Positions 1-41,111 of a stretch of DNA of 41,111 nt are shown piece after piece (the stretch's first letter is position 1; the number at the start of each line of letters is the position of its first letter). Location of the stretch: contig QBUL01000182.1 in the NCBI GenBank assembly GCA_013180605.1, forward strand, positions 1 to 41,111, given 5' to 3'. This stretch comes from Candidatus Methanophagaceae archaeon GoMg1. GTDB lineage: Archaea > Halobacteriota > Syntropharchaeia > Alkanophagales > Methanospirareceae. The notes under the pieces were generated by a model. The model was not told the origin of the DNA. It made no database searches and saw only the letters and a program-made list of their open reading frames with translations. A program made the translations under genes and the position numbers.

Positions 1-50
1 TCTATATATTCGTTGCTCGCGAAATGAAATATCAGCTTTTCTCTAATCAT
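1..50 (-). CDS. 5' end of an unidentified gene running off the window
   Basis: An ATG opens at the complement of 48-50, behind a purine-rich GGGTAGGG that would serve as ribosome binding site, and the frame stays open to the window edge. The visible start reads MIREKLIFHFASNEY. It is co-oriented with the epimerase, galU and ugd and follows the epimerase by about 28 bases, so it probably belongs to the same polysaccharide operon. Membrane flippases often begin in this way, but 16 residues are not enough to name it. Confidence 0.4.
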   Translation of the reverse strand, partial: MIREKLIFHFASNEYI

Positions 51-78
51 TCCCTACCCTCTTTTATTCTTTTCACAC

Positions 79-999
79 TCAAGTTTTATACCATTCCACA
101 AACTTCTTAAGCCCCTCTTCTATTTTAACATTGGGCTTCCAATTTAAATCGTTACTTATTTTACTCGTATCTGCTAATGTATCCCTAACATCGCCCTTCT
201 GCTTCCCTATATAGTTTATCCTTGCCTTTTTTACAGTAGCTTCTTCTATCTTTTTAATCAATTCATTAACGCTTACCCTGCTTCCCCCGCCAACGTTAAA
301 AACTTCTCCTTTTATCTCATTAGCAGCTGCTAAAATATTCGCTTCTACAACGTCATCAACAAAAGTAAAATCTCTCGTCTGCGTTCCATCTCCGTAAACA
401 GTTATTTCTTCTTCGTTCAAAATCGCCTTTACGAACTTATGTATTGCCATATCTGGTCTTTGCCTTGGACCGTAAACCGTAAAATACCTTAGCGAAACGG
501 TTGGGACGTTGTAATTCTTCCAGTATAGATAACACAAGTTCTCGCCTGCTAATTTTGTTACGCCATACGGAGAGATCGGTTTTAGTAAAGAATCATCTCT
601 CATTGGCAGTTCTGCATCGCCATATACCGAAGATGAAGAAGCGTAAACGAATTTTTTGATTTTTCTGTCTTTGTAGAATTCCAATAATTTTTGCGTTAAT
701 TCTATATTACTCTTCGTGTATATCTCAAAGCTCTTGCCCCATGAAGCCCTTACACCTGCTTGTGCCGCTAAATGGAACACATAGTCCACTTCAGGGAAAT
801 TATCCATGTTCATAATGTCTTCTTCGATAAGTTTGAAATTGTTGTTTTTAAGAGCATTTTCTATATTTTTTTCTTTGATCTCTCGATGGTAGTAATCAGT
901 GAAGCAATCCATTCCTACCAATTCGTATCCCTGCTCTAACAGCTTATCCACCAAATGGCTTCCTATGAAGCCTGCACAACCTGTTACTAAGGTTTTCAT
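79..999 (-). CDS. NAD-dependent nucleotide-sugar epimerase (UDP-glucose/UDP-glucuronate 4-epimerase type)
   Basis: An extended short-chain dehydrogenase of 306 residues, the usual length for GalE/UDP-glucuronate 4-epimerase-like enzymes. The Rossmann motif TGCAGFIGSH starts near residue 6, the catalytic Ser region is SSSSVYG and the Tyr-Lys pair is YGVTK near residue 145. RYFTVYGPRQRPD and the DFTFVDDVV region are typical of the sugar-binding half. The likely reaction is C4 epimerisation of a UDP-sugar in the cytoplasm for cell-surface polysaccharide. GalU and two UDP-sugar dehydrogenases nearby support this. The exact substrate cannot be told; a dehydratase of the same superfamily is less likely. 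Confidence 0.88.
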   Translation of the reverse strand: MKTLVTGCAGFIGSHLVDKLLEQGYELVGMDCFTDYYHREIKEKNIENALKNNNFKLIEEDIMNMDNFPEVDYVFHLAAQAGVRASWGKSFEIYTKSNIELTQKLLEFYKDRKIKKFVYASSSSVYGDAELPMRDDSLLKPISPYGVTKLAGENLCYLYWKNYNVPTVSLRYFTVYGPRQRPDMAIHKFVKAILNEEEITVYGDGTQTRDFTFVDDVVEANILAAANEIKGEVFNVGGGSRVSVNELIKKIEEATVKKARINYIGKQKGDVRDTLADTSKISNDLNWKPNVKIEEGLKKFVEWYKT

Positions 1000-1021
1000 T
1001 CCTTATTTTTCCCTCCCCAAA

Positions 1022-1150
1022 TTATTTATATCCTCCCAAGATGTCATTAGCCCCTATTATAAAAGTCCTGTCCTTATCTTCTATATCCCTTATCAGTTTT
1101 ATTGCAAAGGTGCTTATCAGATCACAGTCTAAAACTACAATGCTATACAT
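1022..1150 (-). pseudogene. PIN-domain toxin remnant with large internal deletion
   Basis: A 42-codon frame too short for the ORF track starts at an ATG (complement of 1148-1150) that overlaps the last codons of the UPF0175 antitoxin, as coupled toxin genes do. It begins MYSIVVLDCDLISTFA, the beta-strand and first acidic residue of a PIN ribonuclease, and then jumps to IRDIEDKDRTFIIGANDIL, which resembles the C-terminal part of the PIN proteins that accompany UPF0175 antitoxins. About two thirds of the domain, including most acidic metal ligands, is missing, so it cannot be an active RNase. Confidence 0.6.
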
Positions 1151-1442
1151 CAAAAACCTCTTTTAAACGCTTATCGCTCTCTTCTTTTGTTCCACTCACC
1201 TTTATTTTTATTCCCCTGTGCGATAAAACCTCCTTGAATTCTTCAAGGTTCATGCATGCAATCTCTGAAGCTTTCCATAGGCTTACCTCGCCGTTTTTGT
1301 AGAGATGTATGGTAATTTCTCGCCTTAGTTCTGGCTTTTTCTCTAATAATGCTCTTACCGCATCTACTATAACCCCGCCTTCGGTCTCATAGTACCCCAT
1401 CCTAACAAGAGAATCAATCTCCCTTTCAATTGCAGATGACAT
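1143..1442 (-). CDS. UPF0175 family antitoxin-like protein
   Basis: A 99-residue protein whose C-terminal half carries the UPF0175 pattern: a helix, then LYKNGEVSLWKASEIACM, a helix-turn-helix-like segment, then FKEVLSHRGIKIKV. Proteins of this family are usually encoded just upstream of a PIN-domain toxin and are thought to act as antitoxins or repressors. Here the downstream overlapping frame is only a PIN remnant, so the antitoxin is an orphan. It lies between galU (32 bases upstream) and the epimerase, so it is probably transcribed with the polysaccharide genes. Confidence 0.75.
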   Translation of the reverse strand: MSSAIEREIDSLVRMGYYETEGGVIVDAVRALLEKKPELRREITIHLYKNGEVSLWKASEIACMNLEEFKEVLSHRGIKIKVSGTKEESDKRLKEVFDV

Positions 1443-1474
1443 TTTTTATCTTTTCACCTCGGTGTTTAGTTTAT

Positions 1475-2398
1475 TTATATCACTTCAGTTATATTTAGCT
1501 TTGCCACCATTAATATTTCCCGCAGATACATTCCTATTTCTTCTCTCAGATCTACCCTTTCCAAAGCGAAATCTACAATCGCTTTAATATACCCGAGCTT
1601 ATCTCCTGCATCGTATCTCTTACCTCTGAATTTATATGCGTAAACATCTTTTTTATCTTTCGCTATTAGCAGTCTAATAGCATCCGTAAGCTGTATCTCA
1701 TTCCCTTTTCCCGGTGGTGTTTTCTTAATGCAATCAAATATCTCTGGCGTGAGAATATACCTTCCAACAGTTCCTATGTTTGACGGTGCTTCCTCCAAAG
1801 AAGGCTTTTCTATTATGTCTTCAATACGATAAACGGATTTATCTAAATCTATTTCCTTACCCTTTATTTTTATTATTCCATAGTCGCTTATTTTCTCCTC
1901 CGGAACCGTTTCAACGGCGATTATTGGGTTATCCCTATCATACTGCTCAAACAAATTCATCAATTGTTTTATGCAACAAGGAGTATCGCTATCGCATTTT
2001 ATTATGTCATCTCCTAACAGAACGGCAAACGGCTCGTCACCAATGTGTTTCTCGGCTTTTAAAACCGCATCGCCAAGCCCTTTTGGCTCTTTCTGTCTTA
2101 TATAATGAATATCAACCAAAGAAGAAATATCTTTTACTTCTCGTAGCAGTTCGTATTTTTTGTTCTGAACTAAATGACTTTCAAGTTCTGGTGAAGTATC
2201 AAAATAATCCTCTATTGCCCTTTTACCCCGCCCTGTTATGATTATAATATCATCAATTCCTGATGCAATTGCCTCTTCAACGGCAAATTGAATGAGGGGT
2301 TTATCTATAATCGGCAACATCTCTTTTGGCATTGATTTTGTAACGGGCAAAAACCTCGTTCCCAATCCTGCTGCTGGTATTACCGCTTTCGTTATCAT
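1475..2398 (-). CDS. galU: UTP--glucose-1-phosphate uridylyltransferase
   Basis: A 307-residue nucleotidyltransferase that makes UDP-glucose from glucose-1-phosphate and UTP. The N-terminus has the signature AAGLGTRFLPVTKSMPKEML, followed by FAVEEAIASGIDDIIIITGR, VLLGDDI for the metal/nucleotide site and the C-terminal GKRYDAGDKLGY typical of GalU. Length and domain order match the bacterial/archaeal family. It starts 12 bases after the ugd stop codon, so the two are co-transcribed and act in sequence: UDP-glucose made here is the substrate of the dehydrogenase. Confidence 0.95.
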   Translation of the reverse strand: MITKAVIPAAGLGTRFLPVTKSMPKEMLPIIDKPLIQFAVEEAIASGIDDIIIITGRGKRAIEDYFDTSPELESHLVQNKKYELLREVKDISSLVDIHYIRQKEPKGLGDAVLKAEKHIGDEPFAVLLGDDIIKCDSDTPCCIKQLMNLFEQYDRDNPIIAVETVPEEKISDYGIIKIKGKEIDLDKSVYRIEDIIEKPSLEEAPSNIGTVGRYILTPEIFDCIKKTPPGKGNEIQLTDAIRLLIAKDKKDVYAYKFRGKRYDAGDKLGYIKAIVDFALERVDLREEIGMYLREILMVAKLNITEVI

Positions 2399-2410
2399 TT
2401 CATTTTATTC

Positions 2411-3283
2411 TCATTCCCGCACTCCGTGTTTCGCCTTTATCGCTTCGTTTATTTCATCCACCGCTTTCAGTAGTTTTGGCTTACGGTATTTTTCAGCAAA
2501 AGAAACAAACGCCTTCAAGTCCTTTGGCAGACATTTGCCTCCAAATGCTTTTCCGTGCACCGTTCCATACCGCCCTATTCGTGGGTCAAGACCAACGATA
2601 TCCGCAACAACATGAGAATCAATGCCCAAGTCCTTACAAATAAGGAATACCTCGTTCCAGTAGGAAATCTTTGTCGCAAGCATGCAGTTCGATGCGTATT
2701 TTATCGTTTCCGCAGTCTTCAAATCGGTCCTGAAAATAGGTTTGTTCAGCGGCTTGTAAACCCCTTCCAAAACATCACCCGATTTTTTATCGTATTCGCC
2801 AATCACAATTCGGTCTTCAGTAAAGAAATCTTTCTTCGTGCCCGCGTCTTTGCTCCATGTTCCTGATATTTCGGTTAAGAATTCGGGATTCATGCATATC
2901 CCTATTTCATTCCCCGCTTTCTTCCCGGAGTATCGCTCTAATACAGGGATTACCACGTTTTCGGTAGTCCCCGGAACTACGGTACTTTTTACTACTACGA
3001 GGTGATAAGTTCTTTTAGTTGCCAATACGTTTCCTATACTCTTCGTCGCTTCTTTTATGTAGCTCAAGTCAATTCCTTCAGAAGTTGTCGGTGTCGGTGT
3101 TGGAACGCAGATAAAAGACACACCCGAGTTTTTAATTGCGTGGTTTATATCTTTCGTGAAGTTCGGCAGGTTCTTATCCACCACATCGTAAAAAATCACT
3201 TCATTACCCAGTTCTGCAAGACCTTTCCCGAGTGCCGTGCCTACCCAGCCAGACCCTATTACACTTATCCTTTTATCTGCCAT
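2411..3283 (-). CDS. Short UDP-glucose/nucleotide-sugar dehydrogenase lacking the C-terminal domain
   Basis: A 290-residue member of the UDP-glucose/GDP-mannose dehydrogenase family. The N-terminal NAD domain begins RISVIGSGWVGTALGKGLAE; CVPTPTP and KSTVVPGTTE follow; the central dimerisation domain contains the active-site Cys in GGKCLPKD near residue 252. Full-length enzymes have about 400-440 residues with a third UDP-binding domain; here the frame ends soon after the central domain with KHGVRE. This is either a natural short form or a 3' truncation. There is no good ribosome binding site before the ATG, so the transcript may be leaderless. It feeds on GalU's product. Confidence 0.85.
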   Translation of the reverse strand: MADKRISVIGSGWVGTALGKGLAELGNEVIFYDVVDKNLPNFTKDINHAIKNSGVSFICVPTPTPTTSEGIDLSYIKEATKSIGNVLATKRTYHLVVVKSTVVPGTTENVVIPVLERYSGKKAGNEIGICMNPEFLTEISGTWSKDAGTKKDFFTEDRIVIGEYDKKSGDVLEGVYKPLNKPIFRTDLKTAETIKYASNCMLATKISYWNEVFLICKDLGIDSHVVADIVGLDPRIGRYGTVHGKAFGGKCLPKDLKAFVSFAEKYRKPKLLKAVDEINEAIKAKHGVRE

Positions 3284-3325
3284 TTTTTACATTTTGATAA
3301 TAATATTACAGGAGCCAATATAAAG

Positions 3326-3451
3326 TTAAGCCGTGAGCAGCCTTGAGCCGTAGCCAAATGCTCTTCCTATTAAGGTGCCTAACAGGACAAAGCCCGCTCC
3401 TTTGGCTATTTTTCGCTGTGAAACATCCCGATACAATCCCTCGTTTGACAT
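3326..3451 (-). pseudogene. N-terminal remnant of a polysaccharide flippase (Wzx-like)
   Basis: A 41-codon frame behind a purine-rich leader (AGGTGAGCAGGAG) reads MSNEGLYRDVSQRKIAKG, then GAGFVLLGTLIGRAFGYGSR, then stops. The pattern 'KIAKGAGFVLLGTLIGRAFGYGSR' is characteristic of the first helix of oligosaccharide flippases of the MATE/MOP group in archaea. Only the first of about twelve to fourteen helices remains, so the gene is dead. Its place just upstream of ugd and galU fits a decayed polysaccharide export gene. Identification rests on one short motif, hence the moderate confidence. Confidence 0.5.
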
Positions 3452-3566
3452 TGATTCTGCTCCTGCTCACCTCGCGTATTCTTTATTTACCTCTTTTCAA
3501 TAAATAAAAAGCAGATGGACATGGTGATAAAAGAGTAAAATCATTTGCGATTCGGTAGAAGAGCTT

Positions 3567-4388
3567 TTGAACAGGGTGGATGTTGCAAGCGTTTGTGTTC
3601 CAACCCTGCATCACCTTGAGGTAGCCAAAAGAGCGATTGAGAAGGACGTTCACTGTTTAATAGAAAAGCCGATTACTTTAACCGTAGCAGAAGGGGAGGA
3701 ATTGCTAACTTTATTGAACTCCAGAAGTTTAATTGTTGGCGTTGGACATATAGAGCGTTTTAATCCAATTGTACGTGAGATTGAACGTATAATAAGGAAA
3801 CCGTTATACGTTGATATAAGCAGGCACAATCCTGGATCCGCAAGAATAACGGATAGCTCCATCGTAGAAGATTTGATGATACACGACATTGATATTGTAT
3901 TCAACGTTTTATATAAGCCCTTACAGGGCTTGCGGGTAAACCCTGTTTTCGGGGCGGTAGAGACGGAGTCCCACAGCGTCGGTTACGAGATACACAGTGC
4001 AGGAAACAACGACCTGTGCACTGCATTGATTGAATTCGGGCGTTCTATTGTGTCATTGTCCGCAAGCAGGAAAGCATCGAAGAAGATAAGGAAGATATAT
4101 ATAGAAGAGGAAGAATTCACGATTGAAGGCGATTTCATGAATCAGGAGATATATGTGTACAGGAAACCCGAAAGATACGGGATTGAAAACGAGCGATATA
4201 CGCAGGAGAATATCATTGAAAAAGTCCTGGTGAATAAAGTAGAACCATTAAAGGAGGAATTAAAGAGTTTTATAAAATGTGTGGAGCAAGGGGCGGAGTT
4301 TAAAATCACACCTATGCAGGCATTGAATAATTTAAAGATATGTGAGGAAATAAGGTTTTGTATGTTATTGCGGGAGGAAACTGAGTGA
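3567..4388 (+). CDS. Gfo/Idh/MocA family oxidoreductase, N-terminally truncated
   Basis: The 273 residues correspond to a Gfo/Idh/MocA oxidoreductase from the end of its Rossmann fold onward: VDVASVCVPTLHHLEVA, then the family's EKPITLTVAEGEEL, then VGHIERFNP and DLMIHDIDIVFNVL with the catalytic-region His-Asp. The first 50 or so residues with the NAD-binding GxGxxG are absent. The frame can be extended only about 12 codons upstream, to an in-frame TAA near 3528, and that stretch contains no Rossmann start. It begins with TTG and is probably a pseudogene. A palindromic stretch near 3915-3955 (AGCCCTTACAGGGCT) lies inside the coding region and may be an in-frame repeat insertion. Confidence 0.75.
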   Translation: MNRVDVASVCVPTLHHLEVAKRAIEKDVHCLIEKPITLTVAEGEELLTLLNSRSLIVGVGHIERFNPIVREIERIIRKPLYVDISRHNPGSARITDSSIVEDLMIHDIDIVFNVLYKPLQGLRVNPVFGAVETESHSVGYEIHSAGNNDLCTALIEFGRSIVSLSASRKASKKIRKIYIEEEEFTIEGDFMNQEIYVYRKPERYGIENERYTQENIIEKVLVNKVEPLKEELKSFIKCVEQGAEFKITPMQALNNLKICEEIRFCMLLREETE

Positions 4389-4594
4389 GATTATCAGAAA
4401 GGATTTCGATGAAAAAATAGTGTATAAATGTGAATGCGGTAAAGAAGTAGAAACCACAAGATTACACGAGATTAACACAGAAGAGAGAAAATGAAAGACA
4501 CAAATGAAAAATGGCTTTATAAGGACTTAACCCCAGAAAAGTTTGGATGTAAGAAGGGGAATCTTGTGAAAATCTGTGTAATCGGGGGGTTATA
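4384..4594 (+). other. Intergenic stretch with short open frames and repeat fragments
   Basis: Two short frames are visible. One, overlapping the end of the oxidoreductase, reads DEKIVYKCECGKEVETTRLHE and could be a zinc-ribbon fragment. A second 34-codon frame from about 4491 overlaps the start of the next gene. Both run through sequence resembling the CCACAAGATTACAC / GTGAAAATCTGTGTAATC repeat seen again near 10900 and 38370, so neither is claimed as a gene. Confidence 0.4.
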
Positions 4595-5776
4595 ATGAAA
4601 ATAGCAGTAATCGGACTGGGCAAGGCGGGATTGCCCATTGCAAGTGTCATAGTGAACAGAGGCTTTGAGGTTGTTGGTGTGGCCATAGACGAAAGAAAAT
4701 GTGAGGATATTAATGGGGGTAAAAATCCAATTCCCGAGGAGATAGGTCTGGACGAGCTAATTAAGATGCATGGAGGAAAAGGTTTAATTGCAACCGCTAA
4801 TTATGAGAATGCAAAGGAATGTGAGATATTCATTATAATTGTGCCGCTGTTTACGGATGAAAACAACAACCCCGATTACAGTATCATAGAGAGTGCATTC
4901 AGGAATGTCGGCAGAATATTAAAGAAGGGCGATTTGGTGGTTTTAGAGACGAGTGTACCTCCTGGGACTACGGAGGAACGTGCGAGGAAATGGCTGGAAG
5001 AAGAAAGCGGACTAAAACTGGGTGAATTCTATTTGGCGTATTCGCCAGAAAGGATAATGACAGGTTTTAGTATTTCACGTCTGGAGAAATTTCCTAAAGT
5101 CGTAGGAGGTGTAGATAAAGAAAGCGGGCAGAAAGCTTTTGTGACGTACCAGACGTTCATTCCGAACCTGCATTTGGTCTCTTCTGCACGCGTTGCGGAA
5201 TTCACAAAAATCGCAGAGGGGTGTTATCGAGACGTGAACATCGGTTTGGCGAACGAGCTGTTCAAAATTGCCGGTGAGCTGGACGTGAATTTTTACGAGG
5301 CGAGAACGTATGCGAACCACGAATACTGCCACATTCATTTGCCTTCTACGGGTGTTGGAGGGCACTGTATTCCAGTGTATCCGTGGTTTTTAGTCAATGA
5401 TATGGAGAAGAGGGATAAATTCGATTATGCAAAGTTGCTCAGAACAGCAAGGGAAATAAACGATGAGATGATTGAGTATTGGGCAGAGAAGATAGTTTTA
5501 GAATTAGAATGTATGAAGATAAACAGACCGTTGAACGAACTGAAAATATGTGTAAAAGGGATTTCGTTTAGAGAAGGCGTGAAGGAGTTGTATCACAGCA
5601 GGAATTTGGCTCTGGCTAAATTGCTTTCAGAGAAAGGATTAAACGTTTATGTTTACGATGAGTTGTTTTCAAAGGAAGAAGTGGGAGAAATGGGGTTGAA
5701 ATATTTAGAGCCGGAAGATGCGGATTTGGTCTTTGATAGCTTTAGGTTAACTTTAGAGAAGTATGATAACCGTTAA
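4595..5776 (+). CDS. UDP-N-acetyl-D-mannosaminuronate dehydrogenase-like nucleotide-sugar dehydrogenase
   Basis: A complete 393-residue nucleotide-sugar dehydrogenase that oxidises a UDP-hexose(amine) to the uronate with two NAD+. The NAD motif is IAVIGLGKAGLPIA, followed by ETSVPPGTTEE, the AYSPERIMTG motif typical of the WecC/Ugd superfamily and the catalytic Cys in GVGGHCIPVYP near residue 257. The C-terminal domain contains ICVKGISFREGVKELYHSR, the usual UDP-binding end. The AYSPER and GGHCIPVYP forms favour the WecC/TviB type over UDP-glucose dehydrogenase. It is on the opposite strand to the first polysaccharide operon and follows the truncated oxidoreductase. Confidence 0.87.
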   Translation: MKIAVIGLGKAGLPIASVIVNRGFEVVGVAIDERKCEDINGGKNPIPEEIGLDELIKMHGGKGLIATANYENAKECEIFIIIVPLFTDENNNPDYSIIESAFRNVGRILKKGDLVVLETSVPPGTTEERARKWLEEESGLKLGEFYLAYSPERIMTGFSISRLEKFPKVVGGVDKESGQKAFVTYQTFIPNLHLVSSARVAEFTKIAEGCYRDVNIGLANELFKIAGELDVNFYEARTYANHEYCHIHLPSTGVGGHCIPVYPWFLVNDMEKRDKFDYAKLLRTAREINDEMIEYWAEKIVLELECMKINRPLNELKICVKGISFREGVKELYHSRNLALAKLLSEKGLNVYVYDELFSKEEVGEMGLKYLEPEDADLVFDSFRLTLEKYDNR

Positions 5777-5822
5777 TCGCGCTTTAAAAAGCGATAGATT
5801 AATGAGTTTCGCAGAAAAATTG

Positions 5823-5922
5823 TTTTTTGTTGTATATAAAGTATAACTTCTACCTATTTAAGACGCAGATTTACACAGATTTGATTTTTTCTGCGTTAAT
5901 CAGCGTTAATCTGTGTCTATAA
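5823..5922 (-). repeat. Interspersed palindromic repeat with TATA-bearing edge (family R2), copy 1
   Basis: Read on the minus strand, two runs of AATCTGTGT / GCGTTAATC are followed by a TAAATAGGTAGAAGTTATAC edge and a TATATAC. The same order (GACACAGATT... GTGTAAATCTGTGTC, then YAAATAGAARGWAGYTATAC, then TTATATACAA) recurs near 8270, 8600, 9840, 17400 and 33190. It carries no gene. Confidence 0.7.
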
Positions 5923-5932
5923 AGATGCAGAC

Positions 5933-6046
5933 TTATTTCGTATCCATCACACGGCGTTTTACAGTCACAGACCTACCAAAGTTGATTAGAAGACCGACTT
6001 CAATACCAGTCGCTTTAAGATAGTTGACGAGCGGAACTTCATGAAT
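5933..6046 (-). pseudogene. C-terminal remnant of a GxxExxY family (PD-(D/E)XK-like) protein
   Basis: A 37-codon frame bounded by stops reads [20 protein letters not shown], then [14 protein letters not shown]. GxxExxY-family proteins end with a very similar stretch (a tyrosine-leucine-lysine, then [11 protein letters not shown] and a KR pair). No start codon and no N-terminal catalytic part remain. The fragment sits between two interspersed repeats, as these small proteins often do in repeat-rich environmental genomes. Confidence 0.6.
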
Positions 6047-6125
6047 TTAAGTTTGACATTGTTAATTTTTATCATCTGTGTTAATCGGTGTTAATCTGTG
6101 TCAACAATTTATTTTCTTGTTTTTT
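6040..6125 (-). repeat. Interspersed repeat, family R2 half-element
   Basis: On the minus strand this reads CAAGAAAATAAATTGTTGACACAG, then GATTAACACCGATTAACACAGATGATAAAAATTAACAATGTCAAAC. The same string begins the elements near 8510, 9890 and 37010. It is the left half of the R2 family without the TATA-bearing edge. Confidence 0.65.
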
Positions 6126-6132
6126 TTGGAAG

Positions 6133-6162
6133 GAAATAAAAAAAAGCCGCATTCCGCGGCTT
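6133..6162 (-). terminator. Hairpin plus T-run terminator for the exported-protein gene
   Basis: Read on the minus strand, a 7-base stem AAGCCGC / GCGGCTT with a 5-base loop is followed at once by eight Ts. It lies about 125 bases downstream of the stop codon of the exported protein gene. Archaeal RNA polymerase terminates at T-runs, and the stem strengthens the call. Confidence 0.55.
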
Positions 6163-6286
6163 AATCGTGCAAACGTATATACGTCCACCACCCAAAGGCA
6201 AATCCCTGTTTGTATGTACGTCAATTGCCATCGGATCTCTTTTATTGTGTAATCACCGACGTTTACTTGACTGCTCTCACATCTAT

Positions 6287-6859
6287 CTATGGTAACAGCG
6301 TTTTCGTTCCATTTAGAAGATCACGCGCGTCCACTTTTACGTTCCTTCGCAGACACCTCGGCGCTTTACCTTTCAGTACTGAACCATCCGACTCGTCAAT
6401 TAACCGCGTTCCATTTTTTAGAATATCAGACATGTTTACTTTTATCGGAGTCGGCGCTTCACCAATTACAATGTCACGATTCATCTCTTTTATTTCATTT
6501 GTAAAGTTCTCTGAGATATTCATCCTTATTCCATCCGCGGAGTTCCAAGAGATGCTTCTTACATCCCTTATTCCAGTGCCCATGACTATTGCCGACCAAT
6601 TAGACGTTCTAACAGGTACGGGTGCTCTATAATATTTGAGCCGCGAACTACTCTCTCGCTCCCCTATTCCATTACCTATGGCAATTGACTGATTGGATGC
6701 GGTAACAGACTTATCGGTTATAGAATTGTATCCCTCAGACCAATGAGAAGAGTACTGCACTGAATTTACATCCCACAACGCGAATGCCATAACTGGCGGT
6801 ACTAACAAAACAGCGGTCAACATTATCGCCACAATTGCTATTGCAAGTTGCTTTTTCAT
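6287..6859 (-). CDS. Exported protein of unknown function
   Basis: A 190-residue protein with a clear signal peptide: MKKQ, a hydrophobic core IAIVAIMLTAVLLVPPVM and a likely cleavage near AFA at residues 25-27. The mature part is polar, rich in Ser, Asn and Asp, with several N-x-S/T sequons (for example NMSD, NGT), as expected of an archaeal surface protein; no known domain is recognised. The start is supported by an excellent ribosome binding site, AGGAGGTGAT, 7 bases before the ATG, the strongest in the window, suggesting high expression. A hairpin/T-run terminator lies downstream, so it is a monocistronic unit. Confidence 0.75.
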   Translation of the reverse strand: MKKQLAIAIVAIMLTAVLLVPPVMAFALWDVNSVQYSSHWSEGYNSITDKSVTASNQSIAIGNGIGERESSSRLKYYRAPVPVRTSNWSAIVMGTGIRDVRSISWNSADGIRMNISENFTNEIKEMNRDIVIGEAPTPIKVNMSDILKNGTRLIDESDGSVLKGKAPRCLRRNVKVDARDLLNGTKTLLP

Positions 6860-7038
6860 TTTTCATATCACCTCCTGTTTGTTTGGGTATTTATATGGCG
6901 CCCCTCCTCGGCGCTCTGATGCACTTACCACGTTACCCGAAAGCACATCTACCATTCTTAACATCTCCATTCCTTTCCGCCTTCTTTTTGCTACCCCTCT
7001 TTATATCGCGATGGGTAGTGATAACTCACCGCATATGT

Positions 7039-7066
7039 TATTTATAAAAGCATTTAATTTAAATGC
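7039..7066 (+). promoter_or_regulatory. TATA box and adjacent dyad upstream of idsA
   Basis: TATTTATAAAA near 7039 lies about 60 bases before the idsA start. It is followed directly by GCATTTAATTTAAATGC (7050-7066), two 8-base arms around one central base. A perfect dyad just downstream of a TATA box is the usual place for an archaeal repressor operator. The rest of 6860-7101 holds only the ribosome binding site of the divergent exported protein. Confidence 0.45.
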
Positions 7067-7101
7067 GAGAATTATATCGTATTAATATAGTTACCTGAGA
7101 A

Positions 7102-8145
7102 ATGAAATCGCACAATCGCAGTTCGGAGCTTGGCAGCATTGGGGGAGCCTATGCAGCTATTTTTGAAGATGCGTATAAAAGGAACTTAGAGGGACGCGGG
7201 CCGGATACGCTTTATAAGCCAATAATTGACCTGTTGGGAAGAGGAGGGAAAAGATTAAGACCTTCCTTATGTCTCATGGCTTGCGAGTTAGTGGGCGGGG
7301 AGATAAAAAAGGCGCTGCCAACTGCGATATGTATAGAATTCTTCCATAATTTCTCTTTAGCCCATGATGACATAGAGGATGATAGCAAGCTGAGACGTGG
7401 AGAGCCAGCTTTGCACGTAAAATATGGAGTTCCTATTGCGGTGAACGCCGGAGATGGGCTATATGCATTGAGTTACGAAGCGTTGAAATCGAACAGGAGA
7501 TTGCTGGGTGTAGAAAGAGCGTGGGAGATATTTGAAGAGATTGCAGAGCTTTGTGTTGTGCTTTCAGAGGGGCAAGCGATGGACCTCGAGTTTAAGGATA
7601 GAAAGGAAATGGGTGAATTAGAAGTAATAGAGACGCTGAGGAAGAAGACCGCGAAACTGTTCGGGGTTTCCGCTAAGTGCGGCGCTATTGCGGGTGGGGC
7701 ATCGCACGAGACCGCGGAGGATTTAAGCAGTGCCTGGGAGGACATCGGAATTGCGTTTCAGATACGAGATGACATTCTCAACGTGTTAGGGGAAGAGGAG
7801 AAGTATGGGAAGAGGATAGGAGAGGATATTGCAGAAGGAAAACCCACTTTGCTCCTTGTTAATTGTTTGGAGCACTGTGAAGCACGTGAAAAGGAAAATA
7901 TTTACGAATGTTTTCACAATTACGATAAAACAAAAATAGAAGAAGTCGTAGATTTGTTCAGGAAGTATGGTTCAATAGATTACTCGGAGGAAATAGCGAT
8001 GCGATACCTGCGTAGTGGAACAGATAAAATAAGGAAGATAGATATAAGAGGAGGAGGAAAAGGAGAAATAGAAGGTAAAAGTAGAGAAGAGATAAAGGAG
8101 AAGATGGTGGCTCTGGCGGAATATTTCGTGGAGAGAGAAAGGTAA
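7102..8145 (+). CDS. idsA: Polyprenyl diphosphate synthase (farnesyl/geranylgeranyl type)
   Basis: A 347-residue all-helical trans-prenyltransferase condensing isopentenyl diphosphate with allylic diphosphates, needed for archaeal ether lipids and quinones. GGKRLRPSLCLMA, the first aspartate-rich motif DDIED (residues 89-93) and RRGEPALH are present, as is the second motif in FQIRDDILNVLG. The residue region before the first motif (FFHNFSLAHDD) sets chain length; I would guess C15-C20 products. The C-terminal tail (GGGKGEIEGKSREEIKEK) is longer than usual. It stands alone, with a repeat downstream. Confidence 0.93.
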   Translation: MKSHNRSSELGSIGGAYAAIFEDAYKRNLEGRGPDTLYKPIIDLLGRGGKRLRPSLCLMACELVGGEIKKALPTAICIEFFHNFSLAHDDIEDDSKLRRGEPALHVKYGVPIAVNAGDGLYALSYEALKSNRRLLGVERAWEIFEEIAELCVVLSEGQAMDLEFKDRKEMGELEVIETLRKKTAKLFGVSAKCGAIAGGASHETAEDLSSAWEDIGIAFQIRDDILNVLGEEEKYGKRIGEDIAEGKPTLLLVNCLEHCEAREKENIYECFHNYDKTKIEEVVDLFRKYGSIDYSEEIAMRYLRSGTDKIRKIDIRGGGKGEIEGKSREEIKEKMVALAEYFVERER

Positions 8146-8160
8146 CAAGAAAGAATAATT

Positions 8161-8325
8161 TTTGATAATCGGACGCAGATGAACGCAGATAATCAGGATT
8201 TTAAATATAATTTTGGCACTAAACCGGAAGTTAAACGTAAGGCATTTGATAATTTGTGGAAATAGTTTTCTGCGTAAATCTGCGTCCTAAATAGGTAGGT
8301 GTTATACTTTATATACAAAGAGAAA
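8161..8325 (+). repeat. Interspersed palindromic repeat with TATA-bearing edge (family R2), copy 2
   Basis: GGACGCAGATGAACGCAGAT and TCTGCGTAAATCTGCGTCC form the two inverted ends around an unrelated centre. The right end runs into TAAATAGGTAGGTGTTATACTT and TATATACAAAG. That TATA lies about 25 bases before the rps14 start codon, so this repeat edge probably serves as the rps14 promoter and gives a nearly leaderless transcript. Confidence 0.7.
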
Positions 8326-8338
8326 GATAATAAAATAG

Positions 8339-8494
8339 ATGGAGAGGAACAAGGATAAGAGATTTGGAAGAGGTGCAAATACCTGCAGGCGATGTGGCAG
8401 GAAACGGGGATTGGTACGTAAATACGGGATTTATCTGTGCAGGCAGTGCTTTAGAGAGATAGCGCGGGAAATAGGATTTAAGAAATATAACTAA
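8339..8494 (+). CDS. rps14: 30S ribosomal protein S14, zinc type
   Basis: A 51-residue protein too short for the ORF track. It begins [20 protein letters not shown], and has the paired CxxC zinc knuckles CRRC and CRQC separated by [13 protein letters not shown], ending GFKKYN. This is the usual length and pattern of the archaeal zinc-binding S14, which sits in the 30S head next to S3 and S10. In most archaea it lies between L5 and S8 in the spc operon; here only S8 follows, 190 bases away behind a repeat. Confidence 0.93.
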
Positions 8495-8506
8495 CAAACT
8501 TTCTTC

Positions 8507-8660
8507 AAGAAAATAAATTGTTGACACAGATTAACGCTTGTGGGCTCTGCCCACATCACCGCAAGCCCTGAAAGGGCTCAATCAACACAGATGAAAAGAA
8601 AGAGAATATCCGTGTATGTCTTAAATAGAAGGAAGTTATAATGTATATATATACAATAAA
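8507..8660 (+). repeat. Family R2 repeat, copy 3, carrying a nested palindrome
   Basis: AAATAAATTGTTGACACAG starts the element, and ACACAGATGAAAAG continues it after an insert at about 8538-8583. The insert consists of two tight palindromes, GTGGGCTCTGCCCAC and AGCCCTGAAAGGGCT. The right edge CTTAAATAGAAGGAAGTTATA runs into TATATATACAATA, placed like a promoter for rps8. Confidence 0.7.
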
Positions 8661-8686
8661 AAGGATTAAGAAGGAGAGAGAAAAGA

Positions 8687-9079
8687 ATGTCGCTAAATGA
8701 CCCGCTTGCGGATGCCCTTTCGCATATAAAGAACACAGAAAGAGTTGGGAAGATGGAATGTGAGATAAAGCCCGCTTCAAAACTGATAGGGAATATGCTG
8801 GGAGTAATGCAAGAAGGCGGTTACATCGAGGAGTTCGAGTTCGTAGAAGATGGAAAAGCAGGCGTATTCAAGGTGAAACTGCGTGGTAAGATAAACAATT
8901 GCAATGCGATAAAACCGAGGTTTTACGTCCGTGCGAAGGAATACGAGAAATGGGAGAAGCGATTTTTACCTGCGAGAAAATTCGGTTTGTTGATCGTTAC
9001 GACTTCAAAAGGAGTGATGGCGCATGAAAAAGCGATTGAAGCGGGAGTAGGCGGGCAATTGCTGGCTTTTGTGTACTAA
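8687..9079 (+). CDS. rps8: 30S ribosomal protein S8
   Basis: A 130-residue protein matching archaeal S8 throughout: it begins [20 protein letters not shown], then [40 protein letters not shown], and the C-terminal [26 protein letters not shown]. It binds the central domain of 16S rRNA. A ribosome binding site (GGAGAG) precedes the ATG and a TATA-rich repeat edge lies about 40 bases upstream. There is no L6 downstream; instead the PIN remnant reads into its 3' end from the other strand, so the usual L5-S14-S8-L6 order is broken here. Confidence 0.95.
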
Positions 9080-9263
9080 AATTTTCTCTTTCCACCCTTT
9101 TAGTTTTCACCGCTACAACAAGCAGACCGATTAAGCCAGTGAATTTCAATCCATTAGATTCCGCAAATCTCCTGGCATTTGCATCACCTTCATAATTTAT
9201 TATCTTTGCCAACGCGATAAAGGTAGAGGAATCAACGAGTATGCGCATTCTTAAGCCAGCCAT
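8997..9263 (-). pseudogene. PIN-domain toxin remnant with internal deletion, overlapping rps8
   Basis: The frame begins MRILVDSSTFIALAKI (first beta-strand and acidic residue of a PIN domain) and jumps straight to DANARRFAESNGLKFTGLIG, LLVVAV, which matches the C-terminal third of the PIN toxins linked to UPF0175 proteins. The middle, including most active-site acids, is missing. The last 30 or so codons are simply the antisense of rps8, so the true C-terminus is also lost. It overlaps the end of the upstream antitoxin gene, as intact pairs do. The deletion resembles that of the remnant at 1022-1150. Confidence 0.65.
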
Positions 9264-9562
9264 CCTTCAGCTTCTCTTACATCCCTTTTGCATTCTTCTA
9301 TGCCCTGTCTAAAGAAAGGTATCCCTCGCTCTGCTATGTATCTTGCCATCTGTTGTATTGAAACCGCTGCGAACTCTGCTGCTCTGCACAACGAAAACTC
9401 CTCGTTAACATATTTCTCAAATGCGATTTTCATACGCAGGCTCTTCACTCCTTCCACCATAGCAATTCTTATAACCTCTGAACTGGACGAATGAAGCATC
9501 TCCAAAAGCTCTTTCATTATCTTTATTTCTTTTTCTCCTACTTCGACTTGCACACTTTCCAT
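9251..9562 (-). CDS. UPF0175-type antitoxin-like protein
   Basis: A 103-residue protein with an N-terminal beta-strand/helix region resembling ribbon-helix-helix antitoxins (VQVEVGEKEIKIMKELLEML) and a C-terminal helix-turn-helix-like segment FSLCRAAEFAAVSIQQMARY followed by IAERGIPFF, the UPF0175 signature. It would bind its own promoter and neutralise the PIN toxin encoded by the overlapping downstream frame, which is broken. It is thus an orphan antitoxin. It resembles the 1143-1442 protein only in the UPF0175 part. Confidence 0.7.
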   Translation of the reverse strand: MESVQVEVGEKEIKIMKELLEMLHSSSSEVIRIAMVEGVKSLRMKIAFEKYVNEEFSLCRAAEFAAVSIQQMARYIAERGIPFFRQGIEECKRDVREAEGWLA

Positions 9563-9676
9563 GATGTTACATTATTGTAAAACATATTATTAATAATCTC
9601 TCGGGTTCTGCCTTCCGAGAATGTGCTAAGATTTATCACGCTGCCCTAATTATTCCCCCTTCACGAACACAAGCCC

Positions 9677-9795
9677 TTTATTTACCGCAGAGAACGCTGA
9701 GTTCGCAGAGGAAATATACAAATTTAGGATTTGAATAAACCCCCTTTGTCTTTTACATTCTCTGCGTTCTCTGTGAACTCTGCGGTTAATCTGAC
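9677..9795. repeat. Palindromic ACCGCAGAG repeat
   Basis: The left arm ACCGCAGAGAACGCTGAG, then TTCGCAGAGGAAA, is matched by the inverted right arm TTCTCTGCGTTCTCTGTG, then AACTCTGCGGTTA, around an AT-rich centre. The arms share sequence with the 167-base MITE-like elements at 34648, 36233 and 40803 but the GGCACTGTC ends are absent. No gene is visible from 9563 to 9972. Confidence 0.65.
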
Positions 9796-9835
9796 AATGT
9801 TCATCTCGGGAAACTCCGTGATTTTTTTTATCTTG

Positions 9836-9953
9836 TTGTATAATGTATAGCTACCTTCTATTTGAGACACGGATTTACACGGACTTATTTAAGTTTAACA
9901 TTGTTGATTTTTATCATCTGTCTGCGTTAATCTGTGTCTATAATCTATTTTTC
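9836..9953 (-). repeat. Family R2 repeat, copy 4, near full length
   Basis: On the minus strand it runs from ATAGACACAGATTAACGCAG through AAATCAACAATGTTAAACTT to TCCGTGTAAATCCGTGTCTC, and then the edge AAATAGAAGGTAGCTATACA followed by TTATACAACA. This is the cleanest view of the whole unit, about 118 bases with inverted ends. Here its TATA edge faces away from the neighbouring pseudogene, so it is not a promoter for it. Confidence 0.7.
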
Positions 9954-9972
9954 TTCGTTCGCACCTAACAAC

Positions 9973-10535
9973 TCATATCTCATACCTTCCATAATTCATC
10001 GTAAGCATTCCAGAGATTCCAAACTCCACGAGCAACGCTAAATCTTCTTTTTCAAGCCTTTTTTCCTTGACAGGCGGAACGGGCTTTGTCCTTCTGCAAA
10101 TTATCCGTCCACCCGTCATTTTGGCACCCACATAGCCTTTACATCCCCTTTTCACGAATACAAGCCCTTTTCTCATCTCCACACCTAAGAATTCCGTTGC
10201 ATCTCCTAATATTACGACTTTACCGCCGTTAAGCAAAGCAGTTGCGTTCATCCCCGCGTTCCCTTCCACCAATACAAAACCGTTTCGCATCAATATGCCA
10301 ACGCTTATCCCAACATCTCCCTTCACATGCACCTTCGCCTCTTGCCTGCATCTCCTTTTATATGCACCTCTTCGCCTTTTTTCAACGCCTCAACCACATC
10401 TTCGTACGAACAGCTCGTGCCGACTTGAGAAGGAATCACATCGTCTGGATTGAGTTCGGCGCCTCTATGCTGCCATAAGAAGTTGTAAGTGAAGTCGCCG
10501 ATGCAGCCTTGAGGCGAACTCAGTTTTAGCTCCAT
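9973..10535 (-). pseudogene. GXGXG-motif protein (GltB C-terminal / FwdC-like beta-helix) with a frameshift
   Basis: Two overlapping frames make one protein. The first 70 codons (MELKLSSPQGCIGDFTYNFL..., ending VHIKGDAGKR) lead into the second frame (VHVKGDVGISVGILMRNG onward) near 10340. Repeats of the form G-D/N-A/V-G-x5-M-x2-G-x-V-x-V are typical of the GXGXG beta-helix shared by the C-terminal domain of glutamate synthase and formylmethanofuran dehydrogenase subunit C. Archaea often encode this domain as a separate gene. Shifting by one base near AAGAGGCGAAGG restores one frame of about 187 residues. Pseudogene, sequencing error and recoding cannot be separated from the sequence alone. 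Confidence 0.65.
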
Positions 10536-10610
10536 ATTTTGTTTTGAATTTTGACTTCAGTGCTTAGAATTTATACCACAAGAGATTAAATAGTTACTAA
10601 CCGGTCGGGT

Positions 10611-10907
10611 ATGGAATGTGAGCTAATCAAGCAGGGAGTTGAGCAGGAAAGTTGCCAGGTGTTTGATTTTAAGGAGGGAAGATGGCGAAAAGCTTGTGAA
10701 TCCACGCTTAAGTATAAAGATGGAATTCCATACAGGTTGATAAATGCGATTTTCCTTTCAAGACCTGAGCATTATCTCTCTCTTTACCAGTCGGGATGCA
10801 ATCTCGCATGCAAAAAATGCCACTCATGGCATTTTACTCAAAATGCCGTGGGAGACTGGATGTCTCCCTATGATGTGGCAAAGGAAGTCGAGAAAAATTT
10901 CTCGTGA
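10611..10907 (+). pseudogene. Radical SAM protein, truncated after the cluster motif
   Basis: The 98 codons contain a PflA-type radical SAM signature, YQSGCNLACKKCHSWHFT, in which CxxxCxxC would bind the 4Fe-4S cluster, and then MSPYDVAKEVEKNF, the first helix of the barrel. The frame ends at once in TTCTCGTGAAAATCAGTGTA, a copy of a dispersed repeat, so the barrel has been cut off by repeat insertion. It diverges from the GXGXG gene, separated by 75 bases that hold a fragment of the GTGCTTAGAATTT repeat. A full-length relative would have about 300-350 residues. Confidence 0.65.
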
Positions 10908-10934
10908 AAATCAGTGTAATCATGTGGTTATAAA
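10897..10934 (+). repeat. Dispersed CCACAAGATTACAC-type repeat fragment
   Basis: TTTCTCGTGAAAATCAGTGT, then AATCATGTGGTTA, is the reverse complement of the sequence at 38368-38402. It supplies the stop region that truncates the radical SAM gene. Confidence 0.6.
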
Positions 10935-10967
10935 AGGGGCTTTCGAAACGAAAAAAACATTCCCTTT

Positions 10968-10979
10968 TATATACCCCTA
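10968..10979 (+). promoter_or_regulatory. TATA box for the ATP synthase K gene
   Basis: TTTTATATACCCC, about 60 bases before the atpK start, is the best TATA match in this gap and is followed at the expected distance by AT-rich DNA. A good ribosome binding site, GAGGTGA, precedes the ATG. Confidence 0.45.
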
Positions 10980-11031
10980 ATATAATATTATAACCCATAA
11001 AATAAAGAAAAGTATGAGGTGAAAAAGGGAC

Positions 11032-11358
11032 ATGAAAACGAAATACGCGTTTGCATTTACGCTTTGTTTGCTCGTGCTTCTTGCAGGAGCGGGAGTTGCA
11101 TCAGCAGCGCAAGGAGAAACGACGGCAATAGTAAGTGGCGTTACAGATAGCGCATGGATAGCATTAGCGGCAGCAATTACAATGGTAGGCTCAGCGCTTG
11201 CTGCGGGCTGGGCAATATCGGCTACGGGAGTCGCGGCTGCGGGAGCTACGGCGGAGAAGCCAGAGACGTTTGGTCGTGTGCTGATATTCGTTGCGCTTGC
11301 AGAAGCGATTGCCATCTACGGGCTTTTGATCGCGTTTATGCTCTGGACGAAGATATAA
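11032..11358 (+). CDS. atpK: A-type ATP synthase subunit K (proteolipid, c-ring)
   Basis: A 108-residue membrane protein with three hydrophobic stretches: an N-terminal signal-like segment (FAFTLCLLVLLAGAGVASA), then ALAAAITMVGSALAAGWAIS with the glycine/alanine pattern of a c-subunit helix, then LIFVALAEAIAIYGLLIAFM, in which Glu91 is the ion-binding carboxylate. Methanogen K subunits of this form often start with such a leader. It would build the rotor ring of the A1A0 ATP synthase. It stands away from any other atp/aha subunit gene; no I, E, C or A subunit follows, although two small membrane proteins do. Confidence 0.88.
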   Translation: MKTKYAFAFTLCLLVLLAGAGVASAAQGETTAIVSGVTDSAWIALAAAITMVGSALAAGWAISATGVAAAGATAEKPETFGRVLIFVALAEAIAIYGLLIAFMLWTKI

Positions 11359-11382
11359 TAGTGACATAGCGCTAAGTGCAAA

Positions 11383-11652
11383 ATGCAGAATAGGAATGGA
11401 GAATGGCTATTTGGAAAGATGAAAGGGCAGTTCAGAACCAATATTCTTTTTCAAGCCCTTCCATACACTATTCTTATTTCCGCACTCACCATCACCGGCT
11501 TATTCGGCGGTTTCGCACTCGGCAATCGGTGGGAAAGCAGCAATATAGCAGGCTTTGCCTTTTCTCTTTCTTTCTCTCTTCTCGGCTTCTTTCTCGGATT
11601 CCTTATTTCTTACCTCGTCGTGAAGAAGAAGTATCTGGTGGAAGGTTTGTGA
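11383..11652 (+). CDS. Small two-helix membrane protein, first of a related pair
   Basis: An 89-residue protein with two predicted membrane helices, around residues 25-47 (LPYTILISALTITGLFGGFA) and 55-80 (AGFAFSLSFSLLGFFLGFLI), ending in a basic KKKY. It begins 24 bases after atpK and is probably co-transcribed. It resembles in layout the small AtpI/AtpZ-like helpers found beside ATP synthase genes, but no diagnostic residue is visible. An internal ATG at codon 13 (11419) is an alternative start because the first dozen codons look like repeat sequence. It is similar to the protein at 11840. Confidence 0.6.
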   Translation: MQNRNGEWLFGKMKGQFRTNILFQALPYTILISALTITGLFGGFALGNRWESSNIAGFAFSLSFSLLGFFLGFLISYLVVKKKYLVEGL

Positions 11653-11839
11653 TGGAAAAGAGAAAATAATAAAAGGATACATTATAATTGAATGAAGTAA
11701 GAGAAACTTCAGGTGACAGCATCTGGGTGGTCCATTACGTAAATCTTTGGTACTTTTGAGATATAGATTGAACTCCCTCCCACACTTTATGAGATAGGTT
11801 TTAAATAGATTAGTATAAAATTATTAGTAAGGTGATAAA

Positions 11840-12112
11840 ATGAGCGAGTGCCCCGATTATAAAACTATGAATGCAACAGAAAATAATGATATAAAACCTA
11901 AAATAATAATCAGAGCTATCCCATTAGCAATTTTTATATCACTCATTACTATCTTAGGGATGTTGCGTGGCTATAGACTTGGAATAATAACAAACAGCGA
12001 TTTCATCCTTTTTGTATCAGTTACTTCTTCCGCATTTTTTTGTTTTATATATTCAATATTGTTCTTGTATTTTAACGAAACTTCTGAATATCCGTGGCGA
12101 ATTTGGAAATAG
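11840..12112 (+). CDS. Small two-helix membrane protein, second of the pair
   Basis: A 90-residue protein with a polar, Asn/Asp-rich N-terminus of about 25 residues and two membrane helices near residues 27-48 (IPLAIFISLITILGMLRGYR) and 54-75 (FILFVSVTSSAFFCFIYSIL). The segment IIIRAIPLAIFISLITILGM matches NILFQALPYTILISALTITG in the previous protein at similar positions, so the two look like diverged duplicates. The ATG has a good ribosome binding site (AAGGTGATAAA) and a TATA-like TTTAAATAG lies about 35 bases upstream. The 187 bases before it hold no other gene. Function unknown. Confidence 0.6.
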   Translation: MSECPDYKTMNATENNDIKPKIIIRAIPLAIFISLITILGMLRGYRLGIITNSDFILFVSVTSSAFFCFIYSILFLYFNETSEYPWRIWK

Positions 12113-12134
12113 ATATTTTAAAAATACAACAATC

Positions 12135-13589
12135 TCACAAAATCTTTTTCCTTTGTTCGCCTATTATTCTGTCAAGAGTTGCTATGAATTTCTCTTCAGA
12201 CCCCTCGGGGATAGACGCCCCTGCGGCAACGGGATGCCCGCCACCAAAACCACCTACTTCTTTCGATGCTTTCTCCATTGCTTTAGCGAGGTCTATTCCA
12301 TCTTCCTTGCCTTCTGCGATGAGTTTCTTACTACACCGTGCCGATATTTTTGTTTCCGCCCTTGCACCTTCTTCATCTCTTGTTTTCATGTTTAATGCGA
12401 TTACTGGCTTCGCAGGGTATAAATATTCTGCTACTATTCCATCTAAAATGCCTGTTACTCCTCGCTCCTGCACGTAAAAGTAGAAAATGGCAGGTAACTC
12501 TTTTATGATTCCTTCGCCACTTTCTATTCTATTTAATTCAGAAACAAGTTTGCTCTGGAACTGCATATATAGCGAAACGGCTGCTTCTATCATTTTGCCA
12601 TCACGCAGGCACAGACCTATTCCCACGCCCGCTTTTCCAAACCGACCGCAAGCATCCACCATTCTCATTAAATCTATCCCCTTTCTCACCACTTCGGCAT
12701 TCAGAATATACGTGTTTCCAACCAGCGCATCCCGGTTAATAGCCGCTCCCGCGTTAGACTCGAGGGACAGCGATAACAAAGCAGCAGTCAATCGCCTTTC
12801 CTCTTCTTCCTCTAAATCGCGGATATTTCTATCACCTTCAATATCCAGTTTTTTCAAAAACGCATCCACCCACTCAACCTTACCCGCAAGCGGGATATAC
12901 GGGTCGGTGGAGAAAAGAATCAAATCACGAATTTTTCCATCGCCGAGTTTCAACCCCTTTTCGACTGAAATAACACCCTCTTTTATTGCCTCATCCAGAA
13001 TCATTTTGTTTGTCCCTGTGTCTATCCGCAATTTATCTCCTAAGGTGCCTGCTACTGCGAGACCCGCGAGGTCTATGTTGCCCATGCCGTCACTCGACAA
13101 GCGTCTTGCCACGAGATACGAGAGCCCCGCGGCACAAATATCGCCTTCTATCTCTTTTTCTTCTTCCCCTTTCCCTTCCTTGCCCCTTACCCCCGTGTAG
13201 GCGCTCTCGGGAAGATACGGGTTTATGAGGGCAAAAGAGGCGGGAAGTGAAGAAACGAGCTCATTGATCGGGGTTGGGGAAGTCAAAGGTGGCGTATGGT
13301 GGTCTATGATTATAACATCCTTCTCGTTGAGATGCGCTGAAATCAAGTCCAACTGCGCAGTGCCCATATCGCAAATTATAATAAGCGGGTCATTTAACCC
13401 CTGAATAAAAGAATCCTCTAATTTGCTTACAATCGTCGTATGGAACTGTATTTCTCTTCGAAGCAAAGCATTGCAGATAATCCCTGCAGAGGTTATTCCA
13501 TCTGCATCGTAATGCGAGACAATCCTTGCGTAATCATGTCTCTTTATCAGTTCCACTGCCTTTTCCATGCCCTTTTGCACGCTTATCAT
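12135..13589 (-). CDS. DHH-family phosphoesterase, archaeal RecJ/Cdc45-like
   Basis: About 484 residues. The N-terminal DHH domain shows VSHYDADGITSAGII, IICDMGTAQ and the family motif IIDHHTPP; the C-terminal DHHA1 part has GVGIGLCLRDG and GGFGGGHPVAAGASI, the RNA/DNA-binding GGGH motif. Archaeal proteins of this group act as single-strand exonucleases, some bound to GINS at the replication fork. The ORF track starts at a TTG; I prefer the ATG at 13589 (MISVQKGMEKAVEL) because homology begins there. An insert of Glu-rich sequence (GKEGKGEEEKEIEG) lies between motifs. Upstream is a tRNA gene. Confidence 0.85.
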   Translation of the reverse strand: MISVQKGMEKAVELIKRHDYARIVSHYDADGITSAGIICNALLRREIQFHTTIVSKLEDSFIQGLNDPLIIICDMGTAQLDLISAHLNEKDVIIIDHHTPPLTSPTPINELVSSLPASFALINPYLPESAYTGVRGKEGKGEEEKEIEGDICAAGLSYLVARRLSSDGMGNIDLAGLAVAGTLGDKLRIDTGTNKMILDEAIKEGVISVEKGLKLGDGKIRDLILFSTDPYIPLAGKVEWVDAFLKKLDIEGDRNIRDLEEEEERRLTAALLSLSLESNAGAAINRDALVGNTYILNAEVVRKGIDLMRMVDACGRFGKAGVGIGLCLRDGKMIEAAVSLYMQFQSKLVSELNRIESGEGIIKELPAIFYFYVQERGVTGILDGIVAEYLYPAKPVIALNMKTRDEEGARAETKISARCSKKLIAEGKEDGIDLAKAMEKASKEVGGFGGGHPVAAGASIPEGSEEKFIATLDRIIGEQRKKIL

Positions 13590-13698
13590 GCTACAATAAT
13601 TAATAGTATGGTCATATATCCTCAAATCAAAAAGTTTTCTTTAATAAATTGCTTGTAATAAAAGAGTGAACAGAAAACGGACACTTGACATCTATCTT

Positions 13699-13773
13699 GG
13701 GCGTGTGGCCTAGTTAGGACATGGCGGCAGCCTCCTAAGCTGCAAATCACGGGTTCAAATCCCGTCACGCCCG
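13699..13773 (+). tRNA. tRNA-Arg (anticodon CCT)
   Basis: The 75 bases fold as a cloverleaf: acceptor GGGCGTG / CACGCCC with discriminator G, D-arm GCCTAGTTAGGACATGGC, anticodon stem GCAGC / GCTGC with loop CTCCTAA, and T-arm ACGGG TTCAAAT CCCGT. The anticodon CCT reads AGG. No intron and no encoded CCA. Confidence 0.95.
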
Positions 13774-13783
13774 TACATATGTC

Positions 13784-14029
13784 CTATTCCTCCTCTCTAT
13801 CCACTATTATGACATCTTTTATCGCTTTGACCGCTTGAAACGGTATAAGGATATACTCTCCCTCCTCTTTAAACCCGCTCGTATCAAGCTCAGCAGCAGG
13901 TTTAATCACAAGTTCACTTAACAAGCCGGTTGCTGCATCTACTACTACATTATGCAGTATTCCTATTTCACTACCCTCTAAGTCCATAACCATTTTATCA
14001 CTCAATTTTTGCGCGGATATTCTTTTCAT
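13784..14029 (-). CDS. PRC-barrel domain protein
   Basis: An 81-residue single-domain protein beginning MKRISAQKLSDKMVMDLEGS, then IGILHNVVVDAATGLLSELV and ILIPFQAVKAIKDVIIVD. This is the PRC-barrel fold of RimM and photosynthetic reaction-centre H subunits. Short archaeal PRC-barrel proteins are common and mostly uncharacterised; links to RNA processing or cell division have been proposed for the family. It lies convergent to tRNA-Arg, with the second PRC-barrel gene just beyond the next tRNA. Confidence 0.82.
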   Translation of the reverse strand: MKRISAQKLSDKMVMDLEGSEIGILHNVVVDAATGLLSELVIKPAAELDTSGFKEEGEYILIPFQAVKAIKDVIIVDREEE

Positions 14030-14187
14030 TTTCGTTTTCCCTTCCCATCCCCATTGCTTTACACTTTCTTTTATGTGTCTTTACATATTAACTTTTTCTT
14101 TGTATTGCGGGATAGCAAATCCTAATGTCAAACACAAAAAAATATCATTTAACTTTATATACAATTAATAATATATCATGGAGGTCA

Positions 14188-14311
14188 GGGCCCGTAGCTT
14201 AGTATGGTTAGAGCGCCCGGCTCATAACAGAGAATACATGGCGTATCACCTTCTAAATACGTTTCTTTGTGGGACACCGGGCGGCCAAGGGTTCAAATCC
14301 CTTCGGGCCCA
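14188..14311 (+). tRNA. tRNA-Met (anticodon CAT) with an intron
   Basis: Acceptor GGGCCCG / CGGGCCC with discriminator A, D-arm GCTTAGTATGGTTAGAGC, anticodon stem CCCGG / CCGGG, loop starting CTCATA, and T-arm AAGGG TTCAAAT CCCTT. The anticodon loop is interrupted after the base following the anticodon by about 49 bases (roughly 14227-14275), the canonical 37/38 intron position in archaea, where the splicing endonuclease recognises a bulge-helix-bulge. The mature tRNA would be 75 bases. An elongator tRNA-Met is most likely; an Ile tRNA with modified C34 has the same anticodon. TATA-rich DNA lies upstream. Confidence 0.88.
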
Positions 14312-14325
14312 CTATAAACCTTCCT

Positions 14326-14610
14326 TTACTTCCCTATCTCCTCCTTTTCCCCTTCCTTCTCTTCTCCCGCTGCCCTTCTTCTCACATGCTTTATCAGCAC
14401 GATGTCTCCAATTGCCGTTACCCAGCGGTAGGGGATAATCACACCTTTCTTCTTGCCCACTTTGAAAGCATAGGGGTTTATGTTTCGCACCGCAAGCCCT
14501 GATATTTTCTTCTCTTTTATGTCTACACTCACATCCTCTATCTTACCGACATATACACCCCTATCCGTGTATATATCCTGCCCATATAAGGAAGACAATT
14601 CTATTTCCAT
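14326..14610 (-). CDS. PRC-barrel domain protein, second copy
   Basis: The ORF track starts at 14736, but the domain begins at the internal ATG at 14610 (MEIELSSLYGQDIYTDRGVY), and the codons before it are AT-rich non-coding-like sequence with a TATA-like TTATATATATTCC. The 94-residue product continues GKIEDVSVDIKEKKISGLAV and VIIPYRWVTAIGDIVLIK, a PRC-barrel, and ends in a charged tail EEKEGEKEEIGK. It differs clearly from the 13784 protein, so this is an old duplication or two separate family members around the tRNA-Met gene. Confidence 0.82.
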   Translation of the reverse strand: MEIELSSLYGQDIYTDRGVYVGKIEDVSVDIKEKKISGLAVRNINPYAFKVGKKKGVIIPYRWVTAIGDIVLIKHVRRRAAGEEKEGEKEEIGK

Positions 14611-14698
14611 AATTATATTTATGGGTGGATGGAATATATATAAATAATTAATTAATGCATCAGAATTGGGTCGAAAAAAAAAGAGAAAACGAGAAACA

Positions 14699-15931
14699 AT
14701 GCGAACATCTATACAAGTGGGTAAGCTTATCGGCATACCAATAAGGCTGCATTTTAGTTTTTTATTTATCTTACCGATAATCGTACTGATATTTGCGCAT
14801 GGCTATACCTTAAGTATAGAGCCCAATTCACCTATATACCCTTTAATTGCATCATTATTTGCAAAAGACCCTACAAAACCTATCTCGCTCCCGATGGGCT
14901 TAGGCGATATCGAAATGACTGCTTTCCTCCGCTATTCTTTGTCTCTTATCGCGTCTTTTATTTTTTTCCTCTCTTTATTACTTCACGAATTGTCCCACTC
15001 CTACGTTGCAATGAAATTCGGGACGAAAATACACAGTATTACACTACACCTCTTCGGTGGCTTAGCAATGATGGAGGATATCCCGAAGAGCCCGGAGAAG
15101 GAGTGGAGAATAGCAATTGCGGGACCTTTGATGAGCTTTTTCCTCGGCGGTGTATTCCTTCTTACTTTTTGGGGCATAAGACCATTGAATTTGGTTATTT
15201 ACCCGGTTAAGATTTTAGTGTTTATCCTCGGGTTTTGGAACGTAGTATTAGGCACATTCAACTTATTACCTGCATTTCCAATGGATGGTGGACGAGTTTT
15301 AAGGGCTTTTCTTGCGAAAAGAATGCCATTTCTAAAAGCAACGAGAAGAGCGGTGTTGGTAGGAAAAATATTTGCCGTTGCACTGGCAATGTCCGGGATT
15401 GTTGCTGACCCTTTTATGTTTATTTTAACCGGTGAGAGGGTACCAAATCCCTTTATCATTGGAATTGGTATTCTCCTGTACATACTCGCAACAGAAGAAG
15501 AAGCCGCAACCATCACTTTTGCTTCCTTAGATGGAATAAAAGTGAGGAATGTCATGAGAACCGAGCGAACGAGTGTGCTGGAGGATATGCCCGTCATAGA
15601 GCTGGCGAGCAAGATGCTTGACGACAAAACAGCCGAATATGCGGTGCTGAATGAAAGAGGGGAATTAAAAGGGTCTGTAACGTTTGATGATATAAAAAAG
15701 TTGTCTGCCGAGCAACGTTACATCTTAAAAGTTTCTGATATAATGCTCTCACTTGATCGCGTTAGCGACGTTATATTAGAGGAAGAAGAGGCAATAGAAG
15801 CGCTAAAGAGGATGATGCAGCACAGGAGAAACGTTCTGGCGGTGATAGACGCGATGAACGGGAACTTCATAGGAATCATAACGAGAAGAGACTTAGCGAT
15901 TTATATGGAGATGTCGAAAGCGCGAGTGTGA
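14699..15931 (+). CDS. Site-2 protease family membrane metallopeptidase with CBS domains
   Basis: Around 410 residues of an M50 intramembrane protease. The zinc site is LLHELSHSYVAMKFG (HExxH) in the second or third membrane helix, and the third ligand lies in NLLPAFPMDGGRVL. Six or so membrane segments are followed, from about residue 285, by two CBS domains (VRNVMRTERTSVLEDMPVIE and VSDIMLSLDRVSDVILEEEE), which usually bind adenine nucleotides and gate the protease. The ORF track start at 14666 adds a lysine-rich MGRKKKRKRET; homology begins at the ATG at 14699 (MRTSIQVGKLIGIPIRLHFS). The substrate is unknown. Confidence 0.88.
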   Translation: MRTSIQVGKLIGIPIRLHFSFLFILPIIVLIFAHGYTLSIEPNSPIYPLIASLFAKDPTKPISLPMGLGDIEMTAFLRYSLSLIASFIFFLSLLLHELSHSYVAMKFGTKIHSITLHLFGGLAMMEDIPKSPEKEWRIAIAGPLMSFFLGGVFLLTFWGIRPLNLVIYPVKILVFILGFWNVVLGTFNLLPAFPMDGGRVLRAFLAKRMPFLKATRRAVLVGKIFAVALAMSGIVADPFMFILTGERVPNPFIIGIGILLYILATEEEAATITFASLDGIKVRNVMRTERTSVLEDMPVIELASKMLDDKTAEYAVLNERGELKGSVTFDDIKKLSAEQRYILKVSDIMLSLDRVSDVILEEEEAIEALKRMMQHRRNVLAVIDAMNGNFIGIITRRDLAIYMEMSKARV

Positions 15932-16047
15932 AAACAATGCAAAATGCAGAGTGCAAATTGAAAAATGCAAAATGAACCACAAGATTTCACAAACTTTCAC
16001 ACCTTAGAGCATTTTTGACTTTTGCACTTTTCATTTTTCGTTTTTCA
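15932..16047. repeat. AAAATGCAAAATG-type repeat flanking the RNase P gene
   Basis: GCAAAATGCAGAGTGCAAAT, then TGAAAAATGCAAAATGAACC, is mirrored at 16018-16047 (GACTTTTGCACTTTTCATTT) and again at 16424-16475 across the 5' end of the RNase P gene. Short A-rich repeats of this sort occupy both ends of that gene. A CCACAAGATTTCAC fragment of the other dispersed repeat lies between. Confidence 0.5.
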
Positions 16048-16498
16048 CTGTCGCCGTCAGGCGAGAGGCTCCTTTTATCGTCCCTGAGATGCCGATTACT
16101 CGTATGCCCAGTCGTACTCCACTCGCCGAGTGAATACAGGCTAATGCTGCTCTTACCTCCTCAACTTTATTATGGGCACATCTCAAAATGCCCACACCCC
16201 TGCACCTGTCTGTGCCTCCATTAGCGTCTTCATTTTTACCATATTCTATCAGCCACATCTTACTTTCACTTGCGCCCGTATCGCCATAGAGCGAGTAAAC
16301 GGAGTCCCTTATCTCTCTCAACAACTCTCGTTTATCTATCTCTCGCTCGCTTATCAACTCAAACGCGAGATACCTTCTCCTTTCTCGAAGTGTGGGCGGC
16401 AGCAACAAAGCAAAACGTAAAAGGCAAAATTTATTTTGGCTTTTGCACTTTGCCCTTTTCATTTTCATATTATCTCCACTTCTCTCTTCTTTTTCCAT
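16031..16498 (-). CDS. rnp2: Ribonuclease P protein component 2 (Pop5)
   Basis: The core LPPTLRERRRYLAFELISE, then LREIRDSVYSLYGDTGASES, GVGILRCAHNKVEEVRAALA and VIGISGTIKGA matches archaeal Pop5, which binds the RNase P RNA with p30 and activates 5' tRNA processing. The ORF is 155 residues, longer than the usual 110-125: the first 30 or so codons (MEKEERSGDNMKMKRAKCKS...) and the last few (TATVKNEK) come from the flanking A-rich repeats. The native start is uncertain; a TTG just before LLPPTLRER is possible. It overlaps the 3' end of rnp3, fitting a Pop5-p30 operon. Confidence 0.85.
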   Translation of the reverse strand: MEKEERSGDNMKMKRAKCKSQNKFCLLRFALLLPPTLRERRRYLAFELISEREIDKRELLREIRDSVYSLYGDTGASESKMWLIEYGKNEDANGGTDRCRGVGILRCAHNKVEEVRAALACIHSASGVRLGIRVIGISGTIKGASRLTATVKNEK

Positions 16499-17160
16499 TT
16501 CTTTTCCAATATACCCTCTGGAATATCACTTAAAGCGTGCACAGCTTCTTCTTTTTGCATTCCAAATAGAGAAGCAAGCGCAACCATCTCTCTTGGCGCT
16601 CTTAAATCATATATAGAGTGCGCATTGCTGGTTATTACCGGCATTGCTTTGTACTTCCTCACGAATTTCAAAATATCACGCATCTTCCCGAGTATCCGTG
16701 CTCTATCGCTTCTTCTGCTGTGAATTATCGCATTGAGGTTGAATTCTATTGCAACGTCATTCTCAGCGGCATATCTCACCAGTACGTGTGTTAATCCCTC
16801 TTTTCCATGCTCACCGTATGGCGGTGCCAATACATCAACCATAGGATTTTTCAATGCCGCTTCGTTTAGTTCCTTACTGCCTCCACGAACCACAATCAAG
16901 GGCACTTTCCCGTAGTAAAGCCTTATTCTTCTTTTCAATTCGGAAAGCGATTTTGCTCTTATCTCTATACCCCGGAAAGCGAAATTCGCGATTGATGGAG
17001 GTAATTGCCCCCCCTCTTTTCCCTTCACTACCTCGTCGTAGTTCGTTATTGCTATGCCCGCATATCCGTATCTTCTCGCAACCCGAATTAGCTCTTCCAC
17101 GGGCACTTCTGTTTCTGGATAGGCGTGCACATTTAGGTCAAAGAACTTGAACGTGGGCAT
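16465..17160 (-). CDS. rnp3: Ribonuclease P protein component 3 (p30, PHP-like barrel)
   Basis: A 231-residue TIM-barrel protein: FFDLNVHAYPETEVPVEELI, GYAGIAITNYDEV, then VDVLAPPYGEHGKEGLTHVL, AIEFNLNAII and MPVITSNAHSIYDLRAPREM. These match archaeal p30, which pairs with Pop5 and supports catalysis by RNase P RNA. It is first in a two-gene unit and overlaps the start of rnp2 by about 30 bases. Length is normal. Confidence 0.92.
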   Translation of the reverse strand: MPTFKFFDLNVHAYPETEVPVEELIRVARRYGYAGIAITNYDEVVKGKEGGQLPPSIANFAFRGIEIRAKSLSELKRRIRLYYGKVPLIVVRGGSKELNEAALKNPMVDVLAPPYGEHGKEGLTHVLVRYAAENDVAIEFNLNAIIHSRRSDRARILGKMRDILKFVRKYKAMPVITSNAHSIYDLRAPREMVALASLFGMQKEEAVHALSDIPEGILEKKWKKKREVEII

Positions 17161-17196
17161 TAATAAAAAGAAGGTTTACCGTTTTAAATATCTTTT

Positions 17197-17568
17197 CACT
17201 ATGTCCTTAAATTTTACCGCAGAGCACACGGAGAACGCAGAGGCATAAATTATAGACACAGATTAACGCAGATTAACACAAAAAGGGGAGGCATAGCGGT
17301 GTAGGGGTTTAGCGGTTTAGCAAAAAAGGGGAAAGGAAGAGGGGAAGATGAATTCTTTTTACTAACTCGCTATACCGCTAATCCACTAAACCTCTAATTT
17401 AGTAAGTCCGCGTAAATCAGTGTAAATCTGTGTCTTAAATAGAGAGAGGTTATACGTTCTATACAAACAGAAACCCCGAGCAAGGATTAAAACCGTCTTA
17501 AAACTCTGCGTACTCTGCGCTCTCCGCGGTGATAAATCTCTATGTTTTTAGACGGTGTGACTCGACAA
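17197..17568 (+). repeat. MITE-like element interrupted by a nested family R2 element
   Basis: The left part (CACTATGTCCTTAAATTTTA, CCGCAGAGCACACGGAGAAC) and the right part (AAGGATTAAAACCGTCTTAA, ACTCTGCGTACTCTGCGCTC, ending TTTTTAGACGGTGTGA) are the two halves of the 167-base element seen at 34648, 36233 and 40803. Between them, about 17250-17467 holds a family R2 unit (GACACAGATTAACGCAGATT to GTGTAAATCTGTGTCTTAAA with the TATA-bearing edge GGTTATACGTTCTATACAAA) and a further palindromic AGCGGTTTAGC stretch. No gene is visible between 17161 and 17599. Confidence 0.7.
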
Positions 17569-17599
17569 TTCTAATTTAAGCTTAAATTAATTTTTATGT

Positions 17600-19048
17600 G
17601 TGATGATGGAGGAGAAAAGGGAAGAGGAGATAAAAAGAATATGCAGAGAGGTCATAGAGCGAATAAGACCGGATGAGGAAGAGAGGAAGAAAGTAAAAGC
17701 CGTAGCAGAGCACATAATCGCGAAACTAAACAAAAAAGCATTGGAGATGGATATAGAAGCTCATGCAATCTCCGTAGGGTCAACCGCAAGAAACACATGG
17801 ATAAGTGGCGAAGCGGACATAGACGTTTTCATCATGTTTCCTGAAGATGTGCCGGAAGAAGAGTTAAAGGAGAAGGGGCTTGCACTCGCAAAAAGCATTT
17901 CTGATAGGTATGAGGAAAGATATGCCTCGCATCCGTATATTCACGCTTACTTTCACGATGCCGAAGGAAGAACCGAGTACGAAGTGGATTTAGTGCCCTG
18001 TTTTTCGGTAAAAGCCGCACCTTTATTGAAATCCGCGGTTGACAGGACGCCTTTTCATAACGAATATATTGTAAAGCGAATATCGGGACTTGAAGAAGAA
18101 GTGCTGCTATTAAAGCAATTCTTAAAGTGCCGTGGGATTTATGGCTCTGAGCAAAGGCGAAAGGGCTTCTCCGGTTATCTTTGCGAATTGCTCAGCATTA
18201 GATATTCCTCTTTCGTCGAGCTATTGAGACACGCATCGAAGTGGAAATGTGGCGAAAGAATAGACATCGAAGGTCGTGGAAAATACAAAGGGGAAGGAAA
18301 GGACCCACTTATTGTGATAGACCCTGTGGACCCGAACAGGAATGTAGCGGCAGCGGTATCGTGGGATTCGTTTTGCAGGTTAATAGATGCATCGCGGGAT
18401 TTTTTAGCGTGTCCGGATGCGAGTTTCTTCGCTCTTGCGGAGGAAAAAGCGATGAGCAAGGCCGAGTTTGTGAAACTCGTAAAGGAACGAGGAACAGAGC
18501 TCGTAATGGTGCTGTTTGAAGCGCCTGACGTGGTAGAAGACGTATTATTCCCACAGTTAAGAAGAGCAGAAGCATCGGTCACAAGTATGATAGAACGGAA
18601 TGGGTTCATGGTACATCGAAGCGATGTGTCGGTTGAAGGGGACAAAGCGTTTTTGGTATTCGAGCTGCTTGTTTGGTGCCTGCCAGAAATGAAAAAGCAT
18701 GTAGGTCCTCCAGTTACATTGAAACATCATTCTGAACAGTTTAAAAGCAAATACAAACCCTTTTCTTTTGGAAAAAGAAAAGCATTTACGGAAAAGAAAA
18801 ACAACTCTGACGTTTTGTTGCAACAGCCAGTTCGTATTGAAAACGGCAGGTATGTGGTAGAGGTAAAGAGAGAATATACGGATGCCGTGGAATTGCTGAA
18901 GAGCGAGCTGAAGTCGTGCGGTTTGGGAAAACATGTTTCAGAATCAATAAATAAAGGGTATGTGGTTTTAAAGAACGAGGAGATAAGATTCTTTGAGGGC
19001 GTTGGCTTTTTCTTCAGGGACTATTTTGGCTTAGCTAACTCGTTTTAG
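17600..19048 (+). CDS. cca: CCA-adding tRNA nucleotidyltransferase, archaeal class I
   Basis: A 482-residue class I enzyme that adds or repairs CCA at tRNA 3' ends. The catalytic head has SVGSTARNTWISGEADIDVF, with the DxD metal ligands, and YEVDLVPCF for the third carboxylate. GFSGYLCELLSIRYSSFVEL, VIDPVDPNRNVAAAVS and the C-terminal tail domain follow the archaeal order. Length fits the family (about 440-490). The start is GTG at 17600 or either of the two ATGs after it. None of the tRNAs here encodes CCA, consistent with need for this enzyme. A second gene follows after 7 bases. Confidence 0.95.
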   Translation: MMMEEKREEEIKRICREVIERIRPDEEERKKVKAVAEHIIAKLNKKALEMDIEAHAISVGSTARNTWISGEADIDVFIMFPEDVPEEELKEKGLALAKSISDRYEERYASHPYIHAYFHDAEGRTEYEVDLVPCFSVKAAPLLKSAVDRTPFHNEYIVKRISGLEEEVLLLKQFLKCRGIYGSEQRRKGFSGYLCELLSIRYSSFVELLRHASKWKCGERIDIEGRGKYKGEGKDPLIVIDPVDPNRNVAAAVSWDSFCRLIDASRDFLACPDASFFALAEEKAMSKAEFVKLVKERGTELVMVLFEAPDVVEDVLFPQLRRAEASVTSMIERNGFMVHRSDVSVEGDKAFLVFELLVWCLPEMKKHVGPPVTLKHHSEQFKSKYKPFSFGKRKAFTEKKNNSDVLLQQPVRIENGRYVVEVKREYTDAVELLKSELKSCGLGKHVSESINKGYVVLKNEEIRFFEGVGFFFRDYFGLANSF

Positions 19049-19055
19049 TGAGAAA

Positions 19056-20225
19056 ATGGACAAAAATTTTCGCGCGATGGTTGTAAAAGTCGCCCTTCTG
19101 GTTGGCGTGCTGGCGGCTGTCTCCTTATGTATTTGGTATTACAGTATTCCAACCGAGAGCGACATCCTAGTTCTGGATAAAAGTGTCTTGACCGTGATTT
19201 TAGATGACATCCCAGCTATCAAGAAAGAGGCTATATCTGTGGCACAGGAACGGATTGTTAATGAGACTGGCGTTCCGAAACGAAACTTTGACCGATATTT
19301 CACATTGATGGACAGCTCTCTCACACAATTCCAATGGCATCTCGTGTACAACGTGACGGGTAATCAGGACCTCACGGTTTTTTTAGTGAAACAGATGCTT
19401 CCGGAAGAGGGGTTCCGCATCGCGGACGAATATATCATGGGCATGGTGGGCAAGGATTATTTCGATGCACATGTTAAAAGGAAAGCATTTCAGGCGAACA
19501 CCGCCCATTACTCTTACACCTACGTCTACGAGGGCTCACACAACCCGGGCACATGTAATATTGGGCTGTCTATGTGGGTCAGACTTGGAAACGACAGAAA
19601 CGTGATCGGGCAGCACGTTGTCACCACGCCGCAGGAGGTTACCGTGAGCGAGGAGCAGGCGATAGATATTGGGAGGGTGAATGGGCTGAAAGACCCTCTG
19701 TCCGCTGCTCCCGTTCTGGTCGGCGGAAAAATCTGCTGGAGAGTCGTAGGGCAGCATACTCCAACCGAGCAGGATTACGATAATCAAACGGTTTACGGGT
19801 TTGACGTCCACTGCACTGCTGGAGAAGTGATAGGCGAGCACAGATATATTCAATCAACTCCCGCATCGCCTCCGCCCATACGGACCGGTCAGATTACGTC
19901 CCTCATTGAAAAACTGGGATTTGAAGACGTAGAAAATGGCGCTATGATACAGGTGAACGTCATGAACCGCGCGGATGAGACGTTTTCCGTTGTTAAAACA
20001 TTCGGAAGAACGGTTGTGAAAGAGGGAACAATCGAGAATGCTGACATTACTCTATGGATAGACCGCGACATCATCCTGAACGCACTCGAAAGCGAGGACG
20101 TAGTGAGCTATTTACAGAACAACGCAACCAGCAGAAACGTTATCGTAGAGCTTCATAAGAGCATGGTTCTACTACAGAAAAAAGGATACATGAGCCTGTA
20201 CGAAAGAGTGAAAAAGGGTGCGTGA
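19056..20225 (+). CDS. Membrane-anchored or exported protein of unknown function
   Basis: A 389-residue protein with one N-terminal hydrophobic segment (VVKVALLVGVLAAVSLCIWY) and no other membrane helix, so most of it lies outside the cell, tethered or cleaved. Residues near 195-270 (SEEQAIDIGRVNGL... GGKICWRVVG... YGFDVHCTAGEVIGEHR) have the layout of a PepSY-like repeat, and the last 110 residues (ADITLWIDRDIILNALES) resemble an SCP2-like fold; both are weak impressions. Several N-x-T/S sequons occur. Its codon use looks more GC-rich than its neighbours. It follows cca by 7 bases and is likely co-transcribed, without an obvious functional link. Confidence 0.65.
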   Translation: MDKNFRAMVVKVALLVGVLAAVSLCIWYYSIPTESDILVLDKSVLTVILDDIPAIKKEAISVAQERIVNETGVPKRNFDRYFTLMDSSLTQFQWHLVYNVTGNQDLTVFLVKQMLPEEGFRIADEYIMGMVGKDYFDAHVKRKAFQANTAHYSYTYVYEGSHNPGTCNIGLSMWVRLGNDRNVIGQHVVTTPQEVTVSEEQAIDIGRVNGLKDPLSAAPVLVGGKICWRVVGQHTPTEQDYDNQTVYGFDVHCTAGEVIGEHRYIQSTPASPPPIRTGQITSLIEKLGFEDVENGAMIQVNVMNRADETFSVVKTFGRTVVKEGTIENADITLWIDRDIILNALESEDVVSYLQNNATSRNVIVELHKSMVLLQKKGYMSLYERVKKGA

Positions 20226-20458
20226 CAGCAGCACCTTAATTGCTCAACATCTTGTGGTATAAATACGAAACACTAAACTCTAAATAAGCCCCTACTGGGC
20301 TTGCGGGGTTACCGGGGCAGAGCCCAGGTCTAAACAAACTCCAATATCAAAATTCAAAACAGACCTTCTTTTTGGGATTTTGATATTGTTTAGGATTAAA
20401 CCCTTTCAGTTTTTTCGGGGAGTGTGGGCAAAGCCCACGATGCTTAGAATTTATCCAA
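20226..20458. repeat. GTGCTTAGAATTTAT-family repeat with internal palindromes
   Basis: AAATACGAAACACTAAACTC on the left and GATGCTTAGAATTTATCC on the right form imperfect inverted ends. Inside are AGCCCCTACTGGGCTTGCGG, GGGGCAGAGCCC and GTGGGCAAAGCCCAC, GC-rich hairpins like those at 8540, and a pair AATATCAAAATTCAAAAC / TTTTTGGGATTTTGATATTG. It ends directly at the amidohydrolase stop codon. Confidence 0.6.
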
Positions 20459-21571
20459 CTATTTGTGTCCTTGACTATACTTCACAACCTCCCCTCCATA
20501 TATCACCGCTGCAATGTCATTTCGTGTCGCTCTTCTCGCCACGCCTCTTATTGAGTTCTTCACACCCCTCATATTCGGTGTGTCGTTTCTAATCACCAGC
20601 AAATTCGCCGTTTTTCCTTCCTCTATCGAACCCACGAATTTGTCTTCTTTCAGCACCTTTGCGGAATCAAGCGTGCACATCTTCAGCACTTTCCGTTCAT
20701 CAAGCCGAAAAAGCTTAGAAATGAATTCCATTTCTGAGAACATGTCAGGTGAGTTGAGCATTACGTTATCCGTGCCCACACCCACCGTTAATCCCGCCTC
20801 GAGCATCTGTCGTAAAGGCGGCAGCCCCATCCCGGTCACCAGGTTAGAGCGAATGCAAACGACAGCCGCTATGTTCTTATCTTGCATCTTCTCGAAATCT
20901 TGCTGCGATGCTTTTGTAAGGTGTACGATGAAATCAGGTTCAAGCTCTATCGCACCCTCTACATCTTCAGCATTTCGTTCACCCGCGTGAAGTGCGAACA
21001 TTTTCCCATCTCGTTTTGCCGTCTCCGCCGCTAAACGTTTCACGTATTCCCACGGGTAGTCCGCTACACTACTTATACCTATCCCGTCCGCCAATTCAAA
21101 AATTCGTAATTCGTCCGCTTCCGGTCTGCCAAATATTTTCATATCCAATTTTTCTCGTCCTTGTGCCGAATCGAAAGCTTCTTTTAGTGCTTTAATACCC
21201 AAAACACCGCCTTCTCGGAAATCTGCAAACAGTCCGGTTCCCGTAGCAAAAATGTCCTCAATGCTGTCCTTCATCGCAGAAACAAGCTCGTTATGTGCTG
21301 TTTCAGCTAATATTTTGTGTTTATAGCCACCAGGACCCACTAACAGGTCCAGCGGCATAAAATCGGGCTCTTTTGCTGCGGAATCGCCGATGTGCGTATG
21401 TGCATTGACGAAAGAGGGGATTACAATACCCGTCACATCCGCTTCTATCTTGCCTTCTCCAATTTCTTTTATTTTCCCACTTTCGATTACTGCATACCCT
21501 GCCCTATCCTCAAAGTCATCGCCATATACAATTGTTCCTGAAACTATTAGCTGGCTCTTATGTTTCGGCAT
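20459..21571 (-). CDS. Metal-dependent amidohydrolase (cytosine deaminase / SAH deaminase superfamily)
   Basis: A 370-residue amidohydrolase with the metal-binding NAHTHIGDSA, LHAGERNAEDV, VHLTKASQ and the catalytic GVGTDNVMLN, in the order of the deaminase branch (SsnA/MtaD/DadD-like). The N-terminal beta-sandwich (GTIVYGDDFEDRAGYAVIES) and C-terminal GSIEEGKTANLLVI are also typical. Probable reaction is hydrolytic deamination of a purine-related or other heterocyclic substrate; the exact one is unclear. It starts 8 bases after the corrinoid protein gene, so the two are translated together, an unusual pairing. Confidence 0.85.
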   Translation of the reverse strand: MPKHKSQLIVSGTIVYGDDFEDRAGYAVIESGKIKEIGEGKIEADVTGIVIPSFVNAHTHIGDSAAKEPDFMPLDLLVGPGGYKHKILAETAHNELVSAMKDSIEDIFATGTGLFADFREGGVLGIKALKEAFDSAQGREKLDMKIFGRPEADELRIFELADGIGISSVADYPWEYVKRLAAETAKRDGKMFALHAGERNAEDVEGAIELEPDFIVHLTKASQQDFEKMQDKNIAAVVCIRSNLVTGMGLPPLRQMLEAGLTVGVGTDNVMLNSPDMFSEMEFISKLFRLDERKVLKMCTLDSAKVLKEDKFVGSIEEGKTANLLVIRNDTPNMRGVKNSIRGVARRATRNDIAAVIYGGEVVKYSQGHK

Positions 21572-21579
21572 TCACTCAT

Positions 21580-22224
21580 TCATCCAATAAGAATAAGCTC
21601 CTTCGCTTTCCCGACGGCATCAACGGCGTCTTTACCATAGGCATCGGCACCGATTTTCTCTGCATAATCTTCGCTGACCGCACCACCACCAACCATTACC
21701 TTTACCTCCAGACCTTCTTCCCTGAAATACTGTATGACCTCTGCCATATACTCACGTGTCGTTGTGAGTAATGCGGACATTGCAACAATGTCGGCTTCCG
21801 TTTCCGCGACCGCTTCTGCATATTTACTCTTTTCAACCTCTGTTCCCAGGTCAATGACCTCAAAACCCTCTGCGGATAGCATTATACTGACTATCTCTTT
21901 GCCTATATCGTGCACATCCCCTTTGACCGTCCCAATAACGATCTTCCCTATCTTGTCCCGCTGCTCTTTTACGTCCTCTTTTAGCTCCTCTTGCAACAGC
22001 GGCTGCTTGAGTAGCTGCAGTAGCTTCTTTGCATTCCAGCCCGAAACCATCAGTTCGGCGTCGAAATATATCTCTTTGTATCCCCGCCCTATTTCCTTCA
22101 GGCCTTCGGTCATTTCTTCTGTGATTTCATACGCCTTCCTTCCTGCGTTCAGCCGCTCCTCACAGAATGCTTCTATTTTCTGCTTCTTTACATCAAGCAA
22201 CGAGTCAAGTATTGAATATTCCAT
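21580..22224 (-). CDS. Methyltransferase-type corrinoid (B12-binding) protein
   Basis: About 214 residues. An N-terminal four-helix cap (LLDVKKQKIEAFCEERLNAG... ELMVSGWNAKKLLQLLKQPL) is followed by a Rossmann B12 domain with GTVKGDVHDIGKEIVSIMLS (the DxHxxG lower-axial His), MSALLTTTREYM and VKVMVGGGAVSEDYAEKIGA. This is the MtbC/MtmC/MtaC-like architecture of proteins that carry methyl groups from methylamines, methanol or other donors. The track's start (MGFWIFILP) reads through a repeat; the ATG at 22224 (MEYSILDSLLD) is the likely start. No substrate-specific methyltransferase is adjacent. It lies about 70 bases downstream of the pup candidate. Confidence 0.9.
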   Translation of the reverse strand: MEYSILDSLLDVKKQKIEAFCEERLNAGRKAYEITEEMTEGLKEIGRGYKEIYFDAELMVSGWNAKKLLQLLKQPLLQEELKEDVKEQRDKIGKIVIGTVKGDVHDIGKEIVSIMLSAEGFEVIDLGTEVEKSKYAEAVAETEADIVAMSALLTTTREYMAEVIQYFREEGLEVKVMVGGGAVSEDYAEKIGADAYGKDAVDAVGKAKELILIG

Positions 22225-22239
22225 GGGTAGAATAAAAAT

Positions 22240-22295
22240 CCAAAAACCCAAAAGAAAGGTTTGTTTAGGATTTCAAGTTTAGTGCTTAGTATTTA
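22240..22295 (-). repeat. GTGCTTAGAATTTAT-family repeat abutting the pup stop codon
   Basis: TTGTTTAGGATTTCAAGTTT, then AGTGCTTAGTATTTAT, matches the ends of the repeats at 20440, 24560 and 10545. Its inner edge (TAAATACTAAGCAC on the minus strand) contains the TAA that stops the pup candidate, so the repeat begins essentially at the end of that gene. Confidence 0.6.
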
Positions 22296-22556
22296 TTCTC
22301 CTGAAGTTGCATATATTTCATAGGGCATTATCTTCTTGTTCGCCTTCTTCTTCCCTCTTAACTTACTCACGAGGTCGGCGGCTTTCTCCTTCTTCTCCCG
22401 TTTCTTCAACCGTTCCATCAGGTTCGTCATCTCTTTCTCCTTTCCCGCACCGCCGTATTCCTTCTGTTCCGCTTTTACATACCCGTCCTCCTCTTCTATT
22501 TCCTCTTCTTCACCTTCCTCTTCCATTCCTTCAAAAACCAATGCGTTTTCGTCCAC
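22293..22556 (-). CDS. pup: Pup-like protein modifier candidate
   Basis: An 87-residue protein unrelated in detail to known families but built like Pup, the small disordered modifier of bacterial pupylation. Residues 1-30 are very acidic (GMEEEGEEEEIEEEDGY); a Gly-rich hinge (YGGAGKEK) follows; residues 42-75 (MTNLMERLKKREKKEKAADL) would form an amphipathic helix of the sort that docks on the ARC/Mpa coiled coil; the C-terminus is MPYEIYATSGE. Pup ends in Gly-Gly-Glu or Gly-Gly-Gln, and PafA couples the terminal Glu side chain to lysines. Here a Glu is encoded directly, preceded by Ser-Gly rather than Gly-Gly. Pup is usually about 60-70 residues, so this is longer. The start is GTG at 22556 with AGGGGG upstream; ATG at codon 11 is an alternative. 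It lies 81 bases after dop on the same strand. The position is strong evidence, the sequence moderate. Confidence 0.6.
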   Translation of the reverse strand: MDENALVFEGMEEEGEEEEIEEEDGYVKAEQKEYGGAGKEKEMTNLMERLKKREKKEKAADLVSKLRGKKKANKKIMPYEIYATSGE

Positions 22557-22637
22557 CTTAACTCAACCCCCTAACACTTTTTGCTTCGCAAAAACCTTTA
22601 CTAAAATATATTCTCTTTATAATAAAATTTTCCACTA

Positions 22638-24203
22638 CTAAAAGATCACCTTATCAGGATACAACTCCTTTGCGGCTGATAGAACATCCTCTATTTGCTT
22701 TCCCTCCTCCATTTTCGTCCCTATCTCTTCCTTATTCAACATAAACGGCTCATCCAGCATTATTTTCGCCTCATCCAGCACCATCGTTGACCAGCTTACA
22801 CTTCGCACATGCGAGCCATACCTTCTCAGCATTTCAACCTTGAAAAAGTCCCGTGTCTGTTCGGGTGCATTATGCAAAGCGTATTTCACCCTATCCGATA
22901 AAGCCCACCAATCAACTTCAGGCAATGCTCGCTTTGCGAATGCCTGCGACTCCTTCGGATTGTAAAGGCAACTGCCTTTCAGACTGTCTTCACCATCCTG
23001 AATGCCGTACAGCGCACTTTCGTCCACCAGTGCGTATTGGTTACAGACGCTTATTCCTTCAGCGGCGTTTTTTGGCTCATAATTCACAAGCAATGCCAGT
23101 TTCGTCACCCAGTCTATCCCATCCACGTATTTTTCGAGCTGCCGCGTTTCTAAGTCCTCTATCACTCCTTTTAAGCCTTTTCTTCCTATTTCCGTCCATT
23201 TTTGGTCTTCTTTTTCATCTCCCATCTCTTCATACATCGCCTCTATCCGTTCGTGATAAAATCGAAGAATGGAAACGGCATCCGTGGACTCGCCGTTCTT
23301 CAACTTTAGCTTCCACTCGCATTCCTGTGTATCTGCCGATATCTTTTTGAACGTTCTTACAGGATCTTCTATCTCTGGAGCATCGTCCAGAAACCCGGAT
23401 TCAAATGCACTGATTACCATCGCCTGTGCAATGTCACGCAAGAAAATCGCGTATTCAGAACGAAGCGCTTCGTAATGTATGTCGTGCAGTCGCCAGTATT
23501 GACGTGCAGCATGCGGCTGGTCTCGCGTGTTCAGAATACCTCTGCCCACCGTGGTCGAAAGAGAGGATGGATGAACAACAAACATCGCTCTTGGCGAAAT
23601 AACGAACTTCACTCCCTCTTTACCAATAGTGTCTCCCGAAACAACGTCTCCTGACCCGGTGAACAGTATTCTTGTAACCATCCAGGGTATTAGCGCCTTC
23701 TCTACGCGACTCCAATCCCTGCACGCTGCCCTTTTTGTTATTATATTCCCGTGTGTAGCGTAAGTATTGGTCTTTACTCTTTTCGCACCTGCACTGCCCG
23801 CACCCGAGCGACTGAAGAAATTCGCAACGTTATTTTTATGGACAACCACTTTTTTCTTTAACGCCAGACTCGCCTCTTTTGATCCCATAAAAGCATATAT
23901 CTCAGATGCTTTGTCGTATGCCACGGCATCAAACGGGTTGTTGTAAGAAGGCGTTGATATTTCAAGATGCCCCATATCGTTATAAATCCGGCATCCGTTT
24001 TCACCAAACGAAGAAGCTATTTTCGATTCATGCGCCTCTTGCGATACCTCTGTAGCGGTGTCCCAGTTCACATCGCGTGAAAATTTTCTTCGTTTTAATC
24101 CCTGAATCGCAGCGTTAACGAGCAAAGACGGATTTAAACTTACTTTTATACTCAACGGATATTCCTGCTCTATCCCTCTTATCTTATTTTCCGTCCCTGC
24201 CAC
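22638..24203 (-). CDS. dop: Dop-like Pup deamidase/depupylase
   Basis: A 521-residue member of the PafA/Dop carboxylate-amine ligase family. Conserved stretches in order: GIEQEY (metal-binding Glu, residues 10-15), RIYNDMGHLEIST with the catalytic Asp76, DAVAYDKASE, KNNV near residue 124, TRILFTGSGDV, GILNTRDQPHA and, near the C-terminus, TRDFFKVEMLRRYGSHV followed by SVSWST. Spacing YxDxxH, the TGSG form and the C-terminal LRRYG...SW pattern fit Dop rather than PafA. Between residues 45 and 68 (NWDTATEVSQEAHESKIASS) lies a short counterpart of the Dop loop. In bacteria Dop deamidates Pup-Gln and removes Pup from substrates; because the Pup candidate already ends in Glu, depupylation is the expected role. 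It starts with GTG behind GGAGAGAGG. Confidence 0.87.
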   Translation of the reverse strand: MAGTENKIRGIEQEYPLSIKVSLNPSLLVNAAIQGLKRRKFSRDVNWDTATEVSQEAHESKIASSFGENGCRIYNDMGHLEISTPSYNNPFDAVAYDKASEIYAFMGSKEASLALKKKVVVHKNNVANFFSRSGAGSAGAKRVKTNTYATHGNIITKRAACRDWSRVEKALIPWMVTRILFTGSGDVVSGDTIGKEGVKFVISPRAMFVVHPSSLSTTVGRGILNTRDQPHAARQYWRLHDIHYEALRSEYAIFLRDIAQAMVISAFESGFLDDAPEIEDPVRTFKKISADTQECEWKLKLKNGESTDAVSILRFYHERIEAMYEEMGDEKEDQKWTEIGRKGLKGVIEDLETRQLEKYVDGIDWVTKLALLVNYEPKNAAEGISVCNQYALVDESALYGIQDGEDSLKGSCLYNPKESQAFAKRALPEVDWWALSDRVKYALHNAPEQTRDFFKVEMLRRYGSHVRSVSWSTMVLDEAKIMLDEPFMLNKEEIGTKMEEGKQIEDVLSAAKELYPDKVIF

Positions 24204-24238
24204 TTCCCTCTCTCCTTTATTATAACTTATAAATAAAG
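24204..24238 (-). promoter_or_regulatory. Likely promoter and ribosome binding site of dop
   Basis: On the minus strand TTTATTTATAAGTTATAATA is followed by AAAGGAGAGAGGGAA and the GTG start. The TATA-like block suggests dop and pup have their own transcript, separate from arc-pafA-hicB. Confidence 0.45.
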
Positions 24239-24279
24239 AATTTATTAAAGAAAACGAAAAATTAAATGGGCAATTGGAA

Positions 24280-24447
24280 ATGAAAAGGGAAGATTTTTTT
24301 GACGAATGGAAAGGGGATTGGAAGGGAAGGAAGGAAGAGTTTCATACCAATCAAGCCGAACTGTTCAGGCATGTTAGGGATAGAAAAAATCTGGAAATAA
24401 GAGTAGCCTGCAGCTACAAGAAAAAGACAGGGGAATGTGCTCAATAA
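24280..24447 (+). CDS. Small unidentified open frame divergent from dop
   Basis: A 55-codon frame, too short for the ORF track, starting MKREDFFDEWKGDWKGRKEE and ending KKKTGECAQ. It is strongly polar with a sensible protein-like composition, but no ribosome binding site is visible and nothing is recognised. It runs up to the repeat at 24455, so it may be a fragment cut by that repeat. Confidence 0.3.
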   Translation: MKREDFFDEWKGDWKGRKEEFHTNQAELFRHVRDRKNLEIRVACSYKKKTGECAQ

Positions 24448-24454
24448 AGAGTGG

Positions 24455-24592
24455 AAAATCCTAAATCCTAAGCACCAAATCCTAAACAATACCAAAATCC
24501 CAAATGAATGTTTTGTTTTGAATTTTGAGTTTAGACATTGGAGTTTGTTTAGAATTTAGAGGTTAGTGCTTAGAATTTAACCCACAAAATAT
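24455..24592. repeat. GTGCTTAGAATTTAT-family repeat, near complete
   Basis: AATCCTAAATCCTAAGCACC on the left is inverted as GAGGTTAGTGCTTAGAATTT on the right, with CCTAAACAATACCAAAATCC and GAATTTTGAGTTTAGACATT between. This gives the family's full form, about 135 bases, of which copies or ends occur at 10545, 20255-20458 and 22240. Confidence 0.6.
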
Positions 24593-24604
24593 TGAGCAAA
24601 TACA

Positions 24605-24736
24605 CTAAATGCTTCTCAGAATGGAAAAATATTCTTCCCTTGTCATCCCAACTGTTTTCATGTTGCCTCGTATGACCGTTACAGGGATTTCATCATATTT
24701 TGGGATGACTACGGCTCTTTTCGCATTTTCAACACC
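24605..24736 (-). pseudogene. HicA toxin remnant (C-terminal half only)
   Basis: Downstream of, and overlapping, the HicB gene, one frame reads AVVIPKYDEIPVTVIRGNMK, then TVGMTREEYFSILRSI before a stop. This is the C-terminal half of HicA/YcfA mRNA interferases (a short strand, then 'EIP..T.R...K..GMTREE'). The N-terminal half with the dsRNA-binding-like strand and catalytic His is absent, and the frame is closed upstream by TGA. The toxin is dead. Confidence 0.6.
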
Positions 24737-24948
24737 TCATCCTCTACGGCATAACCTGCTTCTGCCAAAAAATCGTTCAACGTCCCAAGCTCGGCTGTTT
24801 CTTCCAGTTGTATCTCTATAACCTCTCTCAAATTCTTCTTTGCTTCTTCAGATGTATGACCACAACTTGCAACGTCCAACTCGGGGCAATATGCCGTGAA
24901 CATCCCTCCTTCCTTCCATATTTCAACAGTAGCGATTATCTTTTTCAT
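24709..24948 (-). CDS. hicB: HicB family antitoxin
   Basis: A 79-residue HicB: IIATVEIWKEGGMFTAYCPE, LDVASCGHTSEEAKKNLREV, IEIQLEETAELG, the partial RNase H-like fold of HicB antitoxins. Such proteins bind and inhibit HicA. It begins only 6 bases after the pafA stop codon, so it is probably translated from the arc-pafA transcript, and only a HicA remnant follows. It is the one gene in the pupylation cluster without an obvious link to it. Confidence 0.88.
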   Translation of the reverse strand: MKKIIATVEIWKEGGMFTAYCPELDVASCGHTSEEAKKNLREVIEIQLEETAELGTLNDFLAEAGYAVEDEVLKMRKEP

Positions 24949-24954
24949 TGCTAG

Positions 24955-26712
24955 CTAAACCTCTTCTTCCTCGCCCCTGCTCTCCTCCTCTGCCCTGTTT
25001 ATCTCTTCTAACCGTTTCTTTATCGTGTCCTCATTCCAGCCATCCAGTTCATCAAATCTATACGTCTTATTATTAGAATACAACAAATAATCTAAATACG
25101 GATTCCTGACTATTCTGTTCCTTATCTCGCGGCTTATCTCCTCCTCCCAGCCTCTTACGTCTTCTTCCTCTGCCAGAAGCCGCACAAGAACCTGCCTCGT
25201 TGCCTCACCTCGCCTCCGTTCACGCAAAAACACCACCACCGCGCTTGGCATCCTCGCAAGTTCCGGATACCGTTCAAACATCCGCGAATACTCTTCTCCC
25301 GTTGGTCTACCCATGTCTATCTTTATCTTTGGCTCCCTGTTTATCGTTATCTTATTCCAGCTCAGTGCGGCATTCCCGAATTCCGATGCAAGTCTTACCC
25401 TCAGCTCCGCCCTTGAATCCTTCGGTGGAAATAACAACGCTTCTCCTATCTCCTCTTCTGTTAATATTCGTTCAACGCCTATTTTATCCGCTATGCGCTC
25501 GTATAGGTCATAATCGCAGAGATTGGTAAAATCAAACGAAGCCGCTATCTCTTTCTCCATCTGCTCATCCATCATGTAGATGCTCCGATAATCGAATTTC
25601 CCTTTTGATGTGTATTTATAATCAAAATCATCTATCTCGTTCTTTATCACCCATAATTTCAGCACCCATTCCAAACGCCGTACCACATAAGGGTCTTCAA
25701 GCAATCCCTGCCTGAACTTATCACAAAGCCTCTTGAACGTATCCAACACGTATTTGTCCCAATAGGACGTCTCTCGTTCTTCAAACAGCTCCTCGATCAC
25801 CGCGAGATAATTCGTCTCTAAGTAATCAATCGCTAGCTCAGTCCTTCCGTTCGTCAGTTTTACCCGCCAATCGCCTTCGGTATTTGCTGAAATGTCTTTA
25901 AATGTTTGAAGTGGATTCCAGATGTCTTCCACATGCGAGAGTTTTCCTGTTTCTATTGCATCCAGAACGTACGATGTGAGCGCATTATTAAGCAGCCGTG
26001 TAACTTCCGAGCGAACACCTTCTCCCGATGTGACATGCACACGGTATTTATCTTTTGTGCCCAACGGCTCATCGCGTGTAGACAATATTGGCCATTGAGA
26101 CGGCGACTCGGTAAGAACCCGCTTTGAAACCATCGCTTTCGGTGAAATCACGTATTTTAACCCCTCTTTCTCCGCTACAAAACCGCCAGCACCAAAAAAT
26201 ATCTTACGAAGTACTAAAAAAGGTATAAACAGATTCTCTTTACCCACAAAGTTCCGCCGCACCACCGCATAGGATTCGTGCGTGCCCCTGCTGTATCTCT
26301 TGTCTATCTCTACGTTTGCTTTCCAGCACTGGATGTATGAAGGGGCATTTGCCCTTTTTATCAATTTCTCCCGGTATTTTTTATTTGCTTGCTCTACACC
26401 TATCTGCATATACAGCTCCGCGGCTTTATCGTATTTCAGCGCCTCGAAGGCATTTCGGCACTCGGGTGTGGCTATCTCCAGGTGACCTCCCGTGCAGATA
26501 TAAATCCGCGAGCCGTTTCTCAAAAACCCGTCGTTTCTCCGCCGCAGCTTCGAGCATATCGCATCCGTTCCGTCAAAAAAGGTATACGTCTCAAGTGCAT
26601 GAATCACTTCGTCAACATGATAAAATCTCGCATACCTGTACAAACCAGGCGATTCTGAACTTATACCCACTCTAAATTCGTGCTCTACCCCTTGCCATTT
26701 GTTCAGATCCAT
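24955..26712 (-). CDS. pafA: PafA-like Pup ligase with Cys at the catalytic Asp position
   Basis: A 585-residue member of the PafA/Dop family, longer than bacterial PafA (about 450-480). In order: GVEHEF (metal-binding Glu10/Glu12), DGFLRNGSRIYICTGGHLEI, then ATPECRNAFEALKYDKAAE, NVEIDKRYSRGTHESYAVVR, FIPFLVLRKIFFGAGGFV, ILSTRDEPLG, and the C-terminal FPPKDSRAELRVRLASEFG. The YxxxGxH spacing and GAG form fit PafA rather than Dop. PafA ligates the Glu side chain of Pup to substrate lysines using ATP. In bacterial PafA the segment is YLDVGSHPEY with catalytic Asp; here it is YICTGGHLEI, Cys73 (codon TGC at 26494-26496). A C-terminal extension rich in Arg and Glu (residues ~500-585) is also unusual. 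It follows arc by 90 bases. Confidence 0.87.
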   Translation of the reverse strand: MDLNKWQGVEHEFRVGISSESPGLYRYARFYHVDEVIHALETYTFFDGTDAICSKLRRRNDGFLRNGSRIYICTGGHLEIATPECRNAFEALKYDKAAELYMQIGVEQANKKYREKLIKRANAPSYIQCWKANVEIDKRYSRGTHESYAVVRRNFVGKENLFIPFLVLRKIFFGAGGFVAEKEGLKYVISPKAMVSKRVLTESPSQWPILSTRDEPLGTKDKYRVHVTSGEGVRSEVTRLLNNALTSYVLDAIETGKLSHVEDIWNPLQTFKDISANTEGDWRVKLTNGRTELAIDYLETNYLAVIEELFEERETSYWDKYVLDTFKRLCDKFRQGLLEDPYVVRRLEWVLKLWVIKNEIDDFDYKYTSKGKFDYRSIYMMDEQMEKEIAASFDFTNLCDYDLYERIADKIGVERILTEEEIGEALLFPPKDSRAELRVRLASEFGNAALSWNKITINREPKIKIDMGRPTGEEYSRMFERYPELARMPSAVVVFLRERRRGEATRQVLVRLLAEEEDVRGWEEEISREIRNRIVRNPYLDYLLYSNNKTYRFDELDGWNEDTIKKRLEEINRAEEESRGEEEEV

Positions 26713-26739
26713 TTTTGTTGCATGTTGTGAGAAGGTATG

Positions 26740-26808
26740 TGGTGTGAGTTGTCAGGCGTTAGCATCTTTTAAGCCAAACACCTGAAGCCTCAAACCTAAA
26801 ACCTAAAA
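26740..26808 (-). repeat. CCTAAAACCTAAAA-type repeat abutting the arc stop codon
   Basis: GGCGTTAGCATCTTTTAAGC, then CACCTGAAGCCTCAAACCTA and AAACCTAAAA. On the minus strand the arc gene ends CACTTTTAG and runs into GTTTTAGGTTTGAGG; the last Phe codon and stop are thus shared with the repeat-like sequence. Confidence 0.45.
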
Positions 26809-28437
26809 GTGCATCCCTGTTTCTTCCTCTGGCATCTCGCCAAACCCAGATGTCAATATCTCCTCTGCTCTTCGCTCCACAAACTTGTCAAAACCCTCTT
26901 TCAGATGCCGCATATTTACTCCTATCTCCTCTATGCGTTTATACCGCTTCTGCAAGTCCTTCGTCTTGTCCCCCGCATCTAATATCGCTGCGATTCCCTC
27001 CTTATCCCACATTCTTCGCATATCCTCGTTGCTGATAACTCCTTTTTTCAACATCAGCAATGTCCTCTCCTCCAATGCCTTATCCCTTGCATAATTGAAT
27101 ATCTGCGATATAAACCGCCCTGTTATCGTATCCGCCCTCTTTATCCTCCCTATTTGTGTCTCAACATACTTATCACTGTACATATAGCCGACAATCTCTT
27201 TCACCAGATGCAACCTCGCTTCTTCTTCTCCTCCCACTTCCTTTATCAAGTAGTGGTCAACAGGAATCTTTTTAGCATATAGGGCGGCAATAGAAGACAC
27301 CGCTTCCTTATCAGGCTTTGGAACCTCAATTATCTTGTCAAATCTCGCCCTGAATGCTGAATCTATAAGATACAACCTGTTTGTCGCTCCTATCACCGTA
27401 AGGTGTGGGTGCAGAGCATTGAATCCTTCTAAGAGGTCAAGTAGCTGCCCGGTAACTCTCTCCGGCGCTCCCGAAGAGCCCGTGTACATCCCTCTTTCCT
27501 GTGCTAACGCATCTATCTCATCAAAGAAAATCACACCATAGTCATTTTCCCCTTCCTCTAATTTCGCGTTCGCCGCCTCGAACACCATTCGCACATTGCG
27601 CTCTGATTCACCGAGCCACATACTGAAAAGTTCTCCTGCCCCTATCTTTACAAATTCACAGTTGGGTAATGCCGATGCCAACGCCTTTGCACACATCGTT
27701 TTCCCGCAGCCCGGCGGACCGTACATTAATATTCTTCGTGAGCATTCGCCATATTTTGTATAATCATCGGGGTTCACCATCGGAAGAACAATACTCTTTA
27801 TTAATTCCTGCTTTATCTCCTTTAAACCACCAATGGCATTAAAACTCACCCCAGGATTCTTTGTGACTTCATAGCGGGATATTGCCTTTGCCTTGTAACT
27901 CTTCTTTATGTCATACGTGCCGGGGAGAAGCCCCACCTTCATCCCCTCTTTTAGCATTTCCGTTTCATCTTTTCTCAGCCTTTTATATATTCTACCACGT
28001 CCTTTCCCGGTTGATATTTCTCCAACCCATCCCTCGTCGTCCTGCATCAACTCTTCTATCTCGCCCACTTCTAAATCCACCATTCTGTCGTATACCTTCG
28101 TGATGCCTATGGTAAATCCACTGGGGTTGTTCCTGTCCGGGATACGCCCTACAAATACAAATTTACCCGCCTTCAAATCCTTTATCTCCATCTCTGTTAG
28201 CGTTCCATAAGGTAAAGCCTTTAATGCACCATTCAGATTAACAATGGCGCCTTCTTCCGTCTTCTCCACTACAAATCCACAGTCCAGAGGCGGCGACCGT
28301 GATTTAGACACGAGTTTCTCCAAATCCAGTTTATACGCCTCTGTCTCCTCGTATTTCCTCATCAACCGCCGATAGTCGCTCTCTAACCGCTCATACTCGT
28401 ATCTTGGGATATAGTCCCCCTCTATTTCTTCCATCAT
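26803..28437 (-). CDS. arc: ARC/Mpa-like proteasomal AAA+ ATPase
   Basis: About 544 residues with the domain order of the bacterial proteasome activators ARC/Mpa. An N-terminal coiled coil (residues ~14-45, YERLESDYRRLMRKYEETEA) is where Pup binds in bacteria; two OB-like beta domains follow (~55-190); then one AAA+ module with Walker A GPPGCGKT (241-248), pore-loop-like FSMWLGESE, Walker B VIFFDEIDAL (~303-312) and sensor GATNRLYLIDSAFRARFD. The ring would unfold tagged proteins into the 20S core. PAN, the usual archaeal activator, is shorter (about 400-430) and has one OB domain. The C-terminus is EETGMHF, with His where the HbYX motif has Tyr. The track's first codon is TTG; ATG at 28437 or 28434 after GGGTGGT is likelier. 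It is divergent from the PhoU-like gene. Confidence 0.87.
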   Translation of the reverse strand: MMEEIEGDYIPRYEYERLESDYRRLMRKYEETEAYKLDLEKLVSKSRSPPLDCGFVVEKTEEGAIVNLNGALKALPYGTLTEMEIKDLKAGKFVFVGRIPDRNNPSGFTIGITKVYDRMVDLEVGEIEELMQDDEGWVGEISTGKGRGRIYKRLRKDETEMLKEGMKVGLLPGTYDIKKSYKAKAISRYEVTKNPGVSFNAIGGLKEIKQELIKSIVLPMVNPDDYTKYGECSRRILMYGPPGCGKTMCAKALASALPNCEFVKIGAGELFSMWLGESERNVRMVFEAANAKLEEGENDYGVIFFDEIDALAQERGMYTGSSGAPERVTGQLLDLLEGFNALHPHLTVIGATNRLYLIDSAFRARFDKIIEVPKPDKEAVSSIAALYAKKIPVDHYLIKEVGGEEEARLHLVKEIVGYMYSDKYVETQIGRIKRADTITGRFISQIFNYARDKALEERTLLMLKKGVISNEDMRRMWDKEGIAAILDAGDKTKDLQKRYKRIEEIGVNMRHLKEGFDKFVERRAEEILTSGFGEMPEEETGMHF

Positions 28438-28440
28438 CAA

Positions 28441-28538
28441 CCACCCTTTCCTAATCTAAGAATAACAATGTATTAAATAAAAATGCAACACTTCCTCAGG
28501 ATATTTATATAAATATATTTACAATATATAGAATTACA
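28441..28538. promoter_or_regulatory. Divergent promoter region between arc and the PhoU-like gene
   Basis: TTTATATAAATA near 28504 is placed about 28 bases before the ATG at 28539 and would give a leaderless or very short leader for the PhoU-like gene. On the minus strand TTTATTTAATA near 28472-28482 is placed for arc. The two boxes are about 25 bases apart, so the genes may share control. Confidence 0.5.
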
Positions 28539-29606
28539 ATGGTGATGAACGAGGAGAAGAGAAAGGTACAGCTCACAGGCGGTTCTACACTTACCATATC
28601 GCTCCCCGTAAAATGGGCACGAGTAGCGGGGATAAAGCATGGAGACGAACTTTCGTTAATTCAACGTAGTGATAACTCCTTGCTGATAACACCAGAGAAG
28701 AACGAAGAAGAGCGAATAAAATCCGCAGCACTCGAACTCTCCGAGAACGAAAGCTTTGAGGATAACTTCAGATACCTCATCTCTTATTACCTCGTTGGAT
28801 ATGACATTGTAAAGCTTTTATCACCCAAGGGTTTCGAGGCGGAGGAACGGAAGCGGATAAAGGAGGAAGTAAGGAAGAGGCTGATAGGTATGGAGGTTGT
28901 TGGCGAGTCATCAAAGGAGATAATACTGCAGAGTTTCTTGAAATACGAGGATTTTACGCTACGCGATGCGATACGGAGCATGTCCGAGATAATAGTGTCA
29001 ATGCACGGAGATGCGATTTCAGCACTTGAAAAAGGTGACCTGAACCTAGCGGAGGATGTTACGGAGCGTGATAATGAGATAGACCGATTTTATTTGCTTA
29101 TTGTGAGACAGCTAAAGGCTGCGATGAGCGACCCCGAGCTTGCAAACAAGATAGGCGTGGGCAGACAGCGTGATAGCCTGGGATACCGGATAATAGTAAA
29201 GAGTATGGAGAGGATAGGCGACCACGTGGAGAATATAGCGAAGAATGTAATGTTAATGAATCAAACAAGCGCGGTGCTGGAGCCCGAAGCGGCATTGAGA
29301 GTCGCAACGTTGAAGCGTATAAAAGAAATCGGCTTTCGCACCGAAAACATATTCACCGAGACGCTGGCTTCCTTGTCGGATATGGATATGAAGGAGGCGA
29401 ATGAAATGATACGGAATGCAAATACGCTGGCTGACGAGTTGGAGGAACTAAATGAGCGAATATTAGCAGAAGAGCTGAGTATTACCGACAAAGTACATAT
29501 TCTTTCTATTCTGGAGAGTCTGGGAAGAATAGCGAAATATTGTGGAGATATAGCAGAGGTAACGATAAATATGGGGACGAGGATAGCGGGGGAGCTGGAA
29601 TTTTAA
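28539..29606 (+). CDS. PhoU-like protein with N-terminal AbrB/SpoVT domain
   Basis: A 355-residue protein. The first 50 residues (VQLTGGSTLTISLPVKWARV, then AGIKHGDELSLIQRSDNSLL) form a swapped-hairpin AbrB DNA-binding fold; residues ~90-350 are two PhoU three-helix bundles, with ERDNEIDRFYLLIVRQLK and SMERIGDHVENIAKNVM carrying the metal-binding E/DxxxD pattern, repeated as ESLGRIAKYCGDIAE. This archaeal fusion probably regulates phosphate uptake. ATG at 28545 is an alternative start since GGTG precedes it. No Pst transporter genes are near. It lies 3 bases before srp54. Confidence 0.88.
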   Translation: MVMNEEKRKVQLTGGSTLTISLPVKWARVAGIKHGDELSLIQRSDNSLLITPEKNEEERIKSAALELSENESFEDNFRYLISYYLVGYDIVKLLSPKGFEAEERKRIKEEVRKRLIGMEVVGESSKEIILQSFLKYEDFTLRDAIRSMSEIIVSMHGDAISALEKGDLNLAEDVTERDNEIDRFYLLIVRQLKAAMSDPELANKIGVGRQRDSLGYRIIVKSMERIGDHVENIAKNVMLMNQTSAVLEPEAALRVATLKRIKEIGFRTENIFTETLASLSDMDMKEANEMIRNANTLADELEELNERILAEELSITDKVHILSILESLGRIAKYCGDIAEVTINMGTRIAGELEF

Positions 29607-29609
29607 GAA

Positions 29610-30980
29610 ATGTTAGATAAGTTAAGCAGCTCGCTGAAGGAAACGATTCGGAAGATAGCGAAGGCGAAGCGGATAGACAAACAAACAGTGGACGAGCTTG
29701 TGCGGGACATACAGCGGGCGTTGATACAGGCGGATGTAAAGATTTCACTGGTAAAGGAGATTTCGGGTCGCATACGCGAGCGCAGTTTGAAGGAGAAGTT
29801 AGTGCTGAATCCGAGGGAACATGTGATAAAGGTAGTGTACGAGGAGTTGATAAACATCATAGGAAGGAGTGTGGAGGTTCCTTTAACGGCGCAGAGAATA
29901 ATGATGGTGGGTCTGCATGGCACGGGAAAAACGTCTTCATGTGCGAAACTTGCGAGATATTATCAAAAGAAGGGTTTAAAACCTGCGGTTATCTGCGCTG
30001 ACGTTTATAGGCCTGCCGCAGCGGAACAGTTGAGGCAGCTATGCGAAAAGATAGGCGTTCCTTTTTACGACGGTGCGAATCTACCTGAACGAGAAAAAGG
30101 GGTGATGGGCATCGTGAGTGCCGGCGTGAAAGAATTTGAGAAGTATGACGTCAAGATAATAGACACTGCAGGGAGGCATGCACTGGAAAAAGACATGATA
30201 AAGGAGATAGAGGATATAAAGAGGGCAATAAATCCAGAACAGCGGTTTCTTATTCTTGATGCGAGCATAGGGCAGCAGGCGTCGGTACAGGCACACGCAT
30301 TTGACGATGCGATTGGAATTACGGGCATAATCATAACCAAAATGGATGGAACGGCGAAGGGCGGTGGTGCGCTTTCTGCAGTCGCGGAAACGAATTCCGG
30401 AGTGGCTTTTATAGGCACAGGAGAAAAGACAGACGATTTTGAGCGATTTGAATCCGATGGGTTCATCTCACGGTTGCTCGGAATGGGCGACATAAAGGCA
30501 CTGATAGAGACTGCGGAGGAGAGTTTAAAGCCGGAGGATGTGGATGCTGACTTCATGAAGGGGAAATTCACGTTAAAGGATCTGTATAAGCAGTTAGAAG
30601 CGATGAAGAAGATGGGACCATTGAAGAAATTAATGGAGATGTTGCCTTTAGGCGGGCTTGGGCTTGATATAAATTTGGATGATACGATGTATCAGGTTAC
30701 TGAGGATAAACTGAAGAGATACAAAGTGATGATGGATTCGATGACTGAGGAGGAGCTGACCGAGCCGAAAATAATAGATGGGTCGAGGACGAAAAGAATA
30801 GCACGGGGTTCTGGAACGATAACTGCGGAGGTGAACGAACTGATAAAGTACCACCGAATGATGCAAAAGATGATGAAAAGTCTGACTTCTGGAAGAGGAG
30901 GCGGGAAAATACCGGGGATGAAAGGGATGAAAATGTCGATGCCGGTGGGTAAGATGATGAAGAAGATGAAGAGACCGTGA
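29610..30980 (+). CDS. srp54: Signal recognition particle 54 kDa protein
   Basis: A 456-residue SRP GTPase. The N domain (LSSSLKETIRKIAKAKRIDK) and ALIQADVKISLV lead to the G domain with GLHGTGKTS (P-loop), CADVYRPAAAEQL, DTAGRHALE and TKMDGTAKGGGALS; the methionine-rich M domain (FTLKDLYKQLEAMKKMGPLK, MMQKMMKSLTSGR) binds 7S RNA and signal peptides. Length and order are typical of archaeal SRP54; FtsY lacks the M domain. It directly follows the PhoU-like gene (3 bases) and is probably co-transcribed. Confidence 0.96.
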   Translation: MLDKLSSSLKETIRKIAKAKRIDKQTVDELVRDIQRALIQADVKISLVKEISGRIRERSLKEKLVLNPREHVIKVVYEELINIIGRSVEVPLTAQRIMMVGLHGTGKTSSCAKLARYYQKKGLKPAVICADVYRPAAAEQLRQLCEKIGVPFYDGANLPEREKGVMGIVSAGVKEFEKYDVKIIDTAGRHALEKDMIKEIEDIKRAINPEQRFLILDASIGQQASVQAHAFDDAIGITGIIITKMDGTAKGGGALSAVAETNSGVAFIGTGEKTDDFERFESDGFISRLLGMGDIKALIETAEESLKPEDVDADFMKGKFTLKDLYKQLEAMKKMGPLKKLMEMLPLGGLGLDINLDDTMYQVTEDKLKRYKVMMDSMTEEELTEPKIIDGSRTKRIARGSGTITAEVNELIKYHRMMQKMMKSLTSGRGGGKIPGMKGMKMSMPVGKMMKKMKRP

Positions 30981-31129
30981 CAAGGAAAATAAATTATCTA
31001 TACTTTTATGATTTAACGAGACAATAAAACCAAAAAGTTTTTTATTTATATAGCCCTTACATAACTTTGTGGGGAACATAGAAGGGAGGGCGAGAAGTTG
31101 GTTGGAAAATCAGCGACGTGCGGGTAAAA

Positions 31130-32244
31130 CATGAAGACACGGGGGTCAAAGAATTATGTCTATCATTCAAAATACCTCGGAAGACTCGACAAAGAAAGGG
31201 GATTTATTCCAAAGGGGCAAAATAAGCATGAGCATAAGTATATCGCGGGTCTGCGAAATATTACCGAGTAAGGTAATTCGATGCTGCTACAGGTTAAACC
31301 TGATATAAATCAAGGACATTTTTGATTGTAAATCTCATTGTCTTTATCTCTTTCAAAAACTATATGTAGCGACTGTCAAGATATTACAGTACCAAGTCTT
31401 CTCCTTTTTGCGTTTTAGGGTGGATATGGCCCTTTGTATGGATTTTAACTTGGCAAACAGGCCATATCCTCTGCACCAACAGCTATGCTGTTCATAAAGG
31501 GCTGAGGGAGCTCCCAGATGTAGCAAAGAGAGGCATGATAAGTCCGGTAGCCGCATTGATGTTTTCTGGAACGAAGAGGAAGAAAACTTCAAGCGGATAA
31601 TTTCAAGAGAAATAGGGCTTATCATGCCGGGTAGTTAGTTAATTCAACGGCATGCGTGCAAGTAGTTAGCAGCTCATAAAGGTATATCGATCGCTCCAGT
31701 TTACCGCAAGCGACTGATATACTAAGACTAATTAGTTTATGTGGTTACATGGTGTTAAAATCTAAATAAAAACGCTGTATCACGCGATCAATGAACGTGA
31801 TATCGGCGGAAAAGTTCTCATCCTCGACAGGGTTTTCTTCTCTGAAGGAACCATAAAGTTCCTGGGGGGGGGGTAAGGAGACCTTCTACGTGCTTCCGAC
31901 AAAGAGGAATAGCCATTATTACGACACACGTATCCACTTCACGGAATACTTTTCATACCCCCCGTCGTCGGATTAAGTGCGGAAAATGTAAATGTGACAA
32001 TTTTTACCTGTATCTCTTCGAGGATCAGGACCTCCAACTAGAAGAACAGAAGACCCTGTACAGGGAAAAGGCTGAGCACAAGATAGAAAAGAAAAAATTC
32101 GATGAGGGAATGAAGAAGGCAGGGAAAATTCTTGTTCTCTCGGATATGGATGTCGAGAAGCAGGAGATATATCTGCTATACATGAAACGAGAAGTGATTG
32201 AGAAGATGTTTGACACGTACAAGACCAAAAAGGTGCGGAGTTAA
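31130..32244 (+). mobile_element. Degenerate IS4/IS1634-like transposase remnants
   Basis: Pieces of one transposase survive in different frames. Near 31131: MKTRGSKNYVYHSKYLGRLD, the N-terminal style of IS1634-type transposases. Near 31800-31935: LILDRVFFSEGTIKFLGGG, KETFYVLPTKRN, HYYDTRIHFTEYF, broken at a run of nine Gs. Near 31990-32243: FYLYLFEDQDLQLEEQKTLY, REKAEHKIEKKKFDEGMKKA, and LYMKREVIEKMFDTYKTKK, with the glutamate of the DDE site in 'REVIEKMFDTYK'. Most of the catalytic core is gone. The stretch 31260-31780 between pieces has no recognisable gene; it contains GGATATGGCC / GGCCATATCC arms and a broken frame (VFWNEEEENFKRIISREIGL). 30981-31130 holds only AT-rich DNA. Confidence 0.65.
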
Positions 32245-32317
32245 GGTTTCTATATAAGCTATTCTATTCTATACAATATTTGATAAAAGACAATAAATAC
32301 GTGAAGAGGTTTTTGAA

Positions 32318-33178
32318 ATGGGAAAAATAGGTGAGGCGGAATCGGGATTGGATTTGCAAAGAAGACCTGCATCTGTTATAGTAGCCGTAATGAAAAGACT
32401 GGACATTCACGAGGCAAAACGAGCAAAGGAAAGTGGTGCAGACATATTAGAGTTGAGAATTGACCTTTTAGAAGCCGAAGAAAAAAGCGTAGCGAAAGTA
32501 AAAGAATTTGTTGCGATGCTAAAAAATTTGCAGTCCTCCGTACAAATGCCGATAATCATAACGAACAGGAAAAAGGAGGAAGGTGGCGCATTTACCGGCA
32601 CAGAAGCCGAAAGAATAGGGATGCTGAGCGACATTCTCGAAACCGCTGCGGAGGAAGAGCTAGTAGACGCAGTGGACATCGAATTCTTTTCGTCCGCAGC
32701 AGGAAAACAGGAGATACTGAAAAAAGCGAAACGCCGTCACATACCTGTTATTTCCTCTTTCCATGATTTTAACGGCATGCCACGCCGCGAAGATATATTG
32801 AGAATCGTCACGAGTATGTATAAAGAAGGAGGCAGCATTGCAAAAATAGCGGTTACGCCGAAGACGGTGAGCGATGCGTTGATGCTGTTAGAACTCACGC
32901 AGAAACTATCAAGTGAAGGGAAATTGGTGGTGACCATCGGAATGGGTCGTGTAGGGCGCCATCTGCGAGTGATAGCACCGTTATATGGGTCGGCATTGGC
33001 TTATGGATTCATAGAAGGGAAGAACGAAAAAGATGAAGGAGTAGCTCCCGGTCAGTTCAGTGTGAAGGAGCTGAGGGGCATGATGAACAAATTCCAGTGG
33101 AATTTTGAGCAGACAACAAACAAGAAAACAGAAAATAAATTGTTGACGCAGATGCTAAGAATCAACAAACACGGTTAA
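32318..33178 (+). CDS. aroD: 3-dehydroquinate dehydratase type I
   Basis: A 286-residue TIM-barrel enzyme that dehydrates 3-dehydroquinate to 3-dehydroshikimate in aromatic amino acid synthesis. ADILELRIDLLE, VDIEFFSS, ISSFHDFNG with the catalytic His, and IAKIAVTPK with the Schiff-base Lys are present, then SALAYGF and APGQFSVKELRGMM. Family members end there; the last 28 residues (TTNKKTENKLLTQMLRINKH) are encoded by the start of a family R2 repeat and are probably an accidental tail. GAGG precedes the ATG. It stands alone; upstream is the transposase remnant. Confidence 0.93.
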   Translation: MGKIGEAESGLDLQRRPASVIVAVMKRLDIHEAKRAKESGADILELRIDLLEAEEKSVAKVKEFVAMLKNLQSSVQMPIIITNRKKEEGGAFTGTEAERIGMLSDILETAAEEELVDAVDIEFFSSAAGKQEILKKAKRRHIPVISSFHDFNGMPRREDILRIVTSMYKEGGSIAKIAVTPKTVSDALMLLELTQKLSSEGKLVVTIGMGRVGRHLRVIAPLYGSALAYGFIEGKNEKDEGVAPGQFSVKELRGMMNKFQWNFEQTTNKKTENKLLTQMLRINKHG

Positions 33179-33250
33179 ACTAAAATAAATAAATCCGCGT
33201 AAATCCGTGTAAATCTGTGTCTCAAATAGAAAGAAGCTATACTTTATATC
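33115..33250 (+). repeat. Family R2 repeat, copy with TATA-bearing edge, overlapping aroD
   Basis: ACAGAAAATAAATTGTTGAC begins inside the aroD coding region; CGTAAATCCGTGTAAATCTG, then TGTCTCAAATAGAAAGAAGC and TATACTTTATATCCAAC complete it. The edge here points at the 3' end of the TOPRIM gene, so it is not a promoter for a sense gene. Confidence 0.65.
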
Positions 33251-33678
33251 CAACGAAAAACCCTATTTCTAAGTGAATTTATTGATTCTATGCTTTTCAT
33301 TCCCCTGAGTCCTAATATCTTACCTATTTCTTCTCTATACCTCTTCTCTACCTTCACACCCTCACGCTCAAGCAGTGCAACCAATTTTTTGTTGTATCTC
33401 TTTCCCGCTCGGTCGTAGTCAGTTAGTATGGCCACGCAGGTGTGTCTGCGCCTCAGACAATCAACGAACTCAACATGTGAAAACCCGGAGGACGAATACA
33501 TTGCTATTTCCTTTGTAATGCCCATCTCTTTCAACGCTTCTTTATCATGCATACCTTCAACCACAACGGCATCTACTGAATCGTCCATCTCTTGAACCAC
33601 GCTCGCCAGTTCCGTGTACGTTTCATGATCATCCCTTCGTATTGTTCTATCTGATTTGTTGTTCATGTCAATTTCCAC
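33244..33678 (-). CDS. Small TOPRIM-domain protein (UPF0292-like)
   Basis: A 144-residue protein made mostly of one TOPRIM domain: VDAVVVEGMHDKEALKEMG with the catalytic Glu and VAILTDYDRAGKRYNKKLVA with the DxD metal site. Small archaeal TOPRIM proteins of this type resemble RNase M5 and the DnaG core and have been linked to nucleic acid processing, but the function is open. The start may be ATG at codon 5 (MNNKSDRTIRRDD). Its C-terminal codons reach into the R2 repeat edge. Confidence 0.8.
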   Translation of the reverse strand: MEIDMNNKSDRTIRRDDHETYTELASVVQEMDDSVDAVVVEGMHDKEALKEMGITKEIAMYSSSGFSHVEFVDCLRRRHTCVAILTDYDRAGKRYNKKLVALLEREGVKVEKRYREEIGKILGLRGMKSIESINSLRNRVFRWI

Positions 33679-33773
33679 ATTCGTACTCCCCTAAAATATT
33701 TTTATCCGATTCGCAACAGGGAGGAGAGGAGTTGTTTATATTTATATAGGGCAAGGCAATAGAAATATTATTA

Positions 33774-34025
33774 GTGGTGGTGGAAGAAATGGGGGAAGTG
33801 AAAATTGAGATTCCCGCAGGATTATTTAAAATGGCTGCGGAAGAACTTGAAAAATCCGAAACGAAGGTGTTACTCAGGGAAGCGGTGGAGGAAAAGCTAA
33901 GAGTATTGTTATTATTCAAGGTGGTTGACAATATATTAAAGAAGAGTAAACTTACAGATGAACAAGCTAAAGAATTGGCAGAAGAATTAGAAGAGAGAGT
34001 CGCTAAAAGGCATGGGCTTATCTGA
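33774..34025 (+). CDS. VapB-like antitoxin
   Basis: An 83-residue protein with an N-terminal strand (VKIEIPAGLFKMAAEELEKS) and a long charged helix (LTDEQAKELAEELEERVAKR). It is followed after 12 bases by a PIN gene, which is how it is recognised; similar short helical antitoxins accompany PIN proteins in many archaea. A second in-frame ATG (codon 7) may be the real start. The 95 bases before it hold a TATA-like TTTATATTTATATAGG. Confidence 0.7.
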   Translation: MVVEEMGEVKIEIPAGLFKMAAEELEKSETKVLLREAVEEKLRVLLLFKVVDNILKKSKLTDEQAKELAEELEERVAKRHGLI

Positions 34026-34037
34026 TGAGGGTTAAGA

Positions 34038-34464
34038 ATGGAACTTGTTATTGATGCCGCTATTTTGTTCTCCTTCTTTAAACCCGAATCTTTTACAAGG
34101 GATTTTGTTAAGTTGTTATACAGTAATGGAGTGAGATTATTTGCCCCTGATTTTTTGTTAGATGAACTCCTATCACTCAAAGAAAGAATCAGCAAATTTT
34201 GTAGGATAGACGAAGAAAGACAATTTTACAACCTCTTTTATACTCCTATGCGAGGTATTAGGTGTTATACCGAAGTCAGAATATGAACGGTTTCTTTCAG
34301 AAGCAAAAAATCTATTACTAGCGCATCCGAAAGATGCTCCATATTTTGCGTTAGCTCTCAAACTTTCCATTCCCATCTGGTCTAACGAAAAGAGATTTAA
34401 GAAACAGTCTAAGGTCAAAGTATTTTCAACACATGAGTTAAAAGAATTATTTTTATTTGGTTGA
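34038..34464 (+). pseudogene. VapC-like PIN toxin with a frameshift
   Basis: The first frame reads MELVIDAAILFSFFKPESFT, with the first active-site Asp and a PIN pattern through FAPDFLLDELLSLKERISKF; it then closes at 34286. From about 34225 the next frame carries the rest: LLCEVLGVIPKSEYERFLSE, AHPKDAPYFALALKLSIPIW, SNEKRFKKQSKVKVF, with the later acidic residues (KDAPYFALA and WSNEKRF). The reading frame shifts by one base between them (427 bases in all). Correcting it gives a full PIN domain of about 140 residues. Pseudogene or sequence error. Confidence 0.75.
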
Positions 34465-34529
34465 TTATATCCCCAAATTACACCATAAACCTTATGCTCC
34501 ATCGAAATCAATAACCAAGTTCCTTCCGT

Positions 34530-34600
34530 TCCGTCTTCTGTGTTAATCAGCGTTAATCACGGTCAACGATTTATTTTCTGTTTTCTTGTCCCCGCAGCTA
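34530..34600 (-). repeat. Partial family R2 repeat
   Basis: TCTGTGTTAATCAGCGTTAA, then TCACGGTCAACGATTTATTT and TCTGTTTTCTTG: the left half of the R2 unit in reverse orientation, as at 6040. Confidence 0.55.
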
Positions 34601-34647
34601 AGGCGGGAAACAAAAAGTTTTACCAAAGAAGCACTATACGTTATATA

Positions 34648-34814
34648 GGCACTGTCAAATTTTCCAGCGAAATTGCGATATCCGTAAATTTCACCGCAGA
34701 GCATACAGAGAACGCAGAGCCATCAGGAAAGTCAGCAAGGATTGAAACAATCTTAAAACTCTGTGGTCTCGGCGCTCTCCGCGGTGATAAATCACTAAAT
34801 TTTTAGACTATGCC
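34648..34814 (+). repeat. MITE-like element with terminal inverted repeats, copy A
   Basis: 167 bases beginning GGCACTGTCAAATTTT and ending AAATTTTTAGACTATGCC, imperfect inverted ends. Inside are ACCGCAGAGCATACAGAGAA and CGGCGCTCTCCGCGGT, which pair as long arms, and the constant GTCAGCAAGGATTGAAACAA. It is flanked by CGTTATATA on both sides, a direct repeat of 9 bases. Its right end merges with the start of the thiDN reading frame. Confidence 0.8.
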
Positions 34815-34833
34815 CGTTATATATAGGTATAGA

Positions 34834-36219
34834 ATGAAAAGAGTAATGACCATTGGAGGTTCCGATTGCAGTGGCGGTGCGGGAATACAGGCAGACATAA
34901 AAACGTTTTCCGCTCTGGGTGTCTATGGTACTTCCGTAATCATTGCCGTTACCGCTCAAAACTCATCCGGCGTGCAGGCGAAACACGAAGTGCCCGTTGA
35001 ACTCGTGGAATCGCAAATACAATCCATTATGAGCGAAGCGAGCGGCAAAGGCATTACAGTGGATTATGCGAAAACCGGTATGCTGTATTCCAGCGCAATG
35101 ATAGAAACGGTTGCGAAACACCTCAAGAGACATAAAATCCCTTTTGTCGTGGACCCCGTGATGAAGGCAGGTTCAGGCGGTATTTTGCTGGCTGATAATG
35201 CGTTAAACACGCTTGTCAAACTTCTTCTGCCTATTTGCGAGGTCGTAACGCCGAATGTTCCCGAAGCCAGCTTTATTTCCGGGTTGGAGATATGGGATAA
35301 GGAAGATGTGAAGGATGCAGCCGTAAAGATACACGAACTGGGCGCTTCTGCAGTAATCATAAAGGGTGGGCATCTCACACATGAAACAGCAGCTGGTAAA
35401 GCAACGGATTTGATATACGATGGAGAGTTCGAGGAACTAAGCGGCGAATACATAAAACCGAAAAAGGGGAAAATAATACACGGAGCGGGATGTTCGTTTT
35501 CCGCAGCTCTTACTGCTGAACTCGCTAAAGGCGAAAATTTGCGACACGCAGCGGCATCTGCAAAAAAGTTCGTGCATGATGCGATAGCCGGGGGCGAAGA
35601 GCTGTCAAATATGATAGTGCTAAATCAGGCACGTGAGTTGCGTAAGAACGCAGACCGGTATTTCGTACTGGAAAACGTGAAGGAAGCGGTCAGGAAACTG
35701 AAGAGCATACCTGATTTTAAACGACTCATTCCTGAAGTTGGAACAAACATAGGCATGGCAATAGAGGGTGCAGAAAGCGAGCGTGACGTTGCCGCCGTGG
35801 CAGGCAGGATACTTCCAATTCACGCAAAAGAAGTAACGCACGCAGAAACAGTGGATTTTGGCGCGAGCAGTCACGTTGCCCGGATGATATTAGCGATGAT
35901 GGCGATGACCGGCGGCAAAAACATAAGAAGCGCCATTAACATAAAGTATTCCGTGCAAATAATAGACGCGTGCAAACGAGCAGGATTAGTGATTTCTTCT
36001 TTTGAACGTGAACACGAGCCGACAGGTGTGAAAACAATGGATTGGGGCGTAAGAGAAGCGATAAGAAACCTTTCCTCAGAAGGGCAGCGGCGGCGGCAAG
36101 TACCTGACGTGATTTACGACCTCGGGGCGGTGGGAAAAGAGCCAATGACGAGAATTTTTGGCGATACCGCACTGGAAGTAGCATCGAAAGTGAACAAAAT
36201 CATGGATGCTCTGGAGTAA
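34834..36219 (+). CDS. thiDN: Bifunctional HMP(-P) kinase / thiamine-phosphate synthase (ThiD-ThiN)
   Basis: About 461 residues. The N-terminal ThiD half phosphorylates hydroxymethylpyrimidine and its phosphate: [40 protein letters not shown] and the catalytic [19 protein letters not shown]. From residue ~275 the ThiN domain ([53 protein letters not shown]) joins pyrimidine and thiazole moieties, replacing ThiE in many archaea. The track begins MPVIYRYR, codons that arise from the MITE end; the ATG at 34834 ([11 protein letters not shown]) is the natural start. Confidence 0.94.
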
Positions 36220-36232
36220 ACATAGTCATCTG

Positions 36233-36400
36233 GGCACTGTCTAAAAATATAGTGATTTATCCACCGCGGAGAGCGCAGAGTACGCAGAGTTTTAGGACTG
36301 TTTCAATCCTTGCTGACTTTCCTGATGGCTCTGCGTTCTCCGTGTGCTCTGCGGTAAAATTTAAGGATATAGCGATTTCACTAGAAAATTCGACAGTGCC
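36233..36400 (-). repeat. MITE-like element with terminal inverted repeats, copy B
   Basis: 168 bases in the opposite orientation to copies A and C, starting GGCACTGTCTAAAAATATAG and ending AAATTCGACAGTGCC. It is flanked on both sides by GTCATCTG, an 8-base direct repeat, as expected of target-site duplication on insertion. It carries no frame, so any mobility depended on a transposase supplied elsewhere. Confidence 0.85.
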
Positions 36401-36414
36401 GTCATCTGTGAAAA

Positions 36415-36978
36415 TTACTCTGTGCTAATCTGTGGTTCAAAATACAAATCAGTATTTAAAAACGGAATTAAAGCAACTGTTAAACCAGCTACATAATATC
36501 TTTTCCTATCCATAACGCCTTTAGTGAAATATCCAACAGCTCCCTGTTTTTCTTTCGTATTTCTTTCGCCAATCAAGCTATCCATCACATCGCCAAGTTC
36601 TATTGCCCCTTTTCCTTTTAAAAGCTCTTCTGAGATGTGCGATGGAAGCTCAAAGAAAGGGGAAGTCCCATAACCTATTCTCCCCTTATCATCCATAATA
36701 CAGATTACGCCAAAGGTGAACCACTTGTGAAATAATTTCTTTATCCCGCCTTCAATGCCCACAAAGAACTCCGCATTAAAATTCCGGGCCTCATTAATCC
36801 TTCTCAATTCAAGCGCTCTATTTTTTGCGCCTGCGAAGGTTTCATCATCAATTGGCTGATTGGAAACTTTACTGTTCACTCCGATGCCTACTACTTCCAC
36901 AGCATCGAAATATTTTGAAAACGCTTCCTCCGTCGCTTCCAATTTCACCGGGTTCCGGGAGCCGACTAAGATTTTCAT
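36415..36978 (-). CDS. Inosine/xanthosine triphosphatase (YjjX family)
   Basis: A 187-residue protein that would hydrolyse non-canonical ITP/XTP (or related) to diphosphates: KILVGSRNPVKLEATEEAF, SKVSNQPIDDETFAGAKNRA, FFVGIEGGI, and GAVGYFTKGVMDRKRYY, the family's core. Length is as expected (170-190). The last residues EPQISTE and the stop are encoded by a sequence of the GATTAACACAGA repeat type, so the native C-terminus may be a few residues shorter. Monocistronic between repeats. Confidence 0.88.
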   Translation of the reverse strand: MKILVGSRNPVKLEATEEAFSKYFDAVEVVGIGVNSKVSNQPIDDETFAGAKNRALELRRINEARNFNAEFFVGIEGGIKKLFHKWFTFGVICIMDDKGRIGYGTSPFFELPSHISEELLKGKGAIELGDVMDSLIGERNTKEKQGAVGYFTKGVMDRKRYYVAGLTVALIPFLNTDLYFEPQISTE

Positions 36979-37009
36979 TTGACGTTCCTTAAATTAAAAA
37001 GAATGTTTG

Positions 37010-37085
37010 ACAAGAAAATAAATTGTAGACACAGATTAACGCAGATTAACACAGATGATAAGAATCAATAATGTTAAATTTAAAT
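37010..37085 (+). repeat. Family R2 half-element upstream of the MFS gene
   Basis: GACAAGAAAATAAATTGTAG, ACACAGATTAACGCAGATTA, ACACAGATGATAAGAATCAA, TAATGTTAAATTTAAA. It matches the left half of the 9836 element and extends into the first codons of the ORF-track version of the MFS gene. Confidence 0.65.
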
Positions 37086-37093
37086 TATTATCT

Positions 37094-38335
37094 ATGCAAT
37101 TTAATTCTAACCGAGCGCTTACAAAAATAGTTTTAATTGCAGCAATCTGTGTTTTTAGCACGCAATTTGGCGTTACGGTGATTGCACCGCTGCTTGGCGA
37201 ATGGGTGAAAGCCTCAGAAACTCCGTCTTTCGTTTCTGCATTGATCTTCTCCTCTTTTACTATCGTAAGCATACCGCTAAGTGTTTCAGGAGGTATTATA
37301 TCCGACAAATTGGGGCGGAAACCATTGATTGTAGCCGGGCTTTTGCTTTATGCTGTTGCCTCCGCTCTTTTTCCATTTTCCAACAACACCTACGACTGGA
37401 TATTTGTGAGAGCATTACAAGGAGCAGGCGCAGGATTGTTCTTCCCTGCAGTTACGGCTTTGCTCTCGGAAGTCACGAGTTACGAGGAGCGCGGGCATGC
37501 GCTTAGCGTGTATAACATGGGTCTGGGCGCAGGTTTAGCGGCAGGCCCAATTTCAGGTGGAGTCCTTTTCGACATTTATGGTATTCACATGCCGTTCTTC
37601 TTTTGCGTTGTCTTTGCACTGCTAAGTGTCGTATTGGTATTACTTTTTGTTCACGAGCCGAAGACAAGGTCAAAGAGAAAAAAGAAACGAAAACGATTAT
37701 CGTTAAGCGAAAGAGAACGAAAGGCATTGACACTGGCTTGTGTGGCGATTTTTTTTGGAATAGGAGTCGCAGCGATTATGGGTGCTTTATTCTCTCCTTT
37801 TGCTACCAACAATCTCGAACTTCCTGATTACGAACTTTCAACAGGAGTAGTAATCCATGCTACGGGTATCATCGGAGTAATCCTATCCGCAATGTTCGTG
37901 GTGTTCGTAATACTGCAAACAGGATTTGGCAGGCTGATGAAGCGCGTAGGGGAAATCATTCTTTCGATTGCCGGATTGTTCTTGTGCGCCTGCGGCTTGA
38001 TTGTGCTTTACTCCGCAACTTCCATCCCGGGACTTTTTATAATGAGCTTTTTTTTAGGTGCTGGTTTGGGTGCGATTTCACTGGGCACGTTAACGCTAGC
38101 GTCAAAAGCAGCGGGGGTGGGGGCAGGAGCAGAAGAGGGAGCAATAGAACAGGGACAGAAACAAGAACAAGAAGGGCGAGTAATGGGTATTTATTACGCA
38201 ATGTTTTACGCCGGTATTGGCGGTGTTCCCCTTGTTTGTGGTGCGCTCTCGGATATTTTCAGTGCACGGCTGATGTTCCTGGGATATGCGGTGCTTCTAC
38301 TCGTATTGATGGTTGTGGTGTGGAAGGTGAGATAG
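37094..38335 (+). CDS. Major facilitator superfamily transporter
   Basis: About 413 residues with roughly twelve hydrophobic helices in two halves. Motif A, GGIISDKLGRKPLIVAG, lies between helices 2 and 3, and RALQGAGAGLFFPAVTALLS in helix 4 resembles drug/sugar exporters (DHA1 type). The central loop is strikingly basic (KTRSKRKKKRKRLSLSERER). The substrate cannot be predicted. The track's first 13 codons come from a repeat; the ATG at 37094 (MQFNSNRALTKIVLI) is preferred. Confidence 0.88.
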   Translation: MQFNSNRALTKIVLIAAICVFSTQFGVTVIAPLLGEWVKASETPSFVSALIFSSFTIVSIPLSVSGGIISDKLGRKPLIVAGLLLYAVASALFPFSNNTYDWIFVRALQGAGAGLFFPAVTALLSEVTSYEERGHALSVYNMGLGAGLAAGPISGGVLFDIYGIHMPFFFCVVFALLSVVLVLLFVHEPKTRSKRKKKRKRLSLSERERKALTLACVAIFFGIGVAAIMGALFSPFATNNLELPDYELSTGVVIHATGIIGVILSAMFVVFVILQTGFGRLMKRVGEIILSIAGLFLCACGLIVLYSATSIPGLFIMSFFLGAGLGAISLGTLTLASKAAGVGAGAEEGAIEQGQKQEQEGRVMGIYYAMFYAGIGGVPLVCGALSDIFSARLMFLGYAVLLLVLMVVVWKVR

Positions 38336-38365
38336 GGTCGGATTGTAGTCATTCCAAAAATTATT

Positions 38366-38475
38366 AACCACAAGATTACACAGATTTTCACGAGATTTCA
38401 GTGCTCCATTTCCGATTTTACCCCCAGTTAACCCGTATTTCTTGTGTTAATCATGTGGAATCTCGTGGTTCATTA
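38366..38475. repeat. Palindromic CCACAAGATTACAC repeat
   Basis: ACCACAAGATTACACAGATT, then TTCACGAGATTTC on the left and CTTGTGTTAATCATGTGGAA, then TCTCGTGGTTCAT on the right are imperfect inverted arms around a 35-base centre. This is the full form of the repeat whose fragments cut the radical SAM gene near 10900 and occur near 4450-4590 and 15975. Confidence 0.6.
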
Positions 38476-38524
38476 TTTGCAATTTATTATCTGAATGACC
38501 ATAGTCGATAACACTCCGACAATG

Positions 38525-39892
38525 CTAAAAGAAGATTTCAACTTCTACCTCCTCCCCCTCCTCTACTATTTCTTTCCCTTTCTCCACGAATATGTATCCA
38601 TCGGCACTTGATAGCGTGGTGATTGCACCGGAACCGGTAAGAATGGGATAAACGAGCAAATTACCTTTTTCTGCGGGTTTCGTTTTCGCCAGATTTACTT
38701 TTACTTTTACCAGCACATATTCGTTCCGACCCTTCTCGGAAAAAATTCTAACCGCTGCCGTCGCTTTTACCTTCTTTCTCCTCTCCAAATTTTGTTTTTC
38801 TTCTCGACCTTTATAAAAATAATCGCCCGATATATGGCGTAGCAAAGGAGCAACGAAAAGGTTGAAAGTAACCAATGCGGAAGTGGGATTACCAGGCAAT
38901 CCAAATACGGGCTTCCCCTGGACCATCCCAAGTATGAAAGGTTTTCCCGGTTTTATGTCAACACCGTGAACGAGAATCTCGCCAAAACGTTCTATCGCCG
39001 TGGGCAGCAGGTCACCAGCACCCGCAGACGTTCCACCGGAGAATATTATAACGTCTGCTCCTTTTGCAAGCGATTCGTTGAGCTTTGCAGATAAATCTTC
39101 CAGATTATCTTTGGCAACTCCGAGGAATAAAGGAACGCAGCCAGAGCCAGAGCAGACTTCCCTGACGGAATCGCATACGGTTTGTGCATTAACGTCATAT
39201 ATTTTCCCTGGTTCGAGCGTGGTGGTGGCTTGAGTTCCGGGCGCTACTAATTCGTTGCCTGTGGATATAACGGCTACTGATGGCTTTTTACGTACTTCTA
39301 CTTCTCGTATCCCGCAAGCAGCCAATACACCGGTCTCTCTCGGCGTTAGTCGTGTTCCTTTTACTACTATCTTCTCCCCTCGCTTTATGTCCGAGCCTGC
39401 GAACATGATGTATTCAGCAGGAGCTACGGGTTTGTATATCTTTACCATTTTTATATTCCTGTTTTCTTCTTCCTCTTCTTCTTCTTCGTAGTCAGACGTG
39501 TTTTCAACTTTTACAACGGCATTCGCGCCTTTCGGAAGTGGTGCACCGGTAGAAATGCCCGTGCAATAACCCTTTTCTACGTATTGTGAAGGCGAAGGGA
39601 ACTCACCTGCCTGAACATAACCATTCACAATCAACAGCGAAGGATTATCCTCAGCAGCGTAAAACGTATCGGAAGCTATAACAGCATAGCCGTCCATAGT
39701 AGCACGGTCAAAAGGGGGGATATCAAGAGTGGAAAAAATATCGGTGGAAGCAATTCTACCGAGTGCTTCGCCGTCACCGAGTCTCACTTTCTCTGTATCA
39801 ACAGCGATTTTTTTCGCGTGTTTTACGCTGAGTTCGGCGATTAGTTCTTCTACTTCCTTTTTCTCGGTTATTTCTAAGAATTGCTTCCCCAT
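38525..39892 (-). CDS. moeA: Molybdopterin molybdenumtransferase
   Basis: A 455-residue MoeA that inserts molybdate or tungstate into adenylylated molybdopterin. PPFDRATMDGYAVIA, GYCTGISTGAPLPKGANAVV, VAVISTGNELVAPG, VIIFSGGTSAGAGD, VHGVDIKPGKPFILGM and FGLPGNPTSALVTF are the family's hallmark motifs in order. An acidic insert (YEEEEEEEEN) lies near residue 140. The track's TTG start is one codon upstream; the ATG at 39892 is natural. Tungsten/molybdenum enzymes such as formylmethanofuran dehydrogenase would use the cofactor. It lies downstream of the stomatin gene on the same strand. Confidence 0.94.
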   Translation of the reverse strand: MGKQFLEITEKKEVEELIAELSVKHAKKIAVDTEKVRLGDGEALGRIASTDIFSTLDIPPFDRATMDGYAVIASDTFYAAEDNPSLLIVNGYVQAGEFPSPSQYVEKGYCTGISTGAPLPKGANAVVKVENTSDYEEEEEEEENRNIKMVKIYKPVAPAEYIMFAGSDIKRGEKIVVKGTRLTPRETGVLAACGIREVEVRKKPSVAVISTGNELVAPGTQATTTLEPGKIYDVNAQTVCDSVREVCSGSGCVPLFLGVAKDNLEDLSAKLNESLAKGADVIIFSGGTSAGAGDLLPTAIERFGEILVHGVDIKPGKPFILGMVQGKPVFGLPGNPTSALVTFNLFVAPLLRHISGDYFYKGREEKQNLERRKKVKATAAVRIFSEKGRNEYVLVKVKVNLAKTKPAEKGNLLVYPILTGSGAITTLSSADGYIFVEKGKEIVEEGEEVEVEIFF

Positions 39893-39917
39893 CAAACTTT
39901 CTAAAAGAAAGTTTGAT
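39891..39917 (-). promoter_or_regulatory. Perfect 12-base inverted repeat spanning the moeA start codon
   Basis: ATCAAACTTTCT and AGAAAGTTTGAT are exact inverted arms separated by AAA. In the moeA transcript the ATG forms the end of the second arm, so a hairpin would bury the start codon. No ribosome binding site is visible outside it. It may be a translational switch or a DNA operator. Confidence 0.5.
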
Positions 39918-39943
39918 CAAAGAAAATAAAAAGTTATTTTTTA

Positions 39944-40735
39944 TTATTCAGTTTTTTTCGCTGTTTCTTTTTTAGATTCCGAGCTTGTCTCGAATCGGTG
40001 TCCAAAAGCTTCGAGCATTTCTATTGGGAACGGAATGACGACCGTAGTAGCTTTCTCCTCCGTTGCCTCTTTTATTGTTTGTAACGTTCGAATGAACATC
40101 CCGCCTTTTTCTTTTTGCAGGACGCCTGCCGCTTCTGCAACTTTCTTCGACGCCTGGAACTCACCATCCGCAGTAATAATTCGTGCTCTTCTGTTCCTTT
40201 CTGCCTCTGCCTGTGCTGCCATTGCACGCTGCATTTCTTTTGGAAGTCCAACGTCCTTTATCTCCACTGCAGATACCTTTATTCCCCATGGGTCTGTCGC
40301 GTCGTCAATTGTCTTCTGTAATTGTTTGTTTAGCTTGTCGCGTTCAGAGAGCAATTCGTCCAGTTCCGCCTGCCCTATCACGCTTCTCATCGTGGTCAGC
40401 GCGATTTGAGAGGTGGCATAGTCGTATCTCTCCACTTCAGTTACCGCCTTCTCAGGGTCAAGCACGCGGTAGTAAACGACCGCATTCACACTGGTTGTGA
40501 CGTTATCGCGCGTTATGACTTCTTGTGGCGGAATGTCAAAAACACAGACTCTTAAGTCTATCTTTACCATGCTTTCAAACAGTGGAATGACCAGAAACAG
40601 CCCCGGTCCCCTTGCGCCCACCAAACGTCCAAGCCGAAATATTACGCCCCTCTCGTATTCCTTCACTATCTTTATCGACGATGCCAGTATAATCACTGCT
40701 ACAAAAACTATCCCGATTAGCAAATCAAAAGCCAT
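39944..40735 (-). CDS. Stomatin/prohibitin-like SPFH membrane protein
   Basis: A 263-residue SPFH protein: one N-terminal membrane segment (LLIGIVFVAVIILASSIKIV), then EYERGVIFRLGRLVGARGPG, IPLFESMVKIDLRVCVFDIP, PQEVITRDNVTTSVNAVVYY, and a helical part RAMAAQAEAERNRRARIITA. Archaeal stomatins are often encoded beside an NfeD-like protein and a specific serine protease; neither is present here. It would form oligomeric membrane platforms. The C-terminus is Lys/Glu-rich (SSESKKETAKKTE). It has GGAGGTGAA before the start. Confidence 0.92.
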   Translation of the reverse strand: MAFDLLIGIVFVAVIILASSIKIVKEYERGVIFRLGRLVGARGPGLFLVIPLFESMVKIDLRVCVFDIPPQEVITRDNVTTSVNAVVYYRVLDPEKAVTEVERYDYATSQIALTTMRSVIGQAELDELLSERDKLNKQLQKTIDDATDPWGIKVSAVEIKDVGLPKEMQRAMAAQAEAERNRRARIITADGEFQASKKVAEAAGVLQKEKGGMFIRTLQTIKEATEEKATTVVIPFPIEMLEAFGHRFETSSESKKETAKKTE

Positions 40736-40802
40736 TTTTTTTTATTTCACCTCCGTTATATTTCTATTCTATATGTACCTTAAGGTATATATACATTTGA
40801 TA

Positions 40803-40975
40803 GGCACAGTCGAATTTTATAGTAAAATCACTATATCCTTAAATTTTACCGCAGAGCACACAGAGAACGCAGAGCCATCAGAGAAGTCAGCAAGGATTGA
40901 AACAGTCAGTCATAAAACTCTGCGTACTCTGCGCTCTCCGCGATGGATAAATCACTATATTTTTAGACAGTGTCC
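40803..40975 (+). repeat. MITE-like element with terminal inverted repeats, copy C
   Basis: About 173 bases, GGCACAGTCGAATTTTATAG to TTTTTAGACAGTGTCC, same orientation as copy A, with the same inner arms (ACCGCAGAGCACACAGAGAA / CGTACTCTGCGCTCTCCGCG) and GTCAGCAAGGATTGAAACAG. No flanking direct repeat is evident, and its right end lies inside the 3' end of prs. Confidence 0.8.
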
Positions 40976-41111
40976 TCATCCGCAACCATTTTCGCTATGC
41001 TTATTTTGCTGAATTCCGATTCTATCGTATCGGTTGCGATTATTTCTTTGACGCCCGCGTGGAGCATTCGCGGAACCGCATTTTGCACAAAGACGCCGTG
41101 TACGCATGCGA
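40963..41111 (-). CDS. prs: Ribose-phosphate diphosphokinase, C-terminal end (partial)
   Basis: The last 48 codons of a gene entering from the right edge: ACVHGVFVQNAVPRMLHAGV, KEIIATDTIESEFSKISIAK, MVADEDTV. The pattern 'HG.F..NA..R...AGV.EI..TDTI...FS' is the PRPP-binding end of PRPP synthetase, here the archaeal form. PRPP serves nucleotide, His and Trp synthesis. The last codons and the TAA lie inside the MITE end (GACACTGTCTAA), so the insertion has replaced the natural C-terminus, usually ending near a VAPLIAEAI-like helix. Confidence 0.8.
   Translation of the reverse strand, partial: ACVHGVFVQNAVPRMLHAGVKEIIATDTIESEFSKISIAKMVADEDTV

Follow-up and report, generated by a model that had tools for sequence, protein, structure and literature searches.

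Pupylation is described as a bacterial system, mainly an actinobacterial one, and an archaeal origin has been proposed for bacterial proteasomes. Reviews up to 2025-2026 report Pup from actinobacteria and, beyond them, from only a few bacteria. In the known pathway, the ligase phosphorylates a terminal Glu, which has no need of deamidation, and links it to a lysine; Dop reverses the modification (PMC12288473, PMC3511204). A divergent bacterial Pup without the terminal GGE is encoded at a second locus of Leptospirillum ferrooxidans (PMC3511204). For archaea, a 2010 survey proposed a Pup-related family, arCOG08988, in Halobacteria on the basis of its secondary-structure pattern (PMC2948915), and the SAMP/Urm1 proteins (PMC4569737, PMC4895103) are small protein modifiers tied to archaeal proteasomes. 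An archaeal pupylation system is not described in the papers that we searched, which included reviews to 2025-2026 and left most subscription journals and preprints outside reach.

The window analyzed here is the whole stretch of 41,111 nucleotides, and it belongs to the 2.34-Mb genome of a methane-oxidizing archaeon (ANME-1), which has what looks like a full set of genes for marking proteins with a Pup-like tag. We read an 87-residue open reading frame (ORF) in this window as the modifier (Pup) of a divergent archaeal pupylation system, and we give this reading a probability of about 0.83 because of the set of genes around it, the conservation of its tail, its linkage to dop, the homology of the neighboring enzymes and the presence of 20S genes in the genome. 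If the reading is correct, pupylation would be placed in archaea (ANME-1, Alkanophagales, Bathyarchaeia and a class of Thermoproteota encoding methyl-coenzyme M reductase (MCR)), the origin of the system would be reopened, and versions of 31 to 38 residues would rank with the smallest protein modifiers. The features of the locus are listed in Table 1.

Table 1. Features of the candidate pupylation locus (window coordinates)
Feature	Position	Strand	Description
Dispersed repeat copy	22282..22296	+	15-mer GTGCTTAGTATTTAT; abuts pup stop; outside the pupylation system
Pup-like modifier gene	22293..22556	-	87 aa; GTG start, TAA stop; from ORF list and translation
15 C-terminal codons of pup-like gene	22296..22340	-	NKKIMPYEIYATSGE; near-invariant in 48 distinct orthologues
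P1, Dop-like Pup-ligase family member	22638..24203	-	521 aa; catalytic Asp76 (YND; codon 23976-23978)
HicB/UPF0150-like ORF	24709..24948	-	79 aa; between P2 and P1; under Pfam cut-off
P2, second Pup-ligase family member, candidate ligase	24955..26712	-	585 aa; Cys73 (codon 26494-26496)
ARC/Mpa-like AAA ATPase	26803..28440	-	545 aa; N-terminal coiled coil, two beta-rich segments, AAA domain

Comparison of the locus with described systems

On the minus strand the genes run from the ARC/Mpa-like ATPase through P2, the HicB-like ORF (probably a bystander) and P1 to the pup-like gene, which is the last in the operon. This arrangement resembles the actinobacterial Pup-proteasome system (Mpa/ARC, Dop, Pup, PafA) in having two enzymes of the Pup-ligase family, a modifier gene beside dop, an ARC/Mpa-like ATPase in the operon, a 20S proteasome in the genome, and a modifier ending in Gly-Glu or Gly-Gln. 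It differs from that system in its archaeal host, in a modifier without detectable homology to PF05639 that has Ser (or Ala or Pro) in place of the first Gly, in an ANME-1 P2 lacking the PafA Asp, in proteasome subunits encoded outside the operon, and in an ATPase tail that reads GMHF rather than GxYx.

The GxYx tail of Mpa serves for docking to the proteasome; the C-terminus of the ATPase described here is conserved as TGMH[FYL]. The pup_AAA model matches residues 18-458 of the ATPase, covering the coiled coil, interdomain and AAA portions, with an E-value of 2.6e-45 that falls under the curated cut-off. Its AlphaFold model, of low confidence (mean pLDDT 56), contains a coiled coil and two beta clusters, and the two beta-rich segments are likely to be tandem OB domains according to this model. 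A second AAA ORF, of the size of PAN, is found at C58.

By sequence, the modifier stands apart from bacterial Pup. Neither a PF05639 match at E<=1 in Pfam nor a Pup chain in a profile search of the PDB was obtained, and shuffle tests of the 87-residue family against bacterial Pup gave z of about -0.8 to 1.2. The Gly-Gly-Gln/Glu terminus of PF05639 Pup is absent, while the final Gly-Glu/Gln is kept, and the candidates from all three archaeal groups discussed below end in Glu or in Gln, which would be convertible to Glu. Use of the name 'Pup' for the archaeal peptides thus rests on context, enzymes and terminus, and implies no membership in the Pup sequence family. The divergent Pup of L. ferrooxidans is a precedent for an end other than GGE, although it is bacterial, and the likeness is drawn from its description, not its sequence. 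The SAMP/Urm1 modifiers differ in their beta-grasp fold, GG terminus and E1-type activation, and neither their sequences nor their enzymes are related to the archaeal Pup-like set. Unlike the Ser-Gly-Glu modifier, arCOG08988 of Halobacteria ends in CC.

Conservation of the candidate modifier and its terminus

The preliminary description of this DNA noted a Pup candidate ending in YATSGE, with one Gly replaced by Ser and Tyr five residues from the end, and these features can be read directly in the ORF, whose last 15 codons and stop occupy the interval 22293-22340 and whose tail, NKKIMPYEIYATSGE, is followed by TAA. Bacterial Pup, by comparison, has this Tyr at -6, both in Nonomuraea (L149, ...EEFVRSYVQKGGE) and in the M. 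tuberculosis Pup chains in the PDB; the tail of the archaeal modifier, with Tyr at -5, is also distinguished by being rich in Lys. The N-terminal half of the protein is acidic and the C-terminal half Lys-rich. A helix is predicted at approximately residues 38-70, and the AlphaFold model, of low confidence (mean pLDDT 59), places a long helix, a short helix and the last two residues in that order. Pup bound to Dop has a like order of long helix, short helix and last two residues (PMC8599861).

We gathered orthologues both beside dop and elsewhere in the genomes of Methanophagales (ANME-1) and Alkanophagales, and compared their C-termini and lengths. Of 48 distinct proteins, 45 end in TSGE, two in TAGE and one in TSGQ, so that the last residue is Glu in 47 and Gln in one, and the residue before the terminal Gly-Glu/Gln is Ser in 46 and Ala in two (Pro in the short ORFs described below). 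None of the 48 extends past the SGE terminus. Mean pN/pS is 0.04 over the last 17 codons versus 0.18 for the preceding 28 codons, so that purifying selection on this final segment is extreme. The archaeal Ser-Gly-Glu end is best read as corresponding to the Gly-Gly-Glu terminus of bacteria.

The pup-like gene was found in 48 of the 53 genomes of the order, and in 14 of the 15 that are at least 90% complete; several genomes that gave no match have a contig that stops just 3' of dop. Homologous small ORFs adjoin dop in nearly all Methanophagales, as would be expected if the suggestion of a Pup-type modifier were right, and their terminal Glu is real and conserved. Both Alkanophagales genomes carry the gene unlinked from dop. 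The two Alkanophagales copies (L129:3600-3869 (+) and L130:3993-4232 (-)) lie beside a gene resembling adenine deaminase, named by eye. In L049 a single contig carries the same pup sequence on both strands, which is probably a palindromic assembly artefact.

The Pup-ligase family enzymes

The Pup-ligase family profile matches P1 with an E-value of 6e-66 and P2 with 4e-58. In structure searches P1 is best matched to Dop (E 6e-37) and P2 to the same family (E 5e-28). P1 has what is expected of a Dop, membership in the Pup-ligase family together with the catalytic Asp, and this Asp is present in all 103 archaeal ORFs counted (81/81 and 22/22).

P2 presents a different picture at the corresponding position. 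Ligation in mycobacteria depends on the Asp of PafA (PMC5358908), and this essential residue (Asp57 in M. tuberculosis, Asp64 in C. glutamicum) is not kept in the ANME-1 P2, where Cys occupies the position in 44 of 44 Methanophagales and Alkanophagales ORFs counted; a looser set that includes paralogues gives 48 Cys and one His. We fixed the position by means of the 4BJR D64N construct, in which the Asn aligns to this very column. In Bathyarchaeia the residue is His, and only in the MCR-encoding class of Thermoproteota is it Asp. P2 nevertheless retains the GxExE, HxE, HE[NS] and RDEP-type motifs and is strongly conserved.

Bacterial Dop has a Dop-loop with a conserved Trp ahead of strand 2; in this region P1 has a Trp-containing, acidic segment (NWDTATEV in ANME, WSVEDEIGN in Thermoproteota) that is out of register with the bacterial loop, and no such segment was found at this position in the Bathyarchaeial P1. 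The Glu in the CHEN motif of bacterial Dop and PafA is replaced by Gly in the P1 motif THGN, and by His or other residues in the P1 of other archaea; P2, in contrast to P1, keeps the HE but is without the Asp.

In a tree of 30 sequences, to be read with a warning of long branches and with four bacterial sequences included, the archaeal P1 proteins form one clade and the archaeal P2 proteins another, while bacterial Dop and PafA group together; one-to-one orthology of these with P1 and P2 is therefore not recovered. A search for further bacterial PafA/Dop sequences for the tree returned none from viral contigs, one chromosome-sized record and a fragment from plasmids, and one distant match from phages. 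A distant member of the Dop/PafA family (27% identity, E 3e-20) is encoded at 42189-43355 of MT835496.1, the 159-kb record of a bacteriophage from the human gut. Some Methanophagales genomes carry a third paralogue, P3, away from the main operon (L147:2003-3520 (+) and L148:4074-5669 (+)); it shares approximately 41-46% identity with P2, and in two P3 paralogues Cys stands where PafA has its Asp.

Short modifier candidates in other archaea

Among 196 sampled Halobacteriota genomes, the Pup-ligase family was found in 31, all of the ANME-1 order, and was not found outside that order. Beyond this sample, we found family members in six of 256 genomes of the class to which a Bathyarchaeial locus belongs, and in eight of 40 genomes of another Thermoproteota class. 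All eight of the latter encode MCR alpha, and the class is probably Methanomethylicia.

Immediately 3' of each Dop-like gene whose downstream end is intact (five Bathyarchaeial and eight Thermoproteota copies) lies an ORF of 31-38 residues that ends in APPGE or APPGQ. Examples are MSEVVLPSFKRKERVDKKLKKEHSEVVAPPGE from the MCR-encoding Thermoproteota class and MTDKKDGDLFPSFKKRKLKREKPVIKKEHKEVVAPPGQ from Bathyarchaeia. The last residue is Gln in three and Glu in two of the Bathyarchaeial copies and Glu in all eight of the others; the codons vary while APPGE is kept. Two archaeal lineages, Methanophagales and Bathyarchaeia, thus share with bacterial Pup the alternation of Glu and Gln at the C-terminal position. 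These candidate mini-Pups are unannotated (L076, L078, L163, L165 and L166, and L196-L201, L203 and L204). The apparent absence of a mini-Pup in G453 (L164) goes with a gap of 100 N inside the Dop-like gene.

Comparison of the ANME Pup family with the Bathyarchaeial mini-ORFs by hhalign gave no link, and the ANME tail shows weak similarity to the Thermoproteota mini-ORFs, the best pairs having z of 3.6-4.7, uncorrected for the many pairs compared. The Bathyarchaeial and Thermoproteota loci that we read yielded no ARC-like gene.

Proposed mechanism and alternative explanations

By analogy with the bacterial pathway, we propose that the modifier tail would thread into the active-site groove of both Pup-ligase-family enzymes. 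ATP would activate the terminal Glu at its side-chain carboxylate, which would then be joined to a target lysine, most likely by P2; P1, with its catalytic Asp, would take the tag off and, where Pup ends in Gln, would also deamidate it. With its coiled coil the ATPase would recognize the acidic N-terminal half of the modifier and its central helix, and it would feed tagged proteins to the 20S proteasome. The preliminary description had called a terminal Glu consistent with a Dop that only depupylates. This fits the copies ending in Glu, but not the one Methanophagales copy ending in SGQ, which comes from a single genome in a set consisting mostly of metagenome assemblies, or the three of five Bathyarchaeial copies, from three genomes, ending in PPGQ. 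Given these Gln-ending copies, some lineages probably continue to require deamidation.

The tag might be mainly non-degradative, a reversible modification by P1 and P2 with the ATPase serving for unfolding or another process. The mini-Pup loci, where no ARC-like gene was seen nearby and where a tag of 31-38 residues leaves little room for a coiled coil that binds an ATPase, would suit such a role, and some actinobacteria retain pupylation without a proteasome (PMC3511204). In Methanophagales, however, the operon includes the ATPase, whose C-terminus resembles the GxYx of Mpa, and 20S genes are present, and we regard a mainly non-degradative tag as rather doubtful. It is unlikely, too, that P1 acts as both ligase and depupylase, with P2 a pseudo-enzyme or regulator that has lost the catalytic Asp. 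PafA itself can depupylate during Pup transfer (PMC5358908), and the Asp is found in every archaeal P1 counted while P2 (and two P3) has Cys, or His in Bathyarchaeia; yet the invariance of the Cys is unlike random decay, the other motifs of P2 are intact, and the Thermoproteota P2 retains Asp. Starting from P2 as the candidate ligase, one can also envisage a separate archaeal branch of pupylation, with modifiers down to 31 residues and a different ligase chemistry in ANME-1, where the invariant Cys (His in Bathyarchaeia) would act as a thiolate or imidazole base, or the Cys would bind Pup through a gamma-glutamyl thioester, in the manner of ubiquitin-type transfer. We offer this only tentatively and think it somewhat improbable. 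The change from Asp to Cys or His in the candidate ligase offers a direct test of that residue's role.

The small protein might instead regulate the Dop/PafA-like enzymes or serve as their substrate, or it might be some unrelated protein, basic in character, that ends in GE by chance; its Lys-rich C-terminal half and its lack of homology to bacterial Pup would accord with this. This is very unlikely, as the extreme C-terminus is the most constrained part of the protein and a small ORF ending in G[EQ], with E and Q alternating, accompanies P1 and the enzymes in three archaeal lineages. A last alternative concerns the terminus alone. As the preliminary description observed, the TAA of pup lies at the edge of a dispersed repeat: the 15-mer GTGCTTAGTATTTAT overlaps the stop and the last base of the final codon (22293-22296), and the repeat was suspected of having reset the terminus on insertion. 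It accompanies pup in four copies of this genus, close duplicates aside, and is missing beside pup in L074 and L145 of the same genus, which end in TSGE, and in all other genera; all end at the same residue. Because orthologues without the repeat have the identical ending, the repeat did not set the terminus, and the chance that its insertion created or truncated the end is negligible. The Ser-Gly-Glu terminus is a conserved trait of the family, not damage by a repeat. The window contains seven matches to the 15-mer at up to three mismatches, versus 1.6 expected, and none of 100 shuffles reached seven. A longer unit common to several copies can be recognized by eye as TTTAG(G/A)ATTT...TTTAGTGCTTAG(A/T)ATTTA. 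Copies of the form TTTAG(G/A)ATTT...TTTAGTGCTTAGAATTTA(T), mostly intergenic, are located at 10560, 20259, 20440, 22282, 24461 and 24566 of the window.
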